Below are positions 1-51,345 of a DNA stretch of 51,345 bases, in pieces. Each line of letters begins with the position of its first letter. Position 1 is the first letter of the stretch. The position numbers and the translations under genes were made by a program. A model generated the notes under the pieces. It searched no databases, was not told the DNA's origin, and was given only the letters and a program-made list of their open reading frames with translations. The stretch is from Acidobacteriota bacterium (lineage in GTDB: Bacteria > Acidobacteriota > Terriglobia > Bryobacterales > Bryobacteraceae), in contig VFZY01000011.1 of assembly GCA_016870915.1 (NCBI GenBank), positions 1 through 51,345 of the forward strand. Reading direction: 5' to 3'.

Positions 1-602
1 CTGCGGATGGCTTCTTTCGACCATCGCACAAAAACGAAAACTGACAACATGCCTGTTTCCAGCAGTTCTTTCGACACCTCTCCCTCCCAGCCTCCTTTCT
101 CTCAAGATTTCCACCTCTCCGGGCCGAAGTCCCGGAGCGTCCCCACCTGTCCATCCGGGCGGAAAAAATGCCTCTCGGTGCCGGAACATTTCCCGCTAGG
201 TTCAGTTCGGCATGCGAGCGCACAGCGCAACCGTCCAGTCCTCCCGATCTCCCATTTGAAGGTGAGGTGTGGCCGCACATCCCATAGAGCGCAGCGTATC
301 GAACTTTGGCCCGTGGGGCGCCTGGTGCCCTGCGCGGAACGCAAGAACGCACTCGGCGGACCAAGTGGCGCAGATTGCGGCGTCGCCGGAGCTGGTGCAG
401 TTGGCGCGCGCGTCCGCCGTGCTGAACCTAGCGGGCGTCAGCATCAATCGTTTCGGCTCACACATCGGTGCGGTACCCCAGGGGGGAGGGTCAATTTTCC
501 AGTCCTTTGAATCCCGGAACCGCTTCAAGGCATGCACGAAAAAATTTTAGGTTCTCGGGAAACCTTGGACCGCGATATTGAATTTGAAAGGAAACATCCA
601 CG
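1..602. other. gene-poor end of integrated element
   Basis: No convincing gene is visible here. Open frames on both strands overlap one another and have no ribosome binding site or family signature. The least unlikely is a plus-strand frame at 269-550, whose second half (the peptides SPELVQLARASAVLNLAG and SINRFGSHIG) reads more like protein than its surroundings. It could be a decayed phage-type gene. The stretch belongs to the element that ends at the tRNA-Val gene and probably continues to the left of the window. Confidence 0.4.
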
Positions 603-974
603 GTGATGAAGCAGACATTGCAACACGAGACCACACAGGTTCCTGAGCCACCCGAACCACCGGAGCACCTTTCCGAGCGGTCCCGTGACCTGTGGCGCAA
701 GCTGGCGCCGACATCGGCGAAGAGCCTTGAACGGCGCACTCTGTTCCAAGCGGCGCTGGAAGCCTTGGACCGGGCAGACGAAGCGCGGCGGCTCATTCAG
801 GCTGAGGGATTGATTTCACGAACCGCCAGTTCGGGTGCGGTACACGTCCACCCTGCGGTGAAAATCGAACGGGAGGCGCGGGCTCAGTTTGTCCGGATCT
901 GGGAATTGCTCGGGTTGCGATGGAATTCAGAGGTTGATGGAGACGGGCTGAGTTTCACCCAATTCTGGGGATGA
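603..974 (+). CDS. P27-family-like phage terminase small subunit
   Basis: Probable small subunit of a phage terminase, the DNA-recognition part of the packaging motor. The 123-residue product has the layout of the P27 family: a proline-rich N-terminus, then PEHLSERSRDLWRKL (residues 21-35), a helical middle with LFQAALEALDRADEARRLI, and a C-terminal helix ending in FVRIWELLGL. The start is GTG at 603 or ATG at 606; AAAGGA at 587-592 fits 603 slightly better. It lies 243 bp upstream of the integrase on the same strand. No large terminase subunit, portal or capsid gene is visible, so this is either the edge of a prophage or a satellite element that kept only its small subunit. The assignment rests on motif appearance, not on a search. 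Confidence 0.6.
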   Translation: MMKQTLQHETTQVPEPPEPPEHLSERSRDLWRKLAPTSAKSLERRTLFQAALEALDRADEARRLIQAEGLISRTASSGAVHVHPAVKIEREARAQFVRIWELLGLRWNSEVDGDGLSFTQFWG

Positions 975-1217
975 CGGAGCTGGCAGGGTGGCTGGATGAC
1001 CGGATGACCGGGCGAAGCAGCAAAGCAAGCATTGACAGCACTGGGCCGCGGGCGCATACTTGAAGCGGGTCCCCGGAGCGCTAGGAACGCCCCGAAGACC
1101 CTGACCGATACTCGCGAGCGAACGCGAATATGGCTTCCACCATCGTCTCATCGAAACCACCTCACCCGCCATCGCTGCGTCCCTCGCCTGAATACTCAAC
1201 TTTGGAAGGAGAAGGTA
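975..1217. other. intergenic region upstream of integrase
   Basis: No gene is supported. An 8-bp motif GGATGACC is repeated in tandem at 994-1001 and 1002-1009, with a near copy at 968-975. The integrase frame stays open upstream to 1032, but this part of the translation is arginine-rich and unlike integrases, and a good ribosome binding site appears only just before 1218. Confidence 0.4.
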
Positions 1218-2420
1218 ATGAAACTCTTCAAGAGAGGGTTGCGGTGGTACCTGGACGTCACCGTGAACGGCGCCCGGTACCAGGAGGCCCTTGGAACCAC
1301 CGATCACAGGGAGGCCAAGCGCCTCGCGGGAGACCGGCTTTCTGAGATCAAGCAGGGCAAGGGGATCTCTGCCATGGGCCGCGAGTTTGCGCGCCAGCCC
1401 TTCCGGGAAGCAGTGAAGATATTCCTCGCCGAACGCAGCGGGCGTGTCTCCGAACGAACGGCGCGGCTGGAACGGGAACGCTCTGGCCGCCTCATCGAAT
1501 TTTTCAAAGACCGTCCTGTGAACCGCATCAAGGCAGACGACATCGCGGCGTTTCAGCGGTGGCGACGTGCGGGCGGACCAAACCGCCAAGGTGTTGCCGG
1601 ACGGACAGTCAACATGGAACTTGGGGTGCTCCGGCAGATCATGCGCCGGGCGCGCCTGTGGCTTGGCTTGGCTGAAGATGTAACGTTCGAACGCGAGACG
1701 GTGAAGCCCATCGGCCGGGTACTGACGCATGAAGAGAAGGAGATCCTGTTCGAAACGGCTGCATCCAATGACCGCTGGTTTATCGTGCGGGCGGCGGCGG
1801 CGCTGGCGGCATCGACGACTTGCCGTGGCGTCGAACTGAAGGGCCTTCGCTGGCAGGATATCGACCTCGATGAGGCCATCATTCATGTTCGGCGATCTAA
1901 GACACAGGCCGGGCACCGGAGCATCCCCCTGAACGCGGATGGACGCGAAGCCATTCGCCAGCTTCGGGAGCGCGCCGAGGCACTTGGAATCGCCGAGCCC
2001 GAACACTTTGTGTTCCCCGCGTGCGAACGGCAGACTATCAACCCGTTGAAGGCGCAAGTCGGGTGGCGAACTGCATGGCGAAGCCTGATTCGTGCCACGG
2101 CTCGGCAGGTGGGACGGAATGCCGCAAGAACCGCCTTGGCCGGTAACGGGACCTTGACAGCAGCGAAACGAGCCTACCGCAAGGCCGCGACGGCAATCGA
2201 AGGTTTCCGTTTTCATGATCTCCGTCACCAAGCGGTCACGGAGCTTGCGGAAGCCGGTGCGCCGGACGCGACCCTGATGGCGGTTGCAGGGCACATGTCG
2301 CGCCGCATGATGGAGCACTACAGCCACGTGCGCATGGCAGCCAAGCGCGAAGCGGTGGACAAGCTGTCGTCCGGGTTGATGAAAGGCGGGAAGCCATTCA
2401 TGGTTCGGAAGGCGTCCTGA
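1218..2420 (+). CDS. tyrosine-type site-specific integrase
   Basis: Tyrosine recombinase that would insert and excise the element at the adjacent tRNA gene. ATG 1218 is chosen because GGAAGGAGAAGG lies directly upstream and translation begins like an integrase (MKLFKRGLRWYLDVTVNGARY, AP2-like arm-binding domain). The product is 400 aa. A SAM-like core-binding domain covers about 60-150 and the catalytic domain about 165-380. The catalytic set is complete: Arg203 (TTCRGVELKGLRW), Lys228 (RRSKTQ), His333 and Arg336 (HDLRH), His359 (AGHMSRR) and Tyr368 (MEHYSHV). A basic, alanine-rich insertion of about 50 residues (275-328) precedes HDLRH. The gene ends 75 bp from the 3' end of tRNA-Val, the classic layout of a tRNA-targeted element. 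Confidence 0.95.
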   Translation: MKLFKRGLRWYLDVTVNGARYQEALGTTDHREAKRLAGDRLSEIKQGKGISAMGREFARQPFREAVKIFLAERSGRVSERTARLERERSGRLIEFFKDRPVNRIKADDIAAFQRWRRAGGPNRQGVAGRTVNMELGVLRQIMRRARLWLGLAEDVTFERETVKPIGRVLTHEEKEILFETAASNDRWFIVRAAAALAASTTCRGVELKGLRWQDIDLDEAIIHVRRSKTQAGHRSIPLNADGREAIRQLRERAEALGIAEPEHFVFPACERQTINPLKAQVGWRTAWRSLIRATARQVGRNAARTALAGNGTLTAAKRAYRKAATAIEGFRFHDLRHQAVTELAEAGAPDATLMAVAGHMSRRMMEHYSHVRMAAKREAVDKLSSGLMKGGKPFMVRKAS

Positions 2421-2428
2421 ATTCGGTT

Positions 2429-2451
2429 ACGTGACAATCCACGTGACAATC
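2429..2451. repeat. 11-bp tandem direct repeat, candidate integrase arm site
   Basis: ACGTGACAATC occurs at 2429-2439 and again at 2441-2451, one base apart. The repeat sits between the integrase stop and the tRNA-Val 3' end. Short direct repeats in this place are commonly arm-type sites bound by the N-terminal domain of tyrosine integrases; that role is inferred from position only. Confidence 0.5.
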
Positions 2452-2495
2452 GGCCGCCATGGGCTCGCGCGCCGCTCGTATCTGATTGATTCGAA

Positions 2496-2520
2496 TGGTG
2501 GGCGCGCAGGGACTCGAACC
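2496..2520 (-). other. probable attachment site (3' end of tRNA-Val)
   Basis: The T-arm, acceptor 3' strand and CCA of tRNA-Val face the integrase gene. tRNA-targeting integrases usually recombine within this part of the gene and rebuild it, so the element boundary should lie here. The second copy of the core would be left of the window; no copy was found in 1-2495. Confidence 0.45.
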
Positions 2521-2572
2521 CCGGACCTCCTGCGTGTGAAGCAGGCGCTCTAACCAGCTGAGCTACGCGCCC
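2496..2572 (-). tRNA. tRNA-Val(CAC)
   Basis: A complete 77-nt cloverleaf reads on the minus strand. It has a 7-bp acceptor stem (GGGCGCG/CGCGCCC), D-arm GCTC...GAGC, anticodon stem CCTGC/GCAGG with loop TTCACAC giving anticodon CAC, a five-base variable loop, T-arm with TTCGAGT, discriminator A and an encoded CCA. It decodes GUG. The reverse complement of 2592-2597 (TATACT) lies 19 nt upstream and is a good -10 candidate. Confidence 0.96.
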
Positions 2573-2591
2573 CTGGGGAGGGCGAAACTTC

Positions 2592-2597
2592 AGTATA
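2592..2597 (-). promoter_or_regulatory. -10 element of tRNA-Val
   Basis: On the minus strand this hexamer reads TATACT (five of six consensus bases) and ends 19 nt before the tRNA 5' end. No clear -35 is seen. The same hexamer precedes tRNA-Gln at 23114-23119. Confidence 0.4.
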
Positions 2598-2633
2598 CAA
2601 CTAGGCAGGGGCCGCGCGCCCAATCCAATCACG

Positions 2634-3584
2634 TCACTGGCCGCCCGGCCGCGCCGTGATCCGGTGACTCCGATAGCTCTGGAACACGATTTTCCGTGAC
2701 TTCTGTTCCGCCATGTGACATCCCACGCAGCCCTGGCCGTCGCGGGCTTGCTTGCACTTCTGCTGCTCGTGGCATTGCACACATTTCCCGGAAAGCACCT
2801 CAACCCGGCGCTCGGCCCGGTGCGGGTCATGGCATGTCGTGCAGGTAAGGTTCGGGCTGGCCTTGAAGCACCGGCTCATTTCAAGCAAACCCACTTGATT
2901 CCCGTGCACATCGGGAGCCGGTTCCCGGGCCCCAGGAACTCCTCCGTGGCACTCCTTGCAGAGCTTCATGCTCTCCGCCCGCGTCCAGCGTGATGGGCCA
3001 CGCTGCTTTGCGTGATCCGCCGCGTCCGGGTGGCACTTGGCGCATTGCAGGCCAAGTTTGGCGCCGGGCGCGTAGCGCATTTCCCCACCCGCCCATTCGA
3101 TCCGGGCTTCCGTGGTGTGGCACGTCAGGCATTCCGGCGTGATAATGCGGTCAAACTGCATGCCGCCATCGTCGTAGCCCGGCGAATAGATCCAACGCCC
3201 GGTCCCCACGTGCCAGGAGGCTGGCAACTGGAAGAGCAGGCCGGTCTTGAAGTAAAGGTAGGTCTGGCCCCGGCGCCCCGATCCAATCACCCAGTCGATG
3301 GCTTCGCTCCGCTTCCGGCCCGGCGCTTCGCCGTGCTGAAAGAAACGCTCTCCGGTTTGCTCCATGCGGAACCGCACACCCGGGCGCTTTGTGGATTCGA
3401 GCAGATTGTGGCCTTCATCGAACCGGCCCAGAATGGCTGTCGCGCTGGCGGCCCTTGAAGCGTTGCCGTGGGGGCTCGCGCGCCAGCTTTCGACGATCGC
3501 ACGGTGGCAACTCTCGCAGGATGGCTGCGTCTGCGCCAGGGACCCTCCCACGGCGGCGAGAACGCAGGCCACCCGCGCGTTCAT
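2634..3584 (-). CDS. exported seven-heme cytochrome c
   Basis: Periplasmic multiheme c-type cytochrome of 316 aa with a short signal peptide (about 1-18, cleaving near SLAQ). Seven CXXCH heme sites are visible: residues 23-27 (CESCH), 152-156 (CLTCH), 181-185 (CAKCH), 209-213 (CKECH), 248-252 (CTTCH), 268-272 (CVQCH) and 286-290 (CVGCH). The roughly 120-residue gap after heme 1 is a heme-free domain rich in aromatic residues. The spacing resembles the cytochrome c554/nitrite-reductase superfamily, but no catalytic lysine-ligated heme (CXXCK) is seen, so electron transfer is more likely than substrate reduction. Its ATG overlaps the TGA of the upstream dehydratase by 4 nt, implying coupled translation. 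The partner is unknown. Confidence 0.9.
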
Positions 3585-5569
3585 GGTCTGCGGCCCAGGC
3601 TCCGCAATCCCGCGTCGATCACCTCAAGGATTGCATCCGCGTCGTAAACAGCGCCTCCCCAAGTCCCGCCGCTCACTTCCTGCAAAGCGGCCCAGATACG
3701 TGAGTCATCGGGCAGGTTCGGATCGGGCGCCAGATGATCGGCCGGTGGACGGGCATCCAGCAGCCGCTGGGCTGCTTCCGCGCCCAGGCGAACGCCGTTT
3801 TCCCCGGCGAAATTCACCGTGCCTTCCAGCCGGTTGCGGTCGATGATGATCTCGATCAGATCGCCGTCCCGCAGCTTGCCGATGGGGCCGCCGGCCAGCG
3901 CTTCGGGTGTCACATGGCCGATGCAGGCCCCGGTGGAGACTCCGCTGAACCGCGCGTCGGTGACCACGGCCACATGCTTGCCGAACTCCAGCATCTTGAG
4001 GGCGGAGGTCAACTGGTAGGTCTCTTCCATTCCGGTGCCCATGGGTCCGCGGCAGCAGAGCACCAGGACGTCGCCGGCCTTGATGGCATCGGGACCATGG
4101 CTCTTGATGGCCGCGATGGCGGCGGCTTCGGAGGTGAAGACCCGGGCCGGGCCCAGCTTTCGGTACAAGTTATCCGGGTCCACCACCGAGGGATCAATGG
4201 ACGTGCTCTTGATCACGCTGCCGCCCGGCGCCAGATTCCCGCTGGGGAAGCAGACGGTGGAGGTAAGCCCGCGCTGCGCAGCCGCGCCCGGCGCCATGAT
4301 CACGTCGTCCGGGTCCACGCCATCGTTCCGGCGGAGTGTATCGCGCAGGCTGGTGCGGCGCTCGCTCTGTTCCCACCAGTCGAGCACGCGGCCCAGCGTC
4401 TCGCCCGTCACCGTGAGCACGCTCAGATCAAGCAGCCCGGCGCGCCGCAGGTGCAGCATCACCTCCGGGACGCCGCCCGCCAGGAAAACCTGAGCCGTCG
4501 GATGATTGCGCGGCCCGTTCGGCAGCGCATCCACTAAACGCGGCGTCTGGCGGTTGATGCGAGACCAGTCGTCCACTGTGGGCCGCTTCAGACCGGCGCT
4601 GTGGGCAACCGCGGCCAGATGCATGATGAGATTCGTCGATCCGCCGCAGGCCGCATGCACGACGAGCGCATTGTGCAGCGCGCCGGGTGTGAGAATGTCG
4701 CGCATCGCCAGGCCGCGCGCCTCAAGGGCAAGCACAGCCCGTGCCGAACGCTTCGCCATATCGAGCCAGATGGGGTGCCCCGACGGCGCCAGCGCGGAAT
4801 GCGGCAGCGCCATGCCAAGCGCTTCACCAACCACTTGAGAAGTCCCCGCCGTTCCCAGAAACTGGCATCCGCCGCCAGGTGAAGCGCAGGCGCGGCAACC
4901 GGCCTCCTGTGCGTACTCCAGCGTGATGACGTTGTGCGCGTACCGCGCCCCCAGCGTCTGGATCTTGCCCGCGTCTTCACCATCCTCGGCGAGCAGAGTG
5001 GTGCCGCCGGGAATGAGCACGCAAGGCAGATCGTGCATCGCGGCCAAGGCCATCATCATGGCTGGCAGACCCTTATCGCATGTGGCCACACCCAGCACGC
5101 CCCGGCGCGTGGGAAGCGAGCGGATCAGACGCCGGAAGACCGTCGAGGCGTCGTTGCGATAGGGCAGGGAATCGAACATGCCGCTGGTGCCCTGAGAGCG
5201 GCCATCGCAAGGGTCCGTGCAGTAGCCGGCGAACGGAACGGCGCCCAACCGGGTAAGCTCGCGCGCCGCTTCCTCCATCAGCAAACCCACTTCCCAGTGT
5301 CCTGTGTGATAGCCCAGCGCGATGGGGCTGCCGTCGGGGGCCCGCATGCCGCCGTGGGTGGAGAGCACCAGCACTTCCTTGCCGCCCAAGCGCGCTGGGT
5401 CCAGCCCCATGCCTACGTTGAGGGTCCAGCCGAAGAGATCGCCCGAGGGCCGGTTGAGCAGCATGTCCGGGGTGATGGGCATGCTGCCCTTGGGTCCCGG
5501 AACGCGCGTGCGGACGTTGTAAAGGGACTCGTCGCGCGAGTCGATGAGAGCGTCGAAATCCAAGGTCAT
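3581..5569 (-). CDS. YjhG/YagF-family (D-xylonate-type) dehydratase
   Basis: Fe-S dehydratase of the IlvD/Edd superfamily, 662 aa. It matches the YjhG/YagF branch, which converts sugar acids such as D-xylonate to 2-keto-3-deoxy acids, rather than IlvD (about 560 aa). Branch features are [12 protein letters not shown] (40-51), [20 protein letters not shown] (118-137), [14 protein letters not shown] (164-177), [20 protein letters not shown] (232-251), [12 protein letters not shown] and [16 protein letters not shown] near the C-terminus. Candidate cluster cysteines are Cys121, Cys164 and Cys235. It starts 3 nt after the accD stop and overlaps the cytochrome gene by ATGA, so the three genes probably share a transcript. 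The exact substrate cannot be read from the sequence. Confidence 0.9.
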
Positions 5570-5572
5570 GGG

Positions 5573-6421
5573 CTACGCCCTGTCCACAAAGAAATCAAGC
5601 GAACGGCTGAGGAACGCTTTCAATTCGCCGCGCGGAACCACGGCATCAAGGAAGCCGTGCTTGAGCAGGAACTCCGAAGTCTGAAACCCGTCGGGCAGCT
5701 TCTGGCGGATGGTCTGCTCAATCACCCGGGGCCCGGCGAAACCGATGAGAGCGCCGGGTTCGGCGATGTTGATGTCGCCCAGCATGGCGAAGCTGGCGGT
5801 GACGCCTCCCGTGGTGGGGTCCGTCAGCAGGCTGATGAAGGGGACGTGCACTTCATCCAGCCGCATCAGAGCGGCCGAGATCTTGGCCATCTGCATGAGG
5901 CTGGCGGCGCCTTCCTGCATGCGGGCTCCGCCGGAGGCGGAGATGATGATGAACGGTTCGCGGTGGGCAATGGAGCGTTCAATCGCGCGCGTGATCTTTT
6001 CGCCCATCACACTGCCCATGCTGCCGCCGATAAAGCGGAGCTCCAGCGCGCAGATGTTCACGTCGCGGCCATCCAGCTTGCCGTGGGCGGAGATCACGGC
6101 ATCGGAGAGGCCGGACGAACTCTGCATCTGCTTGAGACGCGCTTTATAGGGCTTGGAATCCACAAACTCAAGCGGATCCGTGGACCTCAATTCCTTGTCG
6201 AACTCCTCGAAAGGGCCGTCAAAAAGCAACTCAAGCCGGGCACGGGCTTCAATCTTGAAGTGGAAACCGCACTTGGGGCACACCTGATGGTTTTTCTCAA
6301 GATCGTTCTTGAAAATGATCTGCCGGCATTCGTCGCATTTCACCCACAGACCCTCGGTGCGCACGGTGCGGTCCGCGGCAGGGGTTTGGACGCTGGGCTT
6401 GTCTCTCTTCCACCAACTCAT
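5573..6421 (-). CDS. acetyl-CoA carboxylase carboxyltransferase subunit beta
   Basis: AccD transfers carboxyl from carboxybiotin to acetyl-CoA, the first step of fatty acid synthesis, together with AccA. The start at 6421 gives 282 aa beginning MSWWKRDKPS, the usual N-terminus. The frame stays open to 6634, but that extension overlaps thiG and is not protein-like. The four-cysteine zinc finger is at Cys29, Cys32, Cys48 and Cys51. The crotonase-like carboxyltransferase fold follows, with SASGGARMQEG and LTDPTTGGVTASFAMLGD. The gene is divergent from thiG across 55 bp and leads directly into the dehydratase gene, an unusual neighbour for accD. Confidence 0.96.
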   Translation of the reverse strand: MSWWKRDKPSVQTPAADRTVRTEGLWVKCDECRQIIFKNDLEKNHQVCPKCGFHFKIEARARLELLFDGPFEEFDKELRSTDPLEFVDSKPYKARLKQMQSSSGLSDAVISAHGKLDGRDVNICALELRFIGGSMGSVMGEKITRAIERSIAHREPFIIISASGGARMQEGAASLMQMAKISAALMRLDEVHVPFISLLTDPTTGGVTASFAMLGDINIAEPGALIGFAGPRVIEQTIRQKLPDGFQTSEFLLKHGFLDAVVPRGELKAFLSRSLDFFVDRA

Positions 6422-6462
6422 AGTTAAGGGGCTGAACTGCCCATTATCGCACCCCGTGCGGC

Positions 6463-6468
6463 TACTAT
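6463..6468 (+). promoter_or_regulatory. -10-like hexamer just upstream of thiG
   Basis: TACTAT ends 8 nt before the thiG ATG and there is no Shine-Dalgarno between them. If used, the mRNA would be leaderless or nearly so. The same arrangement recurs at several other gene starts in the window. Confidence 0.4.
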
Positions 6469-6476
6469 AGATAACG

Positions 6477-7253
6477 ATGGACGACGTTCTAAAGATTGCG
6501 GGAAAGGCCTTCCGGTCGCGCTTGCTGATCGGCACCGGCAAGTACCGCACGTTCGATGAGATGCGGCAATGCCACCAGGCTTCCGGCGCTGAAGTGGTAA
6601 CCGTGGCGGTGCGCCGCGTGAACCTGGACCGCACCAGTGAATCGCTGCTGGATTACATCGACCCCGCCCACTACTTCCTTCTGCCGAACACCGCGGGCTG
6701 CTATACGGCGGATGAAGCCATCCGTGCCGCCCGGCTGGGCCGCGAAGTGGGGCTCTCGCACTGGGTGAAACTTGAGGTCATCGGCGATGAGCGAACGCTC
6801 TTCCCCGACAACGAAGGGCTGCTCGAAGCCACTCGTGTGCTGGCGCGAGAAGGCTTTGTGGTGTTGCCGTACACCACGGACGACCTGATCAACGCCCGCC
6901 GGCTCATCGATGCCGGGGCGGCGGCTGTCATGCCCTTGGGGGCGCCCATCGGTAGCGGTCTCGGCATTCAAAACACAACAAATCTTCGCATTCTGCGAGA
7001 GATGATCACGGAGGTGCCCCTCATTGTCGATGCCGGCGTGGGCACTGCCTCGGACGCGGTGCTGGCGATGGAACTCGGTTTTGACGGCGTGCTGATGAAC
7101 ACGGCGGTGGCTGCCGCCGCGGAGTCCGTCAAGATGGCCGAAGCGATGAAGCACGCCGTCATCGCCGGCCGGCTGGCTTACTGCGCGGGCCGGATGCCGC
7201 GCAAGCTCTACGCCTCGGCAAGCAGTCCCCTGGACGGCAGGGTGTCTTCCTGA
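6477..7253 (+). CDS. thiazole synthase
   Basis: ThiG forms the thiazole phosphate ring of thiamine from 1-deoxy-D-xylulose 5-phosphate, dehydroglycine and ThiS thiocarboxylate. The 258-aa TIM barrel has every family mark: [10 protein letters not shown] (16-25), the Schiff-base lysine Lys98 in [34 protein letters not shown] and GVLMNTAVA. Length is normal. No thiS, thiF or thiO lies beside it, and the 55-bp upstream space is too short for a TPP riboswitch; no thi-box signature is seen. It converges with a small exported-protein gene, stops 16 nt apart. Confidence 0.97.
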
Positions 7254-7269
7254 CACCACGGCCGGGTTG

Positions 7270-7671
7270 TTAACGCTTCCGCTTGGCCCAGGCCTTTTTA
7301 ACTTTGTCCGCGAACTCCTGGGCCGCACGGCGCCTGGAAGTGTCGTCCCCTGACAGCGGGAACGCGTGCCAGGCGATCACCTTCCTGGTCTGCACATCAC
7401 GCAGTTCCAGCCGGTGCGTCTCGTGCCGCCCGAGTTTGTGTTTGTAGAGAATCTCGCCATACGCGGAGTGGGACTTGGCCAGACTCGCCTTGAGATCCGG
7501 CTGCTTCTCCTCCTCGATGAAATCGAATGGCAGTTCGGCGGCCTGAAGGGCCGATTCCACAAACGGCTCCAAACCCTCCATCCGGTCCACGTAGATGGTC
7601 TTGCGATCCTGGGCGGACACCGTTCCCACAGCCGCGCCCAGGGCAAGCATCCAGATCACGAATCGTCTCAT
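7270..7671 (-). CDS. small exported protein of unknown function
   Basis: A 133-aa protein with a Sec signal peptide (1-20, MRRFVIWMLALGAAVGTVSA then QDRKT). The mature part is charged and probably alpha/beta, with IYVDRMEGLEPFVESALQAAELPFDFIEE near its start and a lysine/arginine-rich end. The first half (name, then a short degradation-like phrase with a conserved acidic turn) resembles small periplasmic or outer-leaflet proteins common in acidobacterial genomes, but no family is recognised. The start is supported by AAAAGGAGAG about 9 nt upstream. No partner gene is evident. Confidence 0.75.
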   Translation of the reverse strand: MRRFVIWMLALGAAVGTVSAQDRKTIYVDRMEGLEPFVESALQAAELPFDFIEEEKQPDLKASLAKSHSAYGEILYKHKLGRHETHRLELRDVQTRKVIAWHAFPLSGDDTSRRRAAQEFADKVKKAWAKRKR

Positions 7672-7919
7672 GTTGCCAACTCTCCTTTTGGAGGCCCTTC
7701 CAATTACACCGGCTCCAGGGAGCGTGATTGCACACGACGGGCCAAAGTCAGATCATCAGCGGTAACGTCAACAAGGTCCGCCATGGCCATGCCATAGGAC
7801 GGCCTTCTTCGCGGCTTCGTTCTCCGTTTGGGGCACAGAACACAGCGGACTGTGCCAGTTCACACCCGGTGCGGCAAATGACCCAATCGCTCCGCCGAGG
7901 TGACGAGGCGGCGGGTGTG
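7672..7919. other. intergenic or decayed small gene
   Basis: No intact gene is supported. On the minus strand one frame contains ICRTGC followed by AVFC, and the next frame contains CVLCPKRR followed by about 40 protein-like residues that stop at 7704-7706. The second frame has no usable start codon. A frameshifted zinc-ribbon gene is possible; chance is equally possible. Confidence 0.25.
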
Positions 7920-8066
7920 TTAGTCCTCCTGCAGGCTTGACACTTCGGCCGTCCGTACGCCGTACATTCTGGATAAGGCCCGCACCATTTCCTGCGCGAT
8001 GCGCTGGGGGTTGTCGTCTTCATCCAGATCGAGGACCACTTTCAGGTAAACGTGTGTACGATGCAT
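7920..8066 (-). CDS. short hypothetical protein, 48 aa
   Basis: ATG at 8066 (minus) opens a 48-codon frame starting MHRTHVYLKVVLDLDEDDN and ending SSLQED. It has an amphipathic, regular composition: a beta strand (HVYLKVVLDL), an acidic turn and a long helix (PQRIAQEMVRALSRMYGV), then a short strand, as in a small beta-alpha-beta fold. No Shine-Dalgarno is seen and no family is recognised. Its 5' end lies 45 bp from the divergent isomerase gene. Codon use resembles the neighbours. Confidence 0.45.
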   Translation of the reverse strand: MHRTHVYLKVVLDLDEDDNPQRIAQEMVRALSRMYGVRTAEVSSLQED

Positions 8067-8111
8067 CAAGACTCAAATGATACGACGAACCCAAATGGTA
8101 GGATGAACGTT

Positions 8112-8996
8112 ATGTTGAGCCGTCGTGAACTTGCTTCCGTTTCCGCAGCCACACTGGCCTGGTTGAAGAATGCCAGCGCAGCGCAGCACCAATGGCATTT
8201 GCGTTATGCGCCGCGCATCGGGCTGGTGCCCAGCCTGCCCATTCCGCGCCAACTGGAAATCTACGCGGAGAACGGTTTCCGGGCATTTGAGTACAACGGG
8301 CTACCCCGGCATTCAAACGCTGAAATCGAGAGCTTTCGCAAGAAGATGGATGCTCTCAAGATGTCGATGGGTGTCTTCGTGGTGAACAAGGGTGGCTGGA
8401 ATGGCGACGCCATGTGCGACACCCGGTTCCACGACGGCTTTTTCGCGGACTGCCGGCGTGCCGTCGAGGTCCACAACATCATCGGCAACGAATGCGCCAC
8501 GGTGTGCACCGGCCTCACGCTCAAGTCTCTGAGCCAGGAAGAACAAACGAAGAACTGCATCGAGGCGCTGAAGCGGGCGGGCGAGATCGTCGAAAAAACG
8601 AAGATGATCCTGGTCCTTGAGCCGCTGAACATCCGTGTTGATCATGCCGGCTATCACGTGGTGTTTTCGGACCACGCGCGCGAAATCATGGAGAAGGTCA
8701 ACCACCCCAAGGTCCGCATCCTCTTCGACATGTATCACCAGCAGATTTCAGAAGGCAATCTGATCGGCCATCTCCGCAAGCATTGGGATTGGATCGCATA
8801 CTTCCAGGTGGGCGACGTGCCCGGCCGCAAGGAGCCCGACACGGGCGAAGTGAATTGGAGGAATGTCTTCAAGGCGATCCACGACAAGGGTTTCAAGGGC
8901 ATCCTGGGCATGGAGCATGGTCTTTCCGTGCCGGGCGAACCGGGCTTGAAGAAGTGTTTTGATGCCTACCAGCGTGCCGATACCTGGGAGGGCTAA
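8112..8996 (+). CDS. hydroxypyruvate-isomerase-family sugar isomerase/epimerase, exported
   Basis: Xylose-isomerase-like TIM barrel closest to hydroxypyruvate isomerase (Hyi), which interconverts hydroxypyruvate and tartronate semialdehyde. Starting at 8112 gives 294 aa beginning MLSRRELASVSAATLAWL, a Tat-like N-terminus (SRREL) and short hydrophobic run, so it may act outside the cytoplasm, unlike E. coli Hyi. ATG 8103 is also possible. Metal-binding positions are Glu170 (LVLEPLNI), Asp206 and His209 (ILFDMYHQQ), Gln232 (FQVGDVPGR) and Glu268 (GMEHG). The Hyi hallmark GDVPGRKEPDTGEVNW is clear. TAGGAT at 8099-8104 sits 7 nt before ATG 8112. The sugar substrate is unknown; epimerases of this fold are easily mis-assigned. 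Confidence 0.85.
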   Translation: MLSRRELASVSAATLAWLKNASAAQHQWHLRYAPRIGLVPSLPIPRQLEIYAENGFRAFEYNGLPRHSNAEIESFRKKMDALKMSMGVFVVNKGGWNGDAMCDTRFHDGFFADCRRAVEVHNIIGNECATVCTGLTLKSLSQEEQTKNCIEALKRAGEIVEKTKMILVLEPLNIRVDHAGYHVVFSDHAREIMEKVNHPKVRILFDMYHQQISEGNLIGHLRKHWDWIAYFQVGDVPGRKEPDTGEVNWRNVFKAIHDKGFKGILGMEHGLSVPGEPGLKKCFDAYQRADTWEG

Positions 8997-9360
8997 GCTG
9001 GTTACCGGCATCGCGGTTTTTGCGCACGGGTCCAGCATTGAGTCCGCCAATCAGGCGGTTCGTGATGTCACCGCGCGCCTATCGGGAGTAGCTGAAGCGT
9101 GCTTCCTCGAAGGCGGCAAACCGGACCTTCGTGGGGCCGTGGAACGTCTGGTTGCCCGAGGAGCCGGGCGAGTTCTCGTGGTGCCCTATTTCCTGACCCT
9201 GGGACTGCACTTGCAGCGGGACCTGCCGCGAATCGTGGCGGAAGTTGAGGCGGCTGTTCCCGGAGTGCCCATTCGCGTCACCGCGCCCCTGGATGGCCAT
9301 CCGTCGCTGGCGGGCATCCTGGAGGATCGCGCTGCGCGGGGCTTCGAGGCATGGGACTGA
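8959..9360 (+). CDS. CbiX/SirB-like chelatase domain protein
   Basis: Small single-domain protein of the sirohydrochlorin cobalto-/ferrochelatase family (about 120 aa). The two metal-binding histidines are His23 (VFAHGSS) and His84 (TLGLHLQRDLP). The family region begins at residue 15. ATG 8959 would overlap the isomerase gene by 38 nt and add a non-conserved leader; the only start-like codon nearer the domain is CTG 8998, just after the isomerase TAA and 6 nt after GGAGGG (8986-8991). That would be a rare CTG start. The 3' end overlaps the reductase gene by 10 nt. Sirohydrochlorin or cobalt-tetrapyrrole metal insertion is plausible, but no other siroheme or cobalamin gene is nearby. Confidence 0.8.
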   Translation: MMPTSVPIPGRAKLVTGIAVFAHGSSIESANQAVRDVTARLSGVAEACFLEGGKPDLRGAVERLVARGAGRVLVVPYFLTLGLHLQRDLPRIVAEVEAAVPGVPIRVTAPLDGHPSLAGILEDRAARGFEAWD

Positions 9361-10049
9361 CGGCACGGCTAGCCGGCTGCCGCGATCTTGCGCCCGGCGT
9401 GCGGCATTTTGACTTCGACGTGGAGGGCGTGGAGCAACTGGCGTTCACGCCCGGGCAGTTTGTTTCGCTGACGCATGACTTCGACGGCCGCGAGATCACA
9501 AGGGCTTATTCCATTGCCGCGCCTCCCCGGGGAAACCGGCTGGAACTCTGTTTAAACCTGGTGGAAGGCGGCCGGTTTTCAACGTTCCTGTTCGGGCTGC
9601 GGCCCGGCGATACCGTGCATGTCGCGAACATTCTGGGCACATTCGTCTGGCGCCAGCCCTCCAACTCGATCCTGGTGGCCACCGGCACGGGGATCGCCCC
9701 CATGCGCGCCATGTTGGGTGAACTCGGCCTGCGGGGCTGGGATCGCGAGGTCCATCTGATCTTTGGCGCCCGGTATGAACGGGGCTTACTCTACCGGGCT
9801 GAGTTTGAGGCCTTGGCGGCGCGCGAGGCGCGATTCCGGTTTACGCCCACGGTGACGCGTCCCGGGGCGGAGTGGACGGGCCGCGTGGGCCGGGTCCAGC
9901 CCCTGCTGCTGGAGGCGTTGAGCGGCACGGAGTTGGCGCGGCCGCACGTCTACGTGTGCGGCCTGCGTGAGATGGTGGATGATGTGCGCGCGCATCTCAA
10001 GGGCCTCGGCATCGACCGCCGCCAGATCATCTACGAAAAGTACGATTGA
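9351..10049 (+). CDS. ferredoxin/flavodoxin-NADP reductase-like flavoprotein
   Basis: FAD- and NAD(P)H-binding oxidoreductase of the FNR superfamily, 232 aa. The FAD domain has RAYS at 51-54 and the second flavin motif GGRFSTFL (73-80). The nucleotide domain has GTGIAPMRAML (112-122) and VCGLREMVDD near residue 207. It ends in YEKYD; the aromatic Tyr stacks on flavin in this family. There is no 2Fe-2S cysteine motif, so an outside electron acceptor is needed. The start codon lies inside the last codons of the CbiX gene, so translation is coupled. A reductase supplying electrons to a tetrapyrrole-related step is an inference from that coupling. Confidence 0.85.
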   Translation: MGLTARLAGCRDLAPGVRHFDFDVEGVEQLAFTPGQFVSLTHDFDGREITRAYSIAAPPRGNRLELCLNLVEGGRFSTFLFGLRPGDTVHVANILGTFVWRQPSNSILVATGTGIAPMRAMLGELGLRGWDREVHLIFGARYERGLLYRAEFEALAAREARFRFTPTVTRPGAEWTGRVGRVQPLLLEALSGTELARPHVYVCGLREMVDDVRAHLKGLGIDRRQIIYEKYD

Positions 10050-10095
10050 ACCGGGCCGTACCAGAGCTGGAATCGGCTAGCATCAAACGAAGGAA

Positions 10096-11577
10096 ATGAA
10101 TCGCCGCCAGGCTCTTGCCACCCTTACCGCGCTGCCCCGGGCAGTCGCCCAGCCACCCAGGCGCCGCAACGTGATCTTCGTTCTGGTGGATGATCATCGC
10201 CACGATGCCATCGGATTCCTCAAGGGCCAGTCATGGCTGGAAACGCCTCACCTGGATTCACTGGCGCGCGATGGAGTTCACTTCAGGAACGCCTTTGTGA
10301 CCACGGCGCTCTGCTCGCCCAGCCGGGCCTCGGTCCTCACCGGCGTGTATGCGCACCGGCACCGCATTGTCGACAACAACACGGCCATTCCGCCGGGCAC
10401 CCGTTTCTTTCCGGAACTTCTTCAGCAGGCCGGCTACCAGACCGGTTTCTTCGGCAAGTGGCACATGGGGAACTCCGACGACGCGCCGCAGCCCGGGTTC
10501 CACAAATGGGTGAGCTTTCGCGGCCAGGGAACCTACAACCCCAGCGCGAACGGACTGAACGTGGATGGAAAACGGGTTCCGCAACAGGGCTACATCACCG
10601 ACGAACTGACGGACTACGCACTGCAGTGGCTGAAATCGCTTGGCCCCAGCCAGCCCTACTTCATGTACTTGTCCCACAAAGCCGTGCATGCGGAGTTCGA
10701 GCCCGCCCCGCGCCACAAGGGCAAGTACGCGGGCAAGCCCTTCACGCCGCCGGCCACCATGGCGGCCGATGGGGACATGGCGCGCAACCGCCCGATGTGG
10801 GTCAAAAACCAGCGCAACTCCTGGCATGGAGTGGAATTCCCGTATCACAACGATCTCGATATCGCGGAGTACTACCGGCTGTACGCGGAGACCCTGGCGG
10901 GAGTGGACGATTCGGTGGGCCGGCTGCTCGACGCGGTTCGGCAGCGCGGCGAACTGGATTCCACGCTCGTGATCTACATGGGAGACAACGGCTTTGCCTT
11001 CGGCGAGCACGGCTTGATCGATAAGCGGACCGCCTATGAGGAGTCGATGCGCGTGCCGTTGCTCGCGCGCTGCCCGGAACTGTTCGGGAAGGGCAAGACG
11101 GTTTCCGAAGTGGTGGCCAACATCGACATCATGCCGACGGTGCTGGATGCGGCCGGGACTGTTCCTCCCACAGGATTGGACGGGCGAAGCTGGATTCCGG
11201 CCGTGCAAGGCAAGGCGGCCGGTGTCTGGCGCAAGGAACTGCTCTATGAGTACTACTGGGAGCGCAATTTTCCGCAGACCCCCACCATCCACGCGCTCCG
11301 CGGCGATCGCTACAAGTTCATCCGGGTCCATGGCGTGTGGGATATCGACGAACTGTACGACTTGCGGGAGGACCCGCTGGAGTCGAACAATCTGATCTTC
11401 AGCCCGGCCCATCAGAAAGTGGTGAACGAGATGCGCGCGCGGCTGTTCCAGGTTCTCGAAGAGACCAACGGGCTTACCATGCCCATCTGGCCCGATCGCG
11501 GGGGCTCCATGAACCGGCGGCATCCCGGCAGAAGCCAGAATGCCGGGTTCCCGCCCGAACTGCGCCGCCTGAAGTAG
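10096..11577 (+). CDS. exported sulfatase
   Basis: Formylglycine-dependent arylsulfatase-family hydrolase, 493 aa. A short N-terminal signal (MNRRQALATLTALPRAVAQ, Tat-like) precedes the catalytic domain. Metal and active-site residues are Asp32 and Asp33 (VLVDDHRHD), the modified Cys73 in CSPSRASVLTG (the canonical C-x-P-x-R), GKWHMG near 119 and GDNGFAFGEHGL near 297. The substrate is probably a sulfated polysaccharide or steroid; it cannot be read from the sequence. Maturation requires a formylglycine-generating or anaerobic maturase enzyme encoded elsewhere. GAAGGAA lies directly before ATG. It is followed by a Fes-type esterase and a convergent second sulfatase. Confidence 0.93.
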   Translation: MNRRQALATLTALPRAVAQPPRRRNVIFVLVDDHRHDAIGFLKGQSWLETPHLDSLARDGVHFRNAFVTTALCSPSRASVLTGVYAHRHRIVDNNTAIPPGTRFFPELLQQAGYQTGFFGKWHMGNSDDAPQPGFHKWVSFRGQGTYNPSANGLNVDGKRVPQQGYITDELTDYALQWLKSLGPSQPYFMYLSHKAVHAEFEPAPRHKGKYAGKPFTPPATMAADGDMARNRPMWVKNQRNSWHGVEFPYHNDLDIAEYYRLYAETLAGVDDSVGRLLDAVRQRGELDSTLVIYMGDNGFAFGEHGLIDKRTAYEESMRVPLLARCPELFGKGKTVSEVVANIDIMPTVLDAAGTVPPTGLDGRSWIPAVQGKAAGVWRKELLYEYYWERNFPQTPTIHALRGDRYKFIRVHGVWDIDELYDLREDPLESNNLIFSPAHQKVVNEMRARLFQVLEETNGLTMPIWPDRGGSMNRRHPGRSQNAGFPPELRRLK

Positions 11578-11591
11578 CCGGCGGCACACGT

Positions 11592-11597
11592 TATAAT
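11592..11597 (+). promoter_or_regulatory. perfect -10 (TATAAT) before the esterase gene
   Basis: A consensus TATAAT ends 9 nt before ATG 11607, with no Shine-Dalgarno in between. The -35 region is poor (CTGAAG at 17-bp spacing). Initiation 6-7 nt downstream would leave a leader of only 2-3 nt. Confidence 0.55.
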
Positions 11598-11606
11598 CCT
11601 CGTTTC

Positions 11607-12833
11607 ATGACCTCCGCCGTCGTTCTCCTTGCCGCCAGCGGCCTCTTGACCGCGCAGACTGTTCCATTCGACGAACTGGCCGCCCGGATGGGCCAGCCCG
11701 ATTTTCCGCAGGCTCTGGCCCGGTTCGGCGCGGCGCTGGAGAAGGGTGAAGCGTACGCGGCGCGGGGCGGCGATTTCCTTTTCGCCGTGCAATCCGGAAG
11801 CGAACCACGGCTCTGCATCGACGACCAGCCCTGCGGCAATATGCAGGCGGCCGGCGGCTACTGGTATCAGACGGCCAGACTGCGTACGGGCACAGCCCAT
11901 CGCTTTCACTACCTTGTGAACGGGGCGCGCCTTGGCGGCCGGAACGATCTTCCGGCCTATCCCCCCGATGCCTACGCGCAGCCCGGTGTGCCGCAGGGGA
12001 AGCTGTCCGAAAAGCTGATCCACACCAGCCGCATCTATCCGGGCATGGTGAGCGACTATTGGATCTACGTCCCCGCTCAGTACGACCCCGGGGTGCCGGC
12101 GGCTTTGATGGTCTGGCAGGATGGCGCCGGCAACATCCAGCGTGACGGCGCCAGCCGGGTTCTCAACGTGTCGGACAACCTCATTCACAAGAAGAAGATC
12201 CCGGTGATGATCCAGGTCTTCATTTCACCCGGCCGGGTGGGCGAGCGCGCAATGCGGAGCATCGAATACGACACGGTGAACGACACCTACGCGCGCTTCC
12301 TGCGCGATGAGGTCCTGGCCGAGGTTCAGGCCAGGTATAACATCCGGCGCGATGGCTACTCACGGGCCATTGCGGGCAACTCCTCGGGGGGAATCTGCGC
12401 GTTCAACGTGGCCTGGCACCAGCCCGGCGAGTTCAGCCGCGTTCTGTCCCGCATCGGCAGCTTCACCAGCATTCAGTGGAAGCCGGGCGATCTGGACGGC
12501 GGAAACGTCTATCCGTTCATGATCCGCAAGCAGCCCAAGCGCAACATCCGCGTATGGCTCCAGGACGGAAGTGAGGACCTGGAAAATGCCCACGGAAGCT
12601 GGCCGCTGCAGAACCTGCAGATGGCAAACTCGCTCAAGTACCGCGAGTACGACTTCCATCTGAGCTGGGGCAGCGGCACGCACAACGGAGCGCACGGCAA
12701 CGCCGAGCTTCCGGAAGCACTCACCTGGCTCTGGCGGGACTACGATGCTTCACGCACCTCGCAGGACTTCGCCATGGAGCCCTCGGAAAAAGACAAGCCC
12801 TATTTCCGGGTGCGAGCTCTGAACCGCGATTGA
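11607..12833 (+). CDS. exported enterochelin-esterase-like hydrolase
   Basis: Alpha/beta-hydrolase of the esterase D/Fes family, 408 aa with a signal peptide (MTSAVVLLAASGLLTAQ). An N-terminal early-set domain (about 50-110) precedes the hydrolase. The nucleophile is Ser259 in GNSSGG; the likely catalytic His lies in GTHNGAHG near 373. The fold hallmarks DYWIYVPAQYDP and PALMVWQDG are present. The frame is open to 11337, but that stretch lies inside the sulfatase gene, and the -10 and signal peptide place the start at 11607. Between two sulfatases, an action on ester-substituted polysaccharide (acetyl or feruloyl) is as likely as siderophore cleavage. Confidence 0.85.
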   Translation: MTSAVVLLAASGLLTAQTVPFDELAARMGQPDFPQALARFGAALEKGEAYAARGGDFLFAVQSGSEPRLCIDDQPCGNMQAAGGYWYQTARLRTGTAHRFHYLVNGARLGGRNDLPAYPPDAYAQPGVPQGKLSEKLIHTSRIYPGMVSDYWIYVPAQYDPGVPAALMVWQDGAGNIQRDGASRVLNVSDNLIHKKKIPVMIQVFISPGRVGERAMRSIEYDTVNDTYARFLRDEVLAEVQARYNIRRDGYSRAIAGNSSGGICAFNVAWHQPGEFSRVLSRIGSFTSIQWKPGDLDGGNVYPFMIRKQPKRNIRVWLQDGSEDLENAHGSWPLQNLQMANSLKYREYDFHLSWGSGTHNGAHGNAELPEALTWLWRDYDASRTSQDFAMEPSEKDKPYFRVRALNRD

Positions 12834-12836
12834 GGG

Positions 12837-14357
12837 TTACTCCGGCTTGTGTGCGCCAAGCGCACGGGCCTTGGCTCGCGCCTCTTCCGGCAGGCTCAGG
12901 TTGAAGCTGGCTCCATAGCCGGTGGTCTGGTGGTAGATGTAGTTTTGCCAAGGGTCCTTGCCCTCCATGCGGGGGTCGCCGGATGCGCGTAGAATTTGCT
13001 CCAGCCGGGCCGCGTGCGATTTGAGCGCCTCGGCGTGCTGTGTGTTCGTGCTCACGTTGACCACTTGATGTGGATCGGTGGCCAGATGGTATAGCTCCTC
13101 GGCCGGCCGCCGGCCGTAGCAAAGCTGGTATTGACGGGCGTGATTGCGCTGGCAGGCATCGCTTTCCATGTAGGTCTTGACGGGCCCGGCATCCACGTCG
13201 CCATGCCGTGTGAAATTCGAAGAGATGAACTCGCCGCCGGTGGGCCAGCGGTTCGGCTGGAAATTGCGGATGTAGAGGTACTCCGCTGTGCGAAGCGCGC
13301 GAACCGGATAGGTGGCGCCTTCGGGGCGGCACATGGTGTGCCGTTCGAGCGCCGTCACGGCGTGGTCGCGTCCTGGCGCGGAGGCGAGTAGTGACCTGCC
13401 CGGCAGACCGGCCACCGGGAGCCCGGCGGCTTGGAGAAAGGTGGGCGCGAAATCGGTGTGGCTGACAAACTGCCCAACGCGCCGGCCCGCCGGAACGTGG
13501 CCGGGCCAGCGCATCACCAGAGGCATGCGCACGCCAGGATCGTACAGGTTCACCTTGGCCCGCGGGAATGGTGTGCCGTTGTCGCTGGTGGCCACGACAA
13601 GCGTGTTGTCCAGTTCTCCGGTCTGTTCAAGGTGCGCGATCACGCGGCCCAACTGACGGTCGAACCACTCCACTTCGTAGTAGTAGTCCAGGATGTCGCC
13701 GCGGATCTGGGGTACATCGGGCCAATAGGGCGGCATCGTTACGTGTTCGAGTTTTCGTCCGGATCCCAAGCCAATGCCCTGCTTGTACACACGGTGCGGC
13801 TCTGTGGATCCGAACCAGAAGCAGAATGGCGCCCCCGCCGGCCGGTCCGCCAGAAAGTGCGCGAAGTTGGCCGCCGGGTTCCTGGGATCGATCCCGGCGG
13901 GTACCGGTTCCGGGAAACGGTGGCTGTTGTATTCACGGCCAATGGGGTGCTTCGTGCGGCCCAGAGCTTGCCAATTGCCGGGTGCCCAACCCTTGCCCGT
14001 GAATCCGGTGTGATAGCCGGCCGCGGCCAGTTGATTGGGGAAGGTTTCCAGGTCCGTTGGGAAGCTGCCGTAAAGCACGCCCGCCTCGCGAGTCTGCCAG
14101 ATGGGCCGCCCGGTCAGGACAGCCGACCGCGACGCCGTGCAGGACGGGCAGGCCGAGAACGCGTGATCGAAGACCGTGCCCTGGGAAGCCAGCCGGTCAA
14201 ACGCGGGTGTGGCGGCCAGCGTCCGGTCGACGGGCCAGCTCTGGTCGTCGGCGATGACGAAGAGAATGTTCGGGCGCTTGGGCGCGGGTTTGGCGCACCG
14301 CGTCAGGCCAAACGCGGCCAGCAGCGGGGCGCCAGCCTGGCGGCGAGTCAGCGTCAT
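12837..14357 (-). CDS. exported sulfatase, Cys-Thr-Ala-Ser-Arg type
   Basis: Second sulfatase, 506 aa, convergent with the esterase (stops 3 nt apart). Tat-like N-terminus (TRRQAGAPLLAAFG). The metal site has Asp37 and Asp38 (FVIADDQS). The active cysteine is Cys73 in CTASRSAVLTG: Ala replaces the Pro of the canonical motif, as in the heparan-N-sulfatase-like branch. Further marks are FTGKGWAPG and TSDNGTPFPRAKVN. The C-terminal part carries AEELYHLATDPHQVVN, common in this branch. TAAAGT on the minus strand (14366-14371) sits 8 nt before the ATG. Its difference in type from the first sulfatase suggests a different sulfate position or sugar. Confidence 0.92.
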   Translation of the reverse strand: MTLTRRQAGAPLLAAFGLTRCAKPAPKRPNILFVIADDQSWPVDRTLAATPAFDRLASQGTVFDHAFSACPSCTASRSAVLTGRPIWQTREAGVLYGSFPTDLETFPNQLAAAGYHTGFTGKGWAPGNWQALGRTKHPIGREYNSHRFPEPVPAGIDPRNPAANFAHFLADRPAGAPFCFWFGSTEPHRVYKQGIGLGSGRKLEHVTMPPYWPDVPQIRGDILDYYYEVEWFDRQLGRVIAHLEQTGELDNTLVVATSDNGTPFPRAKVNLYDPGVRMPLVMRWPGHVPAGRRVGQFVSHTDFAPTFLQAAGLPVAGLPGRSLLASAPGRDHAVTALERHTMCRPEGATYPVRALRTAEYLYIRNFQPNRWPTGGEFISSNFTRHGDVDAGPVKTYMESDACQRNHARQYQLCYGRRPAEELYHLATDPHQVVNVSTNTQHAEALKSHAARLEQILRASGDPRMEGKDPWQNYIYHQTTGYGASFNLSLPEEARAKARALGAHKPE

Positions 14358-14375
14358 GAAAGCCTACTTTAGCAG

Positions 14376-15113
14376 TCACCGTCCCAGTGCGGCTCGAGCC
14401 CGGGCGCGCAGGGGTTCGGTGCCGCGTTCCGCAACGGCCTGAAGCTCGCGCACCGCGTCCGCCTCGCGGCCGGCGGCCTGAAGCAGCAGGCCGTAGCGCA
14501 GATGGCGGGCCGCGTCGAACTCGGGCTCCACGGCCACGGCCCGTGCAAAGGCGTCGAGGGCCGGGGCATTCATGCCCTGCTTGAAGGCCACCTGCCCGAT
14601 TACCGCCCAGGCACGCGCCTCATAGCGGCTTCGCGCCTTGCGCCAGGCCTCCAGGGGAACATTGCCCGGCACGGTGATGCCGGTCGACACCAGATCCAGC
14701 ACCCGCCGTGCGTGCTGACTGGCCAAGTCGATGTCCGCGGGGGCCTGCCGCAGATTCACCAGCAATTCGGCCATGGTGGCCAGCGCCGGGGCTGAGGAGG
14801 GCTGGGCGTCCAGTGCCAGGCGCCCCGCCTCGAGAGCCGCCTCACCCTGGTCGAGATCGCGGTGGGCCTCCATCTTCCACAGCGCCACCGGACCCCGCAG
14901 AGCCGAATCCGGCCATCGCGCCAGGAACGCCGCGGTCCGCTCCACCCTCTGGGCCGGCGTGGACGCCGCGTCGGCCAGGAGGTAGGCGTCGAACTCGTCC
15001 GGGGTCCGCGCCTGCAGTTCGGTGGGCTCCTGCCCCGGCGCGCCAGGCGCACACGATATGCTGAGGAACAGCGCGTATCGTATGCTGGCTCGCAGCGTCC
15101 TAGTTCCGCTCAT
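14376..15113 (-). CDS. exported TPR-like repeat protein
   Basis: A protein of 245 aa with a signal-like N-terminus and a helical repeat body. ATG 15113 is preferred over the adjacent GTG 15116. Helix pairs of TPR type are visible at roughly 85-120 (AALEAGRLALDAQPSSAPALATMAELL) and 168-225 (AWAVIGQVAFKQGMNAPALDAFARAVAVEPEFDAARHLRYGLLLQAAGREADAV, seen in part). The role would be a protein-binding scaffold in the periplasm. Its 5' end overlaps the divergent TPR gene by about 30 nt. No partner is known. Confidence 0.7.
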   Translation of the reverse strand: MSGTRTLRASIRYALFLSISCAPGAPGQEPTELQARTPDEFDAYLLADAASTPAQRVERTAAFLARWPDSALRGPVALWKMEAHRDLDQGEAALEAGRLALDAQPSSAPALATMAELLVNLRQAPADIDLASQHARRVLDLVSTGITVPGNVPLEAWRKARSRYEARAWAVIGQVAFKQGMNAPALDAFARAVAVEPEFDAARHLRYGLLLQAAGREADAVRELQAVAERGTEPLRARARAALGR

Positions 15114-15834
15114 CACCGCCGTCTGTCGCCTCGCCGCCCAGGAATCGCCAATGATAGTACCACGCGGTGAAGGCGACCCCTATGAAACCGTTCGCCGCCT
15201 CCGCGCCTCGCAACCCACCACCCCGGCGGAGTTGAAGCGGCTGGCCATCGCGTACTCGCAGGCCCAGCAGTGGCTCCTGTTCCGCCAGACCATCGAACGG
15301 GTTCTGGAACTCGACCCCAAGGACGCCAGCGCCCGCTTTGCCTTGGGCAGCTATTGGATGAACCGGGCAGACGACGGCGTCCGGGCGGAGGCGGAGTTCC
15401 GGGCCGTGATCGCACAGGATCCGGGCCACTCGCTGGCCCGCTACCATGTCGGAATACTGCACGAAAAACGCAATGAATGGCCGGAAGCAGACACAGAATA
15501 CCGGAAAATGGGCGATTCTAGCGCCCTCGGATGGCTGGGCCGGGCCCGGGTGAGCCGAGCCGTGGGGAACGAACCCGAGGCGCTCGAGCGGGCGCTCAAG
15601 GCGGAATCCCTGGACCCGGGGAACCTGGAGGCGGTCCGCTTTCTCGCCAGGCAGCTTCAGTCTCAGGCCCCCCGGGAAGCCGCGGCCCGGTGGCGCAGGC
15701 TGACGGAAGCGGAACCAAACGAAGCCAATCACTGGTACGGGCTGTACCGGGCCCTGGCCGCTCTGGGAGACCCGGGGGCGGAGGCGGCCCGGGTTCGTTT
15801 CGACGAAGTCCGGCAGGCCTACGGAACCCGGTAG
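15082..15834 (+). CDS. TPR repeat protein, probably exported
   Basis: A 250-aa protein if translation starts at 15082 (MLARSVLVPLITAVCRLAAQ, signal-like). Starts at 15022, 15058 or 15151 (no signal) are also open. TPR-type helix pairs run from about residue 50: LKRLAIAYSQAQQWLLFRQT, DASARFALGSYWMNRADDGV, then SLARYHVGILHEKRNEWPEA, and a final NHWYGLYRALAALGDPGAEA. It would bind other proteins. The two TPR genes diverge with overlapping 5' ends, so each promoter must lie within the other's coding sequence, or one of the starts is further downstream. Confidence 0.7.
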   Translation: MLARSVLVPLITAVCRLAAQESPMIVPRGEGDPYETVRRLRASQPTTPAELKRLAIAYSQAQQWLLFRQTIERVLELDPKDASARFALGSYWMNRADDGVRAEAEFRAVIAQDPGHSLARYHVGILHEKRNEWPEADTEYRKMGDSSALGWLGRARVSRAVGNEPEALERALKAESLDPGNLEAVRFLARQLQSQAPREAAARWRRLTEAEPNEANHWYGLYRALAALGDPGAEAARVRFDEVRQAYGTR

Positions 15835-15905
15835 TTTGAACCGGCCCCGGCCCCTGTGCTACTGTCGAAATTCCGCGTAATTCGTGGAAACCGGGTGACT
15901 TCCGG

Positions 15906-16598
15906 GTGCGTCGTACCGGATGTATGGCAACCGCACTCACGCTGACCGGCATCGCGGTACCCGGCTTTGGACTGAGGGAAAGCACCGCACGAGCCAGGAC
16001 GAAAGTGGATCAACGCAACGAAGAAGCCGCGCTGATCAGCCGGGCTCAGGCCAGGGATGAACTGGCATTCCGCGAATTGGTGGAACGCTACCAGTCGAAA
16101 GTTTTCTCCATCATCCACGGCATTCTGCGCAACCACAACGATGCCGAAGACATCGCGCAACAGGTGTTCGCCAAGATCTATTTTTCGATCAACTCCTTTG
16201 ATGCACGCAGTTCGCTGCTCACCTGGATCTACAAGATCACGGTCAACGAATGCTACGACTATCTGCGGAAGAAGAAGGTCCGGAAGCTGGTCTACGAAAG
16301 CGATTTTTCCGAGGATGACTCGAAGCGGATGGCCAACTCCGAAGCGTCGGCGGCCCAGGGGCCCGGCGCCGACGTGAACACCGCCAACCGCGACCTGGTG
16401 ATGAAGCTTCTGGCCAAGGTTTCCGATGAGGATCGCAAGCTGATCCTTCTGAAGGAAGTGGAAGGCCATTCGGTGGAAGAACTGGCCGCGATGACCGGCA
16501 TGAACGAAAACACCATCAAGGTGAAGCTGTTCCGGGCGCGCCAGAAGCTGGTGAAGGTGGCGCAGAGGCTGGGCCGCCGGGTGCTGGCGCAGGGCTAG
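15906..16598 (+). CDS. ECF RNA polymerase sigma factor
   Basis: RpoE-like sigma-70 family factor of group 4. Region 2 is clear (LVERYQSKVFSIIHGILRNH, then DAEDIAQQVFAKIYFS, WIYKITVNECYDYLRKKK), as is region 4 (DRKLILLKEVEGHSVEELA, MTGMNENTIKVKLFRARQKL). Starting at 15906 gives 230 aa; ATG 15924 or GTG 16005 (197 aa, the usual size, beginning just before NEEAALISRAQ) are possible and GTG 16005 is the more family-like. Directly downstream are a membrane anti-sigma factor and a membrane-anchored LTxxQ protein, so activity is probably controlled by an envelope signal. Confidence 0.92.
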   Translation: MRRTGCMATALTLTGIAVPGFGLRESTARARTKVDQRNEEAALISRAQARDELAFRELVERYQSKVFSIIHGILRNHNDAEDIAQQVFAKIYFSINSFDARSSLLTWIYKITVNECYDYLRKKKVRKLVYESDFSEDDSKRMANSEASAAQGPGADVNTANRDLVMKLLAKVSDEDRKLILLKEVEGHSVEELAAMTGMNENTIKVKLFRARQKLVKVAQRLGRRVLAQG

Positions 16599-16625
16599 GA
16601 TTAGGCATTGGGTGAGATGAGGCTA

Positions 16626-16631
16626 TATAAT
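16626..16631 (+). promoter_or_regulatory. TATAAT between sigma and anti-sigma genes
   Basis: A perfect -10 hexamer lies 100 nt upstream of the anti-sigma ATG. No good -35 is found at 16-18 bp. It could give the anti-sigma gene its own transcript. Confidence 0.3.
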
Positions 16632-16731
16632 GTGTTTTCCGAAGCGGGCGTGAGCCGCCGGGCGACCCGGCGAAAGACCCGTGGGAAACAGGGACGATCG
16701 ACGGCCATGGATTGCTGACAAGGATCCGACG

Positions 16732-17199
16732 ATGCATCAGGAAATTCGGCACGACTTGGAACTGTTCCTGGCGGGCTCGCTGCCCGCTGAGCGGAAGGCC
16801 ACGTTCAGCCTGCATCTGGAGACGTGCGAGGAGTGCTTCTCCGAAATGGAGATGATGATCGAGCACTCGCGCATGCTTCGGACGCTGCGCTGCGAGGAGG
16901 CTCTGGAACCGGCGCCCGGCTTCTATGCCCGCGTCATGAACCGCATTGACGACTCCCGCCGCCCGTCGCCGTGGGCTGTGTTCGCGGATGTGTTCGGCCG
17001 CCGGATGGTCTACGCTTCGATGGCATTGGTGGTTCTGGCCGGCGGCGTCCTGCTGTCGCTTGAGAGCGAGCCTCGCATGGAGGCTCTGTTTGTTCCCGCC
17101 ATGATGACCCCAACGGAAGACACGGCGCTCGATGTCAACTTCGATGTCCAGCAGCAGCGGGAGGCCGTGCTGGTGAATCTGGTCTCCTACGGCGAGTAA
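16732..17199 (+). CDS. zinc-binding anti-sigma factor, single-pass membrane
   Basis: A 155-aa protein with a cytoplasmic ZAS-type domain and one membrane span. The zinc motif is His28-x3-Cys32-x2-Cys35 (HLETCEEC), with upstream His2 or His7 as candidate fourth ligand. The membrane segment is about 93-110 (VYASMALVVLAGGVLLSL), leaving a 45-residue periplasmic tail. ATG 16732 is chosen because AAGGA precedes it by 7 nt and the extension from GTG 16681 is not conserved-looking. It should bind and hold the ECF sigma factor encoded upstream. The gene lies 133 nt after the sigma gene and 9 nt before the LTxxQ gene. Confidence 0.85.
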   Translation: MHQEIRHDLELFLAGSLPAERKATFSLHLETCEECFSEMEMMIEHSRMLRTLRCEEALEPAPGFYARVMNRIDDSRRPSPWAVFADVFGRRMVYASMALVVLAGGVLLSLESEPRMEALFVPAMMTPTEDTALDVNFDVQQQREAVLVNLVSYGE

Positions 17200-17208
17200 G
17201 TCCGAGCG

Positions 17209-17610
17209 ATGCAGGATCAACATCACTGGAGCGACGTAACCTGGCGTGATCGCCGGATTCTCGCGGTGCTGCTTCTGGTTCTTCTGGTGGGTGGCGTGGC
17301 CGGAGCGGCCGGTATGCGCCTCTTCATCCGCACGCGGCCGCCTCAGCTTTCACTGGGCGAGTGGCAGGCGGGCACGAAGGAACGGACCCTTGAGCGGTTC
17401 AAGCAGGAACTGAACCTTACCCCGGAACAGAGCGTTCAGGTGGAAGAAATCCTCGATGATTTCGTGATGTACGTCCAGACGCTGCAGGCCCAGATGGACG
17501 ACGTGCGGGCGACGGGCAAGCAGAAGATTCTTGCGTGCCTCACTCCCGAGCAGCGGGAGAAGTTCCTCTCCATGATGAAGGAACTGCAGCCTCGCGCCTC
17601 GGCCCAGTAA
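17209..17610 (+). CDS. membrane-anchored LTxxQ (CpxP/Spy/CnrX-like) protein
   Basis: A 133-aa protein with a short cytoplasmic N-terminus, one membrane span (about 18-39, LAVLLLVLLVGGVAGAAG), and a helical periplasmic domain. Two LTPEQ motifs, at 70-74 and 111-115, flank a long amphipathic helix. This is the arrangement of the CpxP/Spy and CnrX helical-hairpin fold. In the CnrYXH metal-response system a membrane-anchored CnrX of this fold controls the anti-sigma CnrY and sigma CnrH, and the present order (sigma, anti-sigma, LTxxQ) is similar. A histidine pair (His5, His6) lies in the cytoplasmic end. A role as signal sensor is inferred. Confidence 0.7.
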   Translation: MQDQHHWSDVTWRDRRILAVLLLVLLVGGVAGAAGMRLFIRTRPPQLSLGEWQAGTKERTLERFKQELNLTPEQSVQVEEILDDFVMYVQTLQAQMDDVRATGKQKILACLTPEQREKFLSMMKELQPRASAQ

Positions 17611-17622
17611 CCCCTTCGGGGT
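17610..17622. terminator. small hairpin between convergent genes
   Basis: ACCCC-TTC-GGGGT forms a 5-bp stem with a 3-nt loop in the 14-nt gap between the LTxxQ gene and the convergent rhodanese gene. There is no T-tract, so it is at best a weak bidirectional terminator. Confidence 0.3.
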
Positions 17623-17624
17623 GC

Positions 17625-17963
17625 TCAGTAGCGGGCAACGCCGCGGTCAACATCCAGGCTCCAGCGGTCGATTCCACCAGCCAGACTCTGGCAGTTCTCC
17701 ACGCCATTGCGGCGCAGCCAGGCCACCACGTTCAGGCTGCGCACGCCGTGATGGCAGTACACCACCACATTGGCGTCCGCGGCCATCGTCTCGATATCCT
17801 GCAGTTCGCCCGGCACCGCGCGCATCGGGATGAGCACGGACGGCTCGATGCGCGCGAGTTCGCGTTCAAACGGCTCGCGGCAATCGATGAGGCGCGGGGG
17901 CGCCGGTCCGGCCAACTGCCTAAACAACTCGGCTGGACTCAATTCGTAGGGAAGCTCCTGCAT
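17625..17963 (-). CDS. rhodanese-like sulfurtransferase domain protein
   Basis: Single rhodanese domain, 112 aa, cytoplasmic (no signal). The catalytic Cys70 sits in the loop CHHGVRS, and the CDC25-like entry LIDCREPFER is at 25-34; GGIDRWS follows near the end. It would move sulfane sulfur from persulfides to acceptors. The short loop of six residues after Cys is typical of true sulfurtransferases rather than phosphatases. It converges with the sigma operon and is divergent from the MBL-fold gene (27 bp), so sulfur or thiol metabolism is only a guess. Confidence 0.88.
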   Translation of the reverse strand: MQELPYELSPAELFRQLAGPAPPRLIDCREPFERELARIEPSVLIPMRAVPGELQDIETMAADANVVVYCHHGVRSLNVVAWLRRNGVENCQSLAGGIDRWSLDVDRGVARY

Positions 17964-17979
17964 TCTGCCTCCATGATGC

Positions 17980-17985
17980 TATATT
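17980..17985 (+). promoter_or_regulatory. -10-like hexamer before MBL-fold gene
   Basis: TATATT ends 7 nt before ATG 17993, with no Shine-Dalgarno in between, as for other stand-alone genes in the window. Confidence 0.4.
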
Positions 17986-17992
17986 TCCGGTG

Positions 17993-18937
17993 ATGACTCG
18001 CCTCACCGTTCCGCTCTGGATTGCCGCCTGTGCAACGCTCGCCGCGCAAACGCCCGCCCGGGTGCGCGACCTGAAGATCACCGTGCTTTCCACCATGCTG
18101 GCCGACAATCGCGGGTTGGGCGAATGGGGCTTTGCCGCCCTGGTTGAAACCGGCGGCCGCCGCATTCTGTTCGACACCGGTGGCCGGCCGGAAACCGTGC
18201 TCCGCAACGCCGAGGAGATGAACATCGATCTGGCGGGGATCACCGACGTGATTCTCAGCCACAACCACGGGGACCACACCAACGGCCTGGTTACTCTGCG
18301 GCGGGAACTGAGCCGGCGGCAACCCGGTTCGTTGGCGGTGGCGCACGTGGGCAAGGGCATCTTTGTCTCGCGCCCCAGCCCGCGCGGGGAAGGGAACAGC
18401 ATGATTCGGACGGGGGCCGAATACCGGGCGCTCGGCGGACGTTTTGTCGAATACGGCAAGCCAGCCGAAATCCATCCCGGCATCTGGCTTACCGGTCCTG
18501 TGCCGCGGCGCCATCCCGAGCGCAACTGGAGCGGATCCGGCCGTCTGGCGGGTGACGGCGGAGAGGACAATCTGCCTGAGGACATGTCAATGGTGTTTGA
18601 CACCGGCGAAGGCCTGGTGCTGCTTTCCGGTTGTGGACATGCGGGCATCATCAACACGCTGGAGCATGCCCGGGAGGCGATTCGGAAGGCACCCATCCGC
18701 GCGGCCATCGGGGGATTTCATCTCTTCAGCGCCTCGGACGAACATCTCGCCTGGACAGCCGGGAAGCTCAAGGAGTTCGAATTGGGCGGATTCCTGGGGG
18801 CGCACTGCACAGGCATCGAAGCCGTTTACCGCATTCGTCAGCTTACGGGGCTGGCCAGGCGCACCGCGGCGGTGGCTTCCGTGGGCGGCACCTACTCGTT
18901 GAGCGGCGGCCTTTCTCCCGGGTCCCTGGGCCGTTAG
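17993..18937 (+). CDS. exported MBL-fold metallo-hydrolase
   Basis: Metallo-beta-lactamase-fold hydrolase with a signal peptide (MTRLTVPLWIAACATLAAQ), 314 aa from ATG 17993 (GTG 17990 would add one residue). The zinc motif HNHGDH lies at residues 90-95 and a second metal histidine is likely in SGCGHAG near 213. It resembles the family named for 7,8-dihydropterin-6-yl-methyl-4-(beta-D-ribofuranosyl)aminobenzene 5'-phosphate synthase, including the opening strand ITVLSTMLADNRG and GCGHAGIINTLEHA. Real substrates of that branch are largely unknown; an exported copy is likely a hydrolase for an extracellular ester or lactone. Confidence 0.85.
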   Translation: MTRLTVPLWIAACATLAAQTPARVRDLKITVLSTMLADNRGLGEWGFAALVETGGRRILFDTGGRPETVLRNAEEMNIDLAGITDVILSHNHGDHTNGLVTLRRELSRRQPGSLAVAHVGKGIFVSRPSPRGEGNSMIRTGAEYRALGGRFVEYGKPAEIHPGIWLTGPVPRRHPERNWSGSGRLAGDGGEDNLPEDMSMVFDTGEGLVLLSGCGHAGIINTLEHAREAIRKAPIRAAIGGFHLFSASDEHLAWTAGKLKEFELGGFLGAHCTGIEAVYRIRQLTGLARRTAAVASVGGTYSLSGGLSPGSLGR

Positions 18938-18955
18938 CCCGGGGCCCGGCCGATA

Positions 18956-18961
18956 TATGAT
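18956..18961 (+). promoter_or_regulatory. -10-like hexamer before DUF1549 gene
   Basis: TATGAT (five of six consensus bases) ends 9 nt before ATG 18971, and no Shine-Dalgarno is present. Confidence 0.45.
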
Positions 18962-18970
18962 GTAGAAACG

Positions 18971-21694
18971 ATGTGGCGGCTGTTCCTTCTGGGGCTGCCC
19001 GTGCTGGCCAGCGCGGCGGACCCCAAACTGGTTGAATTCTTCGAGATGAAGGTGCGTCCAGTGCTGGTGAAACACTGCCATGCCTGTCACACGGATTCGC
19101 AGATCGCCCGGCTGAGAGTGGACTCCCGCGAGCACCTGCTGCACGGCGGCCGCAGCGGCCCGGCCATCGTACCGGGGGACCCCGCCAACAGCCTGATTGT
19201 TCAGGCAGTGACCGGCATGCACGCCCGGCTCAAGATGCCCCCCGCGGGCAAGCTGACCGCGCAGGAGATTGACGACCTGAAACAGTGGATCGCCGAGGGC
19301 GCGGCATGGCCAAAAGCGGCTGCCGCCGCAGGGCCAGAATCGGCTGCCGCCGCAGCGCCGTCCGGGGGAGAGTATCGAATCAAGCCCGAACAGCGTGCCC
19401 ACTGGGCGTATCAACCGGTGAGGATGCCGGCGCTGCCGGCTGTTTCACGAGAGTCCTGGGTTCGCACGCCGGTCGATCGCTTCATTCTGGCCCGGCTGGA
19501 TCGTGAAAAGCTGGCGGCCGCGGGTCCAGCCTCCAAACACGTGCTGATCCGCCGGGCCTCGTTCGATCTGACCGGTTTGCCGCCGGCGCCCGAAGATGTG
19601 GAGGCGTTTCTTGCCGACAAGTCCCCCAAGGCATTCGAACGTGTGGTGGACCGGTTGCTCGCCTCGCCGCGTTACGGCGAGCGGTGGGGCCGCCACTGGC
19701 TGGACCTGGCGCGGTACTCCGACGGCCAATTGGGCGCGGCCAACGACGATGTGTTCCTGAACGCCCACCGGTATCGCGATTGGGTGATTGAGGCGTTGAA
19801 CGAGGACCTGCCGTACGACAAGTTTTTGAAGGCCCAACTGGCGGCTGACTTTCTGCCGGAGCCGGAGCGGTCAAAGATGCTGCCCGCCCTGGGCTTTCAC
19901 GCACTCGGACCGGGCGGCGATGATCGCGTGGATGTGACCGCGCGCGTCATGCTGGGGCTTACCGTGGGCTGCGCCCAGTGCCACGATCACAAGTTCGATC
20001 CGATTCCGGCACGCGACTATTACTCGATGCTGGGCGTTTTCCGAAGCTCCGAGAAGCACGAGTTTCCGCTGGCGCCGGAAGCGGAGGTGACGCGATTCCG
20101 GGATCACAAGAAGCGGATGGACCTGCTCAACACGGAGATCAACGAGTTCACCGTGCGGCAGAGCGTACTGATCTCGGAGATTCTGGCCACTGCGACGGAG
20201 AAGTATCTAACGGTTGCCTACCCGCTGATGCTCGCCGCCAAACCGGACGCGGCGGAGGCGGCGAAGGCAGCCGGGCTCGATGAAGAAGTGCTGGGCCGGT
20301 GGGTGAAGTATCTGGCCAGCGATATCGAGCACCCGCACCTTGAGGGCTTTCTTAAGCTCATCCGCCGCGGCAAGGCCGGCGAGGTGGTTCCGACAGATGA
20401 TGTCGCTGCCGAAGCCCGCCGCGTGCGCGACTTCGTGGTGAAGATGTTTGAGGAAAAGCACGCCATGGATGACCGGAACTACGTGGCGCTGGGCGGAACC
20501 GAGGGCTCACGCATCGAGGCCAAGCGGCAGTACACGAATCTGGAATCCCTCGACATTCTCCGCTACTACTTCTGGCGGGATCTCGCCTCTGACCCCTACC
20601 GCAGGGATTTCGTCGATTTCAAGGGCGGCGTCTACTACTTCGGAGCGAAGGACATCGCGCGCTGGCTTTCACCGCTTGTGGCCACCCATCTGGCCGGGAT
20701 GCGGGAACGCCATGAGGCGTTGAAGAAGTCTCTGCCCGCGCAATACCCGTTCCTGCACAGCTATCGCGACAAGGCGAAGCCGGCAAACATCAAAGTGGAA
20801 CTGCGCGGCAATCCGGAAACGCTGGGCGAAGAGGCTCCCCGCCGCTTCCTTCAAATCCTCGCACCGGCCGAGCCCACGCCGTTCACGCGCGGCAGCGGCC
20901 GGATGGAGCTTGCGGAAGCCATCACGGACCCACGGAATCCCCTGACCGCGCGCGTGATGGTGAACCGGGTGTGGCATCACCACTTTGGCGCGGGCCTTGT
21001 GCGCACAACCAGCAACTTCGGGCAACTGGGCGAGCGGCCGGCGAATCCCGAACTGCTGGACTATCTGGCGTCGCGATTCGTGGCCGGCGGCTGGTCCCTG
21101 AAGAAGCTCCATCGGGAGATCATGCTGTCCGCGGTCTACCAGTTGAGTTCCTCGGCGGAGGGTCTCGATGAGAATGTGCGCCGCGACCCCGCGAATCAAC
21201 TTCTGTGGCGCGCGCCATTCCGGTCCCGGCTGGACATTGAGGCGTTGCGTGACGCCCTTCTGGCGGTTGGCGGCGACCTGGATGATGGCATGGGCGGGAA
21301 GGCGGAGGAGATCACTGAATCCAACCGCCGCCGCACTGTGTATGGCTATGTGGGCCGGACCAAGCTCAACCCGACGCTGGCGCTGTTCGATTTTCCGAAC
21401 CCCAACTCGATGGCCGACGAGCGCATGACGACAATTGGCCCCATGCAGCGGCTCTACTTCATGAACAGCCCATTCGTGGCCGGCCAGGCCCGGAAACTGG
21501 CCGCACGCGTGGAACGGGAGGCTGGCGCGGATTCTTCGCGCCGGATCGACCGTGCTTACCGGTTGCTCTACAGCCGCCCGCCCGATCAGCAGGAGCGTGC
21601 GGCGGGCCTTGAGTTTCTGGCTGCTCCGGGCGCCACGTGGCCGCAGTACGCCCAGGTGCTGCTGGCTGCAAGCGAATTCAGTTCAGTGCAATGA
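18971..21694 (+). CDS. PSCyt1-DUF1549-DUF1553 exported cytochrome-like protein
   Basis: Large exported protein, 907 aa, of the planctomycete-type architecture: signal peptide (1-16), a cytochrome-c-like PSCyt1 domain with heme motif CHACH at 36-40 and a likely axial Met in LKMPPAGKL, an Ala-rich linker (about 112-127), DUF1549/PSCyt2 (about 145-360, with ERWGRHWLDLARYSD) containing a second motif CAQCHDHKFDP near 335-345, and DUF1553/PSD1 (about 640-890, with RVMVNRVWHHHFGAGLV). Its DUF1501 partner follows 16 nt downstream. Such pairs are abundant in Planctomycetes and Acidobacteria and are thought to act on complex extracellular matter, but no activity is established. No second DUF domain is missing. 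Confidence 0.92.
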   Translation: MWRLFLLGLPVLASAADPKLVEFFEMKVRPVLVKHCHACHTDSQIARLRVDSREHLLHGGRSGPAIVPGDPANSLIVQAVTGMHARLKMPPAGKLTAQEIDDLKQWIAEGAAWPKAAAAAGPESAAAAAPSGGEYRIKPEQRAHWAYQPVRMPALPAVSRESWVRTPVDRFILARLDREKLAAAGPASKHVLIRRASFDLTGLPPAPEDVEAFLADKSPKAFERVVDRLLASPRYGERWGRHWLDLARYSDGQLGAANDDVFLNAHRYRDWVIEALNEDLPYDKFLKAQLAADFLPEPERSKMLPALGFHALGPGGDDRVDVTARVMLGLTVGCAQCHDHKFDPIPARDYYSMLGVFRSSEKHEFPLAPEAEVTRFRDHKKRMDLLNTEINEFTVRQSVLISEILATATEKYLTVAYPLMLAAKPDAAEAAKAAGLDEEVLGRWVKYLASDIEHPHLEGFLKLIRRGKAGEVVPTDDVAAEARRVRDFVVKMFEEKHAMDDRNYVALGGTEGSRIEAKRQYTNLESLDILRYYFWRDLASDPYRRDFVDFKGGVYYFGAKDIARWLSPLVATHLAGMRERHEALKKSLPAQYPFLHSYRDKAKPANIKVELRGNPETLGEEAPRRFLQILAPAEPTPFTRGSGRMELAEAITDPRNPLTARVMVNRVWHHHFGAGLVRTTSNFGQLGERPANPELLDYLASRFVAGGWSLKKLHREIMLSAVYQLSSSAEGLDENVRRDPANQLLWRAPFRSRLDIEALRDALLAVGGDLDDGMGGKAEEITESNRRRTVYGYVGRTKLNPTLALFDFPNPNSMADERMTTIGPMQRLYFMNSPFVAGQARKLAARVEREAGADSSRRIDRAYRLLYSRPPDQQERAAGLEFLAAPGATWPQYAQVLLAASEFSSVQ
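19317..19355. repeat. 15-bp direct repeat in linker coding
   Basis: CGGCTGCCGCCGCAG occurs at 19317-19331 and 19341-19355, in frame (24-nt offset). It codes for the Ala-rich linker between the PSCyt1 and DUF1549 parts, so the linker probably grew by duplication. Confidence 0.6.
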
Positions 21695-21710
21695 TGAAGA
21701 AGGTGACCCC

Positions 21711-23096
21711 ATGAAACGGACTTTCTCCCGGCGTGAGTTGCTTCAGACCACCGGCGCCGGCTTTGGCCTGTTGGGCCTGGCCGCGCAGCAGGCCCTTGCG
21801 GGCAGCACCGCCCCCATGGCGCCCCGTGCGGGGCACTTTCCCGCCAAGGCCAAGCGCGTTATTTATCTGTTTCTGAACGGCGGCATCTCGCAGGTGGACT
21901 CGTTTGACCCGAAGCCGATGCTAACGAAGATGCACGGCCAGCCGCTGCCCGGCCCCAAGTTTCAGACGGACCGGGCGTCGGGCAATCTGATGCAGTCGCC
22001 GTTCGAGTTCCGGCCCCAGGGAAAGAGCGGACTGGAAGTAAGCTCCATTTTTCCACGGGTGGGCGCGATGATCGACGATTTCTGCGTCATTCGCTCCATG
22101 TACTCGGACAACGGGAACCACGGGCCGTCGTTGCTGTTGATGAACACGGGCCATCAACTGGCGGGCCGTCCCTCGATGGGCTCATGGCTCACTTATGGGT
22201 TGGGCTCCGAGAATCAAAACCTGCCCGGTTTCGTGGCTCTGTGCGCCGGGCATCCGGTGTTGGGAGCGCAGTTGTGGGACTCGGGATTTCTGCCCTCCAT
22301 CCACCAGGGCGCCTACATTCCTCTCAGAGAGCGGACGCCGGACAAGCTGGTGCAGAATATACGCAACAATGAGCTGTCGGCGGGGGATCAGCAGCGGCAG
22401 CTTGGGCTGCTTGACCGTTTGAACCGCGGCTATCTGGCGCGGACAGGGAACGACGTTCAACTGGAGTCTTCCATTCAGGCCATGGAAATGGCGTTCCGGA
22501 TGCAGACCGAGGCGCCCGACGTTTTCGACCTGGGCAAGGAATCGGAAGCCACCCGGGAGCGTTACGGCGATCACGAGTTCGGCCGCGGATGCCTGATGGC
22601 GCTGCGTCTGGCCGAGCGGGGCGTCCGGGTCTCCCAGGTGTATTTTGGCAACTTCCAGCCCTGGGACAGCCACGACGACATTCTGGTGCATCGCAAGCTG
22701 GCCGCCGTGGCCGATCGCGCCATCTCTTCCCTGGTCACCGATCTCAAGGCTCGCGGCCTGTGGGAGGATACGGTGCTGCTTATCGGCAGTGAATTTGGGC
22801 GTACTCCGATGATCCAGAACAGCGGCCTTGAAAAAGTGGGCTACGGCCGCGACCACAATGTGCACGGGTACACGGTTCTGATGGCGGGCGGCGGCGTTCG
22901 TGGAGGCATGGCTTACGGCGCCACCGACGACTTCGGCTACCGCGCCGTTGAAAAGCGCACCCACCCGCATGACCTGCACGCCACCGTGCTCCACCTGATG
23001 GGCGTTGACCACACCCGCCTGACGTACCGCTACGCTGGCCGCGACTTCCGGTTGACGGACGTTGCGGGCACGGTGATTCGCGACATTCTCGCCTGA
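21711..23096 (+). CDS. DUF1501 exported protein
   Basis: DUF1501 protein of the alkaline-phosphatase/sulfatase-like fold, 461 aa. The start ATG 21711 follows AAGAAGG and gives a clean Tat signal (RTFSRRELLQTTGAGFGLLGLAA). Family marks are RVIYLFLNGGISQVDSFDPKP, HGPSLLLMNTGHQLAGRPSMG (seen in part), NLPGFVAL, WDSHDDI, IGSEFGRTP and GRDHNVHGY, ending HATVLHLMGVDH. His and Asp residues in these segments match a metal site, but the enzymatic function is not known. It is translated after the DUF1549 gene in what is almost certainly one operon; Tat export implies it folds or loads a cofactor before export. Confidence 0.92.
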   Translation: MKRTFSRRELLQTTGAGFGLLGLAAQQALAGSTAPMAPRAGHFPAKAKRVIYLFLNGGISQVDSFDPKPMLTKMHGQPLPGPKFQTDRASGNLMQSPFEFRPQGKSGLEVSSIFPRVGAMIDDFCVIRSMYSDNGNHGPSLLLMNTGHQLAGRPSMGSWLTYGLGSENQNLPGFVALCAGHPVLGAQLWDSGFLPSIHQGAYIPLRERTPDKLVQNIRNNELSAGDQQRQLGLLDRLNRGYLARTGNDVQLESSIQAMEMAFRMQTEAPDVFDLGKESEATRERYGDHEFGRGCLMALRLAERGVRVSQVYFGNFQPWDSHDDILVHRKLAAVADRAISSLVTDLKARGLWEDTVLLIGSEFGRTPMIQNSGLEKVGYGRDHNVHGYTVLMAGGGVRGGMAYGATDDFGYRAVEKRTHPHDLHATVLHLMGVDHTRLTYRYAGRDFRLTDVAGTVIRDILA

Positions 23097-23113
23097 CGCC
23101 ACGAACATTTCGC

Positions 23114-23119
23114 TATACT
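23114..23119 (+). promoter_or_regulatory. -10 element of tRNA-Gln
   Basis: TATACT (five of six consensus) ends 15 nt before the tRNA 5' end. The -35 region falls on the end of the DUF1501 gene and is weak. Confidence 0.4.
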
Positions 23120-23134
23120 GGTGTTCGGTCCCCT

Positions 23135-23208
23135 TGGGAGGTCGTCTAACGGTAAGACTGCAGACTCTGGATCTGCGTATCGGGGTTCGAATCCCTGCCT
23201 CCCAGCCA
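23135..23208 (+). tRNA. tRNA-Gln(CTG)
   Basis: A 74-nt cloverleaf with acceptor TGGGAGG/CCTCCCA, D-arm GTCT...AGAC, anticodon stem GCAGA/TCTGC with loop CTCTGGA giving anticodon CTG, T-arm with TTCGAAT, discriminator G and encoded CCA. It decodes CAG. It starts 38 bp after the DUF1501 stop. Confidence 0.97.
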
Positions 23209-23326
23209 CTCCTTGCCACAACCTCCGCCTTGTTGCCCGGCGCTTTCTGTAGCGGTGTATCCGGATGCGTTGGACTGGTCTATTCTTAGGAAAGATCTGT
23301 TCCTGGAAACAAATGAGGCAATTTCG

Positions 23327-24562
23327 ATGAACCGTCGCCGATTCCTCGCAACGTCCAGCGCCGCGGCGTTGGCGGTTCCGTCTCCCGCGGCCGCACCTCC
23401 ACGGACTGAACTGGGCGCCAGGCTGGAGGCGGCCATGTCTGCCTCCGTGCTCCGAACGGGCCTTCTGGCCCAGCCGCTTCGCATTGAGTCTGTCGAGCTG
23501 CTCCGTAACGGCGGGCATTACCTGGTCCGCGTGCGGTCGAAGGATGGGGTGACGGGTTTTGCCGACGCCCACAGCTCCGTGATGAGCGCGGCGAACCAGA
23601 TCCTGACGAAGAAAGTGGCTCCGTTCTTTGTTGGCAAGGATGCGCGGGACCTCGAATCGCTGATTCATGGCGTCTATCTTTGGAACTCAAACTACAAATG
23701 GCAGGGCCTGCCTTTCTGGGTGAGCGTGGCGGTGGTTGAGATCGCCATTCTCGACATGTTGGGCAAGGCTTCCGGCAGGCCGCTGGGCGAACTGTTCGGC
23801 AAGCTGATCCGGCGCAAGATTCCGGTCTATCGCGCCAGCGGCCACCGTGGGAATACGCCGCAGGCTGAGATCGAGTATCTCAAGCAGCAGGTGGCGGAAA
23901 CAGGCGCCGGGGCCATTAAGTTCCGTCTGGGCGCGCGCATGCGGTACGACGCCGATTCGACGCGCCGCGACAAGGCGCTCATCCCTCTCACACGGAAGAC
24001 CTTTGGTGACAAGTTCAGCATCTATGCCGATGCCAATGGCTCCTACGACGTTCCGATGTCCATTGAGATCGGGCGTGTCATGGAGGCCCACAACCTGGCT
24101 TTCTTTGAGGAGCCGGTGCCTTTCGATCACTACGACGAGACCAGACAGATCGCGGAGGCGCTGAAGATTCCGATCGCGCTGGGCGAGGAGGAGGCCAGCC
24201 TGCGAGGATTCCGCCGGATCATCGAGACCGGCACTGCTCAGGTGATCCAACCGGATCTGCTCTACTTCGGCGGGCTCATCCGCTCGATGACGGTGGCTCG
24301 CATGGCCGCCGTGGCCGGCCTGGACTGCACGCCGCACATGTCGGGCGGCGGTCTGGGTTTTCTTTATGTCGCGCACTTCGCCTCCTGTGTCGCCAACGTG
24401 GGCGCCCATCAGGAGTACAAGGGTGAAGACGACAACCTGCCGGTCTCCTCGAGCAGTTCATCTCTCAGAAGCGAGGGCTGGATGTTGACCGTGCCGTCGG
24501 GCGCCGGTCTCGGTGTGGAGATCGACCCCAAGTTCCTGGCGGGCTGCACGCCGGTGGCGTGA
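23327..24562 (+). CDS. exported enolase-superfamily (mandelate racemase-like) protein
   Basis: Mandelate racemase/muconate lactonizing-type TIM barrel, 411 aa with a Tat-like signal (MNRRRFLATSSAAALAV). ATG 23327 is chosen for that signal; the frame extends upstream to 23213 across tRNA-proximal sequence. Metal ligands are Asp235 (YADANGSY), Glu261 (FFEEPVP) and Glu287 (LGEEEAS). The catalytic acid/base side has Lys198 (AIKFR) and, at the other end, His337 (PHMSGGG). The usual Lys-x-Lys is Lys-Phe-Arg here. The reaction is likely abstraction of a proton alpha to a carboxylate (dehydratase or racemase). No sugar-acid genes are adjacent, so the substrate is unknown. Confidence 0.85.
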   Translation: MNRRRFLATSSAAALAVPSPAAAPPRTELGARLEAAMSASVLRTGLLAQPLRIESVELLRNGGHYLVRVRSKDGVTGFADAHSSVMSAANQILTKKVAPFFVGKDARDLESLIHGVYLWNSNYKWQGLPFWVSVAVVEIAILDMLGKASGRPLGELFGKLIRRKIPVYRASGHRGNTPQAEIEYLKQQVAETGAGAIKFRLGARMRYDADSTRRDKALIPLTRKTFGDKFSIYADANGSYDVPMSIEIGRVMEAHNLAFFEEPVPFDHYDETRQIAEALKIPIALGEEEASLRGFRRIIETGTAQVIQPDLLYFGGLIRSMTVARMAAVAGLDCTPHMSGGGLGFLYVAHFASCVANVGAHQEYKGEDDNLPVSSSSSSLRSEGWMLTVPSGAGLGVEIDPKFLAGCTPVA

Positions 24563-24567
24563 GCAAG

Positions 24568-25547
24568 TCACCCCCGTTCGCGAGCGGCCAGCGCCTCCGC
24601 AATCTGCTGTCCGTGGAACCGGCCGTTTTCAATGAAAATCTCGTTCGTGTGCCGGCCGGCCACCACAACTCCCGCAAGGTGGATCCCCTTGCGGCCCGTC
24701 TCCAGGGTTTTAGGATCCAGTTCCGGCCTTCCCGTCTCCTGGTCCAAATGAATCCCGTGCCGGGCCAGGAATTCGAAGTCCGGCCGGTACCCGGTCATGG
24801 CGAAGACGAAGTCGTTCGGCACTTCCACCTCGCCATCCGGGGTGGCCAGCACCACGGACCGGGGCTCAATCCGCGCCACCGTCGAGCGGAAGTACGCCTT
24901 CACCTCACCGCTTGCGATCCGGTTCTCGATGTTCGGCTTGATCCAGTATTTCACCGACCCTGAGATTCCGGTCCCCCGGTGCACCAGGGTCACCCGGGCG
25001 CCGGTCCAGTGGAGCTCAAGCGCGGCCAAAGCCGCCGAGTTCTTAGCGCCCACCACCAGCACGTCATGGTCGAAGTACGGGTGTGGCTCCTTGTAGTAAT
25101 GCAGCACCTTGGGCAGGTCCTCGCCCGGTACACCGAGATAATTAGGAATGTCGTAGTACCCGGTGGCAATGATCACTTTGCGCGCCGTGTAGGCGAGTGG
25201 CGCGCCCTGGCGGTCTTCGGCGTGGACGGTGAACGCACCATCCTCGCCGGCAATGCCGGTGACGCGCTGGTACTGGCGAATGTCGAGATCGTAGAGCGCG
25301 GCCACCCTGCGGTAATACTTCAACGCCTCCGCCCGCACCGGCTTTTCGTTCAGCGCGGTCATCGGGATATCGCCAATCTCCAACAGTTCCGGCGTGGTGA
25401 AGAACACCAGGTTCGTAGGGTAATGATAGAGCGAGTTGACCACGCAGCCCTTGTCGATGAGCACCGCGCGCAGCCCGCGTTTCTTTAGTTCAATTCCGCA
25501 CGCCAGCCCCGTGGGACCCGCGCCCACAATGGCTACGTCGAACTCTG

Positions 25548-25551
<4 letters not shown>
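24568..25551 (-). CDS. YpdA-like thioredoxin-reductase-fold flavoprotein
   Basis: FAD/NADPH-dependent reductase, 327 aa, closest to YpdA (Bdr), the reductase of bacillithiol disulfide. It has the FAD motif GAGPTG (11-16), the YpdA hallmark GCVVNSLYHYPTNLVFFTT (35-53), ATGYYDIPNYLGVPGED, a second nucleotide motif VVGAKNSAALAALELHWTGA and AMTGYRPDFEFL, without a CxxC redox pair. Thus it acts on a small-molecule thiol, as YpdA does. The start is GTG, overlapping the alaS stop (GTGA), so it is coupled to alaS. It converges with the enolase-family gene (5 bp). Bacillithiol use by the organism is inferred. Confidence 0.88.
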
Positions 25552-28112
<2,561 letters not shown>

Positions 28113-28151
28113 GGATTTCCTTATTTTCGCAGATTGGGCCGATTTGCCGTT

Positions 28152-28814
28152 CTAGCGGGCCTTGGCGCTGTTGAGAAGGCCGCGGACGCCCACAATACCA
28201 AGTGCGCCGGTGGCCTGGGCGGCCCAGTTCATCCAGGGCTCCGGGCGGAAGGTTTCAACAATCCAGGGGTCGCTGACCGCCATTTCGCCTCCCACTTTGC
28301 CCAGGATGGCCGCGCCGACAAAGATGATGATGGGCCAGCGGTTCATCAGGCGGCTCAGCAGATCACTGGTGAAGACCACGAACGGAATGCTCAGGCCAAG
28401 GCCGAACAGCAGCAGGCCGAAGTGGCCCTTGGAGGCGGCGGCAACGGCCAGGATGTTGTCCACCGACATGGTGATGTCAGCCACAAGGATGATCCACATC
28501 GCCTGCCAAAGGCCGGCGGCTTCCTTCCCCTCATCCTCGCCGCCAACGTTATCCGCCAGCAGCTTCCAGCCGATCCAGAGGATCAGCAGGCCACCCGTGA
28601 ACTTGATGAAACTGGCCCGCAAAAGCTGCGCGGCAAAGAAGGTAATGCCGACGCGAAGCACCACCGCCAGGGCGGAACCGGCCAGAATGCCCATACGCCG
28701 CTCACGCGGGGGCAAGGAGCGCACGGCCATCGCAATGACGACGGCATTATCACCAGCCAGCAGCAGATCAATGAGGACGATCTGAAGGGCGTCAACAAGG
28801 AGTTGAGCGTCCAT
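28152..28814 (-). CDS. TerC-family integral membrane protein
   Basis: Polytopic inner-membrane protein, 220 aa starting at 28814 (MDAQLLVDALQIVLIDLLLAGDNAVVIA). The frame is open to 28928 but those residues are not membrane-like. About seven membrane segments are visible. The TerC acidic signatures LAGDNAV and MSVDNILAVAAASKG are present; in this family they line a putative metal-ion path (manganese export has been shown for some members). It is likely an ion transporter or stabiliser of membrane protein biogenesis. It is followed directly by alaS on the same strand. Confidence 0.88.
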   Translation of the reverse strand: MDAQLLVDALQIVLIDLLLAGDNAVVIAMAVRSLPPRERRMGILAGSALAVVLRVGITFFAAQLLRASFIKFTGGLLILWIGWKLLADNVGGEDEGKEAAGLWQAMWIILVADITMSVDNILAVAAASKGHFGLLLFGLGLSIPFVVFTSDLLSRLMNRWPIIIFVGAAILGKVGGEMAVSDPWIVETFRPEPWMNWAAQATGALGIVGVRGLLNSAKAR

Positions 28815-28872
28815 GAATGAAGGGTTCTCCACTAGAGTAACACTCGCGCGAAGAACCCTCCCTGGACGAGTC

Positions 28873-29556
28873 TTACCTTCCGCGCCGCAGAGCGAACGCC
28901 GCGCCCAAGCCGGCGGCGAGCAGGCCAAGAGAACCGGGCTCAGGGACCATGGACCCTCTGACGGTCACGCTCAGTTCACCTCCGTTGTTGTTCCATTCGT
29001 AGCCGTCGAATGTGCCAAGGTAAAGGCGCGTCGCTCCGGCAGGGATGATGAACTCCTGGGTCTCTCCGCCGCCGGCAAGACCATCGCCGATGAAGAATGT
29101 CTGCTTGAGCGCGGGCGCCAGGGTCAAGAAGTTCATTGCGCCAGGGTCCGAGAAATCGAGCGTTGCGGGTTCGGCGCTCAGATCCGGCTGGTCATCGCTG
29201 AGGAACACCCCGATCAGGGAACTCAATTGCGCCCGCAGGTACGACATGCCTTGGATACCGTCATTCAGTTTGGTGGCGAAGACGCCTGGCCGGCCGTCGG
29301 GTCCCACCAGCGGCTGAGCGGGCCCGTGTTTCGTGGCGCCCGTGGCGGCGAACGTCAGAGTTGTGCCGGGAATCAGCATCAGGGGAACCAGAACCGGCGA
29401 CTGCCCCGGCGCTGAGTCACCGGAGCAGCAGGCCGTGCCATGGGGCATGCCTGCCAGCCAAAGATTCGAGGTGCCATTCACTGTGACTGTGGCCGTACCC
29501 GCGTGGACCAGCGCCGCCCAAGGGGCTACAAGAGATACAACTCTCAACAGGTTCAT
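28873..29556 (-). CDS. PEP-CTERM sorting-domain exported protein
   Basis: A 227-aa surface or exported protein with a signal peptide (MNLLRVVSLVAPWAALVHAG) and a C-terminal PEP-CTERM tail: VPEPGSLGLLAAGLGAAFAL then RRGR, that is motif, membrane helix and basic end. This tail is processed by exosortase, which must be encoded elsewhere. The body is beta-rich with GTFDGYEWNNNGGELSVTVRG near the end; it resembles secreted proteins with a DUF-type lectin-like layout, but no family is recognised. The start at 29556 has GGAGAACGGA upstream on the minus strand. Function unknown. Confidence 0.85.
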   Translation of the reverse strand: MNLLRVVSLVAPWAALVHAGTATVTVNGTSNLWLAGMPHGTACCSGDSAPGQSPVLVPLMLIPGTTLTFAATGATKHGPAQPLVGPDGRPGVFATKLNDGIQGMSYLRAQLSSLIGVFLSDDQPDLSAEPATLDFSDPGAMNFLTLAPALKQTFFIGDGLAGGGETQEFIIPAGATRLYLGTFDGYEWNNNGGELSVTVRGSMVPEPGSLGLLAAGLGAAFALRRGR

Positions 29557-29802
29557 TTTCCGTTCTCCGATTTCGTGGTAAACAACAGCCCATCTTATGC
29601 CGAGCCTTGGTGTATGATAATTCAACGGTAAGATCACCGCAACCCCGGCTTGGAAAATTTCGGTTACCTGCTTATTTGGCTTGACGGTCCGTCTGTGTTC
29701 CTTTGTGCGTTCCTTTGTGCGTTCCTTTGTCAGCGTTCTTTCCGATCGTCCGGGCGCTGTGCGGGCCATGCCTCCCGGCCGGACTGGTAATGTCAGAAGG
29801 AG
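29557..29802. other. intergenic region with tandem repeats
   Basis: No gene is supported in this 246-bp gap between divergent genes. It is locally AT-richer than the surroundings. It holds the 12-bp repeat array at 29697-29730 and a TTGACG hexamer at 29681-29686 without a matching -10 at 16-18 bp. Confidence 0.4.
29697..29730. repeat. 12-bp tandem repeat, about 3 copies
   Basis: GTTCCTTTGTGC occurs at 29697-29708 and 29709-29720, with a third partial copy (first 10 bases) at 29721-29730. It lies 72-106 nt upstream of the carboxylase start, inside its probable promoter or leader region. Confidence 0.75.
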
Positions 29803-31338
29803 ATGACATCGACACGCCTGGAAGAAGTTCGCCGCCGGCACGCCAACGCCGAGGCCGGCGGCGGGCCGGAGCGCCGCGAGCGGCAACACAAGGAAGGCAA
29901 GCTATCGGCGCGGGAACGAATCGACCTTTTGCTGGACGAAGGAAAGTTTGAGGAGGTGGACAAGTTGGTGCGGTCGCGCGGGGATGGCGATCAGGTCATC
30001 GACGGCGACGGATTCGTCACGGGCTACGGCCACATCCACGGCCGGCCGATGTTCGTCTTCGCGCAGGACTTCACCGTCTACGGCGGATCGCTTTCGGAAG
30101 CCAACGCCCGCAAGATCTGTAAGGTAATGGACCTGGCGCTGAAGAACGGGGCGCCGGTGATCGGCCTGAACGATTCCGGCGGCGCACGGATTCAGGAAGG
30201 CGTACTCTCGCTGGGCGGATATGCGGACATCTTCCTGCGCAACACCCTGGCGAGCGGGGTTGTACCCCAGATTTCGGCGATTCTGGGACCCTGTGCCGGC
30301 GGCGCCGTCTACTCACCGGCCCTGACCGACTTCGTCTTCATGGCGGAGAGGACAAGCTACATGTTCGTCACCGGCCCCGACGTCATCAAGACGGTAACGC
30401 ACGAGGATGTCGGCAAAGAGGAATTGGGTGGCGCCTCGACGCACAACGCGGTAAGCGGCGTGGCTCACTTCATGGCTTCGGGGGATGCGGCTTGCCTTCA
30501 GATGATCCGGCGCCTCATGAGTTTTCTGCCATCGAACAATCGGGACGACGCGCCACGTGGTCCCCGGACCGACCCCGCCGACCGCCGCGATGCCGCCCTG
30601 GACACGCTGGTCCCCTCCGATTCGAGCATTCCCTACGACATCAAGGATGTCATCCGCCGCGTGGCCGATCACGGCGATTTTCTTGAAGTGCACGAACACT
30701 TCGCCCCGAACATCGTCGTTGGATTCGCGCGGCTGGATGGGCGCACAGTTGGCATTGTGGCGAATCAGCCGGCCAGCCTGGCGGGCTGCCTGGATATCAA
30801 TTCTTCCGTCAAGGGAGCCCGATTCGTCCGTTTCTGCGATGCGTTCAACATCCCGATTGTCACGTTCGAGGACGTGCCGGGTTTTCTTCCCGGAACCGGG
30901 CAGGAGTGGGGCGGCATCATCCGCCACGGCGCCAAATTGCTTTACGCCTATGCCGAGGCGACCGTGCCCAAAGTCACTGTGATCACACGCAAAGCTTACG
31001 GCGGCGCTTACTGCGTGATGGGTTCGAAGCACCTGCGCACCGATGTGAATCTGGCCTGGCCCACGGCTGAGATCGCCGTGATGGGCCCCGAGGGCGCCGT
31101 CAACATTGTCTATCGCCGGGAATTGTCCACCGCGGCGGACCCGGAAGCGCTGCGAAGGGAGAAAGCGGCCGAATACCGGGACCGGCTGGCCAACCCGTTC
31201 ATCGCCGCTGAATGCGGCTACATCGATGACGTGATCGAACCAGGTGAGACGCGGCCCCGGCTGATTCGGGCCCTGCGGATGCTCGAGAACAAGGTGGACA
31301 CGATGCCGCGCAAGAAGCACGGCAACATACCGCTGTAG
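29803..31338 (+). CDS. acyl-CoA carboxylase, carboxyltransferase (beta) subunit
   Basis: Propionyl/acyl-CoA carboxylase beta chain (PccB/MmdA class), 511 aa, a full crotonase-fold dimer of two carboxyltransferase halves. Marks are [51 protein letters not shown] and [16 protein letters not shown]. It carboxylates propionyl- or acetyl-CoA with a biotin carboxylase subunit, or acts in methylmalonyl-CoA decarboxylation; no biotin subunit gene is adjacent. The start ATG 29803 is the only in-frame ATG after TAA 29788, and AAGGAG abuts it directly with no spacer, an unusual ribosome-binding layout. It converges with the 31340 gene with 1 nt between stops. Confidence 0.92.
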
Positions 31339-31339
31339 C

Positions 31340-31879
31340 TCATCGTTTCCTGCTGTCTATCATCCGCTGCTGAACCAGGTTGAAGAGATCCTGGGTTGAG
31401 TCCACCGGGTCTTTGAAGAGGAAGAAGGAACACTTGCGGCCCGACCGGACCAGGTGAAGGGAATCAAGCCTGGAATGCTTGCGGATGAAGACGTTGGTTA
31501 CCTCATGGAAGGGGACTTCGAATACGCGGTCGCGAAACCAGCGGCGGCCGTGGAACAGAATGGAATCCGCGCTCACGCCCAGGTGACCTAACGCTTCGCC
31601 CAGCCCGGTTCCCCATCCACCCGCGGCGGGCACCACCACCTCGGCTCCGGGAAACCGTGCCAGCGTCTCCGCTGGTACCAGTTCCGCCAGGCGCCAGCGG
31701 GCTCCGGACCACTCCGATCGCGTGTTGTACTTAGCGGCTACACCATAGAGCCGCATCCAACGCCACACCGGTGCGCCAATGAGAATTGCGAGCGCGGCGG
31801 CCAGAAGCGGTGTCCAGGCGAGCCACCAGAGGTTGTCGTGAACAAACGCCACGCCCTCCACGCTGAAAAGTTCTTCCAC
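31340..31879 (-). CDS. membrane protein coupled to kgd
   Basis: A 179-aa protein with GTG start. It has one N-terminal membrane segment (about 18-36, WLAWTPLLAAALAILIGAPV in part) then a soluble domain rich in beta strands (ADSILFHGRRWFRDRVFEVPFHEVTNVFIRKHS), similar in feel to PH-like membrane proteins, and a C-terminal helix (FNLVQQRMIDSRKR). No family is recognised. Its GTG shares one nucleotide with the kgd TAG stop, so its translation depends on kgd. A link to the 2-oxoglutarate dehydrogenase is suggested by that coupling only. Confidence 0.7.
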   Translation of the reverse strand: MEELFSVEGVAFVHDNLWWLAWTPLLAAALAILIGAPVWRWMRLYGVAAKYNTRSEWSGARWRLAELVPAETLARFPGAEVVVPAAGGWGTGLGEALGHLGVSADSILFHGRRWFRDRVFEVPFHEVTNVFIRKHSRLDSLHLVRSGRKCSFFLFKDPVDSTQDLFNLVQQRMIDSRKR

Positions 31880-34800
31880 TACTTCTTACGTTTCGGCACG
31901 CGCACGCGTCTCTTGCGCACCACTTCGCCGGCGGTGAAAGCCATTTCCATCAATTGGCGGAACTCTTCCTGGTGCAGCCGCACGGAACCGGCTGCCGGGC
32001 TGGCGCTTTCGCGCCGCGTGGCTGGACGCACGGCGCGGCCGGAAGGACGCAACACGGGGTCCAGTTTTTCCTGCACGAAGCGCCAGGCGCCCATGTTTCT
32101 GGGCTCTTCCTGCACCCACATCACTTCGCACGCCGCCGGGTAACGGGCCAGCATGTCACCGATGTCGGCGGCCGGGAACGGGTAAATCTGCTCCAGGCGG
32201 GCGATGGCAATATGGTGGGCGCCGCGTTCTTCGCGCGCGGCCAGCAGATCGTAGTACACCTTTCCGGAGCACAGCAACAGGCGAGTGATGCCCTCCGCGG
32301 GTCCGGCGTCCTGAATGAGTTCGCGGAAGCCGCCGGATGTCAGGTCGCTCGCCGTTGAGACGGCCTTGGCATGGCGCAGCAAGCTCTTGGGCGTGAAGAT
32401 GATCAGCGGCTTACGAACCCCGCGGCGGTCTTCGCCTCCATGCATCTGCCGCCGCAGCAGATGAAAGTACTGCGCGGGCGTGGTGCAATTGCAAACCTGA
32501 ATGTTGTTGTCGGCGCACAGTTGGAGAAAGCGCTCAATCCGCCCGCTGGAGTGTTCGGGACCCTGCCCCTCATAACCATGCGGCAGCAGCAGAACCAGGC
32601 CGCTCGGCTGGCCCCATTTCGATTCGCAGCAGGTGAGAAACTGATCGATCAGAATCTGGGCTCCGTTGGCGAAATCGCCGAACTGCCCCTCCCACATCAC
32701 CAGCGTCAACGGGTCGCCCACGCTGTAGCCAAACTCAAAGCCCATCACGGCATATTCGCTGAGCGAACTGTTCACTACCTCAAAACGTGCCTGCTCCGGC
32801 GCCAGGTGGCTCATGGGCGTGTGCAGTTGCCCGGTGGCGTAGTCGTACAACTCCAGGTGCCGTTGGCTGAACGTACCGCGGCCGCAATCCTGGCCGCTCA
32901 GCCGTACCGCGGTGCCCTCCAGCACCAGGGTTCCGAAGGCCAGCGCTTCGGCCGTGGCCCAGTCCATCGGGGCTCCATTCACTACGTCGGCCCGGCGGTC
33001 GATCAGTGGCTTGAGCTTAGGATGCAGGGTGAAGTCCGCGGGAAACGTCGTCATGCCCCGGGCGGCACGCTCCAGCAGGGCGGGCGAAACCGCCGTGTTT
33101 GCGACGATCTTCTGAAGCTGGGCTTCCTCCAGCACGGTCATTTCGACCGTTTCAAAGCGCTCCGGCAGGGTTTTTGCCGTGTTGAACCCTTCTTCGAGGC
33201 GGGTCTTGACGGCGGCCCGAAGCGCCGTCAGGTTGTCCTTGCTGACCGTTCCTTCACGGGCCAATTTGTCCGAGTACTGCGTGGCCACGGAGGGATGCTG
33301 GGCGATCCGGCGGTAGAGTATTGGCTGGGTGAAGCTTGGATCGTCGCCCTCATTGTGGCCATGCTTGCGGTAGCAGATCATGTCGATGACGACATCCTTC
33401 TTGAACCGCTGCCGGAAATCGAACGCGATCTGCGCCACACGGAAGGCCGCTTCGGGATCGTCCCCGTTCACATGGAAAATAGGCGCCTGTACCATGCGCG
33501 CCACGTCGGTGGAGTAGGGCGTCGAGCGGGCGTCGTCCGGATTTGTCGTGAACCCGATCTGGTTGTTGATGATCAGGTGAATGGTGCCGCCGGTGGTGTA
33601 TCCGTCCAGTTGCGACAGATTCAGGGTTTCGGCCACCACACCCTGGCCCGCGAACGCCGCGTCGCCGTGCACCAGCAAAGGGATCACGCGGCTGCGCTCG
33701 GTGTCGCCCAGGTGATCCTGCTTGGGGCGCACAATGCCCTCCACCACCGGGTCCACGGCCTCCAGATGGCTGGGGTTGGGCGCCACGGTCACCGTTACCG
33801 TATTGCCTTCAAACGATACGCGTTGGCCGCTGGCGCCCAGGTGATACTTCACATCGCCCGATCCATGAGCCGACTCGGGGTCGAGATTACCCTCGAACTC
33901 CGAGAAAAGCTGGCTCAGCGGTTTTCCTGTCAGATTGGCCAGCACACCCAGCCGCCCGCGGTGGGCCATTCCGATGACAATCTCCTGAACGCCGCCGTTG
34001 GCCCCCCGGTCCGCCAGTTCGTCGAGGATGGCCAGCGCGGTCTCACCGCCTTCCAAGGAGAATCGCTTGTGGCCTTTGAAGCGCGTATCCAGAAACTGCT
34101 CGAACATCTCGGCGTCCAGCAGTCGCGCAAGGATCCGGCGGCGCTCGCCTTCGCTGGGGCGCTGCTGGTTCTGTTTCAGTTCCAGCCTTTCCTGCAGCCA
34201 GCGCTTCTGCTCAGGATGCTGGATGTGCATGTACTCACAGCCCACCTTGCCGCAGTAGGCGGTGCGCAGCATGTCCAGAATTTCACGCGCCGTGGCCCTT
34301 TCCATGGCGAAGCTTGAGCCGGTGGAATAGCCGAAGTTACCGACGTTGAAGGAGCGGTCAAGGTCCCAGAGGGAGATGCCGTAATTGGCGGGGTCGAGTT
34401 CGGGGTGGTAGCCCTGTTCGGCGCCCAGCGGATCCAGGTCGGCGATCAGGTGGCCGCGCACCCGGTAGGCGTTGATCATCTGGACGATGGCGGCATCCTT
34501 TGAAACGTCTGCCGCGCGCTGCGCCTCGGGCTGGGCGGATTTTCCCGGCGCCGTCCAGACAACCGGACGGTGGGGCACACGGAGGCTGGCGAAGATGCGG
34601 TCGTAGAACGAGTCCTCCCCCTGCAACAGCGCTTGTACCCGGGCGAGAAAAGTTCCCGATTCGGCGCCCTGAATCACCCGATGGTCATAGGTGCAGGTGA
34701 TCATCATCACCTTGCCCACGCCCAGCATGGTGCGCGTCTCCTCGGGCATCCCGAGAAACTCAGCGGGGTAGTCCATGGCGCCGGTCGCAATGATGGCGCC

Positions 34801-35574
34801 CTGGCCGGGCATCAGGCGCGGAACCGAGCCCAATGTGCCCACCGTGCCAGGGTTGGTGAGGGAAATCGTCGTGCCCTGAAAATCGGCCGGCGCCAGCTTG
34901 CCCCCGCGCGCCCTGGCGACGAGGTCATCGAATGCCACAAGGTACTGGTCGAATGACATGGCGCCGGCGTTGCGGATGTTCGGCACCATCAGGGAGCGGG
35001 CGCCGTCCTTGCCGGCGACGTCGACGGCGATTCCCAGGTTGATCTGGCCGCGGACCAGACGGAACGGCTCGCCCGACTGCTCGGCATAGGCGTTGTTGAG
35101 GTTCGGGTTCGTTTCAATGGCTTTGGCCACCGCCCAGCCGATCAGGTGCGTGAATGAGATTTTGCTCTTGTTCTGAAGGCCCCGGTGCTCGTTGAGGATG
35201 CGGCGATTCTCTTCCAGAACCTTCACCGGGATGGACCGCTGTGAGGTGGCGGTGGGCACGGTGAGGCTGAGGTTCATGTTTTCGGCGATGCGTGCCGCTG
35301 CGCCGCGCAGCGGGACCAGGGAGTCCGTGGCGTCGAGTTGCGGTGGCGGAACGGGCGGCGGCGGAACCGATGGAGGCGCGGCCATGGTGCGGACGCTGGT
35401 CTCCAGAGCGGGCGTGGGGTGTCCGTTCCCATCGTGCTGGCGGCCGTTGCCCGCGGGCGGCTGCTCGTCGAAAACCTGCCGCCAGGCGTCGTCCACGGCC
35501 CGGCGGTCGTGCTGATAAGCCTGATAGATCTCTTCTTCGAACCAGTTGTTGATGCTTGGGGGTTTGGCTGCCAT
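31879..35574 (-). CDS. multifunctional 2-oxoglutarate dehydrogenase/decarboxylase E2-E1 fusion
   Basis: Kgd/OdhA-type enzyme of the TCA cycle, 1231 aa from ATG 35574 (MAAKPPSINNWFEEEIYQAY). A further upstream ATG at 35619 is in frame. Domain order: short N-terminal helix, a proline linker (about 64-80), an E2-like acyltransferase domain (about 85-330) ending in TYDHRVIQGAESGTFL, then the thiamin diphosphate E1 (about 370-1231) with LHVHGDAAFAGQG-type motif (HGDAAFAGQGVVAETL) and NNQIGFTT. No lipoyl domain is visible, as in mycobacterial Kgd. The product could be succinyl-CoA with a separate lipoyl-bearing E2, or succinate semialdehyde. The minus-strand TAAAAT at about 35617-35622 is a candidate -10. 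It diverges from the MATE gene. Confidence 0.95.
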   Translation of the reverse strand: MAAKPPSINNWFEEEIYQAYQHDRRAVDDAWRQVFDEQPPAGNGRQHDGNGHPTPALETSVRTMAAPPSVPPPPVPPPQLDATDSLVPLRGAAARIAENMNLSLTVPTATSQRSIPVKVLEENRRILNEHRGLQNKSKISFTHLIGWAVAKAIETNPNLNNAYAEQSGEPFRLVRGQINLGIAVDVAGKDGARSLMVPNIRNAGAMSFDQYLVAFDDLVARARGGKLAPADFQGTTISLTNPGTVGTLGSVPRLMPGQGAIIATGAMDYPAEFLGMPEETRTMLGVGKVMMITCTYDHRVIQGAESGTFLARVQALLQGEDSFYDRIFASLRVPHRPVVWTAPGKSAQPEAQRAADVSKDAAIVQMINAYRVRGHLIADLDPLGAEQGYHPELDPANYGISLWDLDRSFNVGNFGYSTGSSFAMERATAREILDMLRTAYCGKVGCEYMHIQHPEQKRWLQERLELKQNQQRPSEGERRRILARLLDAEMFEQFLDTRFKGHKRFSLEGGETALAILDELADRGANGGVQEIVIGMAHRGRLGVLANLTGKPLSQLFSEFEGNLDPESAHGSGDVKYHLGASGQRVSFEGNTVTVTVAPNPSHLEAVDPVVEGIVRPKQDHLGDTERSRVIPLLVHGDAAFAGQGVVAETLNLSQLDGYTTGGTIHLIINNQIGFTTNPDDARSTPYSTDVARMVQAPIFHVNGDDPEAAFRVAQIAFDFRQRFKKDVVIDMICYRKHGHNEGDDPSFTQPILYRRIAQHPSVATQYSDKLAREGTVSKDNLTALRAAVKTRLEEGFNTAKTLPERFETVEMTVLEEAQLQKIVANTAVSPALLERAARGMTTFPADFTLHPKLKPLIDRRADVVNGAPMDWATAEALAFGTLVLEGTAVRLSGQDCGRGTFSQRHLELYDYATGQLHTPMSHLAPEQARFEVVNSSLSEYAVMGFEFGYSVGDPLTLVMWEGQFGDFANGAQILIDQFLTCCESKWGQPSGLVLLLPHGYEGQGPEHSSGRIERFLQLCADNNIQVCNCTTPAQYFHLLRRQMHGGEDRRGVRKPLIIFTPKSLLRHAKAVSTASDLTSGGFRELIQDAGPAEGITRLLLCSGKVYYDLLAAREERGAHHIAIARLEQIYPFPAADIGDMLARYPAACEVMWVQEEPRNMGAWRFVQEKLDPVLRPSGRAVRPATRRESASPAAGSVRLHQEEFRQLMEMAFTAGEVVRKRRVRVPKRKK

Positions 35575-35680
35575 GAGGGTGTCGCGGCTGCGGGGTTCCA
35601 CAGACGTCGTCTCTCTCATTTTACCGTTCCAGGGCCCGCCGCGACTGGGAACCTCGATTCCGGTCCGCTATCGTGGAGGA

Positions 35681-37111
35681 ATGGCAGGGGCCGAGGCGTC
35701 CGGAACGCACAACGAAGGCTTCTGGGCCGCCGTTCGAGAGTCCATCCACGGATCCCAGCGCGACTTCACCGAGGGAAGCATCACACGCGCCATCGGTGTG
35801 CTTGCCGTTCCCATGGTGCTTGAGATGGTGATGGAATCGGCCTTCGCCATCGTCAACGTCTTCTGGGTGTCGCGTCTGGGCGCCGAGGCGGTGACAGCCG
35901 TGGGCCTCACGGAAGCCATGATGACCATCGTTTTCACCGTAGCGCTGGGGCTGAGCATGGCCGCCACCGCGGTGGTGGCGCGGCGCACTGGTGAGAAGAA
36001 TCACGAGGCCGCCCGCGTGGCCGCCGGGCAGACGCTGCTGTTGGGCGCGATGATGTCCGGCGCTATCTCTCTCATTGGTGTGCTGTTCGGCCGCCAACTG
36101 CTGGACATGATGGCCAGCAGTCCGGTCATCGAGAGGGTGGGGGGAGGGTTTACCACCATCCTGCTGGGCGCCAATTTTTCCGTATTCTTCATCTTCGTCA
36201 TTAACGCCGTGTTCCGCGGCGTGGGCGATGCGGCGGTGGCCATGCGGGTGCTCTGGCTGGCGAACGCGATTAACCTGGTGCTGGATCCGTGCCTGATCTT
36301 CGGACTTGGCCCGTTTCCTGAACTGGGCGTGACGGGCTCCGCCATCTCGACGTCGGTGGGCCGTGGAATCGGCGTGGCCTATCAACTCTGGCTTCTTTTC
36401 CGGGGCGACGGCCGCATCCGTCTGAATCTTTCCCATCTGCGGCCGCGCCGCGAGGTTCTGGCGGAACTCTGGGCCGTGGCCCTGCCGGGAATGTTCCAGT
36501 ATCTGGTGGCCACGGCAAGTTGGGTGGGCCTGGTCAAACTGGTGGCGACCTTCGGAGCTCAGGTGATGGCGGGCTATACAGTGGCCATTCGTATCATCAT
36601 GATGTTTCTGCTGCCCTCCTGGGGGCTGTCCAACGCGGCGGCAACGCTGGTGGGCCAGAATCTGGGAGCGGCGAAGCCGGAACGCGCCGAACGGTCCGTG
36701 TATCTGGCGGCGTTGTACAACGTGCTGTTCATGGGCGTTGTGACGGCCGTCTGCGTGGCTGCAGCCGAGCCGATTTTGCGCTTCTTCGCCACCGACGCAT
36801 CGGCCGCCGGCGGGTTGATGGTTGAATGGGGCGTGCGCAGCCTTCGCATGCTCAGCTATGGCAACGTGTTCTATGCGTTGTCGATGGTGATGGTCCAGTC
36901 GTTCAACGGCGCTGGCGACACCTGGACACCGACGCGAATCAACATCCTGTGCCACTGGATCATCCAGTTGCCGGTGGCGTGGGCTCTGGCGCACACGCTG
37001 GGGTTGGGCGCCACGGGCATCCTTTACGCGGTGGTGGGCGCCGAATCGCTTCTGGCGGTGATTGCCACCGTGATGTTCCGGCAAGGAAAATGGAAAGAGG
37101 TCAAGGTATGA
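35681..37111 (+). CDS. MATE-family multidrug efflux transporter
   Basis: Twelve-helix cation antiporter of the MATE (MatE/NorM-like) family, 476 aa from ATG 35681. GGAGGA directly abuts the ATG. The conserved N-terminal segment is ITRAIGVLAVPMVLEMVMES; the halves repeat as FWVSRLGAEAVTAVGLTEAM and VGLVKLVATFGAQVMAGYTV. It would export cationic drugs or metabolites using a proton or sodium gradient. The last codons overlap the next gene by ATGA, so it is coupled to a C26-type hydrolase. The open frame upstream to 35546 lies within kgd and is not counted. Confidence 0.92.
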   Translation: MAGAEASGTHNEGFWAAVRESIHGSQRDFTEGSITRAIGVLAVPMVLEMVMESAFAIVNVFWVSRLGAEAVTAVGLTEAMMTIVFTVALGLSMAATAVVARRTGEKNHEAARVAAGQTLLLGAMMSGAISLIGVLFGRQLLDMMASSPVIERVGGGFTTILLGANFSVFFIFVINAVFRGVGDAAVAMRVLWLANAINLVLDPCLIFGLGPFPELGVTGSAISTSVGRGIGVAYQLWLLFRGDGRIRLNLSHLRPRREVLAELWAVALPGMFQYLVATASWVGLVKLVATFGAQVMAGYTVAIRIIMMFLLPSWGLSNAAATLVGQNLGAAKPERAERSVYLAALYNVLFMGVVTAVCVAAAEPILRFFATDASAAGGLMVEWGVRSLRMLSYGNVFYALSMVMVQSFNGAGDTWTPTRINILCHWIIQLPVAWALAHTLGLGATGILYAVVGAESLLAVIATVMFRQGKWKEVKV

Positions 37112-37791
37112 CAACCGGTCCCAGGGTGGCCATGACACATGGAGCCTCAACCGTGATCCAGCCCTATCTGGATGCGCTGCGGGCTGTTGGACTTGAACCG
37201 GTCTGCAATCCCGCCTCTCTCGATGGCTTGGCCGGGCTGTTTCTGTGCGGCGGCACGGACGTCAATCCGGCTCTGTACGGCGCCGAAGCCCATCCGGAAA
37301 CCCAGCCGCCGGACATCGAGCGTGACGATCTGGAACTCCGGCTGCTGCGCGAGGCCCTGGACAAGGATCTGCCGACATTGTGCGTTTGCCGCGGTCTGCA
37401 ACTGTTCAACGTGGCGCACGGTGGAACGCTGGTCCAGCACTTGGAAGAGACGCCCCGGCATCGGGTCAAAGGCGAGGATGAGGCGCACAGCGTGGAGGCT
37501 GTTACCGGCACGACCGTGGGGCGGTTGTTGGGTGCCGGTCCCAAACCGGTCAACTCGCGCCATCACCAGGCAGTCGACCGGCTTGGCCGGGAACTGATGG
37601 TGTCGGCCCGCGCGGCGGACGGAACGGTCGAGGCGCTTGAGCGCCCGGACCGGACCTTCGCCGTGGCGGTGCAGTGGCACCCCGAGGATCGCCTGCAGTA
37701 CCAGCAGCACGACCTGCGGCTGTTCCGTGAGTTTGCCGAAAAATGCATCGGCCGGGCGGGGTCCGGTTCGGCAGGCGCAGGGTGCGATTGA
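37108..37791 (+). CDS. gamma-glutamyl-gamma-aminobutyrate hydrolase-like (peptidase C26)
   Basis: Class I glutamine amidotransferase-fold hydrolase of the PuuD class, 227 aa. The nucleophile is Cys94 in LCVCRGLQLFN, with His191 and Glu193 in QWHPED, and the PuuD signatures LFLCGGTDVNPALYG and NSRHHQAV. PuuD cleaves gamma-glutamyl-GABA in putrescine breakdown; the enzyme could act on other gamma-glutamyl compounds. It is coupled to the MATE gene (ATGA), which hints that the hydrolase acts on a compound the pump handles, or is a simple operon mate. The rpsA promoter overlaps its stop codon. Confidence 0.88.
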   Translation: MTTGPRVAMTHGASTVIQPYLDALRAVGLEPVCNPASLDGLAGLFLCGGTDVNPALYGAEAHPETQPPDIERDDLELRLLREALDKDLPTLCVCRGLQLFNVAHGGTLVQHLEETPRHRVKGEDEAHSVEAVTGTTVGRLLGAGPKPVNSRHHQAVDRLGRELMVSARAADGTVEALERPDRTFAVAVQWHPEDRLQYQQHDLRLFREFAEKCIGRAGSGSAGAGCD

Positions 37792-37816
37792 CTTCGGAAC
37801 GATACTCGGTTATAGT
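37788..37816 (+). promoter_or_regulatory. strong sigma-70 promoter of rpsA
   Basis: TTGACT (37788-37793), a 17-bp spacer, and TATAGT (37811-37816): five of six consensus bases in each box with ideal spacing. Transcription would begin near 37823, giving a leader of about 180 nt. The -35 box overlaps the stop of the upstream gene. Confidence 0.8.
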
Positions 37817-38004
37817 TCTGATGTACTGATTATTCAGTGGGTTGACGGTGTTTACACGTTTGAAACTACTGCCGGATTTCCGGGCTGGCCAAGCTCGCGG
37901 GCCAAGCTCTTATGCCGGCGGCGTTCCCGGTCTTGGCTGTTTCCACATGGCCTGTCCCGAACCTGTGCAATCCACCTGGTTGTCAGTAGCTCGGAGAATT
38001 GACC
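37792..38004. other. rpsA leader region
   Basis: No protein gene fits. The decamer GGCCAAGCTC occurs twice (about 37886-37895 and 37902-37911). A second TTGACG lies at 37842-37847 without a good -10. In gamma-proteobacteria the rpsA leader is the target of S1 autoregulation, so this transcribed leader may be regulatory; that is inference. Confidence 0.5.
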
Positions 38005-39777
38005 ATGTCCGCACGGCCTGGTGAACCAAGACCCGGGATTCCCGATTCCGGTGCTGCTTCCCCTGAAACCGGTGAGCCTGATTTCGATCAGGCCGCCGCT
38101 GATCTTGAGTATGAACACCTTCTGGAGGACTTCGGGCATTTAGCTCCACCGGCCGAAGGTGAGGTCATCGAAGGCCGCGTGCTCGGGCGGACCGATAACG
38201 AACTGATTGTCGATGTCGGCCTGAAGTCCGAAGGACTGGTCCCACTGAGTGAAGTTCAGCAGGCGGACGGCAGCATTCCCTTCCGGCGTGGCGACACCAT
38301 CGAAGTGATGGTGGACCGGCACCGCCCGGCGGTGGAGGGTTTTGTCCATCTTTCCCACGAGCGGGCCGCGAGGCTCCGGGCGTGGTCCAATCTGGAGGAT
38401 GCCTTCAACCAGAACCTCCTTATCTCGGGGCGAGTGACCAGCCGTACCAAGGGCGGCCTCAACGTGGATGTTGGCGTGCTTGCGTTCATGCCCGCCTCCC
38501 ATATCGACGTCCGTCCGGTGCACAACCTGGACTCGCTGGTGGGCCAGGATATCCCGGTTCGGATCGTGAAGATCAACCGCCGCCGGGGCAATGTCGTGGT
38601 GTCACGCAAGGCGGCGGTGGAAGAGGAGATTCTCAGCCGCAAGTCGCAGGTGCTGGAATCGCTTTCCGAAGGGGCCATCGTCACAGGGGTGGTCAAGAAT
38701 CTCACCGACTACGGTGCGTTCGTCGACCTGGGCGGCATTGACGGCCTGCTTCACGTGAGCGACATCTCCTACGGCCGCGTTGGGCATCCCTCGGAAGTGG
38801 TGAGCGTTGGCGACGAGGTCACCGCCAAGGTCCTGAAGTTCGACCGCAATCGGGAGCGTATCTCGCTCGGCATCCGTCAGATGACGCCCGATCCCTGGGA
38901 GTCCGTCGAGCAGCGTTACCCCTCCGGCGCGCACGTCATCGGCCGTGTGGTCAGCGTGACCGACTACGGCGCTTTCGTGGAACTGGAGGCCGGCGTGGAG
39001 GGTTTGATCCACATCTCCGAAATGACCTGGAGCCGCCGCATGAAGCACCCCGCCAAGGTGGTCAAGGTGGGCGATTCGGTGGAGACGGTTGTGCTGGATG
39101 TGAAACGTTCCGATAAGCGAATTTCGCTTGGGATCAAGCAACTGGAAGACGACCCTTGGACCACCGCGGCGGACCGTTACTCCATTGGCTCCGTTGTCGA
39201 GGGCCGCGTTCGCAAGCTCACCGATTTCGGCGCCTTCATCGAGATCGAGGAAGGCATCGACGGCCTGGTCCACGTGGGCGATATGTCCTGGACCAAGAAG
39301 GTAAAGCATCCCTCCGAGTTCGTAAAGAAGGGCCAGACCATCCAGGCTGTGGTGCTTCAACTGGACGCTCCCCATCGCCGCCTTTTGCTTGGCATCAAGC
39401 AGTTGCAGCCGGATGCATGGGAGACGTTTTTCCGTTCCCATCAGATTGGTGGTATCGTTCAGGGACGGGTGGTACGGGCGGCGGCCTTCGGCTTCTTTGT
39501 GGAGGTCGCGGCGGGTGTCGAGGCCCTGTGCCATTCCACGGAGATTCCGAACATGCCGGGCAAGCGCAAGGATGAGCCGCTCCTGATTACCGGCAACGAG
39601 TACGAGTTTAAGATAATAAAGATGAGCGAAGCGGAAAAACGTATCGGCCTGAGCATACGGTCCCTTACGGACGACGAAGAGAAATCGCGTCTTGAGGACT
39701 ACCAGCGCCATGCCGCCGCCGCAACCTCCACCATTGAGGAAGCGTTCTATTCGAAAGGGAAAACGGGCGGACGATGA
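38005..39777 (+). CDS. ribosomal protein S1
   Basis: 30S subunit protein S1, 590 aa, which binds and unfolds mRNA for initiation. Six S1 (OB-fold) domains are visible: domains 1 and 2 (about 45-200) diverged, then three strong repeats with the TDYGAFV/TDFGAFI signature (VTGVVKNLTDYGAFVDLGG, GRVVSVTDYGAFVELEAG, GRVRKLTDFGAFIEIEEG) and a sixth (QGRVVRAAAFGFFVEVAAG). Six domains is the standard count for the Gram-negative protein. ATG 38005 follows a TTG at 37999 in the same frame. It is followed immediately by an IHF/HU gene, as in many bacteria. Confidence 0.96.
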   Translation: MSARPGEPRPGIPDSGAASPETGEPDFDQAAADLEYEHLLEDFGHLAPPAEGEVIEGRVLGRTDNELIVDVGLKSEGLVPLSEVQQADGSIPFRRGDTIEVMVDRHRPAVEGFVHLSHERAARLRAWSNLEDAFNQNLLISGRVTSRTKGGLNVDVGVLAFMPASHIDVRPVHNLDSLVGQDIPVRIVKINRRRGNVVVSRKAAVEEEILSRKSQVLESLSEGAIVTGVVKNLTDYGAFVDLGGIDGLLHVSDISYGRVGHPSEVVSVGDEVTAKVLKFDRNRERISLGIRQMTPDPWESVEQRYPSGAHVIGRVVSVTDYGAFVELEAGVEGLIHISEMTWSRRMKHPAKVVKVGDSVETVVLDVKRSDKRISLGIKQLEDDPWTTAADRYSIGSVVEGRVRKLTDFGAFIEIEEGIDGLVHVGDMSWTKKVKHPSEFVKKGQTIQAVVLQLDAPHRRLLLGIKQLQPDAWETFFRSHQIGGIVQGRVVRAAAFGFFVEVAAGVEALCHSTEIPNMPGKRKDEPLLITGNEYEFKIIKMSEAEKRIGLSIRSLTDDEEKSRLEDYQRHAAAATSTIEEAFYSKGKTGGR

Positions 39778-40103
39778 CTGGCCAGACCCATAACGTGAAG
39801 CGGGAGAGCATGACCAAAGCGGATTTGATCGAGGAAGTCGCCAAGGTCATCGACATGACCCGGAAGGATGCCGAGGTGATCGTCGAGTCCATCTTCGAAG
39901 GCATCGTCCGCTCTCTCCGCGACGGCGACAAGATCGAGATTCGCGGCTTTGGCAGCTTCCGTACACGGCAGCGCCAGTCGCGGATTGGCCGCAATCCCAA
40001 GACCGGCGCCCGCGTCGATGTGCCCCCCAAGCGCATTCCGTACTTCAAGCCCAGCAAGGACCTGAAGGACCTGGTCAACGCGGCCGGCGGCGATCAGCTG
40101 TAG
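39774..40103 (+). CDS. IHF/HU-family DNA-binding protein
   Basis: Small dimeric DNA-bending protein. Starting at 39774 gives 109 aa with ATGA coupling to rpsA; starting at 39810 (GGGAG 4 nt upstream) gives 97 aa, the usual length of IHF beta. The fold is plain: N-terminal helices (MTKADLIEEVAKVIDMTRKDAEVIVESIF), the saddle strand IEIRGFGSFRTRQRQSR, and the DNA-inserting tip RNPKTGARVDVPPKR with Pro in the intercalating position. The rpsA-ihfB order is also found in Proteobacteria, which supports the IHF-beta-like name. Confidence 0.92.
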   Translation: MTGQTHNVKRESMTKADLIEEVAKVIDMTRKDAEVIVESIFEGIVRSLRDGDKIEIRGFGSFRTRQRQSRIGRNPKTGARVDVPPKRIPYFKPSKDLKDLVNAAGGDQL

Positions 40104-40115
40104 CCGTCCTCTCCT

Positions 40116-40604
40116 ATGGACCGTCTCTGGAGCCCGTGGCGCTACAACTACGTCACTGCTCCCGGTCCGAAACCGGTGTGCGTTTTCTGCGAGAAGCTGG
40201 CTTGTGGAGATGATACGGCGTCTTTGATTGTGCATCGGGCGCGGGAGAACTTTGTGCTGCTGAACCTGTATCCCTACAACAGCGGCCATCTCATGATCGC
40301 GCCATTTCGCCACGTGGCGACGCTTGAAGACTCAGACCCGGGCCATCTCACTGAGCTCATGCTGCTGGCCCGCCGTGCCGAAACCATTCTCCGCGCCGTC
40401 TACCGCTGCCCCGGCCTGAATCTGGGCTTCAATCTTGGCGCATGCGCCGGTGCGGGCGTAGCCGGGCATCTTCACCTTCATATCGTGCCCCGATGGGAGG
40501 GTGATACCAACTTCCTCGGTGCCGTGGGCGAGACCCGCGTGCTGCCCGAGGATCTGGCGGCAACGTACAAAAAACTCGTCCAGCAGGATTGGAACCTCCT
40601 CTGA
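40116..40604 (+). CDS. HIT-family hydrolase
   Basis: Histidine-triad protein, 162 aa. The catalytic triad is His118-Leu-His120-Leu-His122 (HLHLHIVPRW), and a zinc pair CVFC is at 22-25. It matches the AP4A phosphorylase/Ap4A-hydrolase-like or aprataxin-like bacterial branch, cleaving AMP from nucleoside polyphosphates or nucleotide conjugates. The sequence starts MDRLWSPWRYNYV, a hallmark of the branch. It is separated by 12 nt from the IHF gene and by 1 nt from the next. It is in the rpsA run but its link to translation is unclear. Confidence 0.9.
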   Translation: MDRLWSPWRYNYVTAPGPKPVCVFCEKLACGDDTASLIVHRARENFVLLNLYPYNSGHLMIAPFRHVATLEDSDPGHLTELMLLARRAETILRAVYRCPGLNLGFNLGACAGAGVAGHLHLHIVPRWEGDTNFLGAVGETRVLPEDLAATYKKLVQQDWNLL

Positions 40605-40605
40605 T

Positions 40606-41577
40606 ATGCAAGCCTGGCAAGTGCACAACTGGTGCGAACCCGAACAGATGACCCTGGCCTCGATGGCGGCCCCGGATCCGGGTCCCGGAGAGGTGCGGAT
40701 CAGGGTGCATGCCGCCGCCGTCAACTTCTTCGACCTTCTCCAGGTGCAGGGCAAGTATCAGGTGAAGCCCCCGGTTCCGTTTACACCGGGGGCTGAGGTG
40801 GCGGGCGTGGTGGAAGCGGCCGGCCCCGGTGCGGCCTATGCGCCGGGCGCCGAAGTGGTGGCACTTCCCCTGGGGGGTGGCTTCGCCACCCATGTCACCA
40901 CGGGCCGGTTTGTGCTGCCGGTGCCACCGGGTCTTGACTTTGCCCAGGCCGCCGCACTGCCCATTGTCTACGGCACCTCGCTTTTCGCCCTCGAACACCG
41001 GGGACGGCTGCAACCCGGTGAGTGCCTCCTGGTGCATGCCGGTGCGAGCGGTGTAGGCATGGCCGCCATCCAGATTGGCAAGGCGATGGGAGCCCGCGTG
41101 ATTGCCACAGCGGGGAGCGCGGCCAAACTCGAGTTCGCCATGAAACAGGGCGCCGATGAGGCCATCGACTACAGCGATCCGGCCTGGGTGGACCGCGTGA
41201 AGGAACTCACCGGCGGCCGCGGCGCTGATATGGTCTATGACCCCGTGGGGGGTGACGTCTTCGATCTATCCACCAAGTGCGTAGCGCCGGAGGCGCGAAT
41301 CCTGGTCATCGGTTTCGCGTCCGGCCGCATCCCGGCCGTCGCGGCGAACCGTCTGCTGCTCAAGAACATCTCGGTGGTTGGAGCGATCTGGGGCAACTGG
41401 GTGGCCGCCCATCCCGGGTACGTCGCCGAATGCCACGAACGCTTCACCCGCTGGGTTGCCCTGGGGCGGATCCACCCCGCAGTGAACCACCGCTACCGGC
41501 TGGAGGACGTTCCGGTTGCACTGCGGGATGCGGCCAACCGCAAGATCTCCGGCAAGGCCGTGATTGTGATGGATTGA
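40606..41577 (+). CDS. NADPH:quinone oxidoreductase-like (MDR family)
   Basis: Zinc-independent medium-chain dehydrogenase/reductase of the quinone reductase/zeta-crystallin class, 323 aa from ATG 40606. Marks are FTPGAEVAGVVEAAGPGA, LPIVYGTSLFAL, the nucleotide loop AGASGVGMAAIQIGKAMGA and the NADPH-discriminating GSAAKLEFA. No structural or catalytic zinc cysteines are present. It would reduce quinones or alkenals using NADPH. Start is one nt after the HIT stop; the open frame extends back to 40501 only within HIT. Confidence 0.9.
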   Translation: MQAWQVHNWCEPEQMTLASMAAPDPGPGEVRIRVHAAAVNFFDLLQVQGKYQVKPPVPFTPGAEVAGVVEAAGPGAAYAPGAEVVALPLGGGFATHVTTGRFVLPVPPGLDFAQAAALPIVYGTSLFALEHRGRLQPGECLLVHAGASGVGMAAIQIGKAMGARVIATAGSAAKLEFAMKQGADEAIDYSDPAWVDRVKELTGGRGADMVYDPVGGDVFDLSTKCVAPEARILVIGFASGRIPAVAANRLLLKNISVVGAIWGNWVAAHPGYVAECHERFTRWVALGRIHPAVNHRYRLEDVPVALRDAANRKISGKAVIVMD

Positions 41578-41581
41578 GGCC

Positions 41582-42472
41582 ATGCTGCGCTGTCTGAACC
41601 CAGCTTGGCGCCGCGCCGGAGCGGCCTTTGCGATCCTTGGTAACCCGCGCAAGATGGACTCGCTCCGGCTTTCCCTAGGCGCCGGAGCGGCCTTTGCGCT
41701 CGTGGCCGTCACGGCGTTGGCTCAACCTGCCTCTGGCCCCGCGCGCGGATCCCTGCTGGCCGCCGGCGGTGGTGCCTTGGGGCCAGCCATCGTAAAGCGC
41801 TTCATCGATCTGGCCGGCGGACCCGGCGCACTGATCGTTGTCATTCCCACGGCGGGGGAACTCGACACATCTTTGCGGGCTCGCCTCGAACCGGGACTCC
41901 TGGTCAAGGCAGGTGCCCGCCGCATCCGAGTGCTCCACACGCGAGACCGCATGGTGGCAGACACCGAAGCTTTTGCAGCCCCGCTCCGGGAGGCCCGTGG
42001 GGTCTGGTTTGAGGGCGGACGCCAGTGGCGCCTGGTGGATTCCTACGCCGGCACCCGCACGCAGCGCGAAATCCAGAACGTGCTGGCCCGCGGCGGTGTG
42101 GTGGGCGGCACCTCGGCCGGCGCCTCCATCCTGGCGTCGTACATGGTGCGTGGAGCACGGGACGGCAACCACATTCTGATGGCGCCGGGTTATGAGGAGG
42201 GTTTCGGATTTCTCCGGAACGCCGCGATTGACCAGCACCTGTTTCGCCGGGGACGCGAGCGGGACATGATCCAGGTGGTCGCCGCCTACCCCGATCTTCT
42301 GGGCATCGGGATCGACGAAAGCACGGCCATCGTTGTCTCGGGGAATACGTTCGAAGTGATCGGGGCAGGGAAGGTGGCCATTTACAGCTCTGGCCAGCCG
42401 GCCAGCCCCGGGTACCAACTGCTTGACCCCGGCGTCCGCTTCGATCTCACCCAGCGGAAGCGCATCCCCTGA
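41582..42472 (+). CDS. cyanophycinase-like S51 peptidase, exported
   Basis: Peptidase family S51 (cyanophycinase/dipeptidase E-like), catalytic serine in GGTSAGA near residue 179. Two starts are open: ATG 41582 (296 aa) with a basic leader, or ATG 41654 (272 aa) giving a cleaner signal peptide (MDSLRLSLGAGAAFALVAVTALAQ). I favour 41654 for export. It would cleave beta-Asp-Arg dipeptide units of cyanophycin or other acidic peptides; cyanophycin synthetase is not in the window. The catalytic Gly-Gly-Thr-Ser-Ala-Gly and downstream GIDESTAIVV match. A 20-bp direct repeat flanks the second start. Its TGA overlaps the next ATG by one base. Confidence 0.82.
   Translation: MLRCLNPAWRRAGAAFAILGNPRKMDSLRLSLGAGAAFALVAVTALAQPASGPARGSLLAAGGGALGPAIVKRFIDLAGGPGALIVVIPTAGELDTSLRARLEPGLLVKAGARRIRVLHTRDRMVADTEAFAAPLREARGVWFEGGRQWRLVDSYAGTRTQREIQNVLARGGVVGGTSAGASILASYMVRGARDGNHILMAPGYEEGFGFLRNAAIDQHLFRRGRERDMIQVVAAYPDLLGIGIDESTAIVVSGNTFEVIGAGKVAIYSSGQPASPGYQLLDPGVRFDLTQRKRIP
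41613..41698. repeat. 20-bp in-frame direct repeat at the signal peptide
   Basis: GCGCCGGAGCGGCCTTTGCG is at 41613-41632 and again at 41679-41698, 66 nt apart and in frame. Both copies code for an AGAAFA peptide, and ATG 41654 lies between them, so an old duplication may have created or lost one of the two starts. Confidence 0.7.
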
Positions 42473-44373
42473 TGGCCGGCGCAGCGATCTTCCTCAGCGC
42501 CCTGCTGCTGTTTCTCATCCAGCCGGTCATGGCCCGCCAGTTGCTGCCGCTGTTTGGGGGCTCCGCCGGGGTGTGGGCCACGTCGATGCTTTTTTTCCAG
42601 GCGCTGCTTCTGGCGGGTTATGCTTACGCCCACGGCGCCGTGCGCCACATCAACCCGCAACTGTTCCGGCTCACCCATACGGCGCTGGCTCTGCTGAGCG
42701 GCATCCTGCTGGCCGTCCCGCTGCCGGTGAACATCCATGGCTTGCCGCCGGCCGCCGATATCCTGCTGCGGCTTTCGATTTCAATCGGGTTGCCGTACTT
42801 CCTGCTGGCCTCGACAACTCCGCTGATACAGGCGTGGCTGGCCGTGCACCCTCAACCGTACCGGCTGTACGCCGTCTCCAATTTTACATCGCTGGCGGCG
42901 CTCCTCTCTTATCCGTTCCTCATCGAACCGCGGCTGGGCCTGGGGCTGCAACGGTTGGTCTGGACGGTGGCCTATGCCGCGGTGATGTTGCTGATCCTGA
43001 GCCGCCTTTGGAGTGTCCGTGCCGAACCCCGTTCCGGCCCCCCCCGCCCCCCCCACCCCCGCCAACTGGCTGTCTGGGCCGCGCTTGCGGCATTGCCATC
43101 CATCCTTTGGATCGCCGTCGCCAATCAACTCAGCCAAAGTGTGGCGGCCATCCCCTTGCTGTGGATTTTTCCCCTTGGCCTCTACCTGCTTGCCTTCACG
43201 CTGGTGTTCCAAAGCGACCGCTGGTATCACCCCGGCATCCTCCGCTGGCTCATCCCGCTGGCCGTTCTCGCGGTGCTGGCCGGCATCCGTCTTCACACCT
43301 GGAGCCGCAGCGCCTGGGCCGGCCTCTCCGTCTTTGGCTTCGGACTCTTCGTGCTCTGTCTCTTTTGCCTGGGTGAATTGGCCCGCCGCCGGCCGCCGCA
43401 AGCGCAGCTCACGGCCTACTACCTGGCGATTGCCGCCGGAGGAGCCCTGGGGGGCGCGGTGGTTTCCCTGGCCGCCCCCATCGTCTTCGATGACCACTAC
43501 GAACTGCCTGCCGCCATCGTTGTGATCGTTCTGCTGGCCATGGTCCTGCTGTACGGCTACCGCTCGCGGGCACACCTTGTGCGTCTGGCTCTGGTGGCGG
43601 GCGGGGCCACCGCGTACGCTCTGATGAGCCAGTCCGGCACCGGCCACAAGACACGGAACTTCTACGGAACCCTGGAAGTTCGGGACGCAGGAAAGGGCGA
43701 AGCGGCGCTGCGGGAACTGGTGAACGGCACCATCCTGCACGGTTCGCAGTTCCTCGCGCCACCATACCGCGCCATCGCCACCACCTACTATGGCGTCGAT
43801 TCGGGGGTGGCCCAGGCCCTCGACAAATTACCTGGCCCACGACGGGCGGGTCTGATCGGTCTGGGTGTCGGTACCCTCGCCCGCTATGCCCGCCAGGGCG
43901 ATGTCTTCCGCTTCTATGAGATCAATCCGGCGGTCATCGAAGCCGCCACCACCCAGTTCACTTTCGTGAAAGATTCCCTTGGGCGGGTGGAAGTGGTGCC
44001 AGGCGATGCCCGGCTTTCGCTCGAACTGGAAGCGCCCCAGCGCTACAATCTGCTGGCGGTGGACGCCTTTGCCGGTGACTCCATCCCGGTCCACCTGCTT
44101 ACAAGCCAGGCATTTGCGCTCTACTTCAGGCATCTGGAGCCGGAGGGTGTTCTGGCGCTGCACGTCACCAGCAAATACTACGATCTGGTGCCCGTGGTCA
44201 CCAATCTGGCCGCCGCCGCCGGCCGTCAGGTTCGTTTCGTGCGAAGCCCGTCCAATCCTCGCCATGACACAAAATCCGCTGTCTGGGCGTTGGTTCAAGG
44301 CCGTTCGTCCGAGAGGCCATCGGGGCCTGTCTGGACGGACGACTACTCAAACCTGATCTCAATCCTGAAGTAA
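42472..44373 (+). CDS. spermidine-synthase-like membrane protein (fused MFS-type)
   Basis: A 633-aa protein with an N-terminal half of about 12 membrane helices (from MAGAAIFLSALLLFLIQPVMARQLLPLFGG to about residue 375) and a C-terminal domain of the spermidine synthase fold (about 405-625, with YYGVDSGVAQALD, LIGLGVGTLARYARQGD, FRFYEINPAVIEAA and LLAVDAFAGDSIPVHLLT). The methyltransferase-like Asp/Glu dyad is present. Fused proteins like this are common in Acidobacteria; the substrate is unknown and need not be a polyamine. ATG shares a base with the S51 TGA. A C8-G-C8-A-C5 run at 43038-43060 codes for PPRPPHP between helices. Confidence 0.85.
   Translation: MAGAAIFLSALLLFLIQPVMARQLLPLFGGSAGVWATSMLFFQALLLAGYAYAHGAVRHINPQLFRLTHTALALLSGILLAVPLPVNIHGLPPAADILLRLSISIGLPYFLLASTTPLIQAWLAVHPQPYRLYAVSNFTSLAALLSYPFLIEPRLGLGLQRLVWTVAYAAVMLLILSRLWSVRAEPRSGPPRPPHPRQLAVWAALAALPSILWIAVANQLSQSVAAIPLLWIFPLGLYLLAFTLVFQSDRWYHPGILRWLIPLAVLAVLAGIRLHTWSRSAWAGLSVFGFGLFVLCLFCLGELARRRPPQAQLTAYYLAIAAGGALGGAVVSLAAPIVFDDHYELPAAIVVIVLLAMVLLYGYRSRAHLVRLALVAGGATAYALMSQSGTGHKTRNFYGTLEVRDAGKGEAALRELVNGTILHGSQFLAPPYRAIATTYYGVDSGVAQALDKLPGPRRAGLIGLGVGTLARYARQGDVFRFYEINPAVIEAATTQFTFVKDSLGRVEVVPGDARLSLELEAPQRYNLLAVDAFAGDSIPVHLLTSQAFALYFRHLEPEGVLALHVTSKYYDLVPVVTNLAAAAGRQVRFVRSPSNPRHDTKSAVWALVQGRSSERPSGPVWTDDYSNLISILK
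43038..43060. repeat. homopolymer C tracts within the coding region
   Basis: C8 (43038-43045), G, C8 (43047-43054), A, C5 (43056-43060) lie within the spermidine-synthase-like gene. Such runs are hot spots for slippage by polymerase and for sequencing error; the frame is intact as given. Confidence 0.9.
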
Positions 44374-44412
44374 CCCGCCATGTCCAGGGTGGCTTCCAGG
44401 CTGGCGCCCCGA

Positions 44413-45837
44413 CTAGCTCCAGATTTCGTTGATCAACGTGCCGCCAACGATCGTCGGCCGCTCGGCCCGGCCGTTGTGCATGTAGGTGAGCCTCAGATGG
44501 TCCAGGCCCATCAGGTGGAGGATCGACGCGTGGATATCGTGGACGTGGATGGGCCTTTCCACGGCCCGAAGGCCGATCTCATCCGTCGTGCCCACGTAGT
44601 GGCCGCGCCGGGCTCCGCCGCCGGCCATCCACATCGTAAATCCCCAGGGGTTGTGATCGCGGCCATCGCCCTTTTCGTTGAACGGCGTACGGCCGAACTC
44701 ACCGCCCCACACCACCAGCGTCTCATCCAGCAGTCCGCGCGATTTCAAATCCGCCAGCAGCCCCGCAATCGGCTTGTCCGAAACGCGGCACCACTTGTCG
44801 TGATTCCCGGCGATGTTGTTATGAGCGTCCCACCCCGAACCCGAACCGCAGTAAAGCTCGATGAACCGCACCCCGCGCTCCACCAGACGCCGCGCCAGCA
44901 GACAATTCCGCCCGAACGACTCAGTCTCCGGTTCATCCATGCCGTACAGCCGCCTGGTGGCCTCGGTCTCCCGGGTCAGGTCCACCGCTTCCGGAGCGCT
45001 GGCCTGCATCTGGTACGCCAACTCAAAGCTGCGAATGCGCGCTTCCAGTTCCGTGTCCTCTTGCTTGTCCTCGGCAAAGTGCGCGTTCACCCGCTTCAGA
45101 TAATCCAGCTTGCTCAACTGCTGCCGCGCCGTCGATCCGGCCACCGGTCTGGTGTTCAGGATGGGTGTCTCGCCGGTGCGGAACAGCGTGCCCTGATAGG
45201 AAGCCGGAATGAATCCGGAACTCCAGTTCTTGGGGCCGCCCAGCGGCTCCTTGTCGTCGGTGAGAATGACAAACGTGGGCAGGTTCTGATTCGCGCTGCC
45301 CAAGCCATAGGTCACCCACGCGCCCAGCGCCGGCCGCCCGGCGAGGATGTCGCCCGTGTTCATCTGGCAGACACTGCCCACATGGTTCAGACCATTCGCC
45401 CAGCAGGATCGTATGACGGTCAGGTCATCGACGTGCTGTGCGATGTGTGGATACCAGTCCGAACACCAGAGCCCGCTCTGTCCGTGCTGCCTGAACGTTC
45501 GCCGGCTGGCCATCAGAGTATTGCCCGCGGTGCCCATCGCCGTGATCGGGCGGCCGAACGACTCGGGCATCGGCTTGCCGTCCATGGCCGTGAGCTGCGG
45601 CTTGAGATCGAACAGGTCGATGTGGCTTGGACCGCCCTCCATGAAGAGGAAGATCACACTCTTGGCCTTTGCCGGATGGTGCCCCTGCCTTGGCGCCAGC
45701 GGGTCCCGCGTTGCCGCCTGAGCGGTATCCCGGGCCACCATGCTGGACAAAGCGAGTCCCGCCAGGCCGCTGCCGGCGTACTGGAAAAACTCGCGCCGCG
45801 ATCTCACCTGCCAGTGATGCCTGAGCTTGTCCAACAT
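44413..45837 (-). CDS. DUF1501 exported protein
   Basis: Second DUF1501 protein, 474 aa, with a Tat signal (VRSRREFFQYAGSGLAGLAL). It carries the same marks as the first: KSVIFLFMEGGPSHIDLFDLKP, NLPTFVILTD, WDAHNNIAGNH, VWGGEFGRTPFNEKG, GRDHNPWGF and HASILHLMGLDHL. It lies 39 nt downstream of its DUF1549/DUF1553 partner on the minus strand, so the pair order matches the pair at 19-23 kb. It converges with the spermidine-synthase-like gene. Enzymatic role unknown. Confidence 0.92.
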   Translation of the reverse strand: MLDKLRHHWQVRSRREFFQYAGSGLAGLALSSMVARDTAQAATRDPLAPRQGHHPAKAKSVIFLFMEGGPSHIDLFDLKPQLTAMDGKPMPESFGRPITAMGTAGNTLMASRRTFRQHGQSGLWCSDWYPHIAQHVDDLTVIRSCWANGLNHVGSVCQMNTGDILAGRPALGAWVTYGLGSANQNLPTFVILTDDKEPLGGPKNWSSGFIPASYQGTLFRTGETPILNTRPVAGSTARQQLSKLDYLKRVNAHFAEDKQEDTELEARIRSFELAYQMQASAPEAVDLTRETEATRRLYGMDEPETESFGRNCLLARRLVERGVRFIELYCGSGSGWDAHNNIAGNHDKWCRVSDKPIAGLLADLKSRGLLDETLVVWGGEFGRTPFNEKGDGRDHNPWGFTMWMAGGGARRGHYVGTTDEIGLRAVERPIHVHDIHASILHLMGLDHLRLTYMHNGRAERPTIVGGTLINEIWS

Positions 45838-45876
45838 AAGAGGTGCGTGTCCTTCGAAAAGCCAGTCGAGCGAAAA

Positions 45877-48153
45877 CTAGTTGAGCGTGAGAAATTCGTT
45901 CGAATTGAAGAGGGTATGGCAGAGGTCCACCATCGCCGCGGCTTGCGCCTTACTCAACCCTGCGGGAATCACCGCCGGCAGCGGCACTTTGCTGGCACCC
46001 GCGTCGCCGGCATCCGCCGCCAGCCGCGCCTCCATGATGGGCGTATGGCGTTCCAGGAACTGCCGCGCGCTGGTTCGCTCGGATTCGGTCGCCGGACGCG
46101 AGAACGCCAACCGGTATGCGCGATCCACCTGGGCGTCGGTAGTCAGCCCGGGGTCGTTCAGAACGCGCTGCGCGAACGCGCGCGACCAATCCATCACCAA
46201 TTCGCTGTTCATCAGTTCCAGCGCCTGGGTTGGCGTCACCGTTGTGTTGCGCCGGGAACAGCTTTCGTGGCTGTCCGGCATGTCGAAAGCCTCGAACATC
46301 GGATATCGGGTGTTGCGCCGCACGAAGATGTAAATACTCCGCCGCGCGGCCTCCTGCTGGTCATCGGTGCTCTTCCAGCCGCCGCGTGTGACAACGCCAG
46401 CCGGAAGCGGCGGGAATGTTCCCGGTCCATACATCTTCGTGTTCAGCATGCCCGCCACCTGCAGCATCGAATCACGCAGGGACTCACCTTCAATCCGCCG
46501 CCGGTTATAGTGCCACAGAAGCTTGTTTGACGGGTCGATCCTGGCCGCCTCGGCCCGGTGCTGTGAAGACTGCTGATACGGGGCCGACAGCATGATTTCG
46601 CGGTGCAGCTTCTTGACGCTCCAGCCATTCTCCACCAGACGCGACGCCAGATAGTCCAGCAACTCCGGATGCGTGGGGCGTTCCCCCATCAGGCCAAAAT
46701 CGCTGGGTGTTCCGGCAATGCCGCGGCCGAAGTGGTAATGCCAGACGCGATTCGCCATCACGCGCGCCACCAACGGATTCGACGGGTCCGTGAGCCAACG
46801 GGCCAGCGCCGTTCGGCGGCCCGTCTTGCCGGCCGCGGGCGGCGGAACAATTGAGGCATTCGATGGGTCGAGAATGGACAAGAAACCCGGCTGCACCTCT
46901 TCCAGGGGAGCATCCCAGGCGCCGGCGCGCAGCACATGGGTCCGCGTTGCCGGCGTGCCGGTTTCGATCATTGTCTGCGCTATGGGCAACTCCCCGGGCT
47001 TCAATGAATCGAATGCCGCCAACTGCCTTTTCAACTCGGCATAACGCTTGGCGTCCGCGCCCTTCAGCTTCTTGGACGCGTCCGCTTCGGTGAACTTGAG
47101 CAGGATGCGCGACTGATAGTACATCTGCCACTGGAACGGCGTCCGCTTCCCGGGTTCCGCCGTGATCGAATCCTGCACTTCCGGCGGGTACTTGTCGAAC
47201 TCATCCTGGTAGAGCGTCTTGAGCGGCCCGGCAGTAATCTTGGACATTTCCGCCCGGATCGCCGCGGTTCTGGATTCCCAATCGGCAAGCCGGGCCGCAT
47301 GGGTGGCGCGCTCCGATTCCGGCGACAGGTGCACGGTGTCTTCGCTGTGCGTGCTGGCGAAGAACGATTGAAGCCGGTAGTAGTCCTTGTGCAGAATCGG
47401 GTCAAACTTGTGATCGTGGCAACGCGCGCAGCCATAGGTCAATCCCATGAAAACCGACCCCACGGTGTCGGTGACATCGTTCAGCAACTCCTGGCGGCGC
47501 TGCATCAGATTTCGAGCGTTGTACTCGTCGGGGAAGTGCCGGTTGAAGCCCGTGGCCACCAGAGCGTCAACGTTCCCAGGGAACATTTCGTCGCCTGCGA
47601 TCTGCTCCTGGATGAACCGGTTGTACGGTTTGTCGTCGTTGAAGGCCCGGATCACGTAGTCCCGATACCGCCACACGTTGGGGCGCGTCTCATCGGACTT
47701 GAATCCCTCGCTATCCGCGTACCGCGCAAGATCGAGCCAATGCCTCGCCCAGCGCTCGCCGTAATGCTTCGACTCCAGCAGCCGGTCCACCACGCGGGCG
47801 AACGCCTCAGGGCTCTGGTCGTTCAGGAACGCCTGCGTCTCTTCCGGTGTGGGCATCAGCCCGGTCAGGTCCACCGTGGCCCGCCGCAGCAGCGTTACGC
47901 GATCGGCGGGAGCCCCCGGGGCGATCCCCTTCGCCTCCAGTTTGGACGCGATGAACGCACCCACGGGCGTCCTTCCCCACTCGGAGTGTTTCACAGCCGG
48001 AACAGCCGGGCGCGAAACCGGCTGCAGGCTCCACCACTTCTTTTGAGCGGCGGAGAAATCGCGGCGGCTGGTCTCATTCGCAAGACCGGCCGTCAACGTG
48101 AGTAATGCCGCCAGAGCGGCGGAGGCGGGCGCCAAAATCCGGTAACGGTGCAC
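45877..48153 (-). CDS. DUF1549/DUF1553 exported protein, without PSCyt1
   Basis: A 758-aa exported protein with GTG start (GGGAG 6 nt upstream on the minus strand) and a signal peptide (about 1-25, ASAALAALLTLTAGLANE). It has DUF1549 (about 40-270; ERWARHWLDLARYADSEGF, then CARCHDHKFDPI near 245) and DUF1553 (about 430-740; ARVMANRVWHYHFGRGIAG and HREIMLSAPYQQSSQ). The N-terminal heme domain of the first copy (CHACH) is absent, so only the CARCH site could bind heme. It leads the DUF1501 gene. Divergent from the amidohydrolase. Confidence 0.92.
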   Translation of the reverse strand: MHRYRILAPASAALAALLTLTAGLANETSRRDFSAAQKKWWSLQPVSRPAVPAVKHSEWGRTPVGAFIASKLEAKGIAPGAPADRVTLLRRATVDLTGLMPTPEETQAFLNDQSPEAFARVVDRLLESKHYGERWARHWLDLARYADSEGFKSDETRPNVWRYRDYVIRAFNDDKPYNRFIQEQIAGDEMFPGNVDALVATGFNRHFPDEYNARNLMQRRQELLNDVTDTVGSVFMGLTYGCARCHDHKFDPILHKDYYRLQSFFASTHSEDTVHLSPESERATHAARLADWESRTAAIRAEMSKITAGPLKTLYQDEFDKYPPEVQDSITAEPGKRTPFQWQMYYQSRILLKFTEADASKKLKGADAKRYAELKRQLAAFDSLKPGELPIAQTMIETGTPATRTHVLRAGAWDAPLEEVQPGFLSILDPSNASIVPPPAAGKTGRRTALARWLTDPSNPLVARVMANRVWHYHFGRGIAGTPSDFGLMGERPTHPELLDYLASRLVENGWSVKKLHREIMLSAPYQQSSQHRAEAARIDPSNKLLWHYNRRRIEGESLRDSMLQVAGMLNTKMYGPGTFPPLPAGVVTRGGWKSTDDQQEAARRSIYIFVRRNTRYPMFEAFDMPDSHESCSRRNTTVTPTQALELMNSELVMDWSRAFAQRVLNDPGLTTDAQVDRAYRLAFSRPATESERTSARQFLERHTPIMEARLAADAGDAGASKVPLPAVIPAGLSKAQAAAMVDLCHTLFNSNEFLTLN

Positions 48154-48307
48154 GTCTACTCCCTAGAAAGCTTCGACCACGATGCTATCACGCCCGCGTG
48201 CGGGGCACAACCCTCGGCCTTACCTAACCATGTCTAAGACATGGCGTGCCTTAGCGCTCCAATCCCTTCCCGCCACGGGTCCGGAACAGTGCGATACTGA
48301 ATCCCAT

Positions 48308-49420
48308 ATGAAGTGCATTCCAGCGTGCCTCGCCTTGGCCGCCGTGATCGCCCTCGCTCAACCCAGGCCCACGGAGAAATCGAACCTGCCGCCTCTGACT
48401 TTTGAGGAGTACGAGCCCAGGACGGGCGTCGTCCTGCCGCAGCATCCGGTCACCCGCGCCAAGTTCCCCTTCATCGACGTTCACAACCATCAGAACGGCG
48501 CCATGGCCCCGGAGCAGTTGGACAAGCTGGTCAAGGATATGGACTCCATCAACCTTCAGGTGATGGTTAACCTGAGCGGCGGCTACGGCGACCGGCTTCA
48601 GGCCACCATCCGGAACATGAAGGGCGGCCAGTACCGGAACCGCTTTGTGGTCTTCGCCAATATGAACTTCGCCGGGCTCGACGATCCCGACTACCCCACG
48701 CGCGTGGCCAATCAACTCGAAGCCGATATCAAGGCCGGCGCGCAGGGGCTCAAGATCTTCAAGAATTTCGGCATGGACATGAAGGACGGCAAGGGCCAGC
48801 GCATCCACGTGGATGATGGGCGCTTCGACAAGGCGTTTGAGATCTGTGCCAAGTACAACGTGCCGGTTCTGATCCACACCGCCGAGCCACGCCAGTTCTT
48901 CGACCCCATCGACAAGAACAACGAACGCTGGCTGGAACTGAAACAGTTCCCCGGCCGCGCCCGCCCGCCGGAGCGATACCCCACCTGGCAGACCCTGATG
49001 GACGAACAGCACGCCCTTTTCGCACGCCACCCCAGGACGAAGTTTATCAACGCCCACCTGGGCTGGATGGGCGGCGATCTTGGCGCGTTGGGCAAGCTGT
49101 TTGACCGGCTGCCCAACGTCTACACCGAACTGGGCGCCGTGATCGCCGAGATTGGCCGGCAGCCTCGCTTTGCCCGGGAATTCTTCACCAAGTACCAGGA
49201 CCGCATCATGATGGGAAAGGATATCTGGAGCCCGCCGGAGTACCACATCTACTTCCGCATCTTCGAAACCGGCGACGAATACTTCGACTACTACCGCAAG
49301 CGTCATGCGTTCTGGAAGATGTACGGCATGGACCTCCCCGATGCCATCCTGAAGAAGATCTATTACAAGAACGCGTTGAAGGTCATTCCCGGCATCGACG
49401 CCAGCGCCTTCCCGCGGTGA
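48308..49420 (+). CDS. exported amidohydrolase-2-family metal hydrolase
   Basis: Amidohydrolase_2 TIM barrel with a signal peptide (MKCIPACLALAAVIALAQ), 370 aa from ATG 48308. Metal ligands are His-Asn-His in FIDVHNHQNG, His in VLIHTAEP, His in FINAHLGW, and Asp in MMGKDIWSPP. These fit the decarboxylase/hydrolase branch (as in amidohydrolase_2 proteins). GATACT sits 9 nt upstream and no Shine-Dalgarno is seen. The frame extends to 48182 but the residues there are not signal-like. Substrate unknown. Its stop overlaps crcB by GTGA. Confidence 0.85.
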   Translation: MKCIPACLALAAVIALAQPRPTEKSNLPPLTFEEYEPRTGVVLPQHPVTRAKFPFIDVHNHQNGAMAPEQLDKLVKDMDSINLQVMVNLSGGYGDRLQATIRNMKGGQYRNRFVVFANMNFAGLDDPDYPTRVANQLEADIKAGAQGLKIFKNFGMDMKDGKGQRIHVDDGRFDKAFEICAKYNVPVLIHTAEPRQFFDPIDKNNERWLELKQFPGRARPPERYPTWQTLMDEQHALFARHPRTKFINAHLGWMGGDLGALGKLFDRLPNVYTELGAVIAEIGRQPRFAREFFTKYQDRIMMGKDIWSPPEYHIYFRIFETGDEYFDYYRKRHAFWKMYGMDLPDAILKKIYYKNALKVIPGIDASAFPR

Positions 49421-49794
49421 ACCGCTATTTGGCCGTCATGGCGGGCGCCGCGCTGGGCGGATTGGCGCGATACCTGGTGGCCCAGGCGGTTCTTCCTTTG
49501 GCCGCGGGACGTTTCCCGTGGGCTACGCTCATTGTCAACATCACGGGCTGCTTCGCCATCGGCCTGTTGATGAGCCTGTACACCTCCGCAGCCGCCGTGC
49601 ACCCCAATTGGCGTCTTTTTTGCGTTACCGGCGTTCTGGGCGGGTTTACAACGTTTTCGGCTTTCGGCTGGGATACCTATGATGCCATGCGCTCCGGAAG
49701 CCGTCTGGTTGGCATCGCGAATGTCGCGGCCAGCGTTTTGGGCGGGTATGGAGCCGTGGTGCTTGGAGCCCGTATCGCATCCCGGGGCGGCTGA
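49417..49794 (+). CDS. fluoride ion channel CrcB/Fluc
   Basis: Dual-topology fluoride exporter, 125 aa with four membrane segments. Family marks are GGLARY (14-19), the pore Asn41 in VNITGCFAIG and GGFTTFSAF (75-83), the phenylalanine/threonine signature. The start is GTG with a GTGA overlap onto the amidohydrolase stop. No fluoride riboswitch precedes it, because the leader is the amidohydrolase gene itself, so fluoride control would have to come from elsewhere. A dimer of one gene is expected. Confidence 0.95.
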   Translation: MNRYLAVMAGAALGGLARYLVAQAVLPLAAGRFPWATLIVNITGCFAIGLLMSLYTSAAAVHPNWRLFCVTGVLGGFTTFSAFGWDTYDAMRSGSRLVGIANVAASVLGGYGAVVLGARIASRGG

Positions 49795-49896
49795 TTAGCA
49801 GGCAACGGCCCGGGCGGCAGCATTGGGTCCAAGCAGCGGGTCCAGGCAACGCCGCCGCCCGGCGTCGTCTTGCCGGTTGTTGCTTAAGGAGGAAAA

Positions 49897-49962
49897 GTGA
49901 ACGAAATGCGGTTGAAACGGCGGCCTCCTTCGCTACACTATTGGACAGAGTGCGTGCGATGA
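49897..49962 (+). CDS. possible 21-codon leader ORF
   Basis: GTG at 49897 follows the best Shine-Dalgarno in the neighbourhood (AAGGAGG, 49886-49892, 4-nt spacing) and opens a 21-aa frame, MNEMRLKRRPPSLHYWTECVR. Its TGA overlaps the ATG of the zinc-finger gene (ATGA). The same DNA holds a possible promoter (TTGAAA 49912-49917, 16-bp gap, TACACT 49934-49939), which would start transcription after the leader ORF, so the two readings compete. Confidence 0.35.
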   Translation: MNEMRLKRRPPSLHYWTECVR

Positions 49963-50177
49963 ACAATCCGGCTACCCTCTCCGGGCTCTCCCACGACGAT
50001 TGGATCAACCTTCAGGCCGCGGAAAAGTACATCTTCGGCGGCCTGAACGAAGACCAGCGCGACGCCTACGAGGAGCATTTCTTCTCCTGTTACGAATGTG
50101 CCGAGGAAGTGCGGTGGATGGCCATCTTTGAGGCCAAGGAAAAGAAAATCTTCGACGCCCCCGCCCCGGGCGTCTGA
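49959..50177 (+). CDS. small zinc-finger (anti-sigma-like) protein
   Basis: A 72-aa cytoplasmic protein with a ZAS/zf-HC2-like core: His-x3-Cys-x2-Cys in EEHFFSCYECAEEVRW (about 38-53) and flanking helices (AAEKYIFGGLNEDQRDAY, and AIFEAKEKK). It has no membrane helix, unlike the anti-sigma at 16732, and no sigma gene is adjacent. It may bind a sigma factor elsewhere, or be a DNA/protein-binding zinc domain. ATG 49959 is used; TTG 49941 upstream is in frame. Confidence 0.65.
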   Translation: MNNPATLSGLSHDDWINLQAAEKYIFGGLNEDQRDAYEEHFFSCYECAEEVRWMAIFEAKEKKIFDAPAPGV

Positions 50178-50208
50178 GCATTTTCTCATTCAACTGATCC
50201 GCCTGCGA

Positions 50209-50214
50209 TAAAAT
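50209..50214 (+). promoter_or_regulatory. -10-like hexamer before Cys-cluster gene
   Basis: TAAAAT (five of six) ends 9 nt before GTG 50224, with no Shine-Dalgarno between. Confidence 0.4.
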
Positions 50215-50223
50215 GACTGCATA

Positions 50224-50646
50224 GTGACTCGACGCCACGCCTGCGCGTTCCTGTTGGCAGCCGCTCCACTGCCCACGCTCGCGGCGGGACTCACCACCCT
50301 GCGCGGCAAGCTGGTTCAGAAGAAGGGGGAGGCTCCCTATCTGGACGTCGGCGGCAAACCAGTGGCGCTCGAAGGCGACGAGCCCACCAGCGGCGTCCTG
50401 AACGATGAACGCCTGGCCGGTGCGGACTTTGAAGTCGTCGGCCAGACCGTCGAGCCCGGCCGCATCAAAATCGAGCCCATTCATACCCGCAGCCTGTTCC
50501 TCTACCAGCAGGGCAAACGCCTCATGGTCACCTACTGGTGCGATATCTGCTACATCCGCACCTACACACCCGGTGTCTGCTGGTGCTGCCAGGATTGGAC
50601 GCGCCTTGATCCCAAGGATCCCGACACGCCCGACCCCAAGCCCTGA
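50224..50646 (+). CDS. exported Cys-cluster protein of unknown function
   Basis: A 140-aa protein with a Tat/Sec-like signal (MTRRHACAFLLAAAPLPTLAAG). The body is a beta-rich domain (LTTLRGKLVQKKGEAPYLDVGGKPV, in part) resembling a small OB-like or stress-protein fold. The C-terminal segment WCDICYIRTYTPGVCWCCQDW (113-133, in part) holds five cysteines in CxxC and CWCC spacings, suited to binding zinc, iron or a cluster, or to disulfide formation outside the cell. It starts with GTG and is followed 18 nt later by the epimerase-like gene. No family is recognised. Confidence 0.6.
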   Translation: MTRRHACAFLLAAAPLPTLAAGLTTLRGKLVQKKGEAPYLDVGGKPVALEGDEPTSGVLNDERLAGADFEVVGQTVEPGRIKIEPIHTRSLFLYQQGKRLMVTYWCDICYIRTYTPGVCWCCQDWTRLDPKDPDTPDPKP

Positions 50647-50664
50647 TTCTGAGACAATTGCGGC

Positions 50665-51108
50665 ATGCGATCCGCCCCGCTCCTGCTTTCATTCCTGGTC
50701 TCTTCCATGGCTTCCGCACAATACTTCTCAGAACTCGCCCGTGAAGACGGCTTCGAGATCGTCCGGCTGGTCAACGCCGGGTCGCGCACCGAAGTGCGCA
50801 TTGTTCCATCCCTTGGCGCCAATGCTTACAGCATGAAGGTGAACGGCCAGGAGATCTTCTGGTCTCCCTTCAAGACCCTCACTGAGTTCAAGGCCAAACC
50901 CACGCTCAACGGCAACCCGTTCCTCGCGCCCTGGGCCAATCGTATTGACGGCGACGGCTACACCGTCAACGGCAAGCGCTATCAACTGAACGGCGCGCTT
51001 GGGAACTTCCGGCGCGACGGGAACGGCAACCCCATCCACGGGCTGGTTGTCTACGCCAGCGAGTGGACCGTCGCTTCCCGCCTAGCCCGCTTTTCTCACG
51101 GCATCTGA
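50665..51108 (+). pseudogene. truncated aldose 1-epimerase (GalM)-like gene
   Basis: The first 134 codons read as an exported aldose 1-epimerase: signal peptide (MRSAPLLLSFLVSSMASA), YSMKVNGQEIFWSPFKTL, NPFLAPWANRIDGDGYT and the N-terminal half of the catalytic lobe, NPIHGLVVYASEWTV, with the His of the active site (HGL). Family members are about 330 aa or more. After EWTV (about 51069) the similarity stops and the frame ends after 14 unrelated residues at 51108. The C-terminal half with the catalytic Glu is absent. The gene is probably broken by an insertion or rearrangement whose junction is near 51065-51075. Confidence 0.65.
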
Positions 51109-51345
51109 TCGCAGCCCAAACTGACGCCGCGGACAAGCTCGAAATGACTCGTGCGGATCCTCCGCGGGTGTCTCGGTCAGAAATTTGCGGCAAAATGGCT
51201 GCCGCATACCGTCGCTCGGAGCACCCGAAGGGTGAAAATGGGCCGTCCATACGCGCTTCTCCGGTCCGCTGCAAAAATGCGGAATGAATAAGTCCGGTGT
51301 TTGCTTCACGCAGTTTTTTCAGCAGCGCAGGTTCGCGTGAACTTG
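51109..51345. other. non-coding right edge with stacked hairpins
   Basis: No gene is supported. Three short hairpins lie within 90 bp: GCGGA-TCC-TCCGC (51153-51165), TGCGGCA-7nt-TGCCGCA (51186-51206), and CACCC-GAA-GGGTG (51222-51234). The DNA is AT-richer than the rest of the window. Its origin (element end, structured RNA or unassembled rearrangement) is not clear from the sequence. Confidence 0.5.

Follow-up and report, generated by a model that had tools for sequence, protein, structure and literature searches.

Transcription factors of the ECF sigma family are held by anti-sigma factors, and the locus at positions 15,906 to 17,610 of the window (the whole stretch of 51,345 nucleotides analysed here) raises the question of which signal frees such a sigma factor when a membrane-anchored LTxxQ protein is encoded beside its anti-sigma factor. 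The first-pass annotation had placed an ECF sigma factor, a one-span ZAS anti-sigma factor and a membrane-anchored protein with two LTPEQ motifs consecutively on one strand. This layout was confirmed after correction of the gene starts, and the three genes were located as follows.

15924..16598, plus strand: ECF sigma factor, 224 aa (Pfam Sigma70_r2, 62.6 bits; r4_2, 50.7 bits).
16732..17199, plus strand: class I (ASDI) anti-sigma factor with a zinc motif and one membrane helix, 155 aa (zf-HC2, AlphaFold and Foldseek).
17209..17610, plus strand: membrane-anchored LTxxQ (Spy/CpxP-like) protein, 133 aa (two LTPEQ motifs; Spy as best PDB matches).

The sigma gene was taken to start at the ATG at 15924, and the GTG at 15906 was considered unlikely, because the orthologues share an ATG-initiated N-terminus, M..GxLPFP... 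The most likely start of the anti-sigma gene was the ATG at 16732, within a listed open frame that opens at 16681. Its TAA stands 9 nt before the ATG of the LTxxQ gene, with both genes in a shared frame, and the cluster is bounded at its 3' side by a convergent rhodanese gene (17625-17963, minus strand). As the 130-bp gap between the sigma and anti-sigma genes is GC-rich, an RNA element was considered there; this candidate was rejected after Rfam gave nothing meaningful.

The order sigma, anti-sigma and LTxxQ on one strand was found at 127 distinct Bryobacterales loci (Acidobacteriota), with named records from Bryobacterales, Bryobacteraceae and Solibacteraceae, and three extra loci without a visible sigma gene upstream all lay at the end of a contig or of the fetched stretch. 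In every informative locus, the LTxxQ gene adjoined the anti-sigma gene. The LTxxQ protein was matched in 57 of 61 relatives, in 256 of the 257 genomes of the order Bryobacterales when an alignment of 26 orthologues served as the query, and in all 163 near-complete Bryobacterales genomes (163/163). Since order and strand were kept in 127 loci and the protein in every near-complete genome, the trio is not a chance arrangement. Across the phylum, where 43 of 149 Acidobacteriota genomes were matched, looser versions occur, and at 21 of the 29 loci inspected a sigma factor, a membrane protein and an LTxxQ protein again formed a trio. The genome of the window carries a second, diverged trio (sigma 310-1018, anti-sigma 1027-1462 and LTxxQ 1488-1908 of its stretch), the anti-sigma factor of which has no zinc motif, and a second, weaker LTxxQ match was also present in most relatives. 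A separate LTXXQ/Metal_resist protein, the sole one over the Pfam cut-off in this genome, had no sigma gene seen adjoining it. CALQCC020000007.1, a MAG titled 'Bordetella parapertussis', also has a sigma gene and a trio typical of Bryobacterales, and its title looks wrong.

The sigma factor contains regions 2 and 4 only (PF04542, 62.6 bits; PF08281, 50.7 bits), which places it in the ECF group, and it scored 98.9 bits against TIGR02937 (cut-off 42.9). Its score against the SigW model was 105.7 bits, which is under the cut-off of that model. Identity was 68-82% to the orthologues and 24% to CnrH.

The anti-sigma factor had been called ZAS-type and not CnrY-type, and we agree, as zf-HC2 was matched over its cut-off (25.8 against 22.2 bits) and HxxxCxxC is present. 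Three features of this protein are used below.

16813..16836, plus strand: HxxxCxxC zinc motif, H28-LET-C32-EE-C35 in the window copy.
16909..16944, plus strand: anti-sigma helix 4, P-x-P-G-F-Y-A-R-V-x-x-R, the expected contact of sigma region 2 (G63, F64, R67 and R71 invariant).
17158..17196, plus strand: conserved periplasmic C-terminal tail REAVLVNLVSYGE, a candidate docking peptide (from column entropy).

AlphaFold predicted helices at residues 3-14, 19-31, 33-52 and 64-75 and a membrane helix at 80-109, that is, the three-helix bundle plus helix 4 of a class I (ASDI) domain. In Foldseek, the closest solved structure was RsiW (5wuq; probability 1.00, TM 0.70 by target length), followed by RslA and MucA, both with poor E-values. 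On these models, the cytosolic part is an RsiW-type class I domain. Helix 4 is known to bind sigma2 in class I anti-sigma factors (PMC7406223), and the near invariance of the stretch GFYARVxxRIE among the orthologues is what would be expected if helix 4 binds sigma region 2 here.

A variable linker of low AlphaFold confidence connects the membrane helix to the tail, which has the pattern R-x-x-VLVxLxxY in essentially all orthologues. The column entropy in the tail was 0.9 (R), 0.7 (L) and 0.5 (L) bits, compared with about 3 to 3.8 bits in the preceding linker, and in some trios outside Bryobacterales the anti-sigma factors end visibly alike, e.g., DTRNMMLLFASLEE and PEQRNLRLMFSSLE. Judged from this conservation, the tail may be where the LTxxQ protein docks. 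The coevolution signal between the tail and the LTxxQ protein did not clearly exceed that of the cytosolic control (Neff 81). A read-through fusion of the two proteins, for which the shared frame was used and TAA was read as Q, was also modelled by AlphaFold; the anti-sigma domain and the LTxxQ helices were confident, and the tail was predicted as a helix with low confidence (block means 50-63, pTM 0.33, with a short linker and PAE missing).

The LTxxQ protein has the following elements.

17251..17334, plus strand: membrane helix with an invariant GxxxG (G28, G32; AlphaFold helix 15-42, alignment of 26 orthologues).
17416..17430, plus strand: first LTPEQ, from the sequence.
17539..17553, plus strand: second LTPEQ, from the sequence.

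The window copy scored 22.7 bits against PF07813, just below the cut-off of 24.3, and 19.2 bits against PF13801 (Metal_resist; cut-off 29.2); at E<0.01, 18 and 14 of the 26 orthologues matched these families, respectively. Its AlphaFold model (mean pLDDT 86.6) consists of one N-terminal membrane helix and helices 54-68, 72-110 and 113-126, and the two LTPEQ motifs lie at the turns of the helical hairpin, as in Spy and CpxP. Consistent with this, Spy chains were the best PDB matches of the family profile (E 6e-4). For this model, neither Foldseek nor VIA gave any clear relative. The likely cause is the weight of the long membrane helix in the comparison, and the outcome is no sign of a new fold. 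In a group of four loci, the LTxxQ proteins have no counterpart to part of the long helix present in other orthologues, and the anti-sigma tails of the same loci read M(L/F)xTLxxY or similar in place of VLVxLATY. It is possible that helix and tail changed together, perhaps in a single event.

The first-pass annotation had proposed a search for the sigma factor's own promoter motif, and such a motif, TTGAAACC-N16-CGTC, was found before the sigma gene, near a second promoter-like element.

15885..15912, plus strand: predicted autoregulatory promoter of the sigma factor, TGGAAACC-N16-CGTC, 11 nt before the sigma ATG (PWM 19.6).
15855..15865, plus strand: possible housekeeping promoter, extended -10-like TGTGCTACTGT, weak and degenerate in the window copy.

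The predicted sigma promoter was the best PWM site of the entire window. AACC-N16-CGTC preceded the sigma gene in 108 of 118 loci, always with a spacer of 16 and mostly 8-14 nt before the ATG, and the other ten loci carry visible variants; on the reverse strand of 351 kb, GAAACC-N16-CGTC had 0 matches. Trios outside Bryobacterales mostly had no promoter of this type. The sigma factor is predicted to regulate its own gene. A TCTGNTATNNT-like element before the sigma gene was present in 49 of 118 relatives and in 1 case in the reversed control. Another promoter-like site (15182-15212, plus strand; score 17.0), inside the upstream TPR gene, is probably a chance match.

In the genome of the window, the best second site preceding a gene (score 21.4) lies before bamA, identified as a four-POTRA Omp85 gene (POTRA 146 bits), and bamA of a relative from another genus is likewise preceded by a sigma-type motif. 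An unbiased set of 30 relatives' loci was then scanned with a matrix made from sigma promoters only and a shuffled background. The bamA upstream regions of 21 relatives exceeded the 99th percentile of the background, where 0.3 would be expected, and a convincing site was absent from the other 9; the start codon was mostly 35-43 nt downstream of the motif. Accordingly, bamA is a predicted member of the sigma regulon. The signal had earlier been left as unknown; with this promoter it can be narrowed, as a prediction, since a sigma-type promoter before bamA favours stress in outer-membrane assembly over a metal signal. How far the regulon extends is uncertain because the exact GAAACC-N16-CGTC sites in the genome (15) barely exceed those in the control (11). 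The sites of the sigma gene and bamA were the only ones that scored strongly, preceded a convincing gene and lay outside same-strand long coding frames; most of the 15 fell within long open frames and, like a match inside a moaE-like gene, were treated as noise. Sites of the TTGAAACC-N16-CGTC type were also seen before the gene of a GWxTD-domain protein in two genera, a possible regulon member, before genes of FecR-like proteins in two genera, and before genes of BON-domain (OsmY-like) proteins in two genomes of another family. These genes look envelope-related by their sequences and are regarded as leads.

With moderate confidence, we propose that the trio is a sigmaE-like envelope stress switch for outer-membrane protein assembly, in which the LTxxQ protein acts as a co-anti-sigma factor that is displaced by unfolded envelope proteins. 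The proposal builds on the trio itself, its domain types, the predicted autoregulatory and bamA promoters, and the conserved tail, all read from sequence. In the absence of stress, the cytoplasmic class I anti-sigma domain would keep the ECF sigma factor at the inner membrane. We infer that the LTxxQ protein then binds the tail (R-x-x-VLVxLxxY) and the membrane helix of the anti-sigma factor, that envelope proteins left unfolded or mis-assembled compete for binding to this LTxxQ domain, in the manner known from Spy and CpxP, and that the anti-sigma factor consequently releases the sigma factor or is cleaved off. The free sigma factor would use TTGAAACC-N16-CGTC promoters to transcribe bamA and its own three-gene operon; extra BamA would clear the stress, while extra anti-sigma factor and LTxxQ protein would reset the switch. 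The dispensability of the zinc motif and the conservation of helix 4 and the tail were counted in favor of this co-anti-sigma model. The specific version, in which a tethered Spy/CpxP-like domain serves as the unfolded-protein sensor by clamping the tail of a class I anti-sigma factor until competing clients release it, is more tentative, and we place it somewhat short of an even chance. If it holds, one small Acidobacteriota protein does the job of both RseB and DegS of E. coli.

A switch driven by proteolysis is the strongest rival, although we regard it as rather unlikely. Here the anti-sigma factor would be cut stepwise, like RseA or RsiW; its tail would be recognised by the protease or give protection from it, and the LTxxQ protein would be a feedback chaperone, an output and not the sensor. 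RsiW and RseA are under regulated proteolysis, the anti-sigma domain is nearest RsiW, and a conserved tail at the extreme C-terminus suits protease control; furthermore, spy of Phocaeicola is simply co-transcribed with cirYZ and is described as a chaperone. Against this, a membrane anchor with an invariant GxxxG is odd for a bulk chaperone, the LTxxQ gene adjoins the anti-sigma gene at all informative loci, and the cluster is without a protease gene. This rival and the co-anti-sigma model are not mutually exclusive. Redox or zinc sensing through the ZAS motif, of the kind known from RsrA or ChrR, would agree with the HxxxCxxC of the window copy, which 96 of 120 orthologues share, and with a weak NCBIfam similarity of the anti-sigma factor to RsrA. 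However, the module is kept in 24 of 120 orthologues that lost the motif, so that zinc is not the sensor; moreover, the anti-sigma factor is membrane-bound, and zinc-binding and non-zinc class I anti-sigma factors mix freely, which suggests a structural role (PMC7406223). Redox sensing was thus rejected as highly improbable.

Sensing of the CnrX type, in which the LTxxQ domain binds metal and the sigma factor is freed, leads back to the earlier suggestion that the module resembles CnrYXH of Cupriavidus metallidurans. The resemblance stood for the general logic, as each system has a sigma factor, a membrane anti-sigma factor and, anchored in the membrane, a helical periplasmic protein of the LTxxQ/Metal_resist kind, and 14 of 26 LTxxQ members match PF13801 weakly. 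It did not extend to gene order, anti-sigma class, neighbours or metal site. In Cnr the genes run Y-X-H and end with the sigma gene, whereas the sigma gene is first here; CnrY is a 95-aa class II anti-sigma factor (PF17524), whereas the present one is class I, zf-HC2 and RsiW-like; and the metal site and RND efflux genes of CnrYXH both have no counterpart in this trio. With the CnrX reference taken from pMOL28, hhalign found nothing in common between CnrX and the LTxxQ family; CnrX scored 91.2 bits against Metal_resist (PF13801) compared with 19.2 for the window protein. In a by-hand alignment on the L-x-P-E-(Q/H) motifs, the key residues H42, H46, H119 and M123 of CnrX were all replaced, by L, K, an invariant Gly and Ile. 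The sole His column of at least 30% in the LTxxQ family (33%) lies beside the membrane helix, the window copy has no His past residue 6, no metal-efflux genes adjoin, and the predicted target is bamA. As the ligands are absent, metal sensing was rejected, and we give it very little probability; the LTxxQ protein is probably a membrane-tethered Spy relative that holds the switch off, and not a nickel or cobalt sensor. In C. metallidurans, mutating cnrX is enough to derepress the cnr operon, and so is mutating cnrY (PMC4803752), which is a precedent for a co-anti-sigma role of such a protein.

No description of an outer-membrane stress response of Acidobacteriota, which are abundant soil bacteria, was found in the literature searched. 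The trio offers a concrete and testable candidate, with a named promoter, a bamA target, a candidate sensor and a docking peptide. If the co-anti-sigma model is true, Spy/CpxP-type domains would be direct regulators of sigma factors, and chaperone function and CnrX-type sensing would come under one scheme.

Among known systems, sigmaE of E. coli is an autoregulated ECF sigma factor under a membrane anti-sigma factor, with bamA as a target. RpoE-RseA-RseB thus shares an inner-membrane anti-sigma factor, a periplasmic partner, autoregulation and the bamA target with the present trio, where the last two are predicted; it differs in its promoter sequence and in having RseB as the partner, which is absent from this cluster, where the LTxxQ protein is found instead. 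SigW-RsiW of Bacillus subtilis provides the closest solved anti-sigma domain (5wuq), but it is a Gram-positive system without an LTxxQ partner. Spy and CpxP also have two LTxxQ motifs, but they are soluble, cleaved and periplasmic, whereas the LTxxQ protein retains its membrane helix and sits with an anti-sigma factor. The sigmaE regulon of Fusobacterium also includes bamA (PMC11005410). In Phocaeicola vulgatus, cirY-cirZ-spy has the ECF sigma, anti-sigma and Spy-like genes in the same order, co-transcribed and autoregulated with an envelope-gene regulon, and deletion of the anti-sigma gene raises sigma and spy (PMC13114119). It differs in belonging to another phylum (Bacteroidales), in that Spy is described as a periplasmic chaperone, and in a regulon that includes peptidoglycan-related genes and for which the accessible part of its report mentions no bamA (PMC13114119). 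An operon of a sigma factor, a hypothetical protein and a 'periplasmic heavy metal sensor' is also known in Azospirillum (PMC12826043). Because the Azospirillum operon and an ECF/anti-sigma/Spy operon, cirYZ-spy, exist, the architecture as a category is already known. What is new is that a class I anti-sigma factor, a membrane-anchored LTxxQ protein, a conserved tail and a predicted bamA target are combined.
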